The position numbers and the translations under genes were made by a program. 46,842 nt of DNA from Aquificaceae bacterium (GTDB lineage: Bacteria > Aquificota > Aquificia > Aquificales > Aquificaceae): positions 1 to 46,842 of the forward strand of contig JANXBA010000018.1 of assembly GCA_025062075.1 (NCBI GenBank), read 5' to 3'. The notes beneath the pieces were generated by a model. That model was not told the origin of the DNA and ran no database searches. It worked only from the letters and a program-made list of their open reading frames with translations. Position 1 is the first letter of the stretch. Every line of letters starts with the position of its first letter. Positions 1 to 46,842 of the stretch are shown in pieces.

Positions 1-251
1 AATCCAATCCTTTTCCTAAGAACTATCAGGAGGTATGTGGTAAAGGTCATGTAGCCAAGTCCACCTATCTGAATAAGAGTAAGAACTTTCAATTTTCCTG
101 CAAAGGTCAAATCCTTCTGCGTGTCCAAGACTACAAGACCAGTGACCGTGGTGGCGGAAGTAGCGGTAAAGAGCGCATCCAAGTAGCTGATGCTCTTCGT
201 GGTGGAAAAGGGCATATAAAGAAGTAAGGAGCCTGTGAGTATGATTTGAAC
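1..251 (-). CDS. TrkH/KtrB-family potassium transporter, N-terminal part (runs off window)
   Basis: The minus-strand frame from about 251 down to base 1 reads as the start of a TrkH/KtrB/TrkG K+ channel-like subunit: a first membrane segment ending LLLYMPFSTT, then SYLDALFTATSATTVTGL, which matches the first pore loop and selectivity-filter region, then IQIGGLGYMTFTTYLL. These subunits move K+ through the inner membrane with a cytoplasmic Trk/Ktr partner. The gene continues beyond the window. Its start is odd: the first standard ATG in frame is at 215, which would delete the first membrane helix. The open frame reaches 257, where a stop lies, with no ATG, GTG or TTG before the helix. Base composition here (about 38% G+C in 61-120) is below that of its neighbours. 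A frameshift, an unusual start codon or an N-terminal truncation are all possible. Confidence 0.7.
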
Positions 252-265
252 TAAATTTTAACGCA

Positions 266-1228
266 GTGGACTTAGGAGCTCTCGTAGAAGATTTTGTGCT
301 AAAAAAGAAGCTGAGCCTTCCCAAGGAGAGCATAAAAGCCATACTTACGGACTTAGTAGCATGGACTAAACCCTCAGTAGAGGGGGCAGGCATCGCAAGG
401 ACGGAAAAGGGCGATTTTACCCTTTTGAGCCCCAAGTACGGAGAGCCATATCACAGTCTCTCCGCCGGTGCGGTGGGAGAGTGCTTGGAGAAGTTCTTAC
501 TGCCCTCCCGCCTTCTCCAGAAGGCGGAGAAGCAAAAGAGAGTATCTCTTCTGGATGTGGGCTTTGGGCTGGGCTACAACGTGGCGGTAGCCATAAAAAA
601 GATAAGGGATGTAAACCCGAGAGCGGAGATAGAAATCCTGTCTTTAGAGAAGGAACTCCCCCAGGAGGTCCCACCCCTTCCCGGAGAATACAGGGCCATT
701 CACGAAAGACTTTGGAACAGGTTGCCTGAGTTTGAAGATGGGGGCGTAAGCTTTAAACTGCTCTTGGGTGATGCGAGAGAAAGGATAAGGGAAGTGGAAG
801 GCTTCTTTGATGCGGTCTTTCACGACGCCTTTTCTCCCTACAGGAACTCTGAGATGTGGAGCCTTGAGTTCCTCTCACATCTAAAGAGGTTGATGGGAGG
901 AGAGAGTATCTGGGTATCTTACACCTCAGCCCTTCCAGTAAGAAAGGCCCTCAGGATGCTCGGCTTCAAGCTTAGCTCTACAAGGAGCGTAGGGAGAAAA
1001 AGAGGTGGCACGAAGGCGTGCTTGGTGGGTGAGGACGGCATAGGTCAGGTGGAAAGCTCAAAGCTGGAAACCTCCCCTTACGCCCTACCCTTTTTGGACC
1101 CAACTCTAAAGGAGGAGGGAATTCAAATACTCATAGATTACAGAGTAAGGGTCGAACTTCTCAAAATGGCCCAGGGCGGATTCGAACCGCCGACACCCCG
1201 GTTTTCAGCCGGGTGCTCTACCAGCTGA
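266..1228 (+). CDS. mnmC2: tRNA (mnm5s2U34) methyltransferase, stand-alone MnmC2 (DUF752)
   Basis: This is a SAM-dependent methyltransferase that completes 5-methylaminomethyl modification of wobble U34 in tRNA. It is the MnmC2 half only, with no fused FAD oxidase, as described for the Aquifex aeolicus DUF752 protein. Visible motifs are the DUF752 entry GDFTLLSPKYGEPYHS (about residues 50-65), the SAM-binding loop LLDVGFGLGYN (about 94-104), LLGDARERI, and the active-site-like FHDAFSPYRN (about 190). The GTG start at 266 lacks a Shine-Dalgarno site but has TAAATT 8 bases upstream. At 320 residues it is slightly longer than the roughly 308-residue Aquifex protein. The last 20 residues, starting MAQGGFEPP, are encoded by the complement of tRNA-Phe, and the stop lies in the tRNA D-arm region, so the native C-terminus is uncertain. 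Confidence 0.88.
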   Translation: MDLGALVEDFVLKKKLSLPKESIKAILTDLVAWTKPSVEGAGIARTEKGDFTLLSPKYGEPYHSLSAGAVGECLEKFLLPSRLLQKAEKQKRVSLLDVGFGLGYNVAVAIKKIRDVNPRAEIEILSLEKELPQEVPPLPGEYRAIHERLWNRLPEFEDGGVSFKLLLGDARERIREVEGFFDAVFHDAFSPYRNSEMWSLEFLSHLKRLMGGESIWVSYTSALPVRKALRMLGFKLSSTRSVGRKRGGTKACLVGEDGIGQVESSKLETSPYALPFLDPTLKEEGIQILIDYRVRVELLKMAQGGFEPPTPRFSAGCSTS

Positions 1229-1239
1229 GCTACCGGGCC
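1167..1239 (-). tRNA. tRNA-Phe (GAA)
   Basis: Read on the minus strand, the sequence folds as a complete tRNA: acceptor GGCCCGG pairing with CTGGGCC (one G-U), D-arm GCTC...GAGC, anticodon stem CCCGG/CCGGG around loop CTGAAAA with anticodon GAA, T-arm GGCGG-TTCGAAT-CCGCC, and discriminator A. CCA is not encoded; the next bases are TTTT. A TATAAT box lies on the minus strand at 1258-1253, about 13 bases before the mature 5' end. The gene is convergent with and overlapped by the 3' end of mnmC2. Confidence 0.97.
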
Positions 1240-1252
1240 TGAATTCTTTAAT

Positions 1253-1291
1253 ATTATATATGACTCCGGAGGGAAGTAGTCCAGTTATAAT
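1253..1291. promoter_or_regulatory. Divergent promoter elements for tRNA-Phe (-) and DUF1232 gene (+)
   Basis: The 61 bases between tRNA-Phe and the next gene carry two perfect TATAAT hexamers. One is on the minus strand (plus-strand ATTATA at 1253-1258), correctly placed for the tRNA. The other is on the plus strand (1286-1291), 9 bases before the ATG at 1301. No convincing -35 was seen for either. The plus-strand placement would give a transcript with almost no leader, and no Shine-Dalgarno sequence is present. Confidence 0.55.
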
Positions 1292-1300
1292 AAAAAATCT

Positions 1301-1663
1301 ATGGAGGAGAGGCTGAAGGCCTACTACAGGGATGTAGGGATTGCAGAGCTGAGAAGGCTTTTGGACGAGAAGCTCAGAAAGGTGCCTCCCACTATGGAAC
1401 ACGTTAGGAACCTCATACTTGATGCCAAGATGTTTTACCACTTGCTGGCGGACCAGGATTTTGAGCTCAAGGAGGAGACCAGAAGAGACTTCACCGCTGC
1501 GCTACTCTACTTCATAGAACACAGAGACGCCATAAGGGACTCCATACCTTTCATAGGTTACTGGGACGACTACAAGCTGGTGCAATACGTGAAAAACAAG
1601 CACAAAGAGGAGATAGAGCGCTACTTCTCGCAGGTAAAGCACTTCATAGCTAACTACTTCTGA
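1301..1663 (+). CDS. DUF1232 (YkvA-like) family protein
   Basis: A 120-residue protein whose middle part, ALLYFIEHRDAIRDSIPFIG followed by YWDDYKLVQYV (about residues 66-96), matches the DUF1232 pattern of a short hydrophobic stretch, two Asp-containing turns and a G-x-x-DD motif. The function of the family is not established. The N-terminal half is charged and helical, and the C-terminus has the basic/acidic stretch KNKHKEEIERYF. The ATG at 1301 is preceded by TATAAT (gap 9) instead of a ribosome site. The stop codon overlaps the next ATG in TGATG, so translation of the permease is probably coupled. It is the first gene of a seven-gene plus-strand run. Confidence 0.6.
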   Translation: MEERLKAYYRDVGIAELRRLLDEKLRKVPPTMEHVRNLILDAKMFYHLLADQDFELKEETRRDFTAALLYFIEHRDAIRDSIPFIGYWDDYKLVQYVKNKHKEEIERYFSQVKHFIANYF

Positions 1664-2637
1664 TGGTGTGGTTTCTCTCCTACAGGTTACTTCAGGCCTT
1701 TTTGACCCTGGTGGGGGTCACCTTCGTGTCTTTTGTAATCATAAAGCTGGCACCCGGCGACTACTTAGACCAGCTACGCCTGAACCCCCAGATATCCCCA
1801 GAGACTATAGAAGCCCTGAAGAAGCAGTACGGGCTTGACCAGAACTTGCTGGTGCAGTACGCAAAGTGGCTTTTGTCCGCTCTGAGCTTTGACTTGGGAT
1901 ACAGCTTTCAGTATCACGCACCCGTGTCCCAGCTCATAGGCGAGCGCGTCTGGAACACCCTCCTGCTTACGGTGAGCTCTACCTTGCTCTCTTGGCTCGT
2001 GGCCCTACCTTTGGGCATGGTGGCAGGTCTGAAGGAGAACAGCCTGCTTGACAAGGCTATAAGAGCATACAGCTACCTTTTTATGTCAGTGCCTTCCTTC
2101 TTTCTTGCCTTTCTTCTGCTACTTTTGGTTTCCAAGACGGGCTACCTGCCCGTGGGTGGCCTGCACAGCCCTCAGTTCCACCAGCTGAGCCTGTGGGGAA
2201 AGCTTTTGGACCTGCTTGCCCACATGGCGGTGCCCGTGCTCACCCTTACCTTGGTCTCCTCCGCAGGACTCGTAAGACTTATGAGAAGTAGCGTCATAGA
2301 GATAAAAAACAGCCCCATGGTGCTCATGCTCAGGGCGAAGGGGGTCTCCCAGTGGGTGGTTCTCGAGCACATTTTCAAAAACGCTATGAACCCCTTTACC
2401 ACGCTCATAGGATACGAGATAGCGGGTCTCCTCTCCGGGGCTGCCCTTATAGAAATCATCGTAGGCTGGCCGGGGCTGGGCACTCTCATGCTCGATGCGG
2501 TTCTCTCTCAGGACCTCTTTTTGGTGATGGGTGGGCTCTACGTAGGCACTATAATGCTCTTAGTAGGTAATCTACTGGCGGACTTGCTCTTGGCGTCTAT
2601 AGACCCAAGGGTGAGGGAAAAAGAAATCCTAAGCTAA
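1663..2637 (+). CDS. ABC transporter permease, DppB/OppB family
   Basis: A 324-residue inner-membrane permease of binding-protein-dependent ABC importers of the dipeptide/oligopeptide/nickel group. It starts with a membrane helix and the family signature VTFVSFVIIKLAPGDYLDQL. The EAA loop that contacts the ATPase is visible as RAKGVSQWVVLEHIFKNAMN (about residues 225-244), followed by IEIIVGWPGLGTLMLDAVL, which is typical of DppB. About six membrane segments are visible. No DppC partner, ATPases or solute-binding protein lie beside it, so its substrate cannot be deduced. Its start overlaps the DUF1232 stop, and it is followed 12 bases later by the DJ-1-like gene with an AAGGAGG site. Confidence 0.88.
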   Translation: MVWFLSYRLLQAFLTLVGVTFVSFVIIKLAPGDYLDQLRLNPQISPETIEALKKQYGLDQNLLVQYAKWLLSALSFDLGYSFQYHAPVSQLIGERVWNTLLLTVSSTLLSWLVALPLGMVAGLKENSLLDKAIRAYSYLFMSVPSFFLAFLLLLLVSKTGYLPVGGLHSPQFHQLSLWGKLLDLLAHMAVPVLTLTLVSSAGLVRLMRSSVIEIKNSPMVLMLRAKGVSQWVVLEHIFKNAMNPFTTLIGYEIAGLLSGAALIEIIVGWPGLGTLMLDAVLSQDLFLVMGGLYVGTIMLLVGNLLADLLLASIDPRVREKEILS

Positions 2638-2649
2638 GGAGGTGTTGCC

Positions 2650-3201
2650 ATGCCAAAGGTAGCTGTTCTGCTGGCGGAGGGCTTTGAAGAGGTGGAGGCG
2701 GTAGCCCCCATTGACGTGCTACGCCGTGCGGGAGTTGAGGTGGTGGTGGCGGGCTTGAGCCCAGAGCCCGTAGCGAGCGCAAGGGGGGTAAAGATAGTCC
2801 CCGACACCACCGTAGACCAGCTCAGGGCGGAGGAGTTAGACATGGTTATCCTGCCCGGCGGTGCGGGCGGTGTGGAAAGGCTCAAGCAAGACCCAAGAGT
2901 GGAAGAGCTCCTGAAGAATATGCAGGAGAAGAACAAGCTCATAGGTGCGATTTGCGCCGCCCCTACCGCTCTGGCCAAGTTCGGTCTTCTTCAAGGTAAG
3001 AAGGCCACCGTCTATCCGTCGCTGGTGGAGGAGATAAAGCCCGCTCAGTTTATAGACCAGTCCGTGGTGGAGGACCAGAACGTGATAACCAGCCAGGGTC
3101 CGGGCACCGCCCTTGAGTTTGGCCTAAAGCTGGCGGAGAAGCTATTAGGCAGGGAAAAGGCTACGGAAGTGGCACAGAGGATGCTCGTGCCTTACGGATG
3201 A
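2650..3201 (+). CDS. DJ-1/PfpI family protein (YajL/ThiJ-like)
   Basis: A 183-residue cytoplasmic protein covering the whole DJ-1/PfpI fold: MPKVAVLLAEGFEEVEAVAP at the N-terminus with the conserved Glu of this family, LPGGAGGVERL in the middle, and the nucleophile elbow IGAICAAPTAL with Cys near residue 101. Related proteins act as glyoxalase/deglycase-type or redox-protection enzymes (YajL, Hsp31, DJ-1) or as proteases (PfpI). The sequence alone does not say which. A strong site (AAGGAGG, 2636-2642) precedes the ATG. The ATG of the next gene overlaps its stop as ATGA, suggesting co-translation. Confidence 0.88.
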   Translation: MPKVAVLLAEGFEEVEAVAPIDVLRRAGVEVVVAGLSPEPVASARGVKIVPDTTVDQLRAEELDMVILPGGAGGVERLKQDPRVEELLKNMQEKNKLIGAICAAPTALAKFGLLQGKKATVYPSLVEEIKPAQFIDQSVVEDQNVITSQGPGTALEFGLKLAEKLLGREKATEVAQRMLVPYG

Positions 3202-4373
3202 TACAGGTAAGGGTAAAGCCGGGCGTAGAGGACAAGATAAGGGGCTTTTTCCCGTGGGCTTACAGGCCGGAGATAATAAGCTACTCCAGACAGCCCCAGA
3301 AGGGGGACTTGGTGGTGGTAAGGGATGCGGGGGGCAGATTTTTGGGCTACGGCTATGTAAACCTCTCCGCAAACATAAGCCTGCGTATACTCTCTTTTAA
3401 CAAAGAAGAGCCCGTAAGCGAGGAGCTCATAAGGAAAAGGCTTGCACAGGCGCTGGAGTATCGCAAGAGGCTTTCCATTGACAGCAACGCCTACAGGCTG
3501 GTGCACTCGGAGGGCGACTTCCTGCCCGGGCTGATAGTGGACGTGTACGACCAGTACGTGGTGGTGGAGTTTACTACCTACGGCATGAGCAGGCTCAGAG
3601 ACTGGGTCCTTCCTGCGCTAGTAGACCTCCTCAGGCCCAAAGGCATTTACGAAAAGGTGAGCTCTTACGTGGCCTCCGCAGAAGGTCTTCAGGGAAAGGA
3701 GGGTGTGCTCTACGGAGAGGTCCCACCAGAAGTGGTCATACGGGAGCACGACCTTGAGTTCTTCGTGAACATACCTAAGGGCCAGAAAACGGGCTTTTTC
3801 CTTGACCAGAGGAGGGCAAGAAGGCTCATAAGAGAGCTGGTAAAGCCCGGAGGAGAATGTCTTGACCTTTTCTGTCACACGGGCGGTTTTGCCCTCAACA
3901 TGAAAAAGGCCGGGGCAGGCTCGGTAATCGCAGTGGACATATCACCTGAGGCCCTGCAGACAGGGCAGAAAAGCGCAGAGCTCAACCGCATAGAGGACAT
4001 ACGGTGGGTGGAGGACAACGCCTTTGACTTTCTAAGAAAGCTCCAAAACGATGGCAAGAAGTTTGACCTCATAGTCATAGACCCACCATCCTTTGCCAAG
4101 AACAGGGCAAGCATGTCCAACGCCCTGAGGGGCTACAAGGAGCTCCTCGTGAGAGCTCTGCATCTTACAAAGCCGGGGGGCTATTTAGCGGTCTACTCCT
4201 GCTCTTTTCACGTAAGTAGAGAGCACCTGCTCCAGACCCTTTTGGAGGCCTGCGCGGACACAAGAAGACAAGTGAGAGTGGTGGGGGAAAGCTTCCAAGA
4301 CCTGGACCACCCTTGGGTGCTCCAGATACCCAACACCCTGTATCTCAAAGGCATATATGTGGAGGTGCTTTAG
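3198..4373 (+). CDS. PUA-domain class I rRNA methyltransferase, RlmI-like
   Basis: A 391-residue SAM-dependent methyltransferase of the RlmI/YccW group, which methylates a cytosine C5 in 23S rRNA. It has an N-terminal PUA RNA-binding domain (residues 1-75; PGVEDKIRGFFPWAYRPEI), a linker domain (VDVYDQYVVVEFTTYGMSRL), then a Rossmann methyltransferase: LDLFCHTGGFALNMKKAGA (about 222-240), VDISPEAL, the base-flipping loop IDPPSFAKNR (about 294-303), and SCSFHVSREHLL with the catalytic-type Cys. The length matches the family (about 390). It overlaps the preceding stop by four bases, and its own stop overlaps the GTG of uppP. The exact target nucleotide is inferred only from family membership. 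Confidence 0.85.
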   Translation: MIQVRVKPGVEDKIRGFFPWAYRPEIISYSRQPQKGDLVVVRDAGGRFLGYGYVNLSANISLRILSFNKEEPVSEELIRKRLAQALEYRKRLSIDSNAYRLVHSEGDFLPGLIVDVYDQYVVVEFTTYGMSRLRDWVLPALVDLLRPKGIYEKVSSYVASAEGLQGKEGVLYGEVPPEVVIREHDLEFFVNIPKGQKTGFFLDQRRARRLIRELVKPGGECLDLFCHTGGFALNMKKAGAGSVIAVDISPEALQTGQKSAELNRIEDIRWVEDNAFDFLRKLQNDGKKFDLIVIDPPSFAKNRASMSNALRGYKELLVRALHLTKPGGYLAVYSCSFHVSREHLLQTLLEACADTRRQVRVVGESFQDLDHPWVLQIPNTLYLKGIYVEVL

Positions 4374-5143
4374 TGGAGGTAAGGCACGCCCTGATAATGG
4401 GAGCGATAGAAGGCCTTACCGAGTTCTTGCCCGTCTCTTCCACGGGACACCTGATACTCACCGCCCATGTGCTGGGACTGCCCCACGACCAGTTTACCAA
4501 GAGCTTTGAGATAGCCATACAGCTCGGTGCCATACTGGCGGTGGTCTTCCTGTACTGGCGCAGGCTGGCGGTTGATTTAGAGCTCTGGAAAAGGATAGGG
4601 GTGGCCTTCCTGCCTACTGGTCTTTTGGGCTTTAGCCTGTATAGGCTTATAAAAGACTACCTCATTGGCAACGATGTGCTCGTGGTCTTTACGCTGGTTT
4701 TGGGGGGCGTGTTTCTGCTCTTTGCGGACAGGGTCTGCGAGCGCTTCTGTCACATAGGAGACATAAGGGAGCTCAGCTACGGGAGAGCCCTAGTCATAGG
4801 GCTCTTTCAGAGTCTGGCTATCGTGCCCGGCGTTTCCCGCTCCGGAGCCACCATCGTAGGCGGTATGCTCATGGGACTGAACCGCAGGACCTCTGCGGAG
4901 TTTTCTTTCCTGCTTGCGGTGCCTACCATGCTAGTAGCCACGGGCTACGACCTTCTTAGGTCCCACGAGGAGTTCAGCCTCGCCCAGTGGCAGGTGCTTG
5001 GGGTAGGGTTCGTCAGCGCCTTTCTCTTTGCCATGCTGAGCGTCAAGGCTTTGCTGAGCTTTCTGGCAAGGCACTCCTTTTTGCCCTTCGGGGTTTACCG
5101 AATAGCGGTAGGCCTGCTTTATGCTTACTTTTTCTTGCTATAA
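4373..5143 (+). CDS. uppP: Undecaprenyl-diphosphatase UppP (BacA)
   Basis: An inner-membrane enzyme that removes a phosphate from undecaprenyl diphosphate to recycle the peptidoglycan lipid carrier; it also underlies bacitracin resistance. The diagnostic motifs are [17 protein letters not shown] (about residues 13-29) and [10 protein letters not shown] (about 160-169), with about eight hydrophobic segments in 256 residues, the usual length. I place the start at GTG 4373, giving [21 protein letters not shown] at 4361-4366 is correctly spaced, and the family N-terminus fits. An upstream ATG at 4313 would add 20 non-homologous residues inside the previous gene. The 3' end holds TATAAT at the stop codon (CTATAATCT). 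Confidence 0.95.
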
Positions 5144-5165
5144 TCTCAGCGCAGGAGGTCTGAGA

Positions 5166-6422
5166 ATGGACTACCACATAAGGGACATAGCTTTGGCTGA
5201 TGTGGGCAAAAACCGCATAGAGTGGGCGGAGAGGGACATGCCCGTCCTCAGGCGCATAAGGGAGAGGTTCTCCCAAGAAAAGCCCTTCGCAGGTCTTCGC
5301 ATATCCGCATGCCTGCACGTGACCACTGAGACCGCAAACTTGCTGATTACCCTAAAGGAAGGGGGCGCGGAGGTGTTTCTGACCGCCTCCAACCCCCTTT
5401 CCACGCAGGACGATGTGGCCGCATCTCTGGTAAAACACTACCAGATTCCGGTCTTTGCCATAAAGGGGGAGGACACGGACACCTACTACAGCCACCTGAG
5501 GGAAGTCATAAGGAGAGAGCCACATCTTGTGATAGACGACGGGGCGGACCTGATTTCTACGCTTCATCGGGAGTTTCCCGAGCTGGCACGCAAGGTGTAC
5601 GGGGGCATGGAAGAGACCACCACGGGCGTCATAAGGCTCAAGGCTATGGCAAAGGAGGGCGTGCTCCTGTTTCCTATTGTGGCGGTCAACGACGCCTACA
5701 CTAAACACATGTTTGACAACCGGTACGGCACGGGCCAGTCCACTATAGACGCCATAATGAGGGCTACCAACAGGCTCGTAGCGGGCTCCTACTTTGTGGT
5801 AGCGGGATACGGCTGGTGCGGAAAGGGCGTGGCCCAGAGGGCAAGGGGCATGGGAGCTAACGTGATAGTCTGCGAGGTGGACCCCATCAAGGCTCTCGAG
5901 GCACGCATGGACGGCTTTTTGGTCATGCCCATGAGAGAGGCCTGCAGGCTGGGCGACTTTTTCGTGACGGTCACCGGCAACACCTCCGTCATAAGAGAGG
6001 AGCACTTCATGAGCATGAAAGACGGAGCCATAGTGTCCAACGCAGGGCACTTCAACGTGGAGATAGACCTGCCTGCGCTGGAAGCGCTGAGCCTTTCCAG
6101 ACGGGAGATAAGACCCTTCGTGGAGGAGTACACGCTCAGGGACGGCAGGAGAATATACCTGCTGGCCCAGGGAAGGCTCGTCAACCTTGCCAGTGCGGAA
6201 GGACACCCTGCCTCCGTCATGGACATGAGCTTTGCAAACCAAGCTCTGTCTGCGGAGTTCCTCCTGAAGAACCATCAAAGCTTGGAAAAACAGGTTTACA
6301 GGGTGCCTGAGGAGATAGACAGGCAGGTGGCAGACCTTAAACTCCGCAGTATGGGCGTGGAGATAGACGAGCTAACCGAAGAGCAGGTAGCCTACCTCTC
6401 CTCTTGGGAGTTTGGCACTTGA
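5166..6422 (+). CDS. ahcY: S-adenosylhomocysteine hydrolase (adenosylhomocysteinase)
   Basis: This NAD-dependent enzyme splits S-adenosylhomocysteine into adenosine and homocysteine, relieving product inhibition of methyltransferases such as the rRNA and tRNA enzymes in this window. Its 418 residues match the family. Visible landmarks are [11 protein letters not shown], the substrate-binding [26 protein letters not shown], the Asn/Lys-type active site [19 protein letters not shown], the NAD-binding [20 protein letters not shown] (about residues 210-229), and [12 protein letters not shown]. The start at 5166 follows AGGAGG (5153-5158) by seven bases. An upstream in-frame ATG at 5121 lies within uppP and is unlikely. 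Confidence 0.96.
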
Positions 6423-6433
6423 CGTGATACAAT
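6404..6433 (+). promoter_or_regulatory. Possible promoter for icd inside the 3' end of ahcY
   Basis: TTGGGA (6404-6409) and TACAAT (6428-6433) are separated by 18 bases. They lie over the last codons of ahcY and 20 bases before the icd ATG at 6454. GAGGTG at 6444-6449 gives icd a normal ribosome site. Independent control of icd is plausible but rests on sequence resemblance only. Confidence 0.35.
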
Positions 6434-6453
6434 ACAGAGCCACGAGGTGTGAG

Positions 6454-7719
6454 ATGAAGTGGGAGAATGTCTTTTCGTGGGAAGGAAAGGTGAGGATTCC
6501 GCAGGAAGGGCGGTTCATAGAGCTGGAAGAAGACAAGAGTCTGATAGTCCCCAACAACCCCATAATTCCCTACATCGAAGGTGACGGCATAGGCTCGGAG
6601 ATAGCTCCCGCCATGCTCCATGTGGTCAACACCGCAGTGGAAAAAGCCTACGGTGGCCACAGACGCATCTACTGGGTGGAGCTGTTGGCAGGAGACAAGG
6701 CGGAGGAAAAAACTGGTCAGCGCATGCCAGAGGAGACCTTGGAGGTGCTAAGGCAGGCGGTGGTAGCCATAAAGGGGCCTCTCGGGACGCCCGTGGGCAA
6801 AGGTGGCAAGTCCCTGAACGCAGTCCTGCGTCAGTCTATGGACTTCTACTCCGCCATAAGACCTGTCTACTGGCTGGGTCAACCCTCGCCCATACCCGAG
6901 CCCCAGCGGGTCAACGTGGCAGTCTTTAGGGAGAACTCCGACGACGTTTACATGGCCATAGAGTACATGCCCAAGGCGGAGGACACGCAAAAGGTCAGAG
7001 AGTTTTTCATAAAGGAGATGAAGGTGTCCGAGTACGCCCTGCCAGAGGACTGCGGTATAACGGTAAAGCCCATGAGCGAGTACAAGACAAAAAGACACGT
7101 GAGAAAGGCTCTCCGCTGGGCTTTGGAAAACAAAAAGAAAGTGGTAGCGGTCGTAGGCAAGGGCAACATCATGAAGGCGACAGAGGGAGCCTTTATAAAC
7201 TGGGCCTTCGAGGTGGCAAAAGAGCCAGAGTTTGAAGGAAGAGTAATAACTGAGGGAGAGCCCGCAGAGGGTCAGGTGCTCATGCTCAGGGTAATAACCG
7301 ACCAGATGCTCATGCAGTTGGTCCTCAAGCCCGAGGCGTATGATGTGATAATCACCCAGAACCTCAACGGCGACTACATCTCAGACCTGGCCTCTGCGCT
7401 GGTGGGCGGTCCCGGCTTTGTGCCCAGCGGAAACATAGGCGACGGATACTCCCTCTTTGAGTCCACCCACGGCACCGCCTACGACATAGCGGGCAAAGGC
7501 ATAGCCAACCCCCTGTCCCTGACCCTGTCCGGTGCCATGATGTTAGAGTACTTAGGCTGGAAGGAGTCCGCCCAGCTCATATACGAAGCGGTAAGAAGGG
7601 CCATAGAGGACAGACTGGGCACCCCCGACATAGCCCTCGGCTTTAGGAAGATGGGTGTGCAGAGCAGGGAGCTCTCCACCATGGACTTTGCAGAGGCGAT
7701 TGCGGAGAGGATAGGTTAA
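6454..7719 (+). CDS. icd: Isocitrate dehydrogenase, NAD(P)-dependent
   Basis: A 421-residue prokaryotic-type isocitrate dehydrogenase interconverting isocitrate and 2-oxoglutarate + CO2. Visible signatures are IPYIEGDGIGSEIAPAML (about residues 33-50), the substrate-binding NVAVFRENSDDVYMAIEY with the phosphorylatable-type Ser region, GKGNIMKATEGAF, the Tyr/Lys catalytic region, and the C-terminal IGDGYSLFESTHGTAYDIAGK, which carries the nucleotide-specificity loop. In Aquificaceae fixing CO2 by the reductive TCA cycle, this enzyme works in the reductive direction; in Hydrogenobacter it acts as oxalosuccinate reductase together with a separate carboxylase. That role is an inference here. The ATG at 6454 has GAGGTG upstream. 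The gene converges on and overlaps the ubiD-like gene by four bases. Confidence 0.95.
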   Translation: MKWENVFSWEGKVRIPQEGRFIELEEDKSLIVPNNPIIPYIEGDGIGSEIAPAMLHVVNTAVEKAYGGHRRIYWVELLAGDKAEEKTGQRMPEETLEVLRQAVVAIKGPLGTPVGKGGKSLNAVLRQSMDFYSAIRPVYWLGQPSPIPEPQRVNVAVFRENSDDVYMAIEYMPKAEDTQKVREFFIKEMKVSEYALPEDCGITVKPMSEYKTKRHVRKALRWALENKKKVVAVVGKGNIMKATEGAFINWAFEVAKEPEFEGRVITEGEPAEGQVLMLRVITDQMLMQLVLKPEAYDVIITQNLNGDYISDLASALVGGPGFVPSGNIGDGYSLFESTHGTAYDIAGKGIANPLSLTLSGAMMLEYLGWKESAQLIYEAVRRAIEDRLGTPDIALGFRKMGVQSRELSTMDFAEAIAERIG

Positions 7720-9170
7720 CTTATGCCCAACCTGTCCCAGAGCTGGTCTATCTTCTTCTTGACTTCGGGCGACATCTCTATCACGGAAGGCCACTTTCTC
7801 GTATAGCCCTCCTGTCGCCACTTGCTGGTGGCATCTATTATCATCTTCCCTCCGAAGCCTACCTGATTGGTGGCGTGGTCCAAAACGTCTATAGGACCCT
7901 TCAGGATTTGGACGTCCCTTGCAGGGTCCACGTTGTTGCCCCAAGCCCAGAGCACCTGTCCCAGGTCGTGAACGTCAATATCTTCGTCAAAGACAACCAC
8001 GTGCTTGGTGAGGGACATAAGCCCTAGCCCCAGCAGGGCGTAGGCTACCTTGTAGGCGTGTCCAGGGTATCGCTTTTTGATTGAAACAAAGCAGAAGTTG
8101 TGGAAGCACCCTTCCGCAGGCAGGTAGTAGTCCACCACCTCTGGTAGGTTGAACTTTATCAGGGGCAGGAATATTCTCTCCGTGGCCCAGCCTATGTACT
8201 TGTCCTCCTGTGGTGGCTTGCCCACCAGGGTGCTCAGGTATATGGGGTCCCTTCGGTGGAGCACTGCAGTCACATGCATCTTAGGATAGAAGTCCACAGG
8301 CGTGTAAAAGCCCGTGTGGTCGCCAAAGGGCCCCTCGGGCACCAGCTCTTCGGAGGTGTCCACGTAGCCCTCTATCACAATCTCCGCATGGGCAGGGTAT
8401 TCTATGTCCACAGTCAGACCCCTAACTAACTCCACTCCCTCTTCCCGTATGAGGCCTGCGAAAAGATACTCGTCCACCTCCGGAGGTAGCGGTGCGGAGG
8501 ACACATAAGAGAGTACCGGGTCTCCCCCTATGGCTATAGCCACTTCCAGCTTCTTGCCCAGACGCTTTGCCCTCCAGTAGTGGTGGTTCCCGTCCTTGTG
8601 TATCTGCCAGTGGAGGGCAAGCTCGGTGGGCGACAGCACCTGAAGTCGGTAAAGTCCTACGTTTCTTATCCCGCTTTCTGGGTCTTTCGTAATAGTCTGC
8701 CCGAAGGTTATGTATCTTCCGCCGTCCCCCGGCCAGCACTGAAGAATGGGAAACTCCAAGAGGTCTATTTTTTCCTTTTTTACCTTTTCCCTCACGGGGC
8801 CGTCCTTCACCGTCCTGGGCAGAGCATCGTTGAGCTTTTTCAGCTCTGGTAGCTTCTTTAACTTGTCCAGAAAGGTGTTGGGAATCTCGGGGCGGAGCAG
8901 TTTGTATAGCTTCCAGCCTATGTCTTCCAACCTCTCGTATCCCAGAGCAAGTTTTACCCTCCTTTCGGAGCCCAGCAGGTTGGTAAGGACGGGAACAGAG
9001 TAGCCTACAACCTGCTCAAAGAGCAGGGCCTTGCCCCCAAGAGGCATTTTGGACACTCTGTCAGTCACTTCCGCTATCTCCAGCACAGGGGATAGGGGCT
9101 CCTTTACCCTTACCAATTCCTGCTCTTTCTCCAGCTTTTTGATGAACTCTCTAAGGTCCCTGTAGGGCAT
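7716..9170 (-). CDS. UbiD-family decarboxylase, probably menaquinone-pathway (MqnL-like)
   Basis: A 484-residue prenyl-FMN-dependent decarboxylase of the UbiD family. Visible features are the N-terminal YRDLREFIKKLEKEQELVRV, the prenyl-FMN/metal region RYITFGQTITKDPESGIRNV, IAIGGDPVLSYVSSAPLP, and the active-site block EELVPEGPFGDHTGFYTP (about residues 268-285) with its conserved Glu residues, then the C-terminal HVVVFDEDIDVHDLGQVLWA. In organisms that use menaquinone or related naphthoquinones and lack ubiquinone, such paralogues usually decarboxylate an aromatic intermediate of the quinone pathway; substrate assignment here is inference. The ATG at 9170 has GAGGAAG eight bases upstream. 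It is transcribed away from sfsA across a 239-base intergenic region. Confidence 0.85.
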   Translation of the reverse strand: MPYRDLREFIKKLEKEQELVRVKEPLSPVLEIAEVTDRVSKMPLGGKALLFEQVVGYSVPVLTNLLGSERRVKLALGYERLEDIGWKLYKLLRPEIPNTFLDKLKKLPELKKLNDALPRTVKDGPVREKVKKEKIDLLEFPILQCWPGDGGRYITFGQTITKDPESGIRNVGLYRLQVLSPTELALHWQIHKDGNHHYWRAKRLGKKLEVAIAIGGDPVLSYVSSAPLPPEVDEYLFAGLIREEGVELVRGLTVDIEYPAHAEIVIEGYVDTSEELVPEGPFGDHTGFYTPVDFYPKMHVTAVLHRRDPIYLSTLVGKPPQEDKYIGWATERIFLPLIKFNLPEVVDYYLPAEGCFHNFCFVSIKKRYPGHAYKVAYALLGLGLMSLTKHVVVFDEDIDVHDLGQVLWAWGNNVDPARDVQILKGPIDVLDHATNQVGFGGKMIIDATSKWRQEGYTRKWPSVIEMSPEVKKKIDQLWDRLGIS

Positions 9171-9291
9171 GTCTTCCTCGGTAGGTTGTAATCTCTAAAA
9201 AAAAGCTTCAGCTTGCACCGTGCTTTTGGCTTCTTGCCTGGCTTTTTTGCCTGCTTTTTAGTATAGCACTATTTAGTGAATGTGTTAGGCC

Positions 9292-9320
9292 TTGACAAGG
9301 GAGGGATTTTTTTATATTTT
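9292..9320 (+). promoter_or_regulatory. Sigma70-type promoter for sfsA-pncA
   Basis: A perfect TTGACA (9292-9297) is followed after 17 bases by TATTTT (9315-9320), with TATATT at 9313 as an alternative, in the ubiD-sfsA intergenic space. Transcription would begin near 9327 and give sfsA a leader of about 80 bases containing the C-rich tract and hairpin described below. This is one of the few canonical -35 sequences visible in the window. Confidence 0.6.
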
Positions 9321-9350
9321 ATTGATAAAGGTTAGGGGACATTAGAAACT

Positions 9351-9367
9351 CCCTCCCCCTCCCTCCC
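9351..9367 (-). other. G-quadruplex motif (minus strand)
   Basis: On the plus strand four C-tracts of 3, 5, 3 and 3 are separated by single T bases. The minus strand therefore reads G3-A-G3-A-G5-A-G3, a textbook quadruplex motif with three one-base loops. It lies between the sfsA promoter and start codon, on the template strand for sfsA transcription. The upstream AGGGAGGG (9298-9305) can also pair with the same C-tracts as an alternative hairpin. The rest of 9171-9291 shows T-rich repeats (TTGCCTG-CTTTTT twice) and no convincing gene. Confidence 0.6.
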
Positions 9368-9378
9368 ATAATTGTTTT

Positions 9379-9398
9379 GCCCCACCGCCCGGTGGGGC
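9379..9398 (+). repeat. Perfect GC-rich hairpin in the sfsA leader
   Basis: GCCCCACC-GCCC-GGTGGGGC forms an 8-bp perfect stem with a 4-base loop, ending 11 bases before the sfsA ATG and followed by CTTTCT. The T-run is too short for a confident terminator. The 3' arm (GGTGGGG) is the only G-rich stretch that could serve as a ribosome site, so folding would hide it. This suggests leader-level control, but that is inference. Confidence 0.55.
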
Positions 9399-9409
9399 CT
9401 TTCTAAAAG

Positions 9410-10054
9410 ATGAAGTTCCCTCCCCTCGTAGAGGCAAAGTTCGTAGAGAGGAAAAACCGCTTCGTGGCGCTGGTGGAGCTAAAGGGCAGACTCTACAGCG
9501 CCTACGTAAGAAACACGGGGAGGCTCACAGAGCTCCTCTACGGGGGGAACAGAGTGTACCTCGCAGAACGAGGAGGAAAGCATCCCTACGAGATAACCCT
9601 GGCCAGTTACGGCCACCATCTGGTTTGCGTCGACTCCCACCTTACGCCAAAACTTTTAGGAGAATTCCTAGGTGTCGCGGAGTTTGAACCTAAGTTTGGA
9701 GAGGTTAGGTTTGACCTTTTATGGAAGGGAAGGCCTGTGGAGGTCAAGTCCGTCAATTTAGTGCGAGGCCGGGTTGCCCTCTTCCCCGATGCTCCTACAC
9801 CTCGGGGAAGAAGACACATACGGAAGCTCATAGAGCTCTCAAAGCTGGGCCACGAACCTCTCCTTGTCTTCGTGGTGCAGAGGGAGGATGGGGAGGTCTT
9901 TTCACCAAACCGCAAGGTGGACCCAGACTTTGCCCAAGCCCTTGAGGAATACCTCAGTCACGGCCTTGAGGTGCGGGCCTACCGATGCTCAGTAAGCCTC
10001 GAGGAGATTAAAATAAAAGAGCAAGTGCCCATCAGTTTGGAGGCAGTGCCATGA
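9410..10054 (+). CDS. sfsA: SfsA family protein (sugar fermentation stimulation homologue)
   Basis: A 214-residue protein matching SfsA along its length. It has an N-terminal OB-fold-like part (LVEAKFVERKNRFVALVEL, then YVRNTGRLTELLYGGNRVYL) and a C-terminal nuclease-like domain with VEVKSVNLVRGRVALFPDAP (about residues 111-130; Glu/Lys of a PD-(D/E)xK-like core) and TPRGRRHIRKLIEL. SfsA was named for stimulating maltose metabolism in E. coli and binds DNA; its biochemical role remains unclear. The ATG at 9410 lacks a good ribosome site and sits just after the leader hairpin. The stop overlaps the next ATG (ATGA), so pncA is probably translationally coupled. Confidence 0.9.
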   Translation: MKFPPLVEAKFVERKNRFVALVELKGRLYSAYVRNTGRLTELLYGGNRVYLAERGGKHPYEITLASYGHHLVCVDSHLTPKLLGEFLGVAEFEPKFGEVRFDLLWKGRPVEVKSVNLVRGRVALFPDAPTPRGRRHIRKLIELSKLGHEPLLVFVVQREDGEVFSPNRKVDPDFAQALEEYLSHGLEVRAYRCSVSLEEIKIKEQVPISLEAVP

Positions 10055-10635
10055 AGGTAAGGTTGAGCCCACAGGACGCTCTGGTGGTGGTCGACATGCA
10101 GAGAGACTTTATGCCTGGCGGAGCTCTTCCTGTGAAAGAAGGAGACACCATAGTTCCAAGACTTAACCAGTACATACAGCTCTTCTCCAGAAAGGGTCTG
10201 CCAGTATTCTTCACAAGAGACTGGCATCCACCTGACCACATATCTTTCAAAGAGCAAGGCGGGGTTTGGCCTCCCCATTGCGTTCAGGACACACCGGGCG
10301 CCCTCTTTCACCCAGACCTGTTCATTCCAGAGGACAACCGCTTTATCATTTCAAAGGGTACCAGCAGGGACTTTGACGCTTACTCCGGTTTTCAGGGGAC
10401 GGTTCTTCACAGCCTTTTGCAGGAAAGGGGGATAAGAAGAGTTTTCGTAGGAGGCGTTGCCACAGACTACTGCGTGCGCAATACGGTGATAGGTGCCATA
10501 AATTTGGGTTATCAGGCGTTTTTGCTACTTGACTGCATAAAAGGTGTGGATGTAAGTCCCGGCGATTCGGAGAGAGCGGTAGAGAAGATGCTTCTTGCCG
10601 GTGCAGTAGGCGTAGATGCGGGAGACATCGGATAG
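10051..10635 (+). CDS. pncA: Nicotinamidase (isochorismatase superfamily)
   Basis: This 194-residue enzyme hydrolyses nicotinamide to nicotinate and ammonia in NAD salvage. The catalytic triad is visible: Asp in LVVVDMQRDFMPGGALPV (residue about 13), Lys in FIISKGTSRDFD (about 102), and Cys in FVGGVATDYCVRNTVIGAIN (about 143). The metal-binding D-x-H...H motif is in TRDWHPPDHISF. These details favour PncA over other isochorismatase-like hydrolases. The start overlaps the sfsA stop by four bases. The 164 bases after it, before the DUF302 gene, hold no supported gene. Confidence 0.92.
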   Translation: MKVRLSPQDALVVVDMQRDFMPGGALPVKEGDTIVPRLNQYIQLFSRKGLPVFFTRDWHPPDHISFKEQGGVWPPHCVQDTPGALFHPDLFIPEDNRFIISKGTSRDFDAYSGFQGTVLHSLLQERGIRRVFVGGVATDYCVRNTVIGAINLGYQAFLLLDCIKGVDVSPGDSERAVEKMLLAGAVGVDAGDIG

Positions 10636-10799
10636 AAAAGCTTCTGAGAAGTGTTCAGCTTAACGCTGTTCCTGTAGTATCTCCTGCCCTCCAGTTCACC
10701 TGTTTGAGTATGTTCTCCCCTCCACAAAGAGGCTCTCCGGAGACATCTCTTTTATGCAGTCAAAACACACCAGCCATGTGCGAGAGTTGCCAGTTCAGG
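10636..10799. other. Intergenic stretch with possible decayed coding sequence
   Basis: This convergent spacer between pncA (+) and the DUF302 gene (-) has no open gene with a usable start. One minus-strand frame (about 10788-10690) reads a protein-like stretch including WLVCFDCIKEMSPESLFVEG before a stop, but it follows an in-frame TGA and has no good start. A short CTTC/GAAG hairpin near 10642 could be a weak end signal for pncA. Nothing else is recognised. Confidence 0.25.
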
Positions 10800-11675
10800 C
10801 TACTCACCCTTTGCCTCCTTTAGTGCCTGCTTGATGTCCTGGTCAGCCTTTGTGAATATGTCCGCATTCTCCTTGCTCAGGCGTTTGCCGTAAAGCTTCA
10901 GGAGCAGGGGTATGTTTATGTAGCCTGTGACTATTTTGCCCTCTTTTTCAAAGAGGTAAACCCTGCAGGGTGCCAGAGTGCCGAACTGGGGTATGTCTTT
11001 GAGGATTGCCTCACCGTAGCTGAGGTTGCAAGCCAAAAAGATGGAAAACTTAGGGCTTTCTTTACGCACTTCCATGATATCCAAAATGTTCATGTTGACC
11101 CCGTCTAAAGAGGTCTTGTAAAGGGTCTTGAAGGTTTCAAAGTCCATGCCCTCCACCACCTGCTCGTAGACCAAGCTCTCTCTCATCGGTGGCACCCGCG
11201 GTATGTGCGGTCTATTGATGCTTACCTCCCTCAGGGCTCTGTGAAGTCTGTGGTATACCTTTCTTATGCTTCTTCTCTCTTCCGGTGCGAGCTGGTTCCA
11301 GTAGGCGATTAGAAAGGGCCTGTGGTTTACCACGGTGGCCTTTAGCTGTCCTCTCTCTTCGTATACCGCCACACTGCAGGGCACCAAGTTGCTCAGGGCG
11401 GGTGCCTTGAGGAGCACCCTGTCCATACCCTCAAACTCGCAACCGAAGACCACGTAGTAGTTTCTAAAACTCTGGTTCCCGCGCGCCCTTATGGCGTCTG
11501 AGATGGTCAGCGTTCTGAGTACTCTTATACCCTGAGCCTCCATGCTCTTTTTGACCTCTTCCACGCCCGCCTTGAAGTCCTTCCCCTTCAGGTCGTAGGT
11601 GATGTACATAAGACGCAAGGGGTCCACCGCCAGAGCAAGGAGAGGGAAAAGAAGAAAGAGAACAACTCTCAGCAT
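10800..11675 (-). CDS. Secreted tandem DUF302 protein at the end of the sox operon
   Basis: A 291-residue protein with a cleavable-type signal peptide (MLRVVLFLLFPLLALAVDP) followed by two DUF302-like repeats. Repeat 1 (about 25-130) contains VVFGCEFEGMDRVLLKAPAL then PCSVAVYEERG; repeat 2 (about 165-285) contains IFLACNLSYGEAILKDIPQF then PCRVYLFEKEG. Each has a Cys at the same two places, suggesting duplication. DUF302 proteins often accompany sulfur-oxidation genes, but their activity is not settled; a periplasmic sulfur-related role is inferred from position only. GGAGGT lies five bases before the ATG, which is four bases from the soxB stop. Confidence 0.75.
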   Translation of the reverse strand: MLRVVLFLLFPLLALAVDPLRLMYITYDLKGKDFKAGVEEVKKSMEAQGIRVLRTLTISDAIRARGNQSFRNYYVVFGCEFEGMDRVLLKAPALSNLVPCSVAVYEERGQLKATVVNHRPFLIAYWNQLAPEERRSIRKVYHRLHRALREVSINRPHIPRVPPMRESLVYEQVVEGMDFETFKTLYKTSLDGVNMNILDIMEVRKESPKFSIFLACNLSYGEAILKDIPQFGTLAPCRVYLFEKEGKIVTGYINIPLLLKLYGKRLSKENADIFTKADQDIKQALKEAKGE

Positions 11676-11678
11676 TTT

Positions 11679-13421
11679 TTACCTCCAGTAGCAGTCCGTG
11701 TTGTAGGGGCTGTCCAAGACCTTCACGTTGGGCCTCCTGTCCACCTCTATGTTTCTTTTCTTCTTTATGTATTCTATCACGATATCCCTTATGTTTTTCT
11801 TCTCCGGTTGGACGCCCATGGGGGGTGGCCCTCCGTAGACTGCCACCAGATACTCCTTGTCCATCTCTATAGGCTTGCCCTTTATTCTCACGTTCCTTAT
11901 GCGCTCGCCCTGCTTGGCGTTAATCTTGAGCTCGTACTCCACGCCGTATATCCGAGACATGTCTCCTCCCTGCTGATAGAGAGGGTTGGGGTTAAACACG
12001 TTGTCCGCCACATCCTCCCAGAGGGTTAGGAGCTCCCTACCCTTGCGCTTCATGAGGAAGACCTCGGGGTAGGTCATGCCCAGCACGTCGTAGACGTGCT
12101 CCACGGTTATCTTCTGTCCGGGTAAGACGGTGGTACCCCACCTAAAGCCTGGCGAAGTGCCCACGTCCAAAGACATGACCGCATCCACGCCGTGGAAGTA
12201 GTCCGCAAGGGCTTCACCTATAAGCCTGTCCCAAGTGCTAAAAACCGTATCCCTCTTGTAGAGTAGCGTTCTGGCAGTGCCTATGACGGTGTTAAACTCC
12301 TTCTCGTAGGGCTGATACCACTTTTTGACCAGCTCCTTGGCGCCTCTGTCTTCTGGTACTACTTCGGAGAGCACAGGTATGAGCTTAAACCTGTAGCCTT
12401 GAAGTTTGCCTCCTCTTACCTCCAGGTCCATCCTGCCCACAAACTTGCCGTGTGAGCCGGGAGACACGATGAGCGTGTCGCCTACCCTTACGGGTGTGGG
12501 GGTTATGTCGTGGGTGTGTCCGGATATGACTATGTCAATACCCTTTACCATCTTCATCAGGGCTATGTCCAAGGGCAAGCCGTCGTGGGAGAGGAGTACT
12601 ACCAAGTCCACCTTGTGTTTTTCTCTGAGTTCTCTTACGTGCCTTTGGAGCTCCTCCGGCCTTACTCCAAAGCTCCAGCCCTCCGTGTAGACCCTAGGGT
12701 TTGCCAAGGGCGTAAAGGGGAAGGAGCTCCCTATTATACCTACCTTTACCCCACCTCTTTCCACCACGTCGTAAGGCGGAAAGACCAAGTCTCCAAAGGG
12801 CTCTTCTGTGATGTTGTAGGAGATAAACTTGGCCTTGAGTTTGTTTTTGACTATATTCAGAAACTTCTCTTTGCCTATAGTCAAATCCCAGTGTGCCACC
12901 ATGTAGTCCAAACCTATGTAGTTGAGCCAGTCCACTACCGCCATGCCCTCTGTTTTGAGGGCTATGCCCGAGGTTGCCCAAGTGTCGCCGGCGTCCAAAA
13001 CCAGACACCTACCCCCGTCTCTCTGACCTACTATGGTCTTTATGATTGTAGCTATCTGGGGAGCTCCCCCCGTCATCCCGTAAAGCTTGGCAAGCCTTAT
13101 GAAACCCACGCAGGAACCCGTGTAGGCCTCCACGGAGCCCGGCTTTATGTTGTAGAACTTCAAAAAGTCCATTCCCGCTAAGTATCCTGGGGTCCCTCTC
13201 AGAGCCTCTGGGGCCAGAAGGTTCATGGGCTCCGCAAAGTAGAGGGGTTTTAGATGCCCGTGAAAGTCTGAGATGAATATGAGCGTGAGGTTTCCGTATG
13301 GCTTGAACTCCATAAGCTTTTCAAAGCTGACCGGCTTTCGCGCGAAGACCTCCGGAGCCAAGGCGAGGGTAGAGAGGGCAAGAACGGAGCACCCTAAGAA
13401 TTCCCTCCTGCCTAGGTTCAT
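11679..13421 (-). CDS. soxB: Thiosulfohydrolase SoxB
   Basis: This periplasmic metallophosphatase-fold enzyme with a dinuclear manganese centre hydrolyses the sulfate group from SoxY-bound sulfur intermediates. The start at 13421 gives a twin-arginine signal (NLGRREFLGCSVLALSTLAL) and has AGGAGGT upstream; earlier in-frame ATG 13469 is rejected because it precedes the Tat motif and the ribosome site. Metal motifs visible are FISDFHGHLKP (Asp52/His54), VLDAGDTWATSG, LLSHDGLPLD and the terminal GHTHD. The 5'-nucleotidase-type C-terminal domain follows (VMSLDVGTSPGFRWG). At 580 residues it has normal length. It follows soxX after a hairpin-containing 54-base gap. Confidence 0.97.
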   Translation of the reverse strand: MNLGRREFLGCSVLALSTLALAPEVFARKPVSFEKLMEFKPYGNLTLIFISDFHGHLKPLYFAEPMNLLAPEALRGTPGYLAGMDFLKFYNIKPGSVEAYTGSCVGFIRLAKLYGMTGGAPQIATIIKTIVGQRDGGRCLVLDAGDTWATSGIALKTEGMAVVDWLNYIGLDYMVAHWDLTIGKEKFLNIVKNKLKAKFISYNITEEPFGDLVFPPYDVVERGGVKVGIIGSSFPFTPLANPRVYTEGWSFGVRPEELQRHVRELREKHKVDLVVLLSHDGLPLDIALMKMVKGIDIVISGHTHDITPTPVRVGDTLIVSPGSHGKFVGRMDLEVRGGKLQGYRFKLIPVLSEVVPEDRGAKELVKKWYQPYEKEFNTVIGTARTLLYKRDTVFSTWDRLIGEALADYFHGVDAVMSLDVGTSPGFRWGTTVLPGQKITVEHVYDVLGMTYPEVFLMKRKGRELLTLWEDVADNVFNPNPLYQQGGDMSRIYGVEYELKINAKQGERIRNVRIKGKPIEMDKEYLVAVYGGPPPMGVQPEKKNIRDIVIEYIKKKRNIEVDRRPNVKVLDSPYNTDCYWR

Positions 13422-13452
13422 AACTGACCTCCTTTCGTTTTTTGTCTTAAAC

Positions 13453-13467
13453 GGGGGCAGAGCCCCC
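13453..13467 (-). repeat. Perfect intercistronic hairpin between soxX and soxB
   Basis: GGGGGC-TCT-GCCCCC on the transcribed minus strand forms a 6-bp all-GC stem just after the soxX stop and 32 bases before the soxB ATG. It is not followed by a T-run (next bases GTTTAAG), so termination is doubtful. Hairpins in this place commonly protect upstream mRNA from 3' decay. Confidence 0.5.
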
Positions 13468-13475
13468 AAAGGGAC

Positions 13476-14153
13476 TTACTTGTTTACGGGAGAGTCAGGG
13501 TGGAGAAGGTACGTGACTATGTTCATCACGTCCTCGGGGGAAAGGGCTCCGTTGTGGCCAAACCTGGGCATGGAAGAGCAAGGAAAGGCAGACCAGGAGT
13601 TGTATATGATGTTGTAAACCGCCTTCACTCTCTCTAAAGCCTCTTGGGTGTTCATGTTCTCCTTGGTGATGTTCCATCTTTTGCCGTACTGATAGAGGTT
13701 TGGTCCCATGGTGCCACCGGGCATGCCCTTCTCTATTAGGTGGCAGGCGTAGCAGTTGCCACCTTTGTCAGTGGGGCTATCGGAGAAGCCGTAGCTGGCA
13801 AACCTTCCACCTCTGGGATTTTCCACTATCTTTTTACCCTCTCTCCAGTCGCCCCAGAAGATGCCCCATTGGGGATACCTTAAGTCCGCTTGGCTTAATT
13901 GTATAACCTTCTGGATGGCTTGAGCTGGCATAGCTTCCATGCTTGGATACTGGGAACATATCCTCTGGGCTTCGTCCTGCTGGGTTTTCCAAGTAAACCT
14001 TGGGTCTGTAGAGAAGCCAGACATGAGCACCTTCATAGCTTCCTGCTGGACGGAGGTGGCTTCTTGCTTTTTGGGTTGTGCCTTTTTTTGCTTAGGCTCT
14101 GCGGTAGCAAAAAGGAGCAGTATGGCGCTGACAGTTAGGGCAATCCTTTTCAT
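13476..14153 (-). CDS. soxX: Sulfur-oxidising cytochrome c subunit SoxX
   Basis: This is the c-type cytochrome subunit of the SoxAX complex that oxidatively conjugates thiosulfate to SoxY and passes electrons to the respiratory chain. At 225 residues it is longer than minimal SoxX. It has a signal peptide (MKRIALTVSAILLLFATA), then a Lys/Gln-rich spacer, a helical N-terminal extension (about 30-110), and the heme-binding NCYACH (Cys134, Cys137, His138). The distal Met is probably Met195 in CSSMPRFGHNG. The extension fits the longer SoxX type seen with mono-heme SoxA. GGAGGTAGGAAG precedes the ATG, which lies four bases after soxA. Confidence 0.92.
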   Translation of the reverse strand: MKRIALTVSAILLLFATAEPKQKKAQPKKQEATSVQQEAMKVLMSGFSTDPRFTWKTQQDEAQRICSQYPSMEAMPAQAIQKVIQLSQADLRYPQWGIFWGDWREGKKIVENPRGGRFASYGFSDSPTDKGGNCYACHLIEKGMPGGTMGPNLYQYGKRWNITKENMNTQEALERVKAVYNIIYNSWSAFPCSSMPRFGHNGALSPEDVMNIVTYLLHPDSPVNK

Positions 14154-14157
14154 CTTC

Positions 14158-14994
14158 CTACCTCCCTATGCCGGGTGCTTTTATCTCCGTGCCGTTTCCT
14201 GTGGCGTAAAGGTACGTGGACAGCGCAACCGCAAGGTCGGAGTGGGGTAAAAACTCAGGCCATCTCATCTGTCTCATGCACTCCGCATACCTGTAGTGCA
14301 TGGTCATGGGAAGACCCCACCTAACTAAATACTTGGGAAAGATGGCCACCGCGTTACCAGCCTCGCCGGGTCTGTCTGCGCTCCAGAGCCTTGTAGCCCT
14401 TATCCTCACCTCTTGCTTGCCCGCATGACAGGTGGCACAGTTAAAGTCCCAAGGCCCAATCCGTGCGTAGTATATCTGCTTGCCCACGTCGTACATCTTT
14501 TTTACCTTTGGGTCTTTCAGGTTTACGTTTATCTTGTGTCCGTTGGACTCCATAGTAAGGTACATGATTATGCCATCGTACTCGCTTACGCAGTTGCCCG
14601 TCTTGCCCCAGCACTGGCGGACGAACTTCAGAACTTGGTCTTGGGTCATGCCTGCGTGCTTCTGCAGACACCAGCCCACTCTGGTCTCTAAGTCCATTAC
14701 CCTACCTGCGTCTGCAAAGTATCTGGGGAGCTGTGCGGCCGCGCCCTTAAAAACACCCGGACCAAGACCGAGGTCGCACTTGTCAAGGTTGTACTTCTTT
14801 ATGGCATCTTTGCCCACTTCGTACCATACTTCCCCCGGGTTTATACCTTCCGCCAGCATCCTGTTGAATTCCTGCACCAGCTTGATTTCCTGCTCGGGCG
14901 TAAGCTCCTCCGTCTGTGCAAGGGCCTTGGTGGAAACAAGACCGCCGGCAACCGCACCGGCGGTAAAAATGGCTAAAAGAGCCTTCTTCCTCAT
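14158..14994 (-). CDS. soxA: Sulfur-oxidising cytochrome c subunit SoxA (mono-heme type)
   Basis: The catalytic subunit of SoxAX, 278 residues, with an N-terminal signal (MRKKALLAIFTAGAVAGGLV). Only one heme motif is present, CATCH at residues 186-190. The cysteine that ligates the catalytic heme as a persulfide is Cys239 in YRYAECMRQMRWP, in the conserved position. The first heme of di-heme SoxA is absent; Cys73, Cys109, Cys128 and Cys135 lie where that domain would be and may form disulfides. The start at 14994 follows AGGAGG by seven bases; an earlier in-frame ATG (15039) overlaps soxZ and has no site. It acts in the periplasm with SoxX, SoxYZ and SoxB. Confidence 0.95.
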   Translation of the reverse strand: MRKKALLAIFTAGAVAGGLVSTKALAQTEELTPEQEIKLVQEFNRMLAEGINPGEVWYEVGKDAIKKYNLDKCDLGLGPGVFKGAAAQLPRYFADAGRVMDLETRVGWCLQKHAGMTQDQVLKFVRQCWGKTGNCVSEYDGIIMYLTMESNGHKINVNLKDPKVKKMYDVGKQIYYARIGPWDFNCATCHAGKQEVRIRATRLWSADRPGEAGNAVAIFPKYLVRWGLPMTMHYRYAECMRQMRWPEFLPHSDLAVALSTYLYATGNGTEIKAPGIGR

Positions 14995-15005
14995 GGCAGG
15001 CCTCC

Positions 15006-15332
15006 TCAGGTGACCTTTATCTCCGCCGTTCTGTCCCACTTTCCACCCTTGTTGTCCTCGTAGGCTATCCTGACTACACCGCTCTCTTCCACCTTTAGAG
15101 ATATGGCGATAAAGGGATTGGCACTCACACCCGCACCCATGTTGAGGGTGCTCACCAGCCTGTTGTTGTAGAAGAGCTCCAGCTTGGTAAGGGTGTGAGG
15201 TGGGACTTCCTGCCCCGTGGCAGGGTCTTTCCTGGGAGGGCTCATGGGGTGAGTTATGACCATCTGCACTCTGACTACTTCTCCTTTCTTTGCCTCCTTT
15301 GGCACGCGCAGTATGCCTGTTCCTATGGCCAT
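15006..15332 (-). CDS. soxZ: Sulfur carrier complex subunit SoxZ
   Basis: A 108-residue immunoglobulin-like partner of SoxY with the family pattern VRVQMVITHPMSPPRKDPAT, PPHTLTKLELFYNNRLV and the C-terminal EDNKGGKWDRTAEIKV. It has no signal peptide, as usual: SoxYZ is exported as a complex carried by the Tat signal of SoxY. AGGAGG precedes the ATG by seven bases. It lies 32 bases after soxY and 11 bases before soxA, in the conserved Y-Z-A order. Confidence 0.95.
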   Translation of the reverse strand: MAIGTGILRVPKEAKKGEVVRVQMVITHPMSPPRKDPATGQEVPPHTLTKLELFYNNRLVSTLNMGAGVSANPFIAISLKVEESGVVRIAYEDNKGGKWDRTAEIKVT

Positions 15333-15364
15333 GTTTAACCTCCTGAGGGTTTATGTGGAGATGT

Positions 15365-15811
15365 TCATCCGCATCCGCCCGCAGTTACCTTCACCTCTTT
15401 GGTGGCCATTACGTAAGAGCCGTCCTTGAGCTTGATAATGGCACGCACGTTGGAGGTCTCGCCCATCTTGATTCTGGTGGAAAGGTAGACTTGTCCATTC
15501 ATCGGAGTGAGTTTGAGGTCCGTCACCCAAGGGACAGGGTTTTTGTCCACGAAAATCCACAAATGTTCCACCCGGTCTACGGGTATGTCGGACTCCACCG
15601 TGATAGGCACGTTGGCACCGGACTCCGCAATGGTGGGAGCGGTTATCTTTATCTCCGCCACTTCCCTGATTTGGGCCAGCCTTACACCCAGCCTCCTCTG
15701 TAGCTCTTCCTCAAGCCTGGGCGTAGAGGCATGGGCAGGTTGAAGGGCCGGAGACAGAGCAAATCCTACGACTGCTACTGCGGACAAAGCTATGAAAGCT
15801 CTTCTGTCCAT
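15365..15811 (-). CDS. soxY: Sulfur carrier protein SoxY
   Basis: A 148-residue carrier that holds the sulfur intermediates of thiosulfate oxidation covalently on a C-terminal cysteine. The C-terminus is KVTAGGCG, a shortened form of the usual GGCGG swinging arm with the reactive Cys147. The N-terminus MDRRAFIALSAVAVVGFAL is a twin-arginine signal. The central beta-sandwich pattern (ANVPITVESDIPVD, WIFVDKNPVP) fits the family. AAGGAGG is placed seven to eight bases before the ATG. It is preceded by a thioredoxin-like gene and followed by soxZ. Confidence 0.95.
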   Translation of the reverse strand: MDRRAFIALSAVAVVGFALSPALQPAHASTPRLEEELQRRLGVRLAQIREVAEIKITAPTIAESGANVPITVESDIPVDRVEHLWIFVDKNPVPWVTDLKLTPMNGQVYLSTRIKMGETSNVRAIIKLKDGSYVMATKEVKVTAGGCG

Positions 15812-15834
15812 GGTTTATACCTCCTTAACAGTTT

Positions 15835-16239
15835 TTAACATGTTTTTATGCTGTGCCTTTTGCATAGTGAGTTTATGTAGTTGAGTACCTCCCCTCGCGG
15901 TCTGCTGCCGAAGAGCACGCCTAAAGTTTTTTCCTGCTTTGGGTCGTAGAAGACTATGGTGGGCACTCCCGGCACTCCTAAACGCCGTGCCCACCTGCTA
16001 CCCTCCTCAGAGGAGATGTTCAGGGATATCACTACAAAGTTTTCCAGCTTCTTCTGGACCTCTTCTTGGTTCAGGACAAACTCCTCCATCTGAGAGCAGT
16101 AGGCACAGTAATTGCTATAGAAGTAAAAAGCCACGAGCTTGTTTTCTCTCTGGGCGGTCACCAGACCTTCCTTAGCGTTGTTGAACCACCCCGCCAAACC
16201 TACCGACGCAAACATCAAGGCGCACAACATCTTCCACAT
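15835..16239 (-). CDS. Exported thioredoxin-fold protein, SoxW-like
   Basis: A 134-residue thioredoxin-like protein with an N-terminal hydrophobic signal (MLCALMFASVGLAGWF), the redox motif YSNYCAYCSQMEEF (Cys-Ala-Tyr-Cys) and the conserved cis-Pro segment GVPGVPTIVFYDP. As first gene of the sox run it probably plays the SoxW role of keeping periplasmic cysteines such as that of SoxY reduced or correctly cleared; this is inference from context. The start at 16239 (AAGGA upstream) is chosen over a longer frame from 16308, whose N-terminus has no signal-like character. An ATG three codons later (16230) is an alternative. Confidence 0.8.
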   Translation of the reverse strand: MWKMLCALMFASVGLAGWFNNAKEGLVTAQRENKLVAFYFYSNYCAYCSQMEEFVLNQEEVQKKLENFVVISLNISSEEGSRWARRLGVPGVPTIVFYDPKQEKTLGVLFGSRPRGEVLNYINSLCKRHSIKTC

Positions 16240-16510
16240 CTCGGTCCTTAAATATAAAGGACTGCCATCCCTTCCTCGATAGAAAGAACTTATGTGTCCT
16301 ATAAACAAGACTTATGATAGCCTCTGGTTTGCTGTGCCCAATAAAGAGTTGAGGGAAGCCTGTTAACCTTTTCTCTGTGTGTATATTATCCATTCGATAG
16401 AGAAACTAAAAAGCTTTGAAGAGCTCTTCCAGATGAGGGTAAACCAGCCAGCGCGCTTCAGGAGCAGAAAGGCGCAAAACCCTACGCAAACCTACACTTT
16501 TTCTTTTCCT
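16240..16510. other. Non-coding leader region upstream of the sox operon
   Basis: No gene is supported here. On the minus strand GATAAT (plus ATTATC, 16385-16390) and TATATT close to the soxW-like start are candidate -10 boxes for the sox operon, without a clear -35. A 12-bp perfect palindrome GAAGAGCTCTTC lies at 16418-16429 and could be an operator for a dimeric regulator. A pyrimidine tract (CTTTTTCTTTT, about 16496-16506) closes the stretch before the structured region. Confidence 0.35.
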
Positions 16511-16634
16511 GCCCCGTTGCCGTAGCCTACCCCTTCGGCGTTGCTAAACTTACTTAACAGCCAAAGACCTGTAGGACAATACGGGACCTCGGCGGAAGCG
16601 TAGTAAGGCTAACGGCTACGGTAGGCGCTGGGGT
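16511..16634 (+). ncRNA. Candidate structured RNA (long irregular rod), unidentified
   Basis: No open frame is supported, yet the stretch folds back on itself. An 11-bp helix pairs 16517-16527 with 16614-16624, its core CCGTAGCC with GGCTACGG. It continues as GTT/AAC, GC/GC, CTTACT (16549-16554) with AGTAAG (16602-16607), GCC (16560-16562) with GGC (16591-16593), and a terminal CCTGTA/TACGGG hairpin with loop GGACAA. CCCC/GGGG (16512-16515 with 16630-16633) closes the base. Several G-U pairs are valid only when the plus strand is the RNA. It could be a small RNA or a long lepA leader. It lacks the marks of tmRNA, SRP RNA or RNase P RNA; a 6S-like rod is possible but unproven. Confidence 0.35.
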
Positions 16635-16640
16635 GCCGGG

Positions 16641-16668
16641 CCTTTGGTTATCTTTAACGGAGCAAAGG
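16641..16668 (+). promoter_or_regulatory. Hairpin in the lepA leader region
   Basis: CCTTTG (16641-16646) pairs with CAAAGG (16663-16668), enclosing GTTA-TCTT-TAAC. This gives a 10-bp stem with a 4-base GGAG bulge, 27 bases before the lepA ATG. GGAG is the only purine-rich ribosome-site-like sequence nearby and lies in the bulge. The hairpin may belong to the structured RNA just upstream or be a separate leader element. Confidence 0.4.
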
Positions 16669-16695
16669 TCTCCTCGCAGAAATAAAATAAACACT

Positions 16696-18489
16696 ATGGA
16701 AAGGTTAAGGAACTTCTCCATCATAGCCCATGTGGACCACGGCAAGTCCACGCTGGCGGACAGGCTCTTAGAGTTCACAGGCGCGGTCTCCCGTAAGGAA
16801 ATGAGAGAGCAAATCTTAGACACCTTGGAGATAGAGAGGGAAAGAGGCATAACCATAAAACTGCAGGCGGTCAGAATGTTCTACAGGGCGAAAGACGGGC
16901 AGGTATATACTCTGCACCTTATCGACACGCCAGGGCACGTGGACTTTTCTTACGAGGTTTCCAGAGCCTTAGCCGCCTGCGAGGGGGCCTTGCTTTTGGT
17001 AGATGCTACTCAGGGCATAGAGGCCCAAACTGTGGCCAACTTCTGGAAGGCGGTGGAGCAAGACCTTACCATAATCCCGGTCATAAACAAGATAGACCTG
17101 CCTGCGGCAGACCCAGAGAGGGTCAAAAAGCAGATAGAGGAGGTGCTGGGGCTATCCTCTGAAGAGGCCATTCTGGCCTCCGCCAAAGAGGGCATAGGCG
17201 TGGAGGAGATTCTGGAGGCCATCGTCAAAAAAATTCCACCGCCCAAGGGCGATAGAACGAAACCGCTGAAGGCTCTAATTTTTGACTCCTACTACGACCC
17301 CTACAGAGGTGCGGTGGCCTTTGTAAGGGTCTTTGACGGGAAAGTAAGGCCGGGGATGCGCATAAGGCTTTTTTCTACCGGCAAGGAGTTTGAGGTGACG
17401 GAGGTAGGGGCCCAGACGCCAAAGCTCACCAAGTTTGAAGAGCTCTCCGCAGGTGACGTGGGCTACGTGGCGGCCTCCATAAAGGATGTGAGAGACATAA
17501 GGGTGGGCGACACCATCACGGAGGCCAAAAGTCCCACCTCAGAGGCCGTGCCCGGCTTCAGGGCGGTCAAGCCCATGGTTTACGCAGGCATGTATCCTTC
17601 CGAGGGATACACCTACGAAGAGCTCAGAGACGCGCTGGAAAAGTACGCCATAAATGACGCGGCCCTGCAGTTTGAACCGGAGACCTCTCCCGCTCTGGGA
17701 CTTGGCTTTAGGGTGGGCTTTTTAGGACTCTTGCACATGGAGATAGTGCAGGAGAGGTTAGAAAGAGAGTACGGCGTCAGCATAGTCACCACCGCCCCCA
17801 GCGTGATCTACAGGGTCAGGCTGAAAAACCGTCAGACCTTAGAGGTGAGAAACCCCTCGGAGCTCCCGGAAAACTGGGGACTGATAGAGGTCTTGGAAGA
17901 GCCTTTTGTGCTACTGACCGTTATAACTCCCAAGGACTACGTGGGAAGCATCATAAACTTGTGTCAGGAAAAAAGAGGGGAGCAGAAGAGGTTTATATAC
18001 CTTGACCCTAACACGGTTCTTCTGGAGTATGAGATGCCCCTGAGCGAGGTAATCATGGACTTCCACGACAAGATAAAGGGCGTCTCCAAAGGCTACGCCT
18101 CCTACGACTACGAGTTTATAGGCTTCAGAGAGCAGGACTTGGTGAGGCTCAGCGTGTTTATAAACAACGAGCCGGTGGACGCCCTCTCTTTCATCGTCCA
18201 CAGGGACAAGGCCTACAGGAGGGCAAGACAGCTGGTGGAAAAGCTCAAGGAGGTAATCCCCCGCCAGCTCTTTGAGGTGAAAGTTCAGGCGGGCATAGGC
18301 ACTAAGATAATAGCCTCTGAACGCATACCGCCCTTGAGGGCAAACGTCACCGCCAAGTGCTACGGTGGAGACATAACCCGCAAGAAAAAGCTCTTAGAAA
18401 AGCAAAAAGAGGGTAAAAAAAGGCTCAAGCAGTTCGGCAAAGTGGAGCTCCCGCAGGAAGCCTTCCTAACAGTCTTGAAAGTGGACTGA
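16696..18489 (+). CDS. lepA: Elongation factor 4 (LepA), back-translocating GTPase
   Basis: A 597-residue translational GTPase acting on stalled or post-translocation ribosomes. The G motifs are clear: [20 protein letters not shown] (G1, about residues 11-30), the switch region [27 protein letters not shown] (G3), and [12 protein letters not shown] (G4). LepA-specific domains follow, including [20 protein letters not shown] and the C-terminal [20 protein letters not shown] with the typical ending [10 protein letters not shown]. The start at 16696 matches the family N-terminus ([16 protein letters not shown]); an upstream in-frame ATG at 16633 lies in the structured region. There is no Shine-Dalgarno site; TAAAAT ends 7 bases before the ATG. 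Confidence 0.97.
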
Positions 18490-18531
18490 GAAGACCCATC
18501 GCCCTATGACCCACCCACTACCCCAGAAAAT

Positions 18532-18640
18532 TCACTCACCTTCTTCCAGCTTCACCAGAGGGAGGAGGTCTCTCAGGTCTATGTGGCGGTCGCAGGCGTT
18601 TACTAGCTCCTCAGCGGTAACCTCTTTTACTACCGCTGAA
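18532..18640 (-). pseudogene. Possible relic of a small coding sequence
   Basis: In the convergent gap between lepA and the small grpE-linked gene, one minus-strand frame reads about 33 codons of protein-like sequence (VVKEVTAEELVNACDRHIDL, then RDLLPLVKLEEGE) ending in TGA at 18534-18532. No ATG, GTG or TTG lies between it and an upstream in-frame TGA near 18645. A one-base shift joins it to an ATG at about 18645, so a frameshifted remnant is conceivable. Chance is also possible. Confidence 0.25.
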
Positions 18641-18663
18641 GACCAGCAGTCTCATGAAGCTTT

Positions 18664-18697
18664 CCTGCCTTGTTCGCCCCGTCAACGAACAGGCAGG
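18664..18697 (+). terminator. Strong hairpin, possible terminator between lepA and the grpE-linked gene
   Basis: CCTGCCTTGTTCG pairs with CGAACAGGCAGG (12 pairs, one bulged T) around a 9-base loop. On the plus strand it is followed by CTCTTCTCTTC, a pyrimidine-rich rather than pure T tail. On the minus strand it lies 10 bases after the small gene's stop and is followed by AAAGC. It is about 175 bases past the lepA stop and may limit transcription from both sides. Confidence 0.4.
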
Positions 18698-18706
18698 CTC
18701 TTCTCT

Positions 18707-18898
18707 TCATTCCTGCACATACCAAACACGCACACCCACAGAGACATGACTGTTTCTCTCCCACAGCGTCTCCACGCTTACTATGCGAGGCCTGTTTAGT
18801 TTAATCCACTCGTTGACCTGCTCCTGCAGGAGCTGTTCTAAGCTCTCGTCCTTGAAGGGCGTGAGCTTGCGGTGAAAGTCCTTAAAGCGGAGCTCCAT
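18707..18898 (-). CDS. Small conserved-looking protein translationally coupled to grpE
   Basis: A 63-residue protein, not firmly recognised. It starts with a basic amphipathic stretch (MELRFKDFHRKLTPF), then LEQLLQEQVNEWIKLNRPRI, then a beta-hairpin-like end, SVETLWERNSHVSVGVRVWY. The order (a helix with N-E-W, then alternating hydrophobic beta strands ending in Y) resembles the Cse60/DUF2758-type short proteins, which also have no clear function; this is a pattern resemblance only. The ATG overlaps the grpE stop (TGATG), so it should be made together with GrpE. Confidence 0.6.
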   Translation of the reverse strand: MELRFKDFHRKLTPFKDESLEQLLQEQVNEWIKLNRPRIVSVETLWERNSHVSVGVRVWYVQE

Positions 18899-19428
18899 CA
18901 GCTTATCTCTTCCTCCGCGTAGGAGACCACCACGCGGGCAGGCCTCAGCACCCTCTCGTGCAAGAAGTAGCCTTTCCTCTCCACCCTGAGCACCGTGTTA
19001 GGTGGCGTCTTCTCTTCGTACTGTCTGTCTACCGCCTCCGCAAGGTAGGGGTCAAACTCCTTGCCCAAGAGCTCTATCTCTTTCACGCCGTGCTTTTCTA
19101 GAATTCTCAGGAGCTCCCCGTATATAAGCTCAAAACCCCTTTTAAAGGCTTCCAAGTCCTGGCCCTCGTACTCAAAAGCCCTCTCAAAGTTGTCCACCAC
19201 CTCCAAAAGGTCCAGAGCCAACTTTTCGTGTCCGTACTTCTTGACCTCTTCCAAGTCCTTTCTGTAGCGCTCCCGCAGGTACTCAAACTCTCTCTGCAGT
19301 TCCACGTAGCGCTGGTTAACCGCTCTAGCGGTCTGTTCCAGCTTTGAGACCTTCTCCTCCAACTCTTTTATTCTCTGCTCCGCCTGGTCTAACTCTTGAG
19401 AGGTCTCCTGAGGCTTTTCCTCGGTCAT
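18898..19428 (-). CDS. grpE: Nucleotide exchange factor GrpE
   Basis: The 176-residue cochaperone that releases ADP from DnaK. It starts with an acidic/Gln-rich segment and a long coiled coil (RIKELEEKVSKLEQTARAVN, about residues 18-37 and onward). The conserved core follows: LALDLLEVVDNFERAFEY (about 71-88), and GVKEIELLGKEFDPYLAEAV with the beta-wing VLRVERKGYFLHERVLRPAR (about 145-164). It lies after aspC in the minus-strand run. It has no ribosome site: TATAAT, overlapping the aspC stop codon, ends 8 bases before the ATG. dnaJ and hspR are 10 kb away, so the chaperone genes are dispersed. Confidence 0.95.
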   Translation of the reverse strand: MTEEKPQETSQELDQAEQRIKELEEKVSKLEQTARAVNQRYVELQREFEYLRERYRKDLEEVKKYGHEKLALDLLEVVDNFERAFEYEGQDLEAFKRGFELIYGELLRILEKHGVKEIELLGKEFDPYLAEAVDRQYEEKTPPNTVLRVERKGYFLHERVLRPARVVVSYAEEEIS

Positions 19429-19437
19429 AGGTCTAAA

Positions 19438-20622
19438 TTATACACCTTCAAGCCTCAGGAGTGCCTCCTTTAGCCTTCTTATGCCTTCTCTTATAGCGTC
19501 CTCTGGCAGACAGTAGGAGAGTCTTACGTATCCCTGAGCGCCGAAGGCAGAGCCCGGCACGACCGCCACCTTGCCCTGCTCTATGAGGTAGTCCGCCAGC
19601 TTGAGGTCAGACCCCAGCCTGTCCGAGTAGTGGCGCAGGTTGGGGAAGATGTAAAAGGCTCCCTTCGGCTTTACCACGCTTAGGTGGGGCACCTCTCTGA
19701 GAAGGCCGTAGGCTACTTCTCTACGCTCTTGAAAGGCTTTTCTCATGCTCTCTACAAACTCCTTGGAGAGAGGGTTTTTCAGGGCTTCCAGCGCACCGTA
19801 CTGGGCAAAGGTGGTGGCGTTGGAGATGCTCTGGCTGTTGAGGTCTGCCAGCACCTTGGCGTACCTCTGCGGGCACGCCACGTAGCCCACCCTCCAACCG
19901 GTCATGGAGTAGCTCTTGGAGAAGGCGTTCACCGTAAAGGTTATCTCTCGCACTTCCTTGGAGAAGCTGGCGGGGCTAACAAAAGTCTCGCCGTCGTAGA
20001 GGAAAGCCTCGTAGCACTCGTCGGACACCAAAAGAATGTTCCTTTCCACGCAGAGCTCTGCTATCTTTCTCTGCTCTTCTTCTGGCACCACCGCACCCGT
20101 AGGGTTGGAGGGGGAGTTAAGAATGAGCATTTTAGTCCGGGGCGTTATGTAACTTTTTAGGCTCTCCGCCCGCAGGAGGAAGCCTTCCTCTTCCTTTAGA
20201 GGCACTTCCACCACCTTGGCACCGCACAGGAGTATCTGCTCGGGGTAGGTAACCCAGTAGGGGGAGGGAAGTAGCACCTCGTCCCCCTCCTGAAGGGTAG
20301 CCATCATCACCAGAAATAGAGCCATCTTGGCACCGGCGGTCACCACTATCTCGGAGGGGCTGTACTCAACGTGGTTTTCTCTGAGGAGCTTCTCCGAGAT
20401 GGCTTCTCTAAGGGGAAGTATGCCTGCGGAGGGGGCGTACTTGGTCTTGCCCTCTTTGAGGGCTCTGATGCAGGCCTCCTTTATAAAGTTTGGCGTGTCA
20501 AAGTCCGGCTCGCCAGCCCCAAAGCCTATGATGTCCTCTCCTCTTGCTTTCAGCTGGTTTACCTTGGCGGTGAGGGCTAAGGTGGGTGCGGGCTTTATGT
20601 GAGATACTCTGTCCGCAAGCAT
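19438..20622 (-). CDS. aspC: Aspartate aminotransferase, class I (subgroup Ib-like)
   Basis: A 394-residue PLP enzyme moving an amino group between aspartate and 2-oxoglutarate, linking oxaloacetate from the reductive TCA cycle to amino acids. The N-terminus LADRVSHIKPAPTLALTAKV and GFGAGEPDFDTPNFIKEA are typical of the thermophile Ib group. Further motifs are NSPSNPTGAVVP (about 169-180), the cofactor-binding DECYEAF (201-207) and the Schiff-base lysine Lys236 in NAFSKSYSMTGWRVGY. Substrate specificity within the group (aspartate, prephenate or others) cannot be read from sequence alone. TATAAT, overlapping the surE stop, lies 8 bases before the ATG, with no Shine-Dalgarno site. Confidence 0.9.
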   Translation of the reverse strand: MLADRVSHIKPAPTLALTAKVNQLKARGEDIIGFGAGEPDFDTPNFIKEACIRALKEGKTKYAPSAGILPLREAISEKLLRENHVEYSPSEIVVTAGAKMALFLVMMATLQEGDEVLLPSPYWVTYPEQILLCGAKVVEVPLKEEEGFLLRAESLKSYITPRTKMLILNSPSNPTGAVVPEEEQRKIAELCVERNILLVSDECYEAFLYDGETFVSPASFSKEVREITFTVNAFSKSYSMTGWRVGYVACPQRYAKVLADLNSQSISNATTFAQYGALEALKNPLSKEFVESMRKAFQERREVAYGLLREVPHLSVVKPKGAFYIFPNLRHYSDRLGSDLKLADYLIEQGKVAVVPGSAFGAQGYVRLSYCLPEDAIREGIRRLKEALLRLEGV

Positions 20623-20631
20623 GGGGGTGTA

Positions 20632-21381
20632 TTATAGTAGAAGGTCTTTGAGGTCCTTGAGAGCTCTGTGGTTGGTAAGGTCAAGCTGTAGAGGGGTAAC
20701 CGACACGTAGCCGTGGTGGACCGCCCAGTAGTCCGTGTCCTCTTCCAAGTGCCAGTCGAACTCCTCCGCGGTTATCCAGTAAACAGGTCTGCCCGACGGG
20801 TCATTGAGCTGGAGCACCTTCTCCCTGTAGGCCCTTCTGCCCTGTCTGGTAAGCAGAAAGCCCTTTATCTGTTCTCTCTTTAGGTTAGGAATGTTCACGT
20901 TGAGGTAGGTGTCCTCTGGCATGCCCTTCTGGAGGACCTTGTGCACCAGCTCTACGGCGATTTTTGCCAGCTCCTTGAAGTCTATGTCCTCCCTGCCGAA
21001 GGCGGAGAAGGCAACAGAGGGGATGCCCAAAATCCTGCCCTCCATCGCACCGGAGACGGTGCCCGAGTAGGTAATGTCTTCTCCCAAGTTAGGTCCTTCG
21101 TTGATGCCAGAGCAGAGCAGGTCCGGCCTCTTGCCCTCCAAAAACAGGTAATACCCAAAGTGGACGCAGTCCGCGGGCGTGCCTCCAATCACCGTCCAGA
21201 AGTCCTCCTCTATCTTCCTTATGCGCAGGGGCTGGGTAAAGGTAAGGGAGTGGCCTACACCGCTGAGGTTCCTGTCTGGCGCTACTGTGATAACCCTGCC
21301 TATTTTTCTGAGCTCTTCCCTGAGTGCCCTTATGCCTTCGGAGAAGTAGCCGTCGTCGTTGGTAAGCAAAAAGGTAGGCAT
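20632..21381 (-). CDS. surE: 5'/3'-nucleotidase SurE
   Basis: A 249-residue metal-dependent nucleotidase that dephosphorylates nucleoside monophosphates and helps stationary-phase survival in E. coli. The Asp-Asp metal site is in FLLTNDDGYFSEGIRAL (residues 4-20). The other landmarks are VAPDRNLSGVGHSLT (about 35-49) with the Ser ligand, VIGGTPADCVHFG, and LCSGINEGPNLGEDITYSGT (about 90-109) with the conserved Asn. The length is normal. Its ATG is only 17 bp from that of the divergent dnaC-like gene and has TAAAAT 7 bases upstream in place of a ribosome site. It heads the surE-aspC-grpE run. Confidence 0.95.
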   Translation of the reverse strand: MPTFLLTNDDGYFSEGIRALREELRKIGRVITVAPDRNLSGVGHSLTFTQPLRIRKIEEDFWTVIGGTPADCVHFGYYLFLEGKRPDLLCSGINEGPNLGEDITYSGTVSGAMEGRILGIPSVAFSAFGREDIDFKELAKIAVELVHKVLQKGMPEDTYLNVNIPNLKREQIKGFLLTRQGRRAYREKVLQLNDPSGRPVYWITAEEFDWHLEEDTDYWAVHHGYVSVTPLQLDLTNHRALKDLKDLLL

Positions 21382-21398
21382 TACGTATATTTTAACCT
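21382..21398. promoter_or_regulatory. 17-bp bidirectional promoter spacer, surE / dnaC-like
   Basis: The two divergent start codons leave only 17 bp, TACGTATATTTTAACCT on the plus strand. It holds TATATT (21386-21391, plus, gap 7 to ATG 21399) and TAAAAT on the minus strand (21394-21389, gap 7 to ATG 21381). Neither gene can have a normal leader. Any -35 must lie inside the opposite coding sequence. Confidence 0.6.
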
Positions 21399-22052
21399 AT
21401 GGCGTGTCCCAAGTGCGGAGGAAGCGGTTTCATAGACAAGGGTGGGGTGATGGAGCTGTGCTCCTGCAGGTTTGAGGGGGTCAACCTCCAAAAGCACCTG
21501 AACATACCTCCGCGCTTTTTGTATGCGGAGTTTTCCAACTACACGCCCGTATCTCTTTCCCAGAGGAGAGCCTTAGAGGCCTGCCTGCACTTTGTCTACA
21601 GCTTTGACCCGGAGCAGGGCAAAGGGCTTACCCTGCTTGGCCCTCCCCAGATGGGGAAGACCCACTTGGCGGTGGCGGTGCTCAAGGAGATATACCGCAA
21701 ACGGAGAATAAGGGGCTTTTTCTTTGACACCAAGGACCTCTTCTACAGGCTTCAGGTCTATACCAACTCCGAGAAGTACTACCGGCTTATGGAGTTTTTG
21801 CTGAACGTGCCCCTGCTGGTGCTGGACGACCTGGGTAGCGAAAGGCTCTCCGACTGGAGGATAGAGACTCTCTCCCACATAATCAGCCACAGGTACAACT
21901 TCCTCAAGAGCACGATTATAACCACCAACTACAACCTACTGAAGGAGGAAGAGAAAGAGGTAGCAAGAGCCTTAGAAGAGCGTCTCTCCCCTGCGGTGGT
22001 AGGCAAGATATACCAGACGAACGAAGTTCTGCACATGACGGAGCAGGGCTAA
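21399..22052 (+). CDS. DnaC/DnaI-like AAA+ ATPase (helicase-loader type)
   Basis: A 217-residue ATPase resembling bacterial helicase loaders. It has an N-terminal zinc-binding element (CPKCGGSGF...CSC, residues 3-26) as in DnaI, then a AAA+ domain with Walker A LLGPPQMGKTHLA (about 77-89), Walker B PLLVLDDLGSE (about 136-146), sensor-type TIITTNYN (about 170-177) and an arginine-finger-like RLSPAVVGKI. It probably helps load DnaB at replication forks; a primosome or transposon-type IstB function is less likely because no transposase is nearby. It is initiated 17 bp from surE with TATATT 7 bases before the ATG. Confidence 0.85.
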   Translation: MACPKCGGSGFIDKGGVMELCSCRFEGVNLQKHLNIPPRFLYAEFSNYTPVSLSQRRALEACLHFVYSFDPEQGKGLTLLGPPQMGKTHLAVAVLKEIYRKRRIRGFFFDTKDLFYRLQVYTNSEKYYRLMEFLLNVPLLVLDDLGSERLSDWRIETLSHIISHRYNFLKSTIITTNYNLLKEEEKEVARALEERLSPAVVGKIYQTNEVLHMTEQG

Positions 22053-22702
22053 AGGAAAAGAGCCAGCAGGAGGGAGGGCATAAGGTTGAGCACTTTGAAC
22101 TCTCTGAGAAGGCCCAGAATTTTTAGGCCCGTGGCCACCATAAGCCCACCGCCCACGAAGAGCGTGTTGGCCATCGCCTGCGGGCGTAGAAAATCCCCGT
22201 AGAAGTGAGCAAGCAAGGTGATAGAGCTTTGAAAGAGTAGCACGTACAGGGCTGACAGAGCAACCCCCTTGCCCAGCGAAGAGGAGAGCACCACCGAAGA
22301 AAAGCCGTCCATTAAGGCCTTAGACAGAAGGAGAGAGCTGTCTCCCTTTGAACCCTCCAGAATGCAACCCACCAGAGTCATGGGGCCTACGGTAAAGAGC
22401 AGGCTGGCGGAGACAAAACCCGCAGACAGGCTAGATTTCCCGCGCGTTAGACCCTCTAAGCTCTCTTCCAGGCGTAGCAAGCTCCCAAGAAGGGCACCTC
22501 CCAGCAGAAGAAAGAAGACCTTAAGAAGCTCTGGCTGGTTGTCCGCCATGAGTTTGACCCCCAGCATGAGAGTAAAAAGTCCTATGCTCTGAAGGATTAA
22601 GGTCCTGAGCCTCTCTGGTATGGAAGAGGAAAACCGCAGACCTATCAGGCTTCCTACCAGCACCAGCCCTGCGTTCACAAGGCTACCGAAGGTGGGGAAC
22701 AT
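22049..22702 (-). CDS. DUF554 family inner-membrane protein
   Basis: A 217-residue multi-pass membrane protein of the DUF554 (YdfK/YqgA) family, function unknown. The family start FGSLVNAGLVLVGSLIGLRF, the charged loop RLEESLEGLTRG, and SLLFTVGPMTLVGCILEGSK (about residues 100-119) are recognisable, with about seven hydrophobic helices ending in LNLMPSLLLALFL. The ATG overlaps the stop of the preceding glycosyltransferase-like gene (TGATG). Its end overlaps the convergent dnaC-like gene by four bases. Confidence 0.85.
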   Translation of the reverse strand: MFPTFGSLVNAGLVLVGSLIGLRFSSSIPERLRTLILQSIGLFTLMLGVKLMADNQPELLKVFFLLLGGALLGSLLRLEESLEGLTRGKSSLSAGFVSASLLFTVGPMTLVGCILEGSKGDSSLLLSKALMDGFSSVVLSSSLGKGVALSALYVLLFQSSITLLAHFYGDFLRPQAMANTLFVGGGLMVATGLKILGLLREFKVLNLMPSLLLALFL

Positions 22703-23904
22703 CAGCCAGTGGCATTCTGCTGGGCCTGTGAGAAAATGTTTTGCAACACGCCGTAGAAGAACTCCGCCCTGTCCCGAGGCCCAAAGTTCTGCAGCACCCT
22801 CTCCCTGGCCTTTCTGCCTATCTCCCGGGCCTGCTCTAAGTTTTCAAGGTAGTAAAGTAGCTTTTCCTCTATGTCTGCCCTGTCCAAGGGGAGGTAGTCT
22901 ATCACCTCACTGCCGACGGAGAAAAAGCCCGGTAGAGTGGCGCGCAGGTCAATCAATGGTGCACTCTCCATGTAAGCCACCTCCAAGGGCACAAAGCCTA
23001 TGCCTGTAGGCACTGCGTGAGGAAAGCTCATCAAGGTCATGTAGGACCTTCCCAAGACCTGCAGAGCCTCCTCCCAGCTCTGCACGTTTACGTGCTCGTG
23101 TCCCTGTTTGAGAACTCCTTCAAAAAGGCCCACTATCTTCAGACTTATGCCTTCCAAAAAGCTGAGAATGTACCACCTTTTCTTCGCAGTGGCGTAAAAA
23201 CTGATGTCGTTGAGCAGTCTGTAGTAGCCCTGCGGGTTTTCCTGCTTCCACTTGGTAAACTCTTCCTGAAAGCTCTGGTTGAACATGGACAGGATGTAGT
23301 CGCCGGCGTGCAGGAGGTGCACCTCTGGGTTGCGAAAGAGAAACTCCGCCACTTCGAAAAAGTAGGCCACAAAGTCCTCCTTGAGGTTGCCTACCACCTG
23401 ACGGGCTACGATGTCGGGGTCTACCACAGGCCCTAAGAAGACCAGCTCTATGTCCTTGTCCTCCGAAGGCTGAGGCATCTGGGCAGGGTCCAAGAAAGGA
23501 GTTATGTAAAAGGTGCCTCTTTCGTGTCCAAGGAACTTCAAGCTCTCCGCATACTTGAGGTCCGTGACCACGGGCAAGAAGTTGTTGACCTGCCTCAGGT
23601 CCAGGAGCGTGGGGAAGTGAAACAGGGGCTCTTCAGTGAAAAGGCTCACATGAACGAACCCAAAAGCGTCTGGCAGGAACAGCCTCTCGCCCTCCCTCTC
23701 TCCGAAGAGAATGCAGGAACCGTTTATGTCCAGGGCAAAGGTGGGAGAGAAGGCAAGAAGCCTGTTGACTACCTCTTGGAGCTCTCCCTCGGAGAGGTCA
23801 AACTCCTCTACCTCCGCACCTTTTTCCCTGAGAAGACTCTTGAAAGCAAAAATGTGCCTGTTTATACCCAGGTCTTTTACCTGCTTTAGAAGGGCTATTC
23901 TCAT
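22702..23904 (-). CDS. Glycosyltransferase-like protein (GT-B/CgeB-like), uncertain
   Basis: A 400-residue soluble protein. The N-terminal third is Rossmann-like (MRIALLKQVKDLGINRHIFA; LLAFSPTFALDINGS; FGFVHVSLFTEEPLFHF). The C-terminal third has the form of a GT-B nucleotide-sugar domain: EEALQVLGRSYMTLMSFPHA, FVPLEVAYMESAPLIDLRA and a C-terminal helix IGRKARERVLQNFGPRDRAE. This layout recalls CgeB-type and related glycosyltransferases, but I see no decisive catalytic motif. An aromatic-rich middle part (ISFYATAKKRWYILSFLEGI) is unusual. TATGAT lies 9 bases before the ATG, without a ribosome site; divergent miaB starts 74 bp away. Confidence 0.5.
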   Translation of the reverse strand: MRIALLKQVKDLGINRHIFAFKSLLREKGAEVEEFDLSEGELQEVVNRLLAFSPTFALDINGSCILFGEREGERLFLPDAFGFVHVSLFTEEPLFHFPTLLDLRQVNNFLPVVTDLKYAESLKFLGHERGTFYITPFLDPAQMPQPSEDKDIELVFLGPVVDPDIVARQVVGNLKEDFVAYFFEVAEFLFRNPEVHLLHAGDYILSMFNQSFQEEFTKWKQENPQGYYRLLNDISFYATAKKRWYILSFLEGISLKIVGLFEGVLKQGHEHVNVQSWEEALQVLGRSYMTLMSFPHAVPTGIGFVPLEVAYMESAPLIDLRATLPGFFSVGSEVIDYLPLDRADIEEKLLYYLENLEQAREIGRKARERVLQNFGPRDRAEFFYGVLQNIFSQAQQNATG

Positions 23905-23978
23905 GACTTTAAAATCATACCACAGGGTCGGTGGGTTTGTGGTTTTTTTACGGGCTGTTGTATAAATTTTTTAACACC

Positions 23979-25289
23979 ATGAAGTACTACATAAAGACCT
24001 TTGGCTGTCAGATGAACTTCAACGACTCGGAGCGGATAAGGGGTATTCTGCAGAGCATAGGCTACGAGCCGGCCCAGAGTTGGGAAGAGGCGGACCTTAT
24101 ACTTCTAAACACCTGCACCATAAGGGAGAAGCCAGACCAGAAGGTCTACTCCCATCTTGGAGAGTACAAAAAGCTAAAGGAGAAAAACCCCAGGGCCCTC
24201 ATAGGCGTGTGCGGATGCCTTGCCCAGAGAATGGGACAAGAACTGGTCCAGAAGGCACCCGTAGTAGACCTCATGTTTTCCAGCTACAACATGCACCAGC
24301 TTCCCGAACTCATTCAGCAGGCGCAGGCAGGCTACAAGGCAATAGCCATACTGGAAGAGCCACCGCAGGACGAGGACCAGCTCTGGGAGTATCCCACGGT
24401 TAGGGACAACCAGTTCTGCGCCTACGTGACTGTCATGAAAGGGTGCGACAAAAACTGCACCTACTGCGTGGTGCCAAAGACCAGAGGTCGTCAGCGCTCC
24501 AGAGCACTGCAGAGCGTGCTCAAAGAGGTGAAAGAGCTGGTCGCAGACGGCGTAAGAGAAATACACCTGCTGGGGCAGAACGTGACCGCCTGGGGACAGG
24601 ACATAGGCCTGCCCTTTGAAGAGCTCCTGTATCGTGTGGCCGAAGTGCCAGGCGTGGAAAGGGTGCGTTTCACCACAGGCCATCCCAGAGACCTCACCGA
24701 GTCCATAGCCAAGGCCATGGGCGAGATACCGCAGGTCTGCCCGCACATCCACCTGCCCGTGCAGGCAGGCTCCAACCGCATCCTAACCCTCATGGACAGA
24801 GGCTACACCAGAGAGGAGTATCTGGAGAAGATAGACATGCTCAGATACTACGTAAAAGGAATAAGCTTTTCTACGGACGTAATCGTGGGCTTTCCTACGG
24901 AGACGGAGGAGGACTTTGAGGACACTCTTGAGGTGCTCAGAAGAGTCAGGTTTGAACAGGTCTTCTCCTTCAAGTACTCCCCAAGACCTGACACGCCTGC
25001 CTACTCCATGCAGGGGCAGGTGCCCGACGAGGTAAAGACTAGCAGGATGGCCAAACTTTTGGAGCTCCAGAAGGGCATACTGGCGGAGATAGCCCTGTCT
25101 TACCAAAACACAGAGCAGGAGGTGCTGGTGGAGAGCTCTGAGGGGGGCAAGCTGGTGGGAAGAACCCGAGGAAACCGCTGGGCGAGCTTTCCCGGCGAGG
25201 AGCACCTTTTGGGCAAGCTGGTAAAGGTCAGGGTGGTAAAGTCTAGGCCCTTCAACATGGAGTGCGAACTCCTGCAGGTTTTAGGCTAA
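23979..25289 (+). CDS. miaB: tRNA-2-methylthio-N6-dimethylallyladenosine synthase MiaB
   Basis: A radical SAM methylthiotransferase that adds a methylthio group to i6A37 of tRNAs reading U-codons. The N-terminal cluster cysteines are in FGCQMNFNDSER, LNTCTIREKPDQ and GVCGCLAQRMG. The radical SAM cluster is GCDKNCTYCVVPKTRGRQRS (about residues 155-174), followed by LLGQNVTAWG and the C-terminal TRAM-like domain. This is the MiaB rather than RimO pattern. The start at 23979 fits the family N-terminus (MKYYIKTFGCQMN). The earlier ATG at 23931 adds unrelated residues. TATAAA (23961-23966) and TTGTGG 18 bases upstream suggest a promoter directly before the start, with no Shine-Dalgarno site. Confidence 0.95.
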   Translation: MKYYIKTFGCQMNFNDSERIRGILQSIGYEPAQSWEEADLILLNTCTIREKPDQKVYSHLGEYKKLKEKNPRALIGVCGCLAQRMGQELVQKAPVVDLMFSSYNMHQLPELIQQAQAGYKAIAILEEPPQDEDQLWEYPTVRDNQFCAYVTVMKGCDKNCTYCVVPKTRGRQRSRALQSVLKEVKELVADGVREIHLLGQNVTAWGQDIGLPFEELLYRVAEVPGVERVRFTTGHPRDLTESIAKAMGEIPQVCPHIHLPVQAGSNRILTLMDRGYTREEYLEKIDMLRYYVKGISFSTDVIVGFPTETEEDFEDTLEVLRRVRFEQVFSFKYSPRPDTPAYSMQGQVPDEVKTSRMAKLLELQKGILAEIALSYQNTEQEVLVESSEGGKLVGRTRGNRWASFPGEEHLLGKLVKVRVVKSRPFNMECELLQVLG

Positions 25290-25341
25290 GGCGGTTGCTA
25301 CCCCCGTGGGCAAGGAGTAAATTTATAGGCGGAGGTTTGCC

Positions 25342-25821
25342 ATGATAGAGATGGTGGTGCACGGCGTGACCCTTGACCCTGTCTCCCAGATGCCCATAGT
25401 GATACTGAAGGCCAAGGACGACGAGGAGATGCTCCTGCCCATATGGATAGGAATCTTTGAGGCGGACAGCATAGTCAGACAGCTACAGAAGGTAGAACCT
25501 CCCCGACCCATGACCTACGAGCTTGCCAAAAACATAATCCAGAGCATGGGGGCAAGGCTGGAAAAGGTAGTCATAAACGACCTCAGAGACAGCACCTACT
25601 ACGCAGAACTCTACATACTCCACGGGAACGACCTCATAGTGGTAGACTCAAGGCCCAGCGACGCCATAAACTTGGCCCTAAGGTTTGAGGTGCCCGTCTT
25701 CGTAGAGGAGAAGGTCTTAGAAAAGTCCAAAGTGCCCAAGCCAGAAGAGGAAGAGGAGAAGGAGAAGCTCAAGGAGTGGTTGGAAAACATAAAGCCCGAA
25801 GACTTTGAGAAGGGCAATTAG
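25342..25821 (+). CDS. DUF151 / bifunctional nuclease (BFN) family protein
   Basis: A 159-residue protein whose first 125 residues match the DUF151 (bifunctional nuclease) domain: MVVHGVTLDPVSQMPIVILK, LLPIWIGIFEADSIV, and VVDSRPSDAINLALRFEVPV. Plant and thermophile members have nuclease activity on DNA and RNA, but in bacteria the role is largely unsettled. The C-terminus is a charged tail rich in Glu/Lys (PEEEEEKEKLKEWLENI). GGAGGT at 25331-25336 gives a normal site for ATG 25342. The preceding 52-base gap after miaB holds a small hairpin (TTGC/GCAA around CCC/GGG, about 25294-25314). It overlaps the convergent dehydrogenase by four bases. Confidence 0.88.
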   Translation: MIEMVVHGVTLDPVSQMPIVILKAKDDEEMLLPIWIGIFEADSIVRQLQKVEPPRPMTYELAKNIIQSMGARLEKVVINDLRDSTYYAELYILHGNDLIVVDSRPSDAINLALRFEVPVFVEEKVLEKSKVPKPEEEEEKEKLKEWLENIKPEDFEKGN

Positions 25822-26852
25822 TGGGAGACGCGTAGCACCACCTTACCGAAGTGCGGAGAGCTCTCCAAGTAGCGGTGGGCCTCCTGAGCTTGCTCTAAAG
25901 AAAAGACTCTGTCCACTACGGGCCTAAGAAGACCCCTTTCAAAGAGCTGGGCAATCTTCATAAGGTCCGCCCTGCGACCCATGTAAACGCCCAAGAGCTC
26001 TATCTCCCGCACGAAGAGCTGTCTTATGTCTATCTGGGCTTGAGAGCCTGTGGTGGTCCCAAAAAAGACCAGCCTACCGCCCCTCTTTAGACACTCCACG
26101 CTCTTCCAAAAGGTGGAAGAGCCCACGTGGTCCACCACCACGTCCACACCCTCCTTGAAGAGCTCTCTCACCCTACTTACCACATCCTCCCGGTAGTGGT
26201 CTATAACCGCATCCGCCCCGAGCTCCAGACACTTGCGCCCCTTGTCCTCAGACCCTACGGTGGCTATCACGTAGGCACCGAAGAGCTTGGCAATCTGTAG
26301 GCTTGCCACCCCCACGCCAGAGGAGCCTCCCCATACGAGCACCCTGTGGTAGGGCTTGAGCTGAGCCTTCTGGACTAAGGCGTTCCACGCGGTCAGAAAG
26401 GTCAGAGGAAAACTGCATGCCTCTTCAAAGGTCAGGTTTTGCGGCTTTCTTATCACGTTTCTGGCTGGCACTTTCACAAACTGGGCGTAGCCACCCTTGG
26501 TCTTCAGACCCAGAATGTCGTATTGCGGGCAGTGGTTGTCCTGACCTGACTGACACTGGTAGCAAAGACCGCAGGAAAGCCCAGGCGCCAGAATCACCTC
26601 CTCGCCCTCCTCTAAGCCCTTCACGAGCCTTCCCACCTTCTCCACCACACCGCTTACGTCCGAGCCCAGTATGTGCGGCAGTTCAGGCTTTACCCGCAGT
26701 GCTCCTTCCCTGACCCATATGTCAAGGTGGTTGAGTGCGACCGCCTTTACCCTTACGAGGACCTCTCCCTCTTCTACCTCGGGCTCTGGGAAGTCTTCCA
26801 CATACCTGAGGTTTTCCGCTCCTCCAAAGGCCTCTAAGACTACCGCCTTCAT
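25818..26852 (-). CDS. Zinc-binding alcohol dehydrogenase family (MDR) oxidoreductase
   Basis: A 344-residue medium-chain dehydrogenase/reductase. It shows the GroES-like domain with the catalytic-zinc-type region ALNHLDIWVREG, structural-zinc cysteines CGLCYQCQSGQDNHC (about residues 94-108), and the NAD(P)-binding Rossmann motif VLVWGGSSGVGVASLQIAKL (about 165-184) followed by VDVVVDHVGSSTFW. The Cys at the usual catalytic-zinc position is replaced by Asn-His in ALNHLD, a variation also found in quinone-reductase and other MDR branches, so the substrate (alcohol, quinone or enoyl compound) is open. It lies last in the tpx-PUR-PepSY run. Confidence 0.82.
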   Translation of the reverse strand: MKAVVLEAFGGAENLRYVEDFPEPEVEEGEVLVRVKAVALNHLDIWVREGALRVKPELPHILGSDVSGVVEKVGRLVKGLEEGEEVILAPGLSCGLCYQCQSGQDNHCPQYDILGLKTKGGYAQFVKVPARNVIRKPQNLTFEEACSFPLTFLTAWNALVQKAQLKPYHRVLVWGGSSGVGVASLQIAKLFGAYVIATVGSEDKGRKCLELGADAVIDHYREDVVSRVRELFKEGVDVVVDHVGSSTFWKSVECLKRGGRLVFFGTTTGSQAQIDIRQLFVREIELLGVYMGRRADLMKIAQLFERGLLRPVVDRVFSLEQAQEAHRYLESSPHFGKVVLRVSH

Positions 26853-26863
26853 GAGCTTTAGGG

Positions 26864-27106
26864 CTACTTTTTGCGGTAGAACCTAAGGAGCTTGCCGTCC
26901 TTGGCGTCTATCAGGGCAGTGCCTTCCTGTCCTCTTACTCTGTAGTAGCACTCTCCTGTCTTCTTGTTTTGGGCGAGCTGGGTGGACTGGACAGTGCCCA
27001 CGTACTGCTTGGCACTGGCTATGGCCTGCTCTATGCTTACGACCGCACCGCACTCAACAGCCAAGGAAACACCTACAACACAGAGGCAAAACAGCCAACC
27101 TTTCAT
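26864..27106 (-). CDS. Small exported PepSY-domain protein
   Basis: An 80-residue periplasmic protein: signal peptide MKGWLFCLCVVGVSLAVECG, then a single PepSY-like domain with SIEQAIASAKQYVGTVQSTQ, CYYRVRGQEGTALIDAKDGK and a basic end LLRFYRKK. PepSY domains inhibit or chaperone secreted enzymes and also occur in metal- or redox-related small proteins; no partner is evident here. AGGGAGGG precedes the ATG. It sits between the PUR protein and the dehydrogenase, with gaps of 16 and 11 bases, so they are probably one operon. Confidence 0.75.
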   Translation of the reverse strand: MKGWLFCLCVVGVSLAVECGAVVSIEQAIASAKQYVGTVQSTQLAQNKKTGECYYRVRGQEGTALIDAKDGKLLRFYRKK

Positions 27107-27122
27107 GACAGTCCCTCCCTTG

Positions 27123-27332
27123 TTAGGCCTCTCGCATCTTGCCGACTGCTTCCTGCAGTGCGGACACGAAGTCTTCCAACCTGTCTTTGAAAACCATGAG
27201 GCGGTTACGCTTGTCCTCCGTCTGCTCTGTTATCACTAGGTAAGTGCTCCCGTCCCTACCCTTCTTTACGTCAAAGAAGTAGGTTCTCCTACCTGCGCTG
27301 AGTTTTCTGGAGAACAGCCTCTCCTTCTCCAC
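27123..27332 (-). CDS. PUR-domain (DUF3276, Pur-alpha-like) nucleic-acid-binding protein
   Basis: A 69-residue protein made of a single PUR repeat: EKERLFSRKLSAGRRTYFFD, then GRDGSTYLVITEQTED and a C-terminal helix DRLEDFVSALQEAVGKM. Bacterial PUR proteins such as those of Borrelia and Bacteroidetes dimerise into a Whirly-like fold that binds single-stranded DNA/RNA. The start is placed at GTG 27332 because AGAGGAGG lies seven bases upstream; the longer frame from 27368 would run through the intercistronic hairpin. It follows tpx. Confidence 0.8.
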   Translation of the reverse strand: MEKERLFSRKLSAGRRTYFFDVKKGRDGSTYLVITEQTEDKRNRLMVFKDRLEDFVSALQEAVGKMREA

Positions 27333-27349
27333 GGCTTGACCTCCTCTTA

Positions 27350-27366
27350 GGGGGGTGCGCCCCCCC
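27350..27366 (-). repeat. Perfect GC hairpin between tpx and the PUR gene
   Basis: On the minus strand GGGGGG-CGCA-CCCCCC forms a 6-bp GC stem nine bases after the tpx stop and immediately before the ribosome site of the PUR gene. It has no T-run after it (TAAGAGG), so it may be a 3'-end stabiliser or partial terminator. It is comparable to the soxX-soxB hairpin. Confidence 0.5.
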
Positions 27367-27375
27367 AAACAGCCC

Positions 27376-27885
27376 CTACAAGAGCTCCTTTACCTTTGCC
27401 ACCACCTCGTCGTAGTTAGGCTCTTGCGTTATCTCAGGCACCAGCTGGATGTAGGCAATTTTGCCCTCCCTGTCCACCACGAAGACCGCCCGGGCAAGTA
27501 TGCCCTTGAGAGCTCCCTCCGCCAACACTACTCCGTACTTCTCCATGTCTCTGTAGCGGAAGTCGGAGGCCACTATCACGTTGCCTATGTTAAAGCTGTC
27601 GCAGAACCTCTTCTGGGCAAAGGGAAGGTCCATGGAGATGACGCACACTGCCACGCCTTCCATGCCTGCCATGAGCTCGTTGAACTTTTTTGTCTCCGCT
27701 TCGCACACGGGCGTGTCCAGAGAGGGCACAGTTACGATAACCTGCACTTTGTCGCTGGGACCTCCCACCTTTACCTCTTGCAGGTCCTTGGTGACCACAT
27801 AGGCAACAGGTGCCACATCACCCACCTGCAGAGAAGGTCCAGAGAGGGCAACAGGGTTGCCTTTTAGGTTTACGGTCTGGGCCAT
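27376..27885 (-). CDS. tpx: Thiol peroxidase Tpx (atypical 2-Cys peroxiredoxin)
   Basis: A 169-residue peroxiredoxin reducing H2O2 and organic peroxides with thioredoxin. The family start VNLKGNPVALSGPSLQVGD is clear. The peroxidatic Cys is in TVPSLDTPVCEAETKKFNEL (about residue 61) and the resolving Cys in FCDSFNIGNVIVASDFRYRD (about 95), with the conserved Arg in ILARAVFVVDREGKI. AAGGAGGT sits eight bases before the ATG. TAAAAT on the minus strand (27921-27916) is a likely -10 with a leader of about 25 bases. It leads the tpx-PUR-PepSY-MDR run and likely protects this microaerophilic lifestyle. Confidence 0.95.
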   Translation of the reverse strand: MAQTVNLKGNPVALSGPSLQVGDVAPVAYVVTKDLQEVKVGGPSDKVQVIVTVPSLDTPVCEAETKKFNELMAGMEGVAVCVISMDLPFAQKRFCDSFNIGNVIVASDFRYRDMEKYGVVLAEGALKGILARAVFVVDREGKIAYIQLVPEITQEPNYDEVVAKVKELL

Positions 27886-27944
27886 GGCACAACCTCCTTG
27901 TAGTTTTTGAGCTTTATTTTAACCGTATTAGGTGGCCACAGGAG

Positions 27945-28253
27945 ATGACCAAAGTCAAAAACCGGCAGGCTACACTTTATGCGGTGCGCGCTCATTTGAA
28001 AAGAAGGCTGGAGGCAATTCTGTGGGGGAGTTTGCTTGCGCTACTTGCCAGACTTATCCTCTGGAGGTTTGGAGGGCGTCCTCTTCTCTCTTTCACCTTT
28101 AGGGTCTACCTTGGGCTTTTGCTCAAAAGAGTTGGAGGGACTTACGAGCTGTTTTTACACCTTCTGGCCTTGGCTCTTGCCTTCCTACTCTGTAGAAAGT
28201 CTTACAATAGAAGGACCTATGCGCTTGCTCGTCGCCACCTCGAACCGCAGTAA
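27945..28253 (+). CDS. Hypothetical small membrane protein
   Basis: An open frame of 102 residues with a basic N-terminus (MTKVKNRQATLYAVRAHLKR) and two hydrophobic segments, LEAILWGSLLALLARLILW (about 22-40) and LFLHLLALALAFLLC (about 71-85), each followed by basic residues. I recognise no family. AGGAG directly abuts the ATG, which is too close for a good site, so another start is possible. Its last 35 bases overlap rdgB in another frame. The hydrophobic pattern and the otherwise empty 330-base gap support a real gene, but not strongly. Confidence 0.42.
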   Translation: MTKVKNRQATLYAVRAHLKRRLEAILWGSLLALLARLILWRFGGRPLLSFTFRVYLGLLLKRVGGTYELFLHLLALALAFLLCRKSYNRRTYALARRHLEPQ

Positions 28254-28827
28254 AAGGGCGGAGCTGGAGAGGCTCTTCCAGGGCTCTGGCATAGAGCTCC
28301 TTGTGCCCCCAAGAGAGCTCTCTGTGGAGGAAAGCGGAGAGAGCTTTTTCCAGAACGCTTACCTGAAGGCAAGGGCCTACTACGAGACCTTTGGGGTGCC
28401 TGCGTTGGCGGAGGACTCGGGTCTGGTGGTGCCTGCCCTTGGAGGCTATCCCGGCATCTACTCCAGCAGGTTCTACCAACTGGAGTGGGGTGGCGTGGAG
28501 AAAGTAGAAACCTCAGAGAAGGAGGCAAACATAAAAAAGCTACTCAGGCTCATGGAGGGCGTGCACGACAGGAGGGCTTACTTTCACAGCTGTGTGGTGC
28601 TTTACATGGGAAACGCAGGTCTGTGGGCGGAGGGCAGGTGCGATGGGGAAGTGCTCGCAGAAGCGCGCGGAGAGGGGGGCTTTGGCTACGACCCTGTCTT
28701 TAGGCCGGAGGGTCACCAGAGGAGCATGGCAGAACTCTCGCCAGAGGAGAAAGACCGCATATCCCACCGGGGGAAGGCGGTCAGAAGGCTCTTGAAGGTC
28801 CTGTGCGGGAAGAGTCTTGAAATTTGA
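28219..28827 (+). CDS. rdgB: dITP/XTP pyrophosphatase (RdgB/Ham1)
   Basis: A 202-residue house-cleaning enzyme that hydrolyses non-canonical purine triphosphates (ITP, dITP, XTP) to monophosphates, keeping them out of DNA. Visible motifs are RLLVATSNRSKRAELERLF (residues 2-20, substrate binding), SFFQNAYLKARAYYETFGVP, ALAEDSGLVVPALGG (about 64-78, catalytic Asp) and GGFGYDPVFRPEG near 153, followed by SHRGKAVRRLL. The start at 28219 has AAGGA and TACAAT upstream. It overlaps the end of the small membrane-protein frame. dnaJ follows 25 bases later. Confidence 0.93.
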   Translation: MRLLVATSNRSKRAELERLFQGSGIELLVPPRELSVEESGESFFQNAYLKARAYYETFGVPALAEDSGLVVPALGGYPGIYSSRFYQLEWGGVEKVETSEKEANIKKLLRLMEGVHDRRAYFHSCVVLYMGNAGLWAEGRCDGEVLAEARGEGGFGYDPVFRPEGHQRSMAELSPEEKDRISHRGKAVRRLLKVLCGKSLEI

Positions 28828-28844
28828 CAAAACCTGACTAAAAT
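28824..28844 (+). promoter_or_regulatory. Promoter elements before dnaJ-hspR
   Basis: TAAAAT (28839-28844) lies 8 bases before the dnaJ ATG, with TTGAAA at 28817-28822 (16-base spacer) over the rdgB stop and a second TTGACA at 28824-28829 too close to be its -35. No Shine-Dalgarno site precedes dnaJ. I looked for the HspR inverted repeat (HAIR, CTTGAGT-N7-ACTCAAG) and found only a partial half-site, CTTGAAA, near 28816. Confidence 0.45.
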
Positions 28845-28852
28845 CTTCTCAC

Positions 28853-29989
28853 ATGGCACAGTCAGCAAAGAGAGACTACTACGAAGTGCTCGGCGTTCCA
28901 AGAAACGCCAGTCAAGAGGACATAAAGAAGGCCTACCGCAGGCTTGCCCGTAAGTACCACCCAGACTTCAACAAAGAGCCAGACGCTCAAGAAAAGTTTA
29001 AAGAGATAAACGAGGCCTACCAAGTGCTCTCCGACCCAGAAAAGCGCAAGCTCTACGACCGGTACGGACATGCCGCCTTCACCGCACAGGCCGGCGGTGC
29101 CTACCAGGAGGCGGTCTACCAAAACGTGGGAGACCTGTTTGAGGAGTTCCTGCGCGGATTTGGGTTTGAGGACATCTTCCAGAGGGCCACGCGGGGCAGA
29201 AGGCGGGAAAGAAGACCCATCAAAGGGGAAGACATCCACCAAACGGTGGAGCTCACGCTGGAGGAGGCCTTCGGCGGTGCGGTGGTGAGCCTCCCTCTGG
29301 TAAGAGAAGTGACCTGCGAAGCGTGCAAAGGTTTAGGCTACGACGTGAGCAAGGGCGAGCGGGTGTGTCCCACCTGCGGAGGAAGAGGGGAGGTGGTCCA
29401 ACGGCAGTTTTTCATGACCATAGCCCAGACCTGCCCCACCTGCGGTGGCGAGGGTGTTATAAGAGAACCCTGTCCAAAGTGTAGGGGCAGAGGTGCAGTC
29501 GCCCAGCGCGAAGAGGTAAAGGTGAAAATCCCCAGGGGCGTGGACACAGGAAGCAGGATAATGGTAGAAGGCAAGGGTCATGCGGGCAGGTTTGGAGGCC
29601 CTCCGGGAGACCTCATAATAACCGTAAAGGTAAAGCCCCACCCGCTCTTTGAAAGACGGGGCAACAACCTTTACTTGGACGTGAACCTAAAGCTCACCGA
29701 GGCGGTGCTGGGGACGGAGATAGAAGTGCCCAAGCTAGAAGGAGGTAAGCTCAAGGTTGAGGTGCCCCCAGGCACCCAAGAGGGTGACACGCTGCGCGTG
29801 GAAGGCCACGGCATGCCTCGTCTGATGTCAGAGGGCAGAGGAGACCTCTTCGTGAGGGTCCACATAGAAGTGCCCAAGCTGGGCTTTTTGGAGAAGCTCT
29901 TCGGCGACGGGAGAAGGCTAAAGCACCTGCTGGAAGAGCTGGACAAGCTACTTCCAGAACCCAAGCGCGTAAGAGAGAGACAGCCATGA
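28853..29989 (+). CDS. dnaJ: Chaperone DnaJ
   Basis: A 378-residue type I Hsp40. The J-domain (residues 1-72) has the HPD motif in [14 protein letters not shown]. The usual Gly/Phe-rich linker is replaced by a longer, less Gly-rich segment ([20 protein letters not shown]). Four zinc-binding CxxCxGxG repeats follow: [32 protein letters not shown] (about residues 149-215). The C-terminal substrate domain includes [20 protein letters not shown] and the dimerisation end. It stimulates DnaK ATPase together with GrpE. Its stop overlaps the hspR ATG (ATGA). Confidence 0.96.
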
Positions 29990-30363
29990 AAAAGACCAGA
30001 CTTTACACCATAGGTGTGGTGGCAAGCATGTTCAACATACACCCCCAGACCCTCAGGCTCTACGAGAAGGAAGGGCTCATAAAGCCCACCAGAAGCAGGG
30101 GTAGGACCCGCTACTACACGGAGGAAGACATCCAGAGGCTTGAGCTTATACTCATGCTCAGCAGAGAGCTCGGCGTGAACTTAGCAGGCATAGACATCAT
30201 CTTGCGCATGAGAGAGCAGATTCAGGAGCTCGAGTCTCAACTCCAGAAGCTCCTTGAGTTTATCCAAAGAGAGGTGTCGGAGGCATGCCAGAAGGACGAG
30301 AGCATAAAGTCGATTGTGCTCACCGAAAGAAGGGACCTGCTTAAGAGCATAAGAAAAGGCTAA
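29986..30363 (+). CDS. hspR: MerR-family heat-shock repressor HspR
   Basis: A 125-residue MerR-type regulator: winged helix-turn-helix [20 protein letters not shown] then [20 protein letters not shown] (residues 7-47), followed by a coiled coil ([17 protein letters not shown]) for dimerisation. The small size, lack of a ligand-binding domain and the position directly after dnaJ identify it as HspR, which represses chaperone genes with DnaK as corepressor. It overlaps the dnaJ stop by four bases. The stop codon of hspR overlaps a TAAAAT box that serves hisD. Confidence 0.88.
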
Positions 30364-30372
30364 AATATCTCC

Positions 30373-31653
30373 ATGCACATAGAGGACTTAAGGCACCCTG
30401 CCTGGCGGTACAACGAAAGGCTGAAGTTTCTCAAAGAGAGAGGGCAGGTACTGGCCCAAGAGTACGAGCCCGTAGTGAGAGAAATTATCCAGCGAGTGCG
30501 GGAAGAAGGAGACAGAGCTCTCTTGGAATACACCAAGAGGTTTGACGGCCTTGAACTCACTCCGCAGACCATAGAACTGCCCTACGAGGAGCTGGAGAGG
30601 GCCTACGAAGAGGTGGAAGAGGAAGTAAGGTCCGCCCTGGAGGTGGCCCACGACAGAATAAAGAGGTTTCACGAAAAGCAGGTGGAAAAGGGCTTTCTGG
30701 TGGAAGAGGAGGGCATACTCTTAGGTAGCAGGGTCATACCCTTGGAGAGGGTAGGTATATACGTGCCGGGCGGGAAGGCCTCCTACCCTTCCACCGTGCT
30801 CATGAACGCAGTCCCTGCGGTGGTGGCAGGCGTAGAAGAGGTGGTGATGGTCTCCCCCAGACCCAGCAAGTACACCTTAGCGGCCGCCTTCATCGCAGGC
30901 GTGAGTAGGGTCTACCAAGTGGGTGGGGCGCAGGCGGTGGCAGGTCTTGCCTTTGGCACGGAGAGCCTTCCCAAGGTGGACAAAATAGTAGGTCCGGGCA
31001 ACGTGTACGTGGCCCTTGCCAAAAAGCTCCTCTACGGCGTGGTGGACATAGACATGGTGGCTGGGCCCTCCGAGATACTCGTAATCGCAGACGGCACTGT
31101 GGACCCCCACTGGTGTGCCTGCGACCTCCTGTCTCAGGCAGAGCACGACGAGCTGGCGGGCGCCTTCATGATAACCACGAGAGAAGACTACGCCAGAGAG
31201 GTGGTCCTGTGGGTAAACAGGCTCTTGGAGGAGTTTCCCAGAAGGGAGATAGCCAGGAGCTCAGTGGAGAAGTTTGGCACCATCTTTCTGGTGGAGGACC
31301 TACGCAAGGCCTGCGAGGTGGCCAACCACATAGCCCCCGAGCACCTGGAGGTGCTCACCGAAGAGCCCTTCGCCCTCCTGCCATACATAAAGCATGCAGG
31401 GGCTGTCTTTCTGGGCAAGTACGCCACCGAACCCTTAGGAGACTACCTGCTGGGACCTAACCACACCCTACCTACGGGAGGGACCGCCCGATTTTTCTCC
31501 CCGCTGGGCGTGTACCACTTCGTAAAGAGGAGCTCCGTCATGTACCTGTCCCGAGAAGGCTTTGAACGCGTAGCAGAGCCTGCGGAGCACCTGGCCAAGG
31601 CGGAGGGACTGCAAGCCCACTACTACGCGGTGAGAGTAAGGAAAGAAGCATGA
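30373..31653 (+). CDS. hisD: Histidinol dehydrogenase
   Basis: A 426-residue zinc- and NAD-dependent enzyme that oxidises L-histidinol to histidine in two steps, the last reactions of histidine synthesis. Recognisable features are VGIYVPGGKASYPSTVLMNA (about residues 125-144), VYQVGGAQAVAGLAFGT, the signature DMVAGPSEILVIAD (about 227-240), LLSQAEHDELAGAFMIT with zinc-ligand Gln/His, and the catalytic AEHL region ANHIAPEHLEVL. The length is normal. There is no ribosome site; TAAAAT (30361-30366), sharing bases with the hspR stop, ends 6 bases before the ATG. No other his genes are nearby. Confidence 0.96.
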   Translation: MHIEDLRHPAWRYNERLKFLKERGQVLAQEYEPVVREIIQRVREEGDRALLEYTKRFDGLELTPQTIELPYEELERAYEEVEEEVRSALEVAHDRIKRFHEKQVEKGFLVEEEGILLGSRVIPLERVGIYVPGGKASYPSTVLMNAVPAVVAGVEEVVMVSPRPSKYTLAAAFIAGVSRVYQVGGAQAVAGLAFGTESLPKVDKIVGPGNVYVALAKKLLYGVVDIDMVAGPSEILVIADGTVDPHWCACDLLSQAEHDELAGAFMITTREDYAREVVLWVNRLLEEFPRREIARSSVEKFGTIFLVEDLRKACEVANHIAPEHLEVLTEEPFALLPYIKHAGAVFLGKYATEPLGDYLLGPNHTLPTGGTARFFSPLGVYHFVKRSSVMYLSREGFERVAEPAEHLAKAEGLQAHYYAVRVRKEA

Positions 31654-32189
31654 AAAAGCTGGCTTGGGCGTTGCCCTTTTTGTTTTCCTGCGCACCCCTC
31701 GTCTGCCCTGAGGCGGACGCCATAAGACAGAACTACCAGCAGGCGACCGCACCCAGCTCCTACCAAGCGAGCCTGTCGATTAGATATGGTCTTATCCGAG
31801 CGCCCCTACAAGTTCAAAAAAAGGAGGGCAGGTTTACTGTGGAGAGTCAGAGCGGTGAGCTAAGTCTGGACAGGCTCTGCGTGGCAGGGGCGTGCCTTGA
31901 GGTGCCTATAAACCCCGACGGCGTACTCTTTGGCAAAGTGCTAAAAGGTGGAGAGAAGGTGCAGTGCTCTAAGGCAGGACTTGTCTTCCAGTCGGAGGAG
32001 GGCTGGCTCCGCCTCCGCCATGTTTTCAAGGAAGGAAGGCTCAATCAGGTAGAGGTTTTAGATACGAAAAACAACAGGGTTTTGCGCCTCAACTACTTGG
32101 ACTGGGCAAAAGAGGGCTACGCCAGAGCGATAAAGGTGGAGACAGAGAGCTTGAGCCTTCTGCTCACGGTGGATAGCTTAAAATTTTAG
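31650..32189 (+). CDS. Putative outer-membrane lipoprotein, LolB/DUF4292-like
   Basis: A 179-residue protein with a lipoprotein signal (MKKLAWALPFLFSCAPLVC) whose lipobox LFSC puts the acylated Cys at about residue 14. The mature part alternates beta-strand-like segments: YQASLSIRYGLIRAPLQVQK, GRFTVESQSGELSLDRLCVA, VLRLNYLDWAKEGYARAIKV. This recalls the LolB/DUF4292 half-barrel lipoproteins that handle lipids or lipoproteins at the outer membrane; the match is by pattern and tentative. It overlaps hisD by four bases (ATGA) and directly precedes lgt, the enzyme that would acylate it. Confidence 0.6.
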   Translation: MKKLAWALPFLFSCAPLVCPEADAIRQNYQQATAPSSYQASLSIRYGLIRAPLQVQKKEGRFTVESQSGELSLDRLCVAGACLEVPINPDGVLFGKVLKGGEKVQCSKAGLVFQSEEGWLRLRHVFKEGRLNQVEVLDTKNNRVLRLNYLDWAKEGYARAIKVETESLSLLLTVDSLKF

Positions 32190-32191
32190 CC

Positions 32192-33004
32192 ATGTATCCC
32201 GTGCTGATAGAAGTCTTTGGGTTGAAAATATACACCTACGGGGTGATGGTGGCCATCGGTGCCCTCATAGCCTACTGGCTACTGCTCCGCTTTGCCCGGA
32301 GGGAGGGCATGAACCCAAACCACGTGGAGAACGCCCTTCTGCTGGCTCTTCTGCTGGGCATAGTGGGGGGAAGGCTATCCTATGTGGTGGAGCATCCCGA
32401 ACAGTTGAGGTCTTTTAAAGACATTTTTGCCATATGGAACGGGGGTATGACCTTCTTCGGGGGTTTGATGGGTGGCATCTTGGGCGCCCTGATAGCCATG
32501 GCACGCTACCGACTGCCCTTTTGGAAGACCGCGGACATGGCGGTAGTAGCCCTGAGCATAGCCCACGCAATGGGCAGGTTAGGATGCACCTCCGCAGGCT
32601 GTTGCTACGGTAAGCCCTTCCCCGCAGAGACCTCCGCCCTGCCGGGGCTTTACCTGTCGGAGCGCTTTCCCTTCTTCTACTTGGTTTTTCCGCCGGGTGC
32701 GGTAGCACCTCCTTACATGCCCCTCTATCCCACTCAGCTCATGGAGTTCTTGGGCTTGTTGGTTATATTCTCCCTGCTCCTTCTGGCTTACAAGAAAAAG
32801 CCCTTTGACGGCTTTGTCTTTTCCCTCTACATGCTCCTGTACGGCAGTATGAGGTTTTTCTTGGAGTTCTTCAGGGGTGTGACGCCACCTTTGGAGGGCG
32901 TGGGGCTCACCTGGAACCAGCTGGTGGCCATGAGCATGGTGCTCCTGTCTGCAGTGCTTGCCTTTTGGCTCTTCAGAGAGAGCAGGCATGAGAAGGTGGC
33001 TTAG
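32192..33004 (+). CDS. lgt: Prolipoprotein diacylglyceryl transferase
   Basis: A 270-residue inner-membrane enzyme that transfers diacylglycerol from phosphatidylglycerol to the lipobox Cys of prolipoproteins. The Lgt signature HAMGRLGCTSAGCCYGKP (about residues 125-142) and the helices LKIYTYGVMVAIGALIAYWL and GGMTFFGGLMGGILGALIAM with catalytic His/Arg/Gly positions are clear, with seven hydrophobic segments. No Shine-Dalgarno site; TAAAAT (32179-32184) ends 7 bases before the ATG, overlapping the end of the lipoprotein gene. Its end overlaps the sppA start by 17 bases. Confidence 0.96.
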   Translation: MYPVLIEVFGLKIYTYGVMVAIGALIAYWLLLRFARREGMNPNHVENALLLALLLGIVGGRLSYVVEHPEQLRSFKDIFAIWNGGMTFFGGLMGGILGALIAMARYRLPFWKTADMAVVALSIAHAMGRLGCTSAGCCYGKPFPAETSALPGLYLSERFPFFYLVFPPGAVAPPYMPLYPTQLMEFLGLLVIFSLLLLAYKKKPFDGFVFSLYMLLYGSMRFFLEFFRGVTPPLEGVGLTWNQLVAMSMVLLSAVLAFWLFRESRHEKVA

Positions 33005-33833
33005 AAGGTTATTAATCGTAGGGATAGCAGTCATGGCTTTAGGTTTTGTTGGTTCTTTGCTGGCGAGGCTTCCAGTGGGGGAGCGTATAGCGGTCCTGAA
33101 GGTAAAGGGAGCTCTGATAGAGCCAGACCGCATAGTGGTAAAGGTGCAGCAGGCAAAGGAGGACAGAAGCGTCAAGGCAATGGTCCTGAGGGTGGATAGC
33201 CCGGGTGGGTCGGTGGGTGCCTCTCAGGAGATATACAGAGCTCTGGAAGACTTCAAGGCCTCCGGCAAGCCCTTGGTGGTCTCCATGGGAAACGTGGCCG
33301 CCTCTGGGGCTTACTACATCTCCGCCCCGGCGGACTATATCTTTGCCAATCCGGGCACCATAACGGGCAGTATAGGCGTGATCATCCAGCACACGGAGCT
33401 TAAAGAGCTCTTTGAAAAGCTCGGCATAAAGACTACCTCCATCAAGACGGGCAAGTTCAAGGACACCCTGTCCCCCTTTAGGGAGCTCTCCCAAGAAGAG
33501 AAGGAGTACCTGCAGGAGACCGTCCAAGACGCCTACGAGCAGTTTCTGCAGGCCATTCTCAAGTACAGGTCGAAGAAGATATCGGAGGAGGAGCTCAGAA
33601 GGGTGGCAGACGGAAGGGTGTTCACAGGCAAGGTGGCGAAGGAGCTGGGGCTGGTGGACGGGCTGGGGAACCTTCAAGATGCCATAAACAAGGCAAGGGA
33701 GCTCTCAAAGGCACCTCAGGCACGAGTCTTTTACATAGAGGAAAGAAAAGGCCTCCTGCGCCGTCTTGTGGAGGAGAACTTCCAGAGCCTGACGCACCAC
33801 TACCCCCTGATGCTCTACTACCTTATGAGATAG
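32988..33833 (+). CDS. sppA: Signal peptide peptidase SppA (short form)
   Basis: A 281-residue membrane-anchored serine protease that degrades cleaved signal peptides. It has an N-terminal anchor (RRLLIVGIAVMALGFVGSLL), VLRVDSPGGSVGASQEIYRA, the nucleophile Ser in GNVAASGAYYISAPADYI (about residue 105), and the general-base Lys in KTTSIKTGKFKDTLSPFREL (about 157). It is the single-domain form that assembles as an octamer. The start at 32988 gives the anchor directly and overlaps lgt; an earlier ATG at 32958 would prepend hydrophilic residues. The end overlaps the convergent GT39 gene by 16 bases. Confidence 0.93.
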   Translation: MRRWLRRLLIVGIAVMALGFVGSLLARLPVGERIAVLKVKGALIEPDRIVVKVQQAKEDRSVKAMVLRVDSPGGSVGASQEIYRALEDFKASGKPLVVSMGNVAASGAYYISAPADYIFANPGTITGSIGVIIQHTELKELFEKLGIKTTSIKTGKFKDTLSPFRELSQEEKEYLQETVQDAYEQFLQAILKYRSKKISEEELRRVADGRVFTGKVAKELGLVDGLGNLQDAINKARELSKAPQARVFYIEERKGLLRRLVEENFQSLTHHYPLMLYYLMR

Positions 33834-35089
33834 TGCCCTTTACACTCCAGCAGGAGGTAAAGCCCGTCAAACTCCCTACCCCTCAGGAGCTCCGCACAGC
33901 CGGGAAAGCTCTCCCGATAATTTTCCTTGGTAACCACCAGACCTTGAGCCTGAGAGGGCTGTTGCAGAGTTTTTACGCACTTTCCCGAGTAGAAGACCAG
34001 AGCAGAGTCCTCCGCCCTGTAGAAGTGAGTAGGGCCTAAGTAATTTTGGACGATAGGGTAGGCTTTGGGCGTGAACCTTTGCCCTTCATACAGGTGCAGA
34101 GCAAGCAGGAGGAGAAAGAGCACTCCAACGGAGACCACCACCGTCCGGCGCAGATACCCGTCGCTGGTCACATGGGCCAAAAGGAGAGCTAGGGCAGGGT
34201 AGGCCAGTAAGATGTAGTGGTGGAGTTTGTTGCTGGCAAGACTGAAAAAGAGCAAAACAAAGAGAACCCACAGGAGTAGCGGAGTCCACTCTCTTCTAAA
34301 GCTCCTGAAAAGCTTAGGATACAGGGGCAGGTACCACAGAGTCCCCAGGGCTATCACGGGCAGGTAGTAGTAGAAAGGCGCTGGGTGGGTGGAGCGCTCC
34401 CCCGTGTACCTCATCAGGTTTTCGTAGATAAAGAACCTGTAAAAGTACTCGTAGCCGTGCTGGAGAAACATGGCCACATACCAAGAAAAGCCCACAAGCA
34501 AGAAAAGGGCTACCCCCTTGGGCTCCAAAAAGTCTAACCTCCTCCTCCACAGGGTGTATATGCCTACCGCCAGCACCACACCTACAGGTCCTTTGGTGAG
34601 AAAGGTCAGGGCAAGGGAGAGCCAGCCCAAGGTAAACCTGCCCCTTAAGAAAAGAAAAAGCCCCAGCATGGCCAAGAAGGTGTTTAACATCTCTGGCACC
34701 ACCGCCCTGGACTCCACCCAAAGGTGGGGAAAGGTCATAAGAACGAGCCCGGCCTTAAAGGCCACCTCTCTGGAGAAAAGGTCTCTGGCCATAAGGTAGG
34801 TGAGTGCCACCAGTCCAGTGGCGGACAGCCCGGAGACCAACCTTGCGGAGAACTCGTTAAGACCCAGCAGGAGAGAGCTCCCGACCACTAGCCAGTAAAG
34901 CAGAGGCGGCTTTTCAAAGCGGGGCAGGCAGTTGTACTGGGGCGACACGAGGTCTCCCGTCCTTAGCATGTTCAGGACCGCCCCCATGTTCCTGCCCTCG
35001 TCCAGAGAGGTGAAGGAGAGAACCCAATTCCCAGAGAGGAAGAAAACAGCAGATAGTATCAGTAGAAGAAAGAGACCAGAAGAGAGCAT
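33818..35089 (-). CDS. GT39/ArnT-family membrane glycosyltransferase
   Basis: A 423-residue protein with about 11 hydrophobic segments and the GT39/PMT-type catalytic loop after the first helix: FTSLDEGRNMGAVLNMLRTG (about 29-48, catalytic Asp-Glu), then RFEKPPLLYWLVVGSSLLLG. ArnT-like enzymes move a sugar from undecaprenyl phosphate to lipid A or to proteins in the periplasm; the acceptor is unknown. The C-terminal periplasmic part is short and carries ADSALVFYSGKCVKTL. It overlaps the PAP2 phosphatase gene by 31 bases, linking it to lipid-phosphate chemistry. Confidence 0.85.
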   Translation of the reverse strand: MLSSGLFLLLILSAVFFLSGNWVLSFTSLDEGRNMGAVLNMLRTGDLVSPQYNCLPRFEKPPLLYWLVVGSSLLLGLNEFSARLVSGLSATGLVALTYLMARDLFSREVAFKAGLVLMTFPHLWVESRAVVPEMLNTFLAMLGLFLFLRGRFTLGWLSLALTFLTKGPVGVVLAVGIYTLWRRRLDFLEPKGVALFLLVGFSWYVAMFLQHGYEYFYRFFIYENLMRYTGERSTHPAPFYYYLPVIALGTLWYLPLYPKLFRSFRREWTPLLLWVLFVLLFFSLASNKLHHYILLAYPALALLLAHVTSDGYLRRTVVVSVGVLFLLLLALHLYEGQRFTPKAYPIVQNYLGPTHFYRAEDSALVFYSGKCVKTLQQPSQAQGLVVTKENYRESFPGCAELLRGREFDGLYLLLECKGHYLIR

Positions 35090-35559
35090 AGCACACCTAC
35101 GGTCCAGCCTGCCACCACATCCAGGGGAAAGTGAGCGCCCATGTAAACCCGGCCGTAGCCTATGAGAAGGGGGTAGAGCAAAAGGGCAGGCTTGAGCCAG
35201 TGCGGAGAGCCTTCAATCAAGGACAGGGCGATGGTGGTGGCCATGGCGGTGTCTCCCGAAGGAAAAGACTTCAGCCTGAGTCTTTCTAAGGCGTACACCT
35301 TTCTGAGGGTCGCAGACGGCCGCTTTGCTCTGAAGGTGTACTTCAACACTTTGACCACCAGAGCCTGAAGGAGGAGGGCAAGCGTGTACTGGACTAGTCT
35401 GGAGTCCTCTGTGAGGAGCAACAGCACGCCCAGCAGAGCTCCGAACCAGCCCTTGCCCAGGAGGTAAAAGTATCTGTAGAAGACATCAAGCACCGGGTGG
35501 CGGTGGTGGTTTACCTGGTAAAACAACCAGTAGTTGAGGCTAAACTTTTCTATGTCCAT
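35059..35559 (-). CDS. PAP2-family lipid phosphatase
   Basis: A 166-residue integral membrane phosphatase of the PAP2 superfamily. All three motifs are present: KYTFRAKRPSATL (C1, K-x6-RP), SFPSGDTAMATTIALSL (C2, with PSGD in place of the usual PSGH) and GYGRVYMGAHFPLDVVAGW (C3, with the catalytic His). PSGD members include lipid A phosphatases and undecaprenyl-diphosphate phosphatases. Given the neighbour GT39 transferase, a substrate such as lipid A or undecaprenyl diphosphate is plausible but inferred. The start overlaps the end of the next upstream gene by ten bases. Confidence 0.88.
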   Translation of the reverse strand: MDIEKFSLNYWLFYQVNHHRHPVLDVFYRYFYLLGKGWFGALLGVLLLLTEDSRLVQYTLALLLQALVVKVLKYTFRAKRPSATLRKVYALERLRLKSFPSGDTAMATTIALSLIEGSPHWLKPALLLYPLLIGYGRVYMGAHFPLDVVAGWTVGVLCSLLVSFFY

Positions 35560-35975
35560 CTATAGACTATCTTGCCCCTTTGCACCTCCTCGGGCATCAG
35601 CACCACCTTCTGGTCGCTCATAAAAGAAACGAAGCCTTCAATCAGACCTGCGAAGAAGTAAATCACGGGCGAGTTGAGAAGGTCCTCCCCCACGATGGCG
35701 TTGGTAAAAACATCCTCCGACGCCACCACATTGTTGCCTTGAACACCTATAGACTGAGCAAAGCCTAAACTCTCCAAGATGGCGCACGCTCTTCTTAGCG
35801 CCTCCTCCTTGGGGAGCACCTCAGGGAAGTGACCTATCAGGCTCTCCAAGAGCTTGGGGCCTGCCTGCTTGCCTGCGTCCCGCATGACCGCCTTTGCCCC
35901 TTTGTCACCTACCAGGTTTTTCACGCCCTCCGCCATGTTTACTATGGCAAGTAGTAGCACATCCGCTTCTATCAT
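35550..35975 (-). CDS. Uncharacterised protein, possibly small-ligand-binding (V4R-like)
   Basis: A 141-residue soluble protein that I do not recognise with certainty. The N-terminal half is helical (IEADVLLLAIVNMAEGVKNL; AGKQAGPKLLESLIGHFPEV; EEALRRACAILESLGFAQSI). The second half alternates strands and helices (NNVVASEDVFTNAIVGEDLL, PVIYFFAGLIEGFVSFMSDQ). This arrangement, with a central G-K-x-x-G-x-x-L helix, resembles V4R/heme-NO-type ligand-binding folds, a weak structural impression. The start at 35975 has GGGAG upstream and TAAAAT further on; a GTG four codons earlier is possible. It overlaps the PAP2 start, suggesting joint expression. Confidence 0.45.
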   Translation of the reverse strand: MIEADVLLLAIVNMAEGVKNLVGDKGAKAVMRDAGKQAGPKLLESLIGHFPEVLPKEEALRRACAILESLGFAQSIGVQGNNVVASEDVFTNAIVGEDLLNSPVIYFFAGLIEGFVSFMSDQKVVLMPEEVQRGKIVYRWT

Positions 35976-36054
35976 CCGTTCACTCCCTTCCCCTATTTTA
36001 GCACACACCGCAGAGGGCTAGGTTAATGACTTCTTAGCCCCTTATAAGAAACTC

Positions 36055-37416
36055 TTAACCTACTGACTCGTATATTCTCCCTCTGAACTGCGCACCCAAG
36101 GAGCGGGCCAGGTCTTCGGTCCGCTTCATGTCCACTCCCTCGTAGTCCACTGCGGTGGCCACCACCCTAAAGCCCTCTCGTACCGCCTCCTTTATGAACT
36201 CCACCACGTGCTTGAAGGCCTCTTGCTGGGCGGGTTTGCACACCTGCTGATAGGTCTCTGGGTCCGGGGCGTTGAGGCTCACAGACCACACGTCCACCAA
36301 CCCTTTGAGCTCTCTTAGGCTCTCCTTGGGAAGGAAGGTAAACATAAGGCCGTTGGTGTCCACCCTTACTTTACCGCCTTTTTGCTTTACCCAGCGTGCA
36401 ATCTCTTTTAGCGCAGAAAACCTCAGTGTGGGCTCTCCGTAACCGCAGAAGACCACCTCCTCGTACTGTGTGGGGTCGCCTATTTCCTTTATGACTTCTT
36501 CCACCGTGGGGTCTCGGGACACCCACACCCAGTAGCCCTTCACCATGAAGTTTCTCTCCCTCTCCCTTTGGCAGAAGGTGCAGTGAAGGTTGCACTTGTT
36601 GGTCAGGTTGATGTAGAGCCTGTTGTTTATCCTGTAGGTGATGCTCTCTTTTTTCCTCTCTGAGAGGAGGTTAAAGAGCAGTTTGGCGTTTTCTGCGGTC
36701 ATCCTCTCCACGTCCTGGGGCGTGCTGTTAGGCACCAGCTGGGCCAGGGCTTCTATTACGTGCCTAAGGTAGGGGGGCTTGTTGGGTTTGCCCCGCACGG
36801 GCTGAGGTGCCAAGAAGGGTGCGTCCGTCTCCACAAGGAGCCTGTAGGTGGGCGTCTTTTTGACCACTTCCCTCAGCCCTGTAGCGCTTGGGTAAGTGAT
36901 TATCCCAGAGTAGGATATGTAAAAGCCCAAGTCCGCACAGGCTCTCATGAACTCGTAAGAGCCGGTAAAGCAGTGCATGACGCCACCTACTTCGTAGGCT
37001 TTCTCTTCCTTGAGTATGCGTAGAGTGTCCTGCTCCGCCTCTCGGGAGTGGACCACTATGGGGAGGCCCAGCTCCCGGGCTATGGATATCTGCCTTCGGA
37101 AGACCTCTTCCTGCCTTTTTTTGTCCGAGTAGTTCTTGTAGTAGTCCAGGCCCATCTCTCCCAGAGCCCTCACCTTTGGGTGACGGGCCACCTCTTTGAG
37201 CCACTGGAAGTCCTGCTCTCCCACCTTGTCCGCCTCGTGGGGGTGAAAGCCCACCGCACAGTACACGTGGTGATGCTCCTCTGCTAACCTTAGGGCATTG
37301 CCTATGGTCTTGCGGTCGTAGCCTACGGTTATCAGGTACTCTAAGTCCTTGTCTTGGAGCGTTTGCCTGAGCTCTTCCTCTTCCAAAAGGTCTAAGTGGC
37401 AGTGCGTGTCCACCAT
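36055..37416 (-). CDS. TatD-family nuclease fused to a TatD-associated radical SAM domain
   Basis: A 453-residue two-domain protein. Residues 1 to about 260 are a complete TatD metal-dependent hydrolase: MVDTHCHLDL, GFHPHEADKV, RALGEMGLDYYKNY, LPIVVHSREAEQD, VMHCFTGSYEF and VETDAPFLAP supply the metal ligands. Residues about 275-453 form a radical SAM domain: INLTNKCNLHCTFCQRERER with the Cx3Cx2C cluster, VFCGYGEPTLRFSALKEIAR and VRVDTNGLMFTF. Radical SAM proteins next to TatD genes form a known family; here both are one polypeptide. The reaction of the SAM part is unknown. ATG 37416 starts exactly at the TatD core; GTG 37434 would add six residues. Confidence 0.9.
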   Translation of the reverse strand: MVDTHCHLDLLEEEELRQTLQDKDLEYLITVGYDRKTIGNALRLAEEHHHVYCAVGFHPHEADKVGEQDFQWLKEVARHPKVRALGEMGLDYYKNYSDKKRQEEVFRRQISIARELGLPIVVHSREAEQDTLRILKEEKAYEVGGVMHCFTGSYEFMRACADLGFYISYSGIITYPSATGLREVVKKTPTYRLLVETDAPFLAPQPVRGKPNKPPYLRHVIEALAQLVPNSTPQDVERMTAENAKLLFNLLSERKKESITYRINNRLYINLTNKCNLHCTFCQRERERNFMVKGYWVWVSRDPTVEEVIKEIGDPTQYEEVVFCGYGEPTLRFSALKEIARWVKQKGGKVRVDTNGLMFTFLPKESLRELKGLVDVWSVSLNAPDPETYQQVCKPAQQEAFKHVVEFIKEAVREGFRVVATAVDYEGVDMKRTEDLARSLGAQFRGRIYESVG

Positions 37417-37448
37417 CGGTAGAAAAGATACCACCTAAGCAAGGCTTT

Positions 37449-38582
37449 TCAAGGGTTGTTTTTTACTCCTGAGGTGGTCTCTGCCTTCTCCCTTGCCCTC
37501 CAGCGAAGAAACTCCTCTATCAGGGGCTCTATCTCGCCGTCCATGACCGCTTGCACGTTGCCCACTTCCAGCCCCGTCCTGAGGTCCTTAACCATCTGGT
37601 AGGGTTGAAAGACGTAAGACCTTATCTGGTAGCCCCAGCCTATGTCGGTTTTCTCACCCTCCAAGGACTTTTTCTTCTCCTCCAGCTTCTGGAGCTCCAG
37701 CTGGTAGAGTTTGGCCTTGAGAAGTTCCAGAGCCTTGAGGCGGTTCTGGAGCTGAGACCTCTCCTGCTGACAGGAAACCACTATACCCGTAGGTTTATGC
37801 CTGAGCCTTACCGCGGTATCCGTCTTGTTCACGTACTGACCGCCCGCTCCGCTGGCTCTGAAGGTCTCCATCTCTATGTCCTCTTCCCTTATCTCTATGT
37901 TTATGGTCTCGTCTATCTGGGGTGCTACGCTCACTGAGGCAAAGGAGGTGTGCCTTCTGGCGTTGGCGTCAAAGGGGGAAATCCTGACCAGTCTGTGGAC
38001 GCCGTGCTCCCCTTTGAGGTATCCGTAGGCATAAGGACCCTTTATCAGCAGGGTAGCGCTCTTTATGCCCGCCACGTCGTCGGGGTTTATGTCCACCAGC
38101 TCCACCTCGTAGCCCCTTCTCTCCGCCCAGCGCCTGTACATGCGCAGGAGCATGCTGGCCCAGTCGCAGGCCTCCGTCCCGCCCGCACCCGCCTGAACGG
38201 TAAGGTAGGCATTTTTGGCGTCCATTTCCTCCGAGAGAAAGGCCTTTACCTCCATGTCCCTCAGAGGTTTTTCTACGCCCTCTAACTCCTCCGAGAGCAT
38301 CTGCACTGCCTCAAGGTCTTCCTCCGGCGTTACCTGAGTTAGCTCCTCCACGTCCTGTAAGGTTTTCTCTATGCGTTCCAACTCTTTGAGGTTCTCCTCT
38401 ATCCACCTCCTTCTCTGGGTGAGGCTCTTTGCCCTTTCCGGGTCGCTCCAGAAGTCCTCAGAAGCCATCTGTCTGTCTATCTCCTGGAGCTCCCTGCTGA
38501 GAGTCTCTGGGTTAAAGGTGGACTTGACGTCCTCCAGCTTTTCCTTCAGGGTTTGCAGTTTCTCTTTTAGCTGTGCAAGCAT
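37449..38582 (-). CDS. prfB: Peptide chain release factor 2
   Basis: A 377-residue class I release factor reading UAA and UGA. It has an N-terminal coiled-coil domain, the RF2 codon-recognition tripeptide SPF in [20 protein letters not shown] (about residue 205), and the catalytic GGQ in [20 protein letters not shown] (about 250). The gene reads through in one frame from the start: the programmed +1 frameshift (in-frame TGA near codon 25) found in many bacteria is absent. TATATT lies 7 bases before the ATG with no Shine-Dalgarno site; rimI diverges 17 bp away. The TatD-radical SAM gene follows. Confidence 0.96.
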
Positions 38583-38599
38583 AGGTTTTAATATAACTC
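38583..38599. promoter_or_regulatory. 17-bp bidirectional promoter spacer, prfB / rimI
   Basis: The start codons of prfB (minus, 38582) and rimI (plus, 38600) are again separated by exactly 17 bp, AGGTTTTAATATAACTC on the plus strand. Read toward prfB it contains TATATT with gap 7. Read toward rimI it contains TAATAT (gap 5) or TATAAC (gap 2). Its prfB-oriented form agrees with the surE/dnaC-like spacer at 12 of 17 positions, sharing TATATT-N2-AACCT before the ATG. Confidence 0.55.
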
Positions 38600-39109
38600 A
38601 TGTGCAATGTAAGGGCCATGCGGGGGGAAGACCTCCCGGAGGTGCTCAAGATAAGTCAGGAATGCTTTGGACCGGATGCTTGGAGCAGGAAGGCCTTTGA
38701 ACGTGAGTTTGAGCTAAAACACTCCCACAAGTTCGTGATAGAGGAAGGGGGCAAGGTCGTGGGCTACGCGGTGGTCTGGAAGTTTTCAGAAGAGGTGAGC
38801 CTTATGTCCATAGCGGTGGGGAGAGACCACTGGGGTAAGGGATACGGCAAAAGGCTCATGACCTTCCTCGTTGAGCACTTCAGAGACCAGGCAAAGAGGT
38901 TTTTCCTCGATGTGCGAAGGTCAAACGTGAGAGCCATAAGGCTCTACCAGTCATTGGGCTTTAGGATAGTTTCCGAAAGGCGGGGCTACTACTCGGACGG
39001 CGAGAGTGCCCTACAGATGGCCCTTGAACTGCAGGAGGCGGAAGATGCACATAAAGGGACGCCCTCTCAAGCTCCTACTGTCGGAGGAGCAGATACAAAG
39101 ACGCATTGA
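38600..39109 (+). CDS. rimI: GNAT N-acetyltransferase, RimI-like
   Basis: A 169-residue acetyltransferase of the RimI type, which acetylates the N-terminus of ribosomal protein S18 and other proteins. It has the first strand CNVRAMRGEDLPEVLKIS, the acetyl-CoA loop SIAVGRDHWGKGYGKRLMTF (about residues 71-90; R/Q-x-x-G-x-G/K pattern) and the RimI-typical LDVRRSNVRAIRLYQSLGF (about 98-116) followed by ERRGYYSDGESALQMALEL. The C-terminal 22 residues lie in the region overlapped by hpt and look unstructured. ATG 38600 is preferred because the first strand begins there; Met7 at 38618 is an alternative. Confidence 0.85.
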   Translation: MCNVRAMRGEDLPEVLKISQECFGPDAWSRKAFEREFELKHSHKFVIEEGGKVVGYAVVWKFSEEVSLMSIAVGRDHWGKGYGKRLMTFLVEHFRDQAKRFFLDVRRSNVRAIRLYQSLGFRIVSERRGYYSDGESALQMALELQEAEDAHKGTPSQAPTVGGADTKTH

Positions 39110-39569
39110 GGAGCTGGCGGAGGAGATACAAAGGCACTTCTCTGAACCCTTTCTCGTGGTAGGCCTTCTCAAGGGTGCCTTCGTGTTTACTGCGGACTTG
39201 ATAAGGAGCTTCACCCTGCCCGTGCAGGTGGACTTTATGTGGGTGTCCAGCTACGGCTCCTCTCAGGAAAGTCAGGGACATATAAAGATAGTCAAAGACT
39301 TAGACCGAGACTTGGAAGGTCTGCGTCTTCTTCTGGTGGACGACATTTTGGACACGGGCTACACGCTGGCGGAGGTTTACCGCCTGCTCCAGCTAAAAGG
39401 GGCAAAGGAGATAAAGACCTGCGTCCTGCTGGACAAAAAGGAGAGGAGAAAGGCGGACTTCAGTGCGGACTTTGTGGGCTTTGAGGTGCCAAACCTCTTC
39501 TTGGTGGGCTACGGGCTGGACTGGGATGAGGAGGGAAGAAACCTCAGGAGCATCTACGCAGTTCTTTAG
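39045..39569 (+). CDS. hpt: Hypoxanthine phosphoribosyltransferase
   Basis: A 174-residue purine-salvage enzyme that makes IMP (or GMP) from the free base and PRPP. The PRPP-binding signature LRLLLVDDILDTGYTLAEVY (about residues 90-109) is complete. VVGLLKGAFVFTADLIRSF and DFMWVSSYGSSQESQG with the flexible-loop Ser-Tyr are typical of Hpt, and VGYGLDWDEEGRNLRSIYAV closes it. The start at 39045 follows AGGAGG (39033-39038) and fits the family; an earlier in-frame ATG (39006) is unsupported. The first 65 bases overlap the 3' end of rimI in another frame. Confidence 0.93.
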   Translation: MHIKGRPLKLLLSEEQIQRRIEELAEEIQRHFSEPFLVVGLLKGAFVFTADLIRSFTLPVQVDFMWVSSYGSSQESQGHIKIVKDLDRDLEGLRLLLVDDILDTGYTLAEVYRLLQLKGAKEIKTCVLLDKKERRKADFSADFVGFEVPNLFLVGYGLDWDEEGRNLRSIYAVL

Positions 39570-39573
39570 GTCT

Positions 39574-40812
39574 TTACTTTAGCGTGAGCTGGGCTATGGC
39601 CTCTATGTGGTAGGTGTTGGGGAAGTTGTCCACAAGGCGAAGGCTCTGGAGCTCGTAGCCACCTTTTGCGAGCACCTTTAGGTCTCTTGCCAGCGTGGTG
39701 GGCTCGCAGGAAACGTAGACCACCTGTCTGGGGCGGTTTTTGAGTATAAGCTGGGCCTCTCCTTGGGAGAGTCCAGACCTCGGCGGGTCAAGGAAGAGCA
39801 GGTCCACCACCTCTCCCGCGTGCCTTTTGAGAGCTCCCAAGCCGGTCTCGTAATGGAAGCTGGCGTTTGAAACCGAGTTTATCCTGGCATTGTACTCCGC
39901 ATCTCTTATCGCGGAACGGTTGCTGTCGTAGGCGGTCAAAAACTCACACCTCTGAGCCAGAGAAAGGCTAAAAAAGCCTATACCGCAGTGCAGTTCAAGG
40001 GCTCTGCTAAACTTCCCCGGGGGCAGGGCGTGTCTTACGAAGTCCTCCCACAGAAGGTGGTTGACCTGAAGAAAAGAGTCCATGCTGACCCTGTAGCGGT
40101 AGGGGGCAACGCTCACGAAGGTAAAGTCCCTTCCTAAGGCGTACACCCTGCCTTGCCTGTATAGGCCTACGCCCACCACCTGCGGAGGGAGGGTATGCTC
40201 CAGCCATTTTTCGAACTTCTCCTTAGGTGGGGCCTCCTCCAAGAGGAGCTTGAGCAGGAACTCCTTCTCCTGTGGGGAGTAGAGCACGTGCACCTCTTTG
40301 AGAGTCTTCAGCTTTTTTGAGAGCTCCTTGAGGGAGGGTATCAGGTCGTTTATGGCGGGGTGCAGAAGCAGGCACTGGTCTATCTCCACGATTCTGTGAC
40401 TTTTTCGCTCAAAAAAGCCTAACCTGCCCTCGGAAACCTTGAGCTGTACTCTTACTCTGTAGCCGAACTCCCCCCTGTGCAGTGGCTCTTCCATCCCCTT
40501 GGGCTTTAGCTTGCCGATTCTCTCCAAGGTTTCTAACAGTATCTCTTCTTTAGCCTTGAGCTGGGCGGGATACTCCATGTGCTGGAGCTGACAGCCTCCA
40601 CAGAGTTGGTAGTAGGGGCAGGGGGCCTCCCTTCTGGCTGGGGAGGGCAGGAGCACCTTCACCGCCCTGGCAAAGGCGTGGTCTTTCTTCTCCTGATACA
40701 CTTGGACCTCCACCACCTCTCCCGGGAGGGCGTACTCTACCATAAGGCTCTTGCCCTCCTTCTGAGCAAGACCGTAACCGCCGTAGAGCAGTTTTTTAAC
40801 GTGGAAGGTCAT
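39574..40812 (-). CDS. rlmD: 23S rRNA (uracil-5-)-methyltransferase, RlmD/RumA type
   Basis: A 412-residue iron-sulfur RNA methyltransferase that forms 5-methyluridine. It has an N-terminal TRAM-like OB domain (YALPGEVVEVQVYQEKKDHA), the cluster cysteines CPYYQLCGGCQLQH (about residues 65-78) plus Cys in EIDQCLLLHPAIN, then the Rossmann domain ALELHCGIGFFSLSLAQRCE (about 280-299), LLFLDPPRSGLSQ and the catalytic-Cys motif VVYVSCEPTTLARDL (about 366-380). RlmD, RlmC and TrmA-like members resemble one another, so the exact uridine is inferred. Its ATG overlaps the nusA stop (ATGA), placing it third in rimP-nusA-rlmD. Confidence 0.88.
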   Translation of the reverse strand: MTFHVKKLLYGGYGLAQKEGKSLMVEYALPGEVVEVQVYQEKKDHAFARAVKVLLPSPARREAPCPYYQLCGGCQLQHMEYPAQLKAKEEILLETLERIGKLKPKGMEEPLHRGEFGYRVRVQLKVSEGRLGFFERKSHRIVEIDQCLLLHPAINDLIPSLKELSKKLKTLKEVHVLYSPQEKEFLLKLLLEEAPPKEKFEKWLEHTLPPQVVGVGLYRQGRVYALGRDFTFVSVAPYRYRVSMDSFLQVNHLLWEDFVRHALPPGKFSRALELHCGIGFFSLSLAQRCEFLTAYDSNRSAIRDAEYNARINSVSNASFHYETGLGALKRHAGEVVDLLFLDPPRSGLSQGEAQLILKNRPRQVVYVSCEPTTLARDLKVLAKGGYELQSLRLVDNFPNTYHIEAIAQLTLK

Positions 40813-41780
40813 TTTAGCCTGAGGAGTTTGTCAAAGTCCTCTTCGGACATGACGTCTATCTGCCAGCCGGTGAGCTTGCTGGCGAGCTTCACATTTACCC
40901 CGTGCTTACCTATGGCAAGGGAGAGCTTGTCCTTGGGCACGCCCAGCTCCGCCCTTTTGCTAGCCCTGTTTATCCTTATTTTGGAGACGGGCGCAGGCAA
41001 CAGACTCCTCTTTATGAGCTCCTCCTCGTCCGGTGACCACCTGATTACGTCTATTCTCTCTCCGGAGAGCTCTTCTGAAATAGGTCCCAGACGAGTGCCT
41101 CGCACGCCTACTACCACCCCCACCGGGTCAATCTTCTGGTCCTGCGTGTCCACCAGCACCTTTGCCCTCTCGCCCGGCTCGCGAACTACCGACTTTATGA
41201 CCACATCCCCGCGGGCCACCTCGGGCACCTCGTGCTCAATGAGCTTTTTAAGAAACTTGGGATGCGTCCTTGACAGGATTATCTCGTAAGTTCCCCTTTT
41301 TTTCCTGACGCTCAACACCAGGGCTCTGACCTTGGCACCGGGCTTGTAGCTCTCTTTTCTTATCTGCTCTCTCCTTGGCAAAACTCCCGTAACTTTGCCC
41401 AGGTCCACTATCAGGTCTCCCTCCTCTGTCACCTTTCTCACTATGCCGAAGGCTACCTCTCCCTCCCTCTCTAAGTACTCAAGATATCCCCTCTCCTCCT
41501 CCGCCCTCTCCAGCTCCCTGTAAAACTCCTCCTTGGCTGCGTGCGCAGCAATCCTGTTTACATCCTCTGGGGAGATGTCCAAAGGCTCTTCCCCCCTATC
41601 TCTTAGGATACAGACCTTTATGTGGTCTTCTTCCAAGTGCACCTCCACCTCTTCCCTTATTCTTCTGTCCTTTTTTATGGCTATGGCTATGGCGTTTTTG
41701 AGAGACCTCTCCACTATCCACTCTGGGAGGTTTTTATCCTTGGCCACTTGTTCAATCAGTTTTTTAAGATTCTTTACCAT
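40809..41780 (-). CDS. nusA: Transcription termination/antitermination protein NusA
   Basis: An RNA polymerase-binding elongation factor. The 323 residues contain an N-terminal domain (LKKLIEQVAKDKNLPEWIVE), an S1 domain starting near 105 (EGEVAFGIVRKVTEEGDLIV), KH1 (IDPVGVVVGVRGTRLGPISE, about 220-239) and KH2 (LAIGKHGVNVKLASKLTGWQ). It is short: no C-terminal acidic repeats follow KH2. rimP precedes it with a 7-base overlap, as in the usual rimP-nusA-infB order, but rlmD takes the place of infB. Confidence 0.95.
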   Translation of the reverse strand: MVKNLKKLIEQVAKDKNLPEWIVERSLKNAIAIAIKKDRRIREEVEVHLEEDHIKVCILRDRGEEPLDISPEDVNRIAAHAAKEEFYRELERAEEERGYLEYLEREGEVAFGIVRKVTEEGDLIVDLGKVTGVLPRREQIRKESYKPGAKVRALVLSVRKKRGTYEIILSRTHPKFLKKLIEHEVPEVARGDVVIKSVVREPGERAKVLVDTQDQKIDPVGVVVGVRGTRLGPISEELSGERIDVIRWSPDEEELIKRSLLPAPVSKIRINRASKRAELGVPKDKLSLAIGKHGVNVKLASKLTGWQIDVMSEEDFDKLLRLK

Positions 41781-42247
41781 CTTTCTGGCTCCAGATTGGC
41801 CCGAGCGATGAGAGACAGGGGAATGTGGTACTCCTTGCCCGTCTCCTTCTCCACCAGGCCTAAGATGTTCTCCTGCACTCCCTTTATGTAGCCCTTGAGC
41901 TCTCTCCTGCCCTCTACGGTCTCTTTTAAAATCAGCCTGACCAGCCTGCCGGTGAAGAACTCGTAGTGCTCCGCCTTGGTGAGCTCTCTGGTAAGCCCCG
42001 GCGAAGAGACCTCCAGCACGTAGGACACTGGTATGATGTCTTCCACGTCCAGCAGACCGCTTATTCTCTTGCTCACCTCCTCGCAGTCACCCAAGGTTAT
42101 ACCTCCCTCCTTGTCCAGTATTACTCTTAGCACCCAGCCCTTCTCAGGTTTAAACTCCACGTCAAATAGCTTGTAGCCCATGCTCTTGACCAGAGGCTGT
42201 ACGAGCTCTTTCACCTTCTGCGCAATCAGCTTCTCCTGCAGTTGCAT
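41774..42247 (-). CDS. rimP: Ribosome maturation factor RimP
   Basis: A 157-residue factor for 30S subunit assembly (YlxS/RimP family). The N-terminal domain has LVKSMGYKLFDVEFKPEKGW and LRVILDKEGGITLGDCEEVS (about residues 37-56), followed by the family signature YVLEVSSPGLTRELTKAEHY (about 77-96) and a C-terminal Sm-like domain (GRLVRLILKETVEGRRELKG). The ATG at 42247 lacks a ribosome site; TATAAT on the minus strand (plus 42257-42262) ends 9 bases upstream. It heads rimP-nusA-rlmD, facing the zinc-ribbon gene 49 bp away. Confidence 0.94.
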   Translation of the reverse strand: MQLQEKLIAQKVKELVQPLVKSMGYKLFDVEFKPEKGWVLRVILDKEGGITLGDCEEVSKRISGLLDVEDIIPVSYVLEVSSPGLTRELTKAEHYEFFTGRLVRLILKETVEGRRELKGYIKGVQENILGLVEKETGKEYHIPLSLIARANLEPERW

Positions 42248-42296
42248 AGTTTGACAATTATAGCTTAGTTGCGGTGTGGCTTATATTATATCCTTT

Positions 42297-43004
42297 GTGG
42301 AAGCGGTCAAGCTACAACACCTGCTACTTTTGCAAAAACTGGAGATGGAAATAAAGTCCACGGAGAGGGCAATACAAAAGGTCAAAACCCAGACGGAAGA
42401 GGTAGCTAAAACCCTGCAGGAGATGAAAGAAAGACGGGAGAGCCTACTCAAAAAGATGGAAGAGATTCAAAGGGAGATGCTAAACCACCGACGGCTCATA
42501 GAAGAGTGCAGAAAAAAGGCAAAACAGGCAGAGGAGAGGCTCAACGCAGTCAAGAAGGCTGAAGAGTACAGAGCTCTTATGAAGGAAAAGGCAAGACACG
42601 AAGACTGCGTCATAAAACTGCGCGGAAGTCTGAAGGGCTTGGAGGAAGAGCTCAAGCGCCTGCAAGAAATCAAGGAGGACAAAAGGTCTCTCAGAGAACT
42701 GCAAGAGCTGGAGGAGGAGCTCTCAGACCTTCGGTACTCTTACCTAAGGTTAGAAGACAGGCTGAAGGAGTTAGAGCACGGCTACAGGGAGCTCAGGGCG
42801 AACACAGAGCAGGTGCTGGTAGAGGAGTACGAGAGGTTAAAAAGAAAGTACGGACTGCCTTTTGCTTTACCTTTGGACTCTTTCAGTGCTTGCACCAACT
42901 GCGGCACGAGGCTCCCCTCCGCCCTTTACTCAAGGCTGGTGGGCGGTCAAGTGGTGACCTGTCCCACCTGCGGAAGGCTGGTTTACTATGAAGAAGCTCG
43001 TTAA
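42297..43004 (+). CDS. Coiled-coil C4-type zinc-ribbon protein (DUF164/HP0958-like)
   Basis: A 235-residue protein: a long antiparallel coiled coil (about residues 8-180, e.g. LLQKLEMEIKSTERAIQKVK and LKGLEEELKRLQEIKEDKRS) followed by a C-terminal zinc ribbon with CTNCGTRLPSALYSRL and VTCPTCGRLVYYEE (two CxxC pairs). This is the layout of the HP0958/FlgZ and DUF164 family, linked to flagellar mRNA or RNA handling in epsilonproteobacteria; the role here is unknown. The start is placed at GTG 42297, because TATTAT ends 7 bases before it and the family-like N-terminus follows. GTG 42276 would include the promoter-like bases in the gene. Confidence 0.85.
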   Translation: MEAVKLQHLLLLQKLEMEIKSTERAIQKVKTQTEEVAKTLQEMKERRESLLKKMEEIQREMLNHRRLIEECRKKAKQAEERLNAVKKAEEYRALMKEKARHEDCVIKLRGSLKGLEEELKRLQEIKEDKRSLRELQELEEELSDLRYSYLRLEDRLKELEHGYRELRANTEQVLVEEYERLKRKYGLPFALPLDSFSACTNCGTRLPSALYSRLVGGQVVTCPTCGRLVYYEEAR

Positions 43005-44097
43005 AGACTTTCTCTCGGACTACGACCCTTTTCTTGTCTTCTCCCTTGCCCTGCTGTGCTTGATAGGTCTCGTGGGCGTCTACAGCGCCACCTACAAAGG
43101 TGGCGTCTCCACCCTTTTCTTAAAGCAGGGTCTTTACCTGCTCGTGGGCTGGTGCATCGTAGTGGCCCTTTCTAGGGTAAACTTCAGGGCGGTTTACGAC
43201 TTGGCACACGTGGTGTACTTCGTGAACCTGTTTCTGCTGGCACTTGTGCCCCTCTTTGGCAAGACGGTGTACGGAGCAAAGCGGTGGCTTGACTTAGGAC
43301 CCGTAAACCTACAGCCCTCGGAGTTTTTCAAGTTTTCTCTCGTCCTTTTCTGTCTTTACGTGGTAAGCCACACCAGAAGGCTGTTCAGCCAGGAGAGCCT
43401 CATACTCGGCATCGGAGTTGCCCTGCCGGCGGTGCTGACCCTCAAACAGCCAGACCTTGGCACCACCATAATGTACTTTGTAATTCTGGCGCTGACGCTC
43501 TTTCTGTGGGGCGTAAGGTGGAGATACTTTATACTTACAGCGTTTTTGCTTCTTGCTCTTTCGCCTTTGCTGTGGCACTTCTTGAGAGACTACCAGAAGG
43601 CGCGCCTGCTGGCGGTGTTGGACCCTTACGCGGACTACCACGGAAGCGGGTATCAGCTCATCCAGTCCATGATAGCGGTAGGCTCGGGCGGTCTCTTTGG
43701 TAAAGGTCTCCTGAACGGAACTCAGGCCCAGCTACTCTTTCTGCCAGAAAAACACACGGACTTTGCGTTCTCCGTGCTGGCGGAGGAGTGGGGTCTTGTG
43801 GGTGGCCTTACCCTCGTGGGGGTTGTGTTTGTGATTTTCTACAGGCTTCTTTTCTACGCCCTGCAGGTGCCCCACTCCTTGGAAAGGGTTTACTTGGGTG
43901 TTTTGGCTGGTCTTTGGCTATTCCAGAGCTCGGTGAACCTGCTTATGACCATGGGCTGGGCACCGGTGGTGGGCATACCCTTGCCCTTTGTGAGCTACGG
44001 AGGAAGTAGCGTGCTCACTTTTTCCCTCCTCTTGGGCTTGGCCTTTTCTGTGATAAGAGAACACAGAAGACGGCCCATAAAGTTTGAACATGGTTAA
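42988..44097 (+). CDS. rodA: SEDS-family peptidoglycan glycosyltransferase, RodA-like
   Basis: A 369-residue membrane protein of the RodA/FtsW/SpoVE family, which polymerises glycan strands from lipid II during cell elongation. It has about ten hydrophobic helices. The conserved segments are KRWLDLGPVNLQPSEFFKFS (about residues 92-111), KQPDLGTTIMYF with the catalytic-type Asp, GSGYQLIQSMIAVGSGGLFG (about 216-235), LPEKHTDFAFSVLAEEWGL and GIPLPFVSYGGSSVLTFSLL. RodA is favoured over FtsW by the short N-terminus and absence of a division cluster; the distinction is not certain. It overlaps the zinc-ribbon gene by 17 bases and the hemW start by 8. Confidence 0.9.
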   Translation: MKKLVKDFLSDYDPFLVFSLALLCLIGLVGVYSATYKGGVSTLFLKQGLYLLVGWCIVVALSRVNFRAVYDLAHVVYFVNLFLLALVPLFGKTVYGAKRWLDLGPVNLQPSEFFKFSLVLFCLYVVSHTRRLFSQESLILGIGVALPAVLTLKQPDLGTTIMYFVILALTLFLWGVRWRYFILTAFLLLALSPLLWHFLRDYQKARLLAVLDPYADYHGSGYQLIQSMIAVGSGGLFGKGLLNGTQAQLLFLPEKHTDFAFSVLAEEWGLVGGLTLVGVVFVIFYRLLFYALQVPHSLERVYLGVLAGLWLFQSSVNLLMTMGWAPVVGIPLPFVSYGGSSVLTFSLLLGLAFSVIREHRRRPIKFEHG

Positions 44098-45217
44098 GGG
44101 CCTTTACTTTCATGTGCCTTTTTGCTCTTACAAGTGTCCTTACTGCGACTTTGTGTCGGTGGTGGGCCCGCAGGCAGAACACGGGCACTACATGGAGCTC
44201 CTTCTCAAAGAGCTCTCCCTCTACGAGGAGCTGGAGTTTTCCCTCCAGACCCTCTACTTCGGGGGCGGGACCCCCTCCTTGGTAAGCCCGAAGACTTACG
44301 AGGTCTTTCTCCAAGAGCTCTCCAAGCTGGTGGACCTCTCGCGGGTGGAGGAGATAACCATCGAGTGCAACCCAGAGAACTACTCGCTGGAAGAGTTCAG
44401 AGCTCTCAGGGAGCTGGGCTTTAACAGGGTAAGTCTGGGCGTGCAGAGCCTCAGAGAGGAAGGGCTCAAAGCCTTGGGCAGGAGGCACAGCCTGGAGCAA
44501 GCCCTCAGGAGCGTGCACTGGGCGGCGGAGGCCGGCTTTGAGAGGTTGAATGTAGACCTCATCTACGGGTATCAAGGCCAGACCCCGAAGGAGCTGGAAA
44601 GAGAGCTTGACCTGCTCCTGTCCCTGCCGGTGAGCCACGTGTCCCTCTACATGCTCACGCCTTATGAGGACACGCTTTTTGGACAGCTCTACCGCAAGGG
44701 CGCGCTGTCTTTGCCCGACGGCGATACCCTGGGCGACATGTTTGAGCTTGCGTGCGATAAGTTAGAGAGCGCGGGCTTTGTCCACTACGAGGTGTCCAAC
44801 TTTGCCCTGCCAGGTTACGAATGCCGGCACAACCTCCTATATTGGACGCACCAAGAGTTTCTGGGACTGGGCGTCTCCGCCTGGAGCTTCGTAAAAAGTC
44901 GCCGCTTTGGCAACACCAGAAGCCTGAAGCTCTACGAAGAGAAGCTAAAAAAGGGCACAAAACCGGTGGAACAAGAAGAGAGGCTGGAAGGCAGAGAAAA
45001 GCTGTACGACTACCTTTTTGTAGCGCTCAGAACCAGGAGCGGAGTGCCGAGAGCTCTGTTGGGTAAAGCTTGGCAAGAGCTGAAGGACTTTTTTCAGGAA
45101 GAAGGAGACAGGGTCAGACTCAACAGAAAGGGCATGCTCCTTCTAAACGAGGTATTGCTGAGACTCAAGAAGCACTTACGGGACAACCTCACGCCGGATT
45201 GGGAAGCTGTTTCATAG
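44090..45217 (+). CDS. hemW: Radical SAM heme chaperone HemW
   Basis: A 375-residue radical SAM protein related to coproporphyrinogen oxidase HemN but acting as a heme carrier. The cluster motif is FHVPFCSYKCPYCDFVSVVG (CxxxCxxC, about residues 7-26), followed by TLYFGGGTPSLVSPKTY, ITIECNPENY and RVSLGVQSLREEGLKALGRR. The HemW-type YCDF after the cluster, rather than the HemN YCxCxK pattern, supports HemW. The start is ATG 44090; a TTG two codons earlier is possible. It overlaps rodA. Its end overlaps the convergent hpf gene by six bases. Confidence 0.9.
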   Translation: MVKGLYFHVPFCSYKCPYCDFVSVVGPQAEHGHYMELLLKELSLYEELEFSLQTLYFGGGTPSLVSPKTYEVFLQELSKLVDLSRVEEITIECNPENYSLEEFRALRELGFNRVSLGVQSLREEGLKALGRRHSLEQALRSVHWAAEAGFERLNVDLIYGYQGQTPKELERELDLLLSLPVSHVSLYMLTPYEDTLFGQLYRKGALSLPDGDTLGDMFELACDKLESAGFVHYEVSNFALPGYECRHNLLYWTHQEFLGLGVSAWSFVKSRRFGNTRSLKLYEEKLKKGTKPVEQEERLEGREKLYDYLFVALRTRSGVPRALLGKAWQELKDFFQEEGDRVRLNRKGMLLLNEVLLRLKKHLRDNLTPDWEAVS

Positions 45218-45814
45218 CCCCTTGCATCGGGTGTTTATTACCCCATAGTTGCCACCTCTTTTTCTGTAAGCTATGCGTAGAGTGCCCGTCTCCACATCTA
45301 CGAAGGGTAGGAAGTATATGCCTGAGTTTTGCAGTTCAAAAATGGCATCCTCTACGCTCATGGGCTTTTCTACTACCAGCTCCTCTTCCACCACTAAGGG
45401 CCTTTCTCTCTCCTCCGGAGAGAGATACTCCTCCCGTAGGAACTCTTCCTTTATTCTGTGACCCTTTCTTCTGAGTTCGAGTCTTCTTTGCTTGAGTTTT
45501 ATGAGCTGTCTTTCTATCTCGTCCATGACCCTGTCTAAGGCGGAGAAGGCATCTATGTCCTCGTCCCACGCGTGCAGAGCTCCGCCTCCCCAGGTTTTCA
45601 GGTATATGTCCATGTCTACTCGGTAGAGGGTAGGCCTGCTGCCCCCTGCGTAGTCCTTTTGCTTTGCCCTGGAGGTGGACAGGGTTACTACCACCTCCAC
45701 TTGGTCTTCCTCCGCCTCCTTGAGAAACCTTTGAAACCTCTCCAGCTTGCCCTCCACAAAGGCCTTCATAGAATCCGTCCACTCCACGCTCTTACCTATG
45801 AACTCTACGTTCAT
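45212..45814 (-). CDS. hpf: Ribosome hibernation-promoting factor, long form
   Basis: A 200-residue long-type HPF that pairs two 70S ribosomes into inactive dimers. The N-terminal S30AE domain (residues 1 to about 105) begins [20 protein letters not shown] and includes [11 protein letters not shown] and [21 protein letters not shown] charged linker follows, then the C-terminal dimerisation domain ([40 protein letters not shown]). The start at 45814 follows GAGGAGG and matches the fold; ATG 45892 would add 26 residues overlapping purN. It likely acts in stationary phase or starvation. Confidence 0.94.
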
Positions 45815-45855
45815 CTTTTCCTCCTCTCTGGCCTCGTAAAGTAGAATATCATAGC

Positions 45856-46503
45856 ATGAATTTAGGAGTTTTGGTGTCCGGACGAGGCTCAAACCTACAA
45901 GCCATAATAGATGCGATAGAGCAAGGAAAACTCAAATGCAGGCTGTCTGTGGTGCTGGCGGACAGGGAGGGCATTCAGGCCATACAGAGGTGTCAAAGGC
46001 ACCGCATACCCTACAAAGTGTTAAATCGCAGAGACTTTGAAAGCAGGCAGGAGTTTGAGGAGCGGATGGTTAGAGCTCTGCAGGAAGCGGGCGTGGAGCT
46101 GGTGGTGTTGGCCGGTTTTATGCGCGTGCTTTCTCCCTTGTTTCTAAAAGCTTTTCCAGAGAGGGTTATAAACATCCACCCTTCTTTGACACCTGCCTTT
46201 CAGGGGCTGAACGCCCAAAGGCAAGCGGTCCACTACGGCGTAAGAATTTCAGGATGCACCGTTCACTTCGTAACCGAGGAGCTGGACGACGGACCAGTCA
46301 TAGCTCAAGCCTGCCTGCCGGTGCTACCTGAAGACACGGAGGAGACCCTGTCCGAGCGCCTCCTCACCTACGAGCACAGAATCTTGCCCCAAGTCATAAG
46401 CTGGATATCTCAAGGCAGAGTGAAGACCGAAGGCAGAAAAGTTTTGGTAGAAGGCGCTCAGTACGGTACGCTCCCTTTCAACCCCAACCTTGAGGACTTC
46501 TGA
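45856..46503 (+). CDS. purN: Phosphoribosylglycinamide formyltransferase PurN
   Basis: A 215-residue enzyme of purine synthesis using 10-formyltetrahydrofolate to formylate GAR. The N-terminal [20 protein letters not shown] (phosphate-binding SGxGSN), [19 protein letters not shown], and the catalytic block [20 protein letters not shown] (about residues 100-119, Asn/His), with Asp in [13 protein letters not shown], are all visible. The length is normal. TAGAAT (45842-45847) ends 8 bases before the ATG, and there is no ribosome site. It diverges from hpf, 41 bases away. Confidence 0.96.
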
Positions 46504-46523
46504 AGCTAAAGCTTAAAGAGCAT

Positions 46524-46549
46524 GAGAGGTCCGTGGACTGGACCAGCTC
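46524..46549 (+). terminator. Possible weak terminator hairpin after purN
   Basis: GAG-a-GGTCC-gtggact-GGACC-ag-CTC forms an 8-bp interrupted stem 21 bases after the purN stop. A GCTTTTAT stretch follows 16 bases later rather than directly. It may reduce read-through into the convergent mnmG. The rest of 46504-46614 contains a short AAGC-TAAA-GCTT hairpin and no gene. Confidence 0.3.
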
Positions 46550-46614
46550 TACCCCGTAAAGCTTTTATATCAGCCTCACTACGCCGTAAAAAAGGGCAAG
46601 GCGGGGCATGTCTG

Positions 46615-46842
46615 TCAGTCCAGCTTGCCTAAGTAGGCGAGAAGGGCGGTTATGGTGGCGGGGGTAATGCCGTCTATCCTGCTGGCTTGTCCCACGGTCA
46701 TGGGTCTGAACTTCTTTAGCTTCTCTCTGGCTTCGTTGGTAAGCCCAGGCACTTTGTCGTAGTCTATGTCCTCGGGAAGGCTTATACCTTCTAACTTTCT
46801 TAGCCTCTCGTTGAGCTTTTGCTCTCTTTCCACGTAGGGCTC
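46615..46842 (-). CDS. mnmG: tRNA uridine-5-carboxymethylaminomethyl enzyme MnmG, C-terminal part
   Basis: The minus-strand frame open to the window edge encodes the last 75 or so residues of MnmG (GidA): EPYVEREQKLNERLRKLEGI, IDYDKVPGLTNEAREKLKKF and RPMTVGQASRIDGITPATIT, the helical C-terminal domain that binds MnmE. MnmE-MnmG installs the cmnm5 group at U34, the modification pathway that MnmC2 at the other end of this window completes. The GTG at 46833 is internal (valine), not a start; the gene begins beyond the window. Confidence 0.93.
   Translation of the reverse strand, partial: EPYVEREQKLNERLRKLEGISLPEDIDYDKVPGLTNEAREKLKKFRPMTVGQASRIDGITPATITALLAYLGKLD

Follow-up and report, generated by a model that had tools for sequence, protein, structure and literature searches.

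The start codons of surE and of a dnaC-like helicase loader gene diverge across only 17 bp in the 46,842-nucleotide stretch of an Aquificaceae contig that we analysed (JANXBA010000018.1, positions 1 to 46,842; hereafter the window), and the gap is most probably a compact bidirectional housekeeping promoter, whose sequence points to overlapping -10 boxes and two leaderless or nearly leaderless mRNAs. The surE gene starts at 21381 on the minus strand (start codon 21379-21381, CAT on the plus strand) and the dnaC-like gene at 21399 on the plus strand (ATG, 21399-21401), leaving TACGTATATTTTAACCT (21382..21398) as the whole intergenic region. Direct reading of the letters showed the spacing and coordinates in a first-pass annotation of this DNA to be exact. 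It also confirmed the two boxes named there: TATATT (21386..21391, plus strand) faces the dnaC-like gene and TAAAAT (21394-21389, minus strand) faces surE, each 7 bp from its ATG, a distance that is 7-9 bp for dnaC and 7-8 bp for surE in relatives.

Both genes are well identified at their N-termini. SurE (20632..21381, minus strand) is a 5'/3'-nucleotidase of 249 aa that matches PF01975 (E=6.5e-62) and the solved SurE 2WQK (E=4e-125), scores over the cut-offs of NF001490 and TIGR00087 and is a full-length family member; it begins MPTFLLTNDD, and its alignment with 2WQK starts at residue 1. The 217-aa product of the divergent gene (21399..22052, plus strand) is a DnaC-like AAA+ protein, over the cut-off for PF01695 and under those of the NCBIfam DnaC models, and its nearest solved structures are PDB 3EC2/3ECC, 'DNA replication protein DnaC' (E about 1e-55). 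Its N-terminal M-x-C-x-x-C is conserved. The ATG of each gene stands at the same place in every paired genome and the N-termini are conserved, which rules out wrong start codons; start codons well inside the genes, which the annotation had named as a case against its own proposal, are thus not borne out. The N-terminal cysteine cluster of the DnaC-like protein (CPKCGGSGF...CSC, encoded at 21399-21480) is conserved in the family and lies outside the part that matches solved DnaC structures, a match that begins at residue 39. Downstream of surE is a gene for an aspartate-type aminotransferase (19438..20622, minus strand) with its own TATAAT 8 bp before the ATG (20631-20636, minus strand), and the next gene on that side, grpE (18898..19428, minus strand), likewise has a TATAAT, also at about 8 bp from the ATG.

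In protein searches, the window's genus (g1) proved to have the divergent surE/dnaC pair in each of its 14 genomes, and genus g4 in four out of five, the fifth having no matches to either gene; genome G029 carries the pair at 724.1 kb. The gap is 17-19 bp in every one of these 18 paired Aquificaceae genomes, with the first bases of the start codons 18 bp apart here and 18-20 bp apart in relatives, so that the alignment check proposed in the annotation came out in favour of a kept spacing. Within the gap, the nine columns of the core TATATTTTA (21386..21394) are invariant in the 18-genome alignment, while all other intergenic columns vary. Silent sites are near saturation among these genomes, and none of 15 fourfold-degenerate sites nearby is invariant. 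This difference (9/9 versus 0/15) rules out a chance arrangement, the 18 genomes being counted as related members of two genera and not as 18 independent trials. The annotation's AT element, common to both genes and offering a -10 box in each direction, is thereby supported: the core is the same in 18 of 18. The pairing is lost outside the two genera; in Aquifex-like genomes the two genes are not neighbours. One sequence titled 'Acidobacteria bacterium isolate J001' (RFFP01000004.1) carries the Aquificaceae surE/dnaC junction, and its title looks misnamed.

The two boxes overlap by 3 bp on opposite strands. An alternative register of the dnaC box, TATTTT (21388-21393, plus strand), overlaps TAAAAT by 5 bp as TATTTTA, a perfectly symmetric element of the TANNNTA type; the box used for dnaC may be this one, and the dnaC register is in that respect not fully fixed. 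A sample of 32 genomes in which dnaC does not adjoin surE separates the contributions of the two genes. TAAAAT lies within 25 bp of the surE ATG in 14 of them, none of which has the core as read on the surE strand, TAAAATATA, found in 18/18 paired surE genes. The TA at 21386-21387 that completes TATATT hence goes with the dnaC neighbour. Judged from these alignments, the core is under constraint from both genes, as two separately constrained boxes that overlap. Where dnaC has other neighbours in the family, a different AT-rich -10-like box stands right before its ATG.

The position of both boxes agrees with a wider signal. TANNNT is enriched 2.3-3.7x over background at -15..-12 of gene starts in five Aquificaceae genera (starts called without the use of upstream motifs), with a genome-wide peak at -14..-12, and its first T falls at -13 for both surE and dnaC. 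The motif is below background in two related families (0.5-0.7x) and in Escherichia coli (0.6x). Zheng et al. 2011 (PMC3160421) describe TA-led genes, in which TANNNT stands about 12 bp ahead of the start codon, and predict 20.7-32.4% leaderless genes for the two Aquificae genomes where such genes were detected, including Aquifex aeolicus; the Aquificaceae peak is in line with these published predictions. We would place the transcription start of dnaC at the A of its ATG (21399) or within about 2 nt of it, going by the -10 box and the TANNNT peak, and that of surE likewise at 21381 or no more than about 2 nt away, going by its -10 box. Direct reading of the 18 junctions gave no Shine-Dalgarno sequence at normal spacing for either gene, so leaderless or nearly leaderless mRNAs would be the simplest reading for both. 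The annotation's claim that both transcripts must be leaderless is to that extent supported, by box spacing and the missing Shine-Dalgarno. An AGG before surE was considered as a Shine-Dalgarno sequence and rejected, as it is 14 bp from the ATG and too distant. Differential RNA-seq of A. aeolicus exists (PMC4227106), in a paper whose text has no leaderless analysis, and our search of the open-licence literature found no paper on Aquificaceae transcription starts.

Neither direction would seem to depend on a -35 element. A promoter scan requiring a -35 made no call at the locus, and the 18-genome alignment has no conserved -35 columns on either side of the junction, nor a TTGACA-like -35 at 16-18 bp. 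Across TANNNT-led genes of the window's genus there is almost no -35 signal, only a faint excess of TTG, which lies upstream of the -10 box by about 16 bp. The annotation had put each -35 inside the other coding sequence, which is correct as geometry and goes no further, no -35 being conserved there. The hexamer TTGGGA in the dnaC codons was rejected as a -35, because just 12 bp separate it from the -10 box of surE and Cys-Pro-Lys codons explain it. Counted from the first T of the box, TANNNT-led genes of two genomes (G000 and G036) show a weak enrichment of G at -4 and of T at -3, a preference that differs from the usual TGn extended -10.

The annotation presented the junction as a one-off, but it is one of many such in the family. 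Stretches sampled from six Aquificaceae genomes (G000, G036, G029, G052, G009 and G001) contain 231 divergent pairs, of which 42 (~18%) have the first bases of their start codons 14-25 bp apart, with a mode of 18 and an AT-rich core, counts in which single entries may be wrong, since starts come from our own gene caller, and in which two g1 genomes share some orthologous pairs. Pairs closer than 14 bp are almost absent (three at 2-9 bp and a few overlapping calls). The close pairs of G001 include L209:1019/1035 and L214:12805/12819. The sampled genomes of two related families gave 0/38 pairs in the 14-25 bp range (Fisher p = 0.0013) and 200 kb of E. coli gave 0/26 (pooled controls, p = 2e-5). 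TANNNT faces both starts in 28 of the 42 close pairs, against 5.5 expected by shuffling. A mirror-image TANNNT also accompanies 54% (184/338) of ordinary, non-divergent TANNNT-led genes and taken alone is weak evidence, because AT-rich -10 boxes are nearly symmetric; given a box on the plus side, however, the opposite box is found in 28/32 close pairs, significantly more often than in the ordinary genes (p = 0.0003).

Two further members of the class come from the window's own genome. A MazG-like gene and a gene for an unknown membrane protein diverge 17 bp apart across tgaaTATAATATAggcc (L122:10049-10067, contig C8); 11 genomes of the genus keep this arrangement at 17-19 bp, and their core is TATAATATA or a close variant. 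The genes mreB and leuS beta-subunit are 21 bp apart (L134:5285-5307, contig C20); when conservation was looked for, this pairing proved private to the genome, and leuS-beta, where it has other neighbours, retains AT-rich -10-like sequence close to its start. Such pairs may take more than leaderlessness: the leaderless-rich Thermus pTT27 has a strong TANNNT signal (4.1x) yet 0/28 divergent pairs at 14-25 bp, the closest credible ones being at 27-29 bp, in what is a small sample.

On the preferred reading, RNA polymerase would bind the shared AT core either way round. Facing dnaC, it would open TATATT and start at or beside the dnaC ATG; facing surE, it would open TAAAAT and start at or beside the surE ATG, so that start codons would coincide with transcription starts and both mRNAs would be leaderless or nearly so. 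Only a single polymerase should fit at a time, and at basal strength the two directions would be expected to fire nearly independently. We therefore expect two weak, nearly independent promoters rather than a switch, because all five bidirectional promoters tested in E. coli had too little basal activity for the two sides to compete, and interference or repression emerged only under strong activation of one side (PMC12825309). The mutually exclusive firing proposed in the annotation is accordingly supported as steric exclusion, which follows from the geometry, and unsupported as competition, for which E. coli basal firing is too low (PMC12825309).

The evidence on the core bears on an alternative in which the element promotes surE only, dnaC being transcribed with a leader from a promoter farther upstream, inside surE. 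In its favour, the surE box is the older one, as TAAAAT stands before surE in many genomes without dnaC adjoining, and chance gives a near-symmetric -10 box in half of cases. We nevertheless hold this alternative to be improbable: all 18 paired genomes keep the TA that only the dnaC box requires, and all 14 unpaired ones with TAAAAT lack it, dnaC elsewhere in the family also has its AT-rich box just before the ATG, and a leadered dnaC mRNA would be poorly translated from a gene that here has no Shine-Dalgarno sequence.

A regulatory switch at the surE/dnaC junction is possible but unsupported. In its strict form, polymerase competition would couple surE and dnaC inversely, as an either/or choice between survival and replication. 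Overlapping boxes do forbid simultaneous occupancy, and interference is documented in E. coli once one direction is activated (PMC12825309), but five of five E. coli bidirectional promoters lack competition at basal activity (PMC12825309), 17 bp have neither room for an activator site nor a conserved trace of one, and beyond two genera the pairing does not persist; we regard such a switch as distinctly improbable. It is scarcely credible that the AT core is a regulator's operator, or the spacing a by-product of genome compaction, with no shared promoter. Short conserved AT-rich blocks can be operators and these genomes are small, but many unrelated junctions carry a core of this kind, spaced as -10 boxes should be, and compaction accounts neither for divergent starts almost never being less than 14 bp apart nor for the absence of the class from equally small genomes of two related families.

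The bidirectional promoter that we favour has three near counterparts among known systems. Like the E. coli bidirectional promoters of Warman, Grainger and colleagues (PMC12825309), it has overlapping -10 boxes on opposite strands that impose steric exclusion. The commonest distance between divergent transcription starts at those promoters is 18 bp; here the 18 bp lie between start codons, at which transcription starts are predicted, and the starts of a shared-box promoter should be about 10-23 bp apart. The E. coli cases are regulator-bound and lie between genes, whereas the surE and dnaC start codons abut the element, with almost no predicted leader and no intergenic regulator sites. The TA-led genes of Zheng et al. 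2011 likewise have TANNNT some 12 bp from the start codon, and are single genes in the part of that study available to us (PMC3160421), whereas surE and dnaC would be two leaderless genes back to back on one element. Mycobacterium tuberculosis lysG/lysE also has divergent genes with overlapping promoter boxes, and a leaderless lysE transcript exists; it differs in its 108-bp intergenic region with a LysR-type operator and in the origin of the leaderless transcript, which has a second promoter of its own (PMC5648196). In the open-licence literature we found no paper that combines leaderless genes with a bidirectional promoter. Each is known, and their fusion as a common layout appears to be undescribed.

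The surE/dnaC junction would join two known phenomena in one minimal unit, a core of ~9 bp whose two boxes each lie 7-9 bp from a start codon. Should transcript mapping bear this out, such junctions would rank with the smallest natural control regions for two genes. They would also be a clean test bed for the choice of direction by polymerase where there are no leaders, no clear -35 and no intergenic regulator sites. We consider it a speculative and rather unlikely extension that one -10 element with two leaderless genes is a selected, family-wide layout, in which the choice of polymerase orientation would set a fixed ratio of the two products with low noise and without a regulator. For annotation, a practical rule is that divergent starts 14-25 bp apart in Aquificaceae are to be taken as real, not as errors. 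The window holds a further close divergent pair, a glycosyltransferase-like gene and miaB, 26 bp apart (23904-23931); the GTG start of miaB is doubtful, since the usual MiaB N-terminus, MKYYIKTFGCQMN, starts at an internal ATG near 23979.
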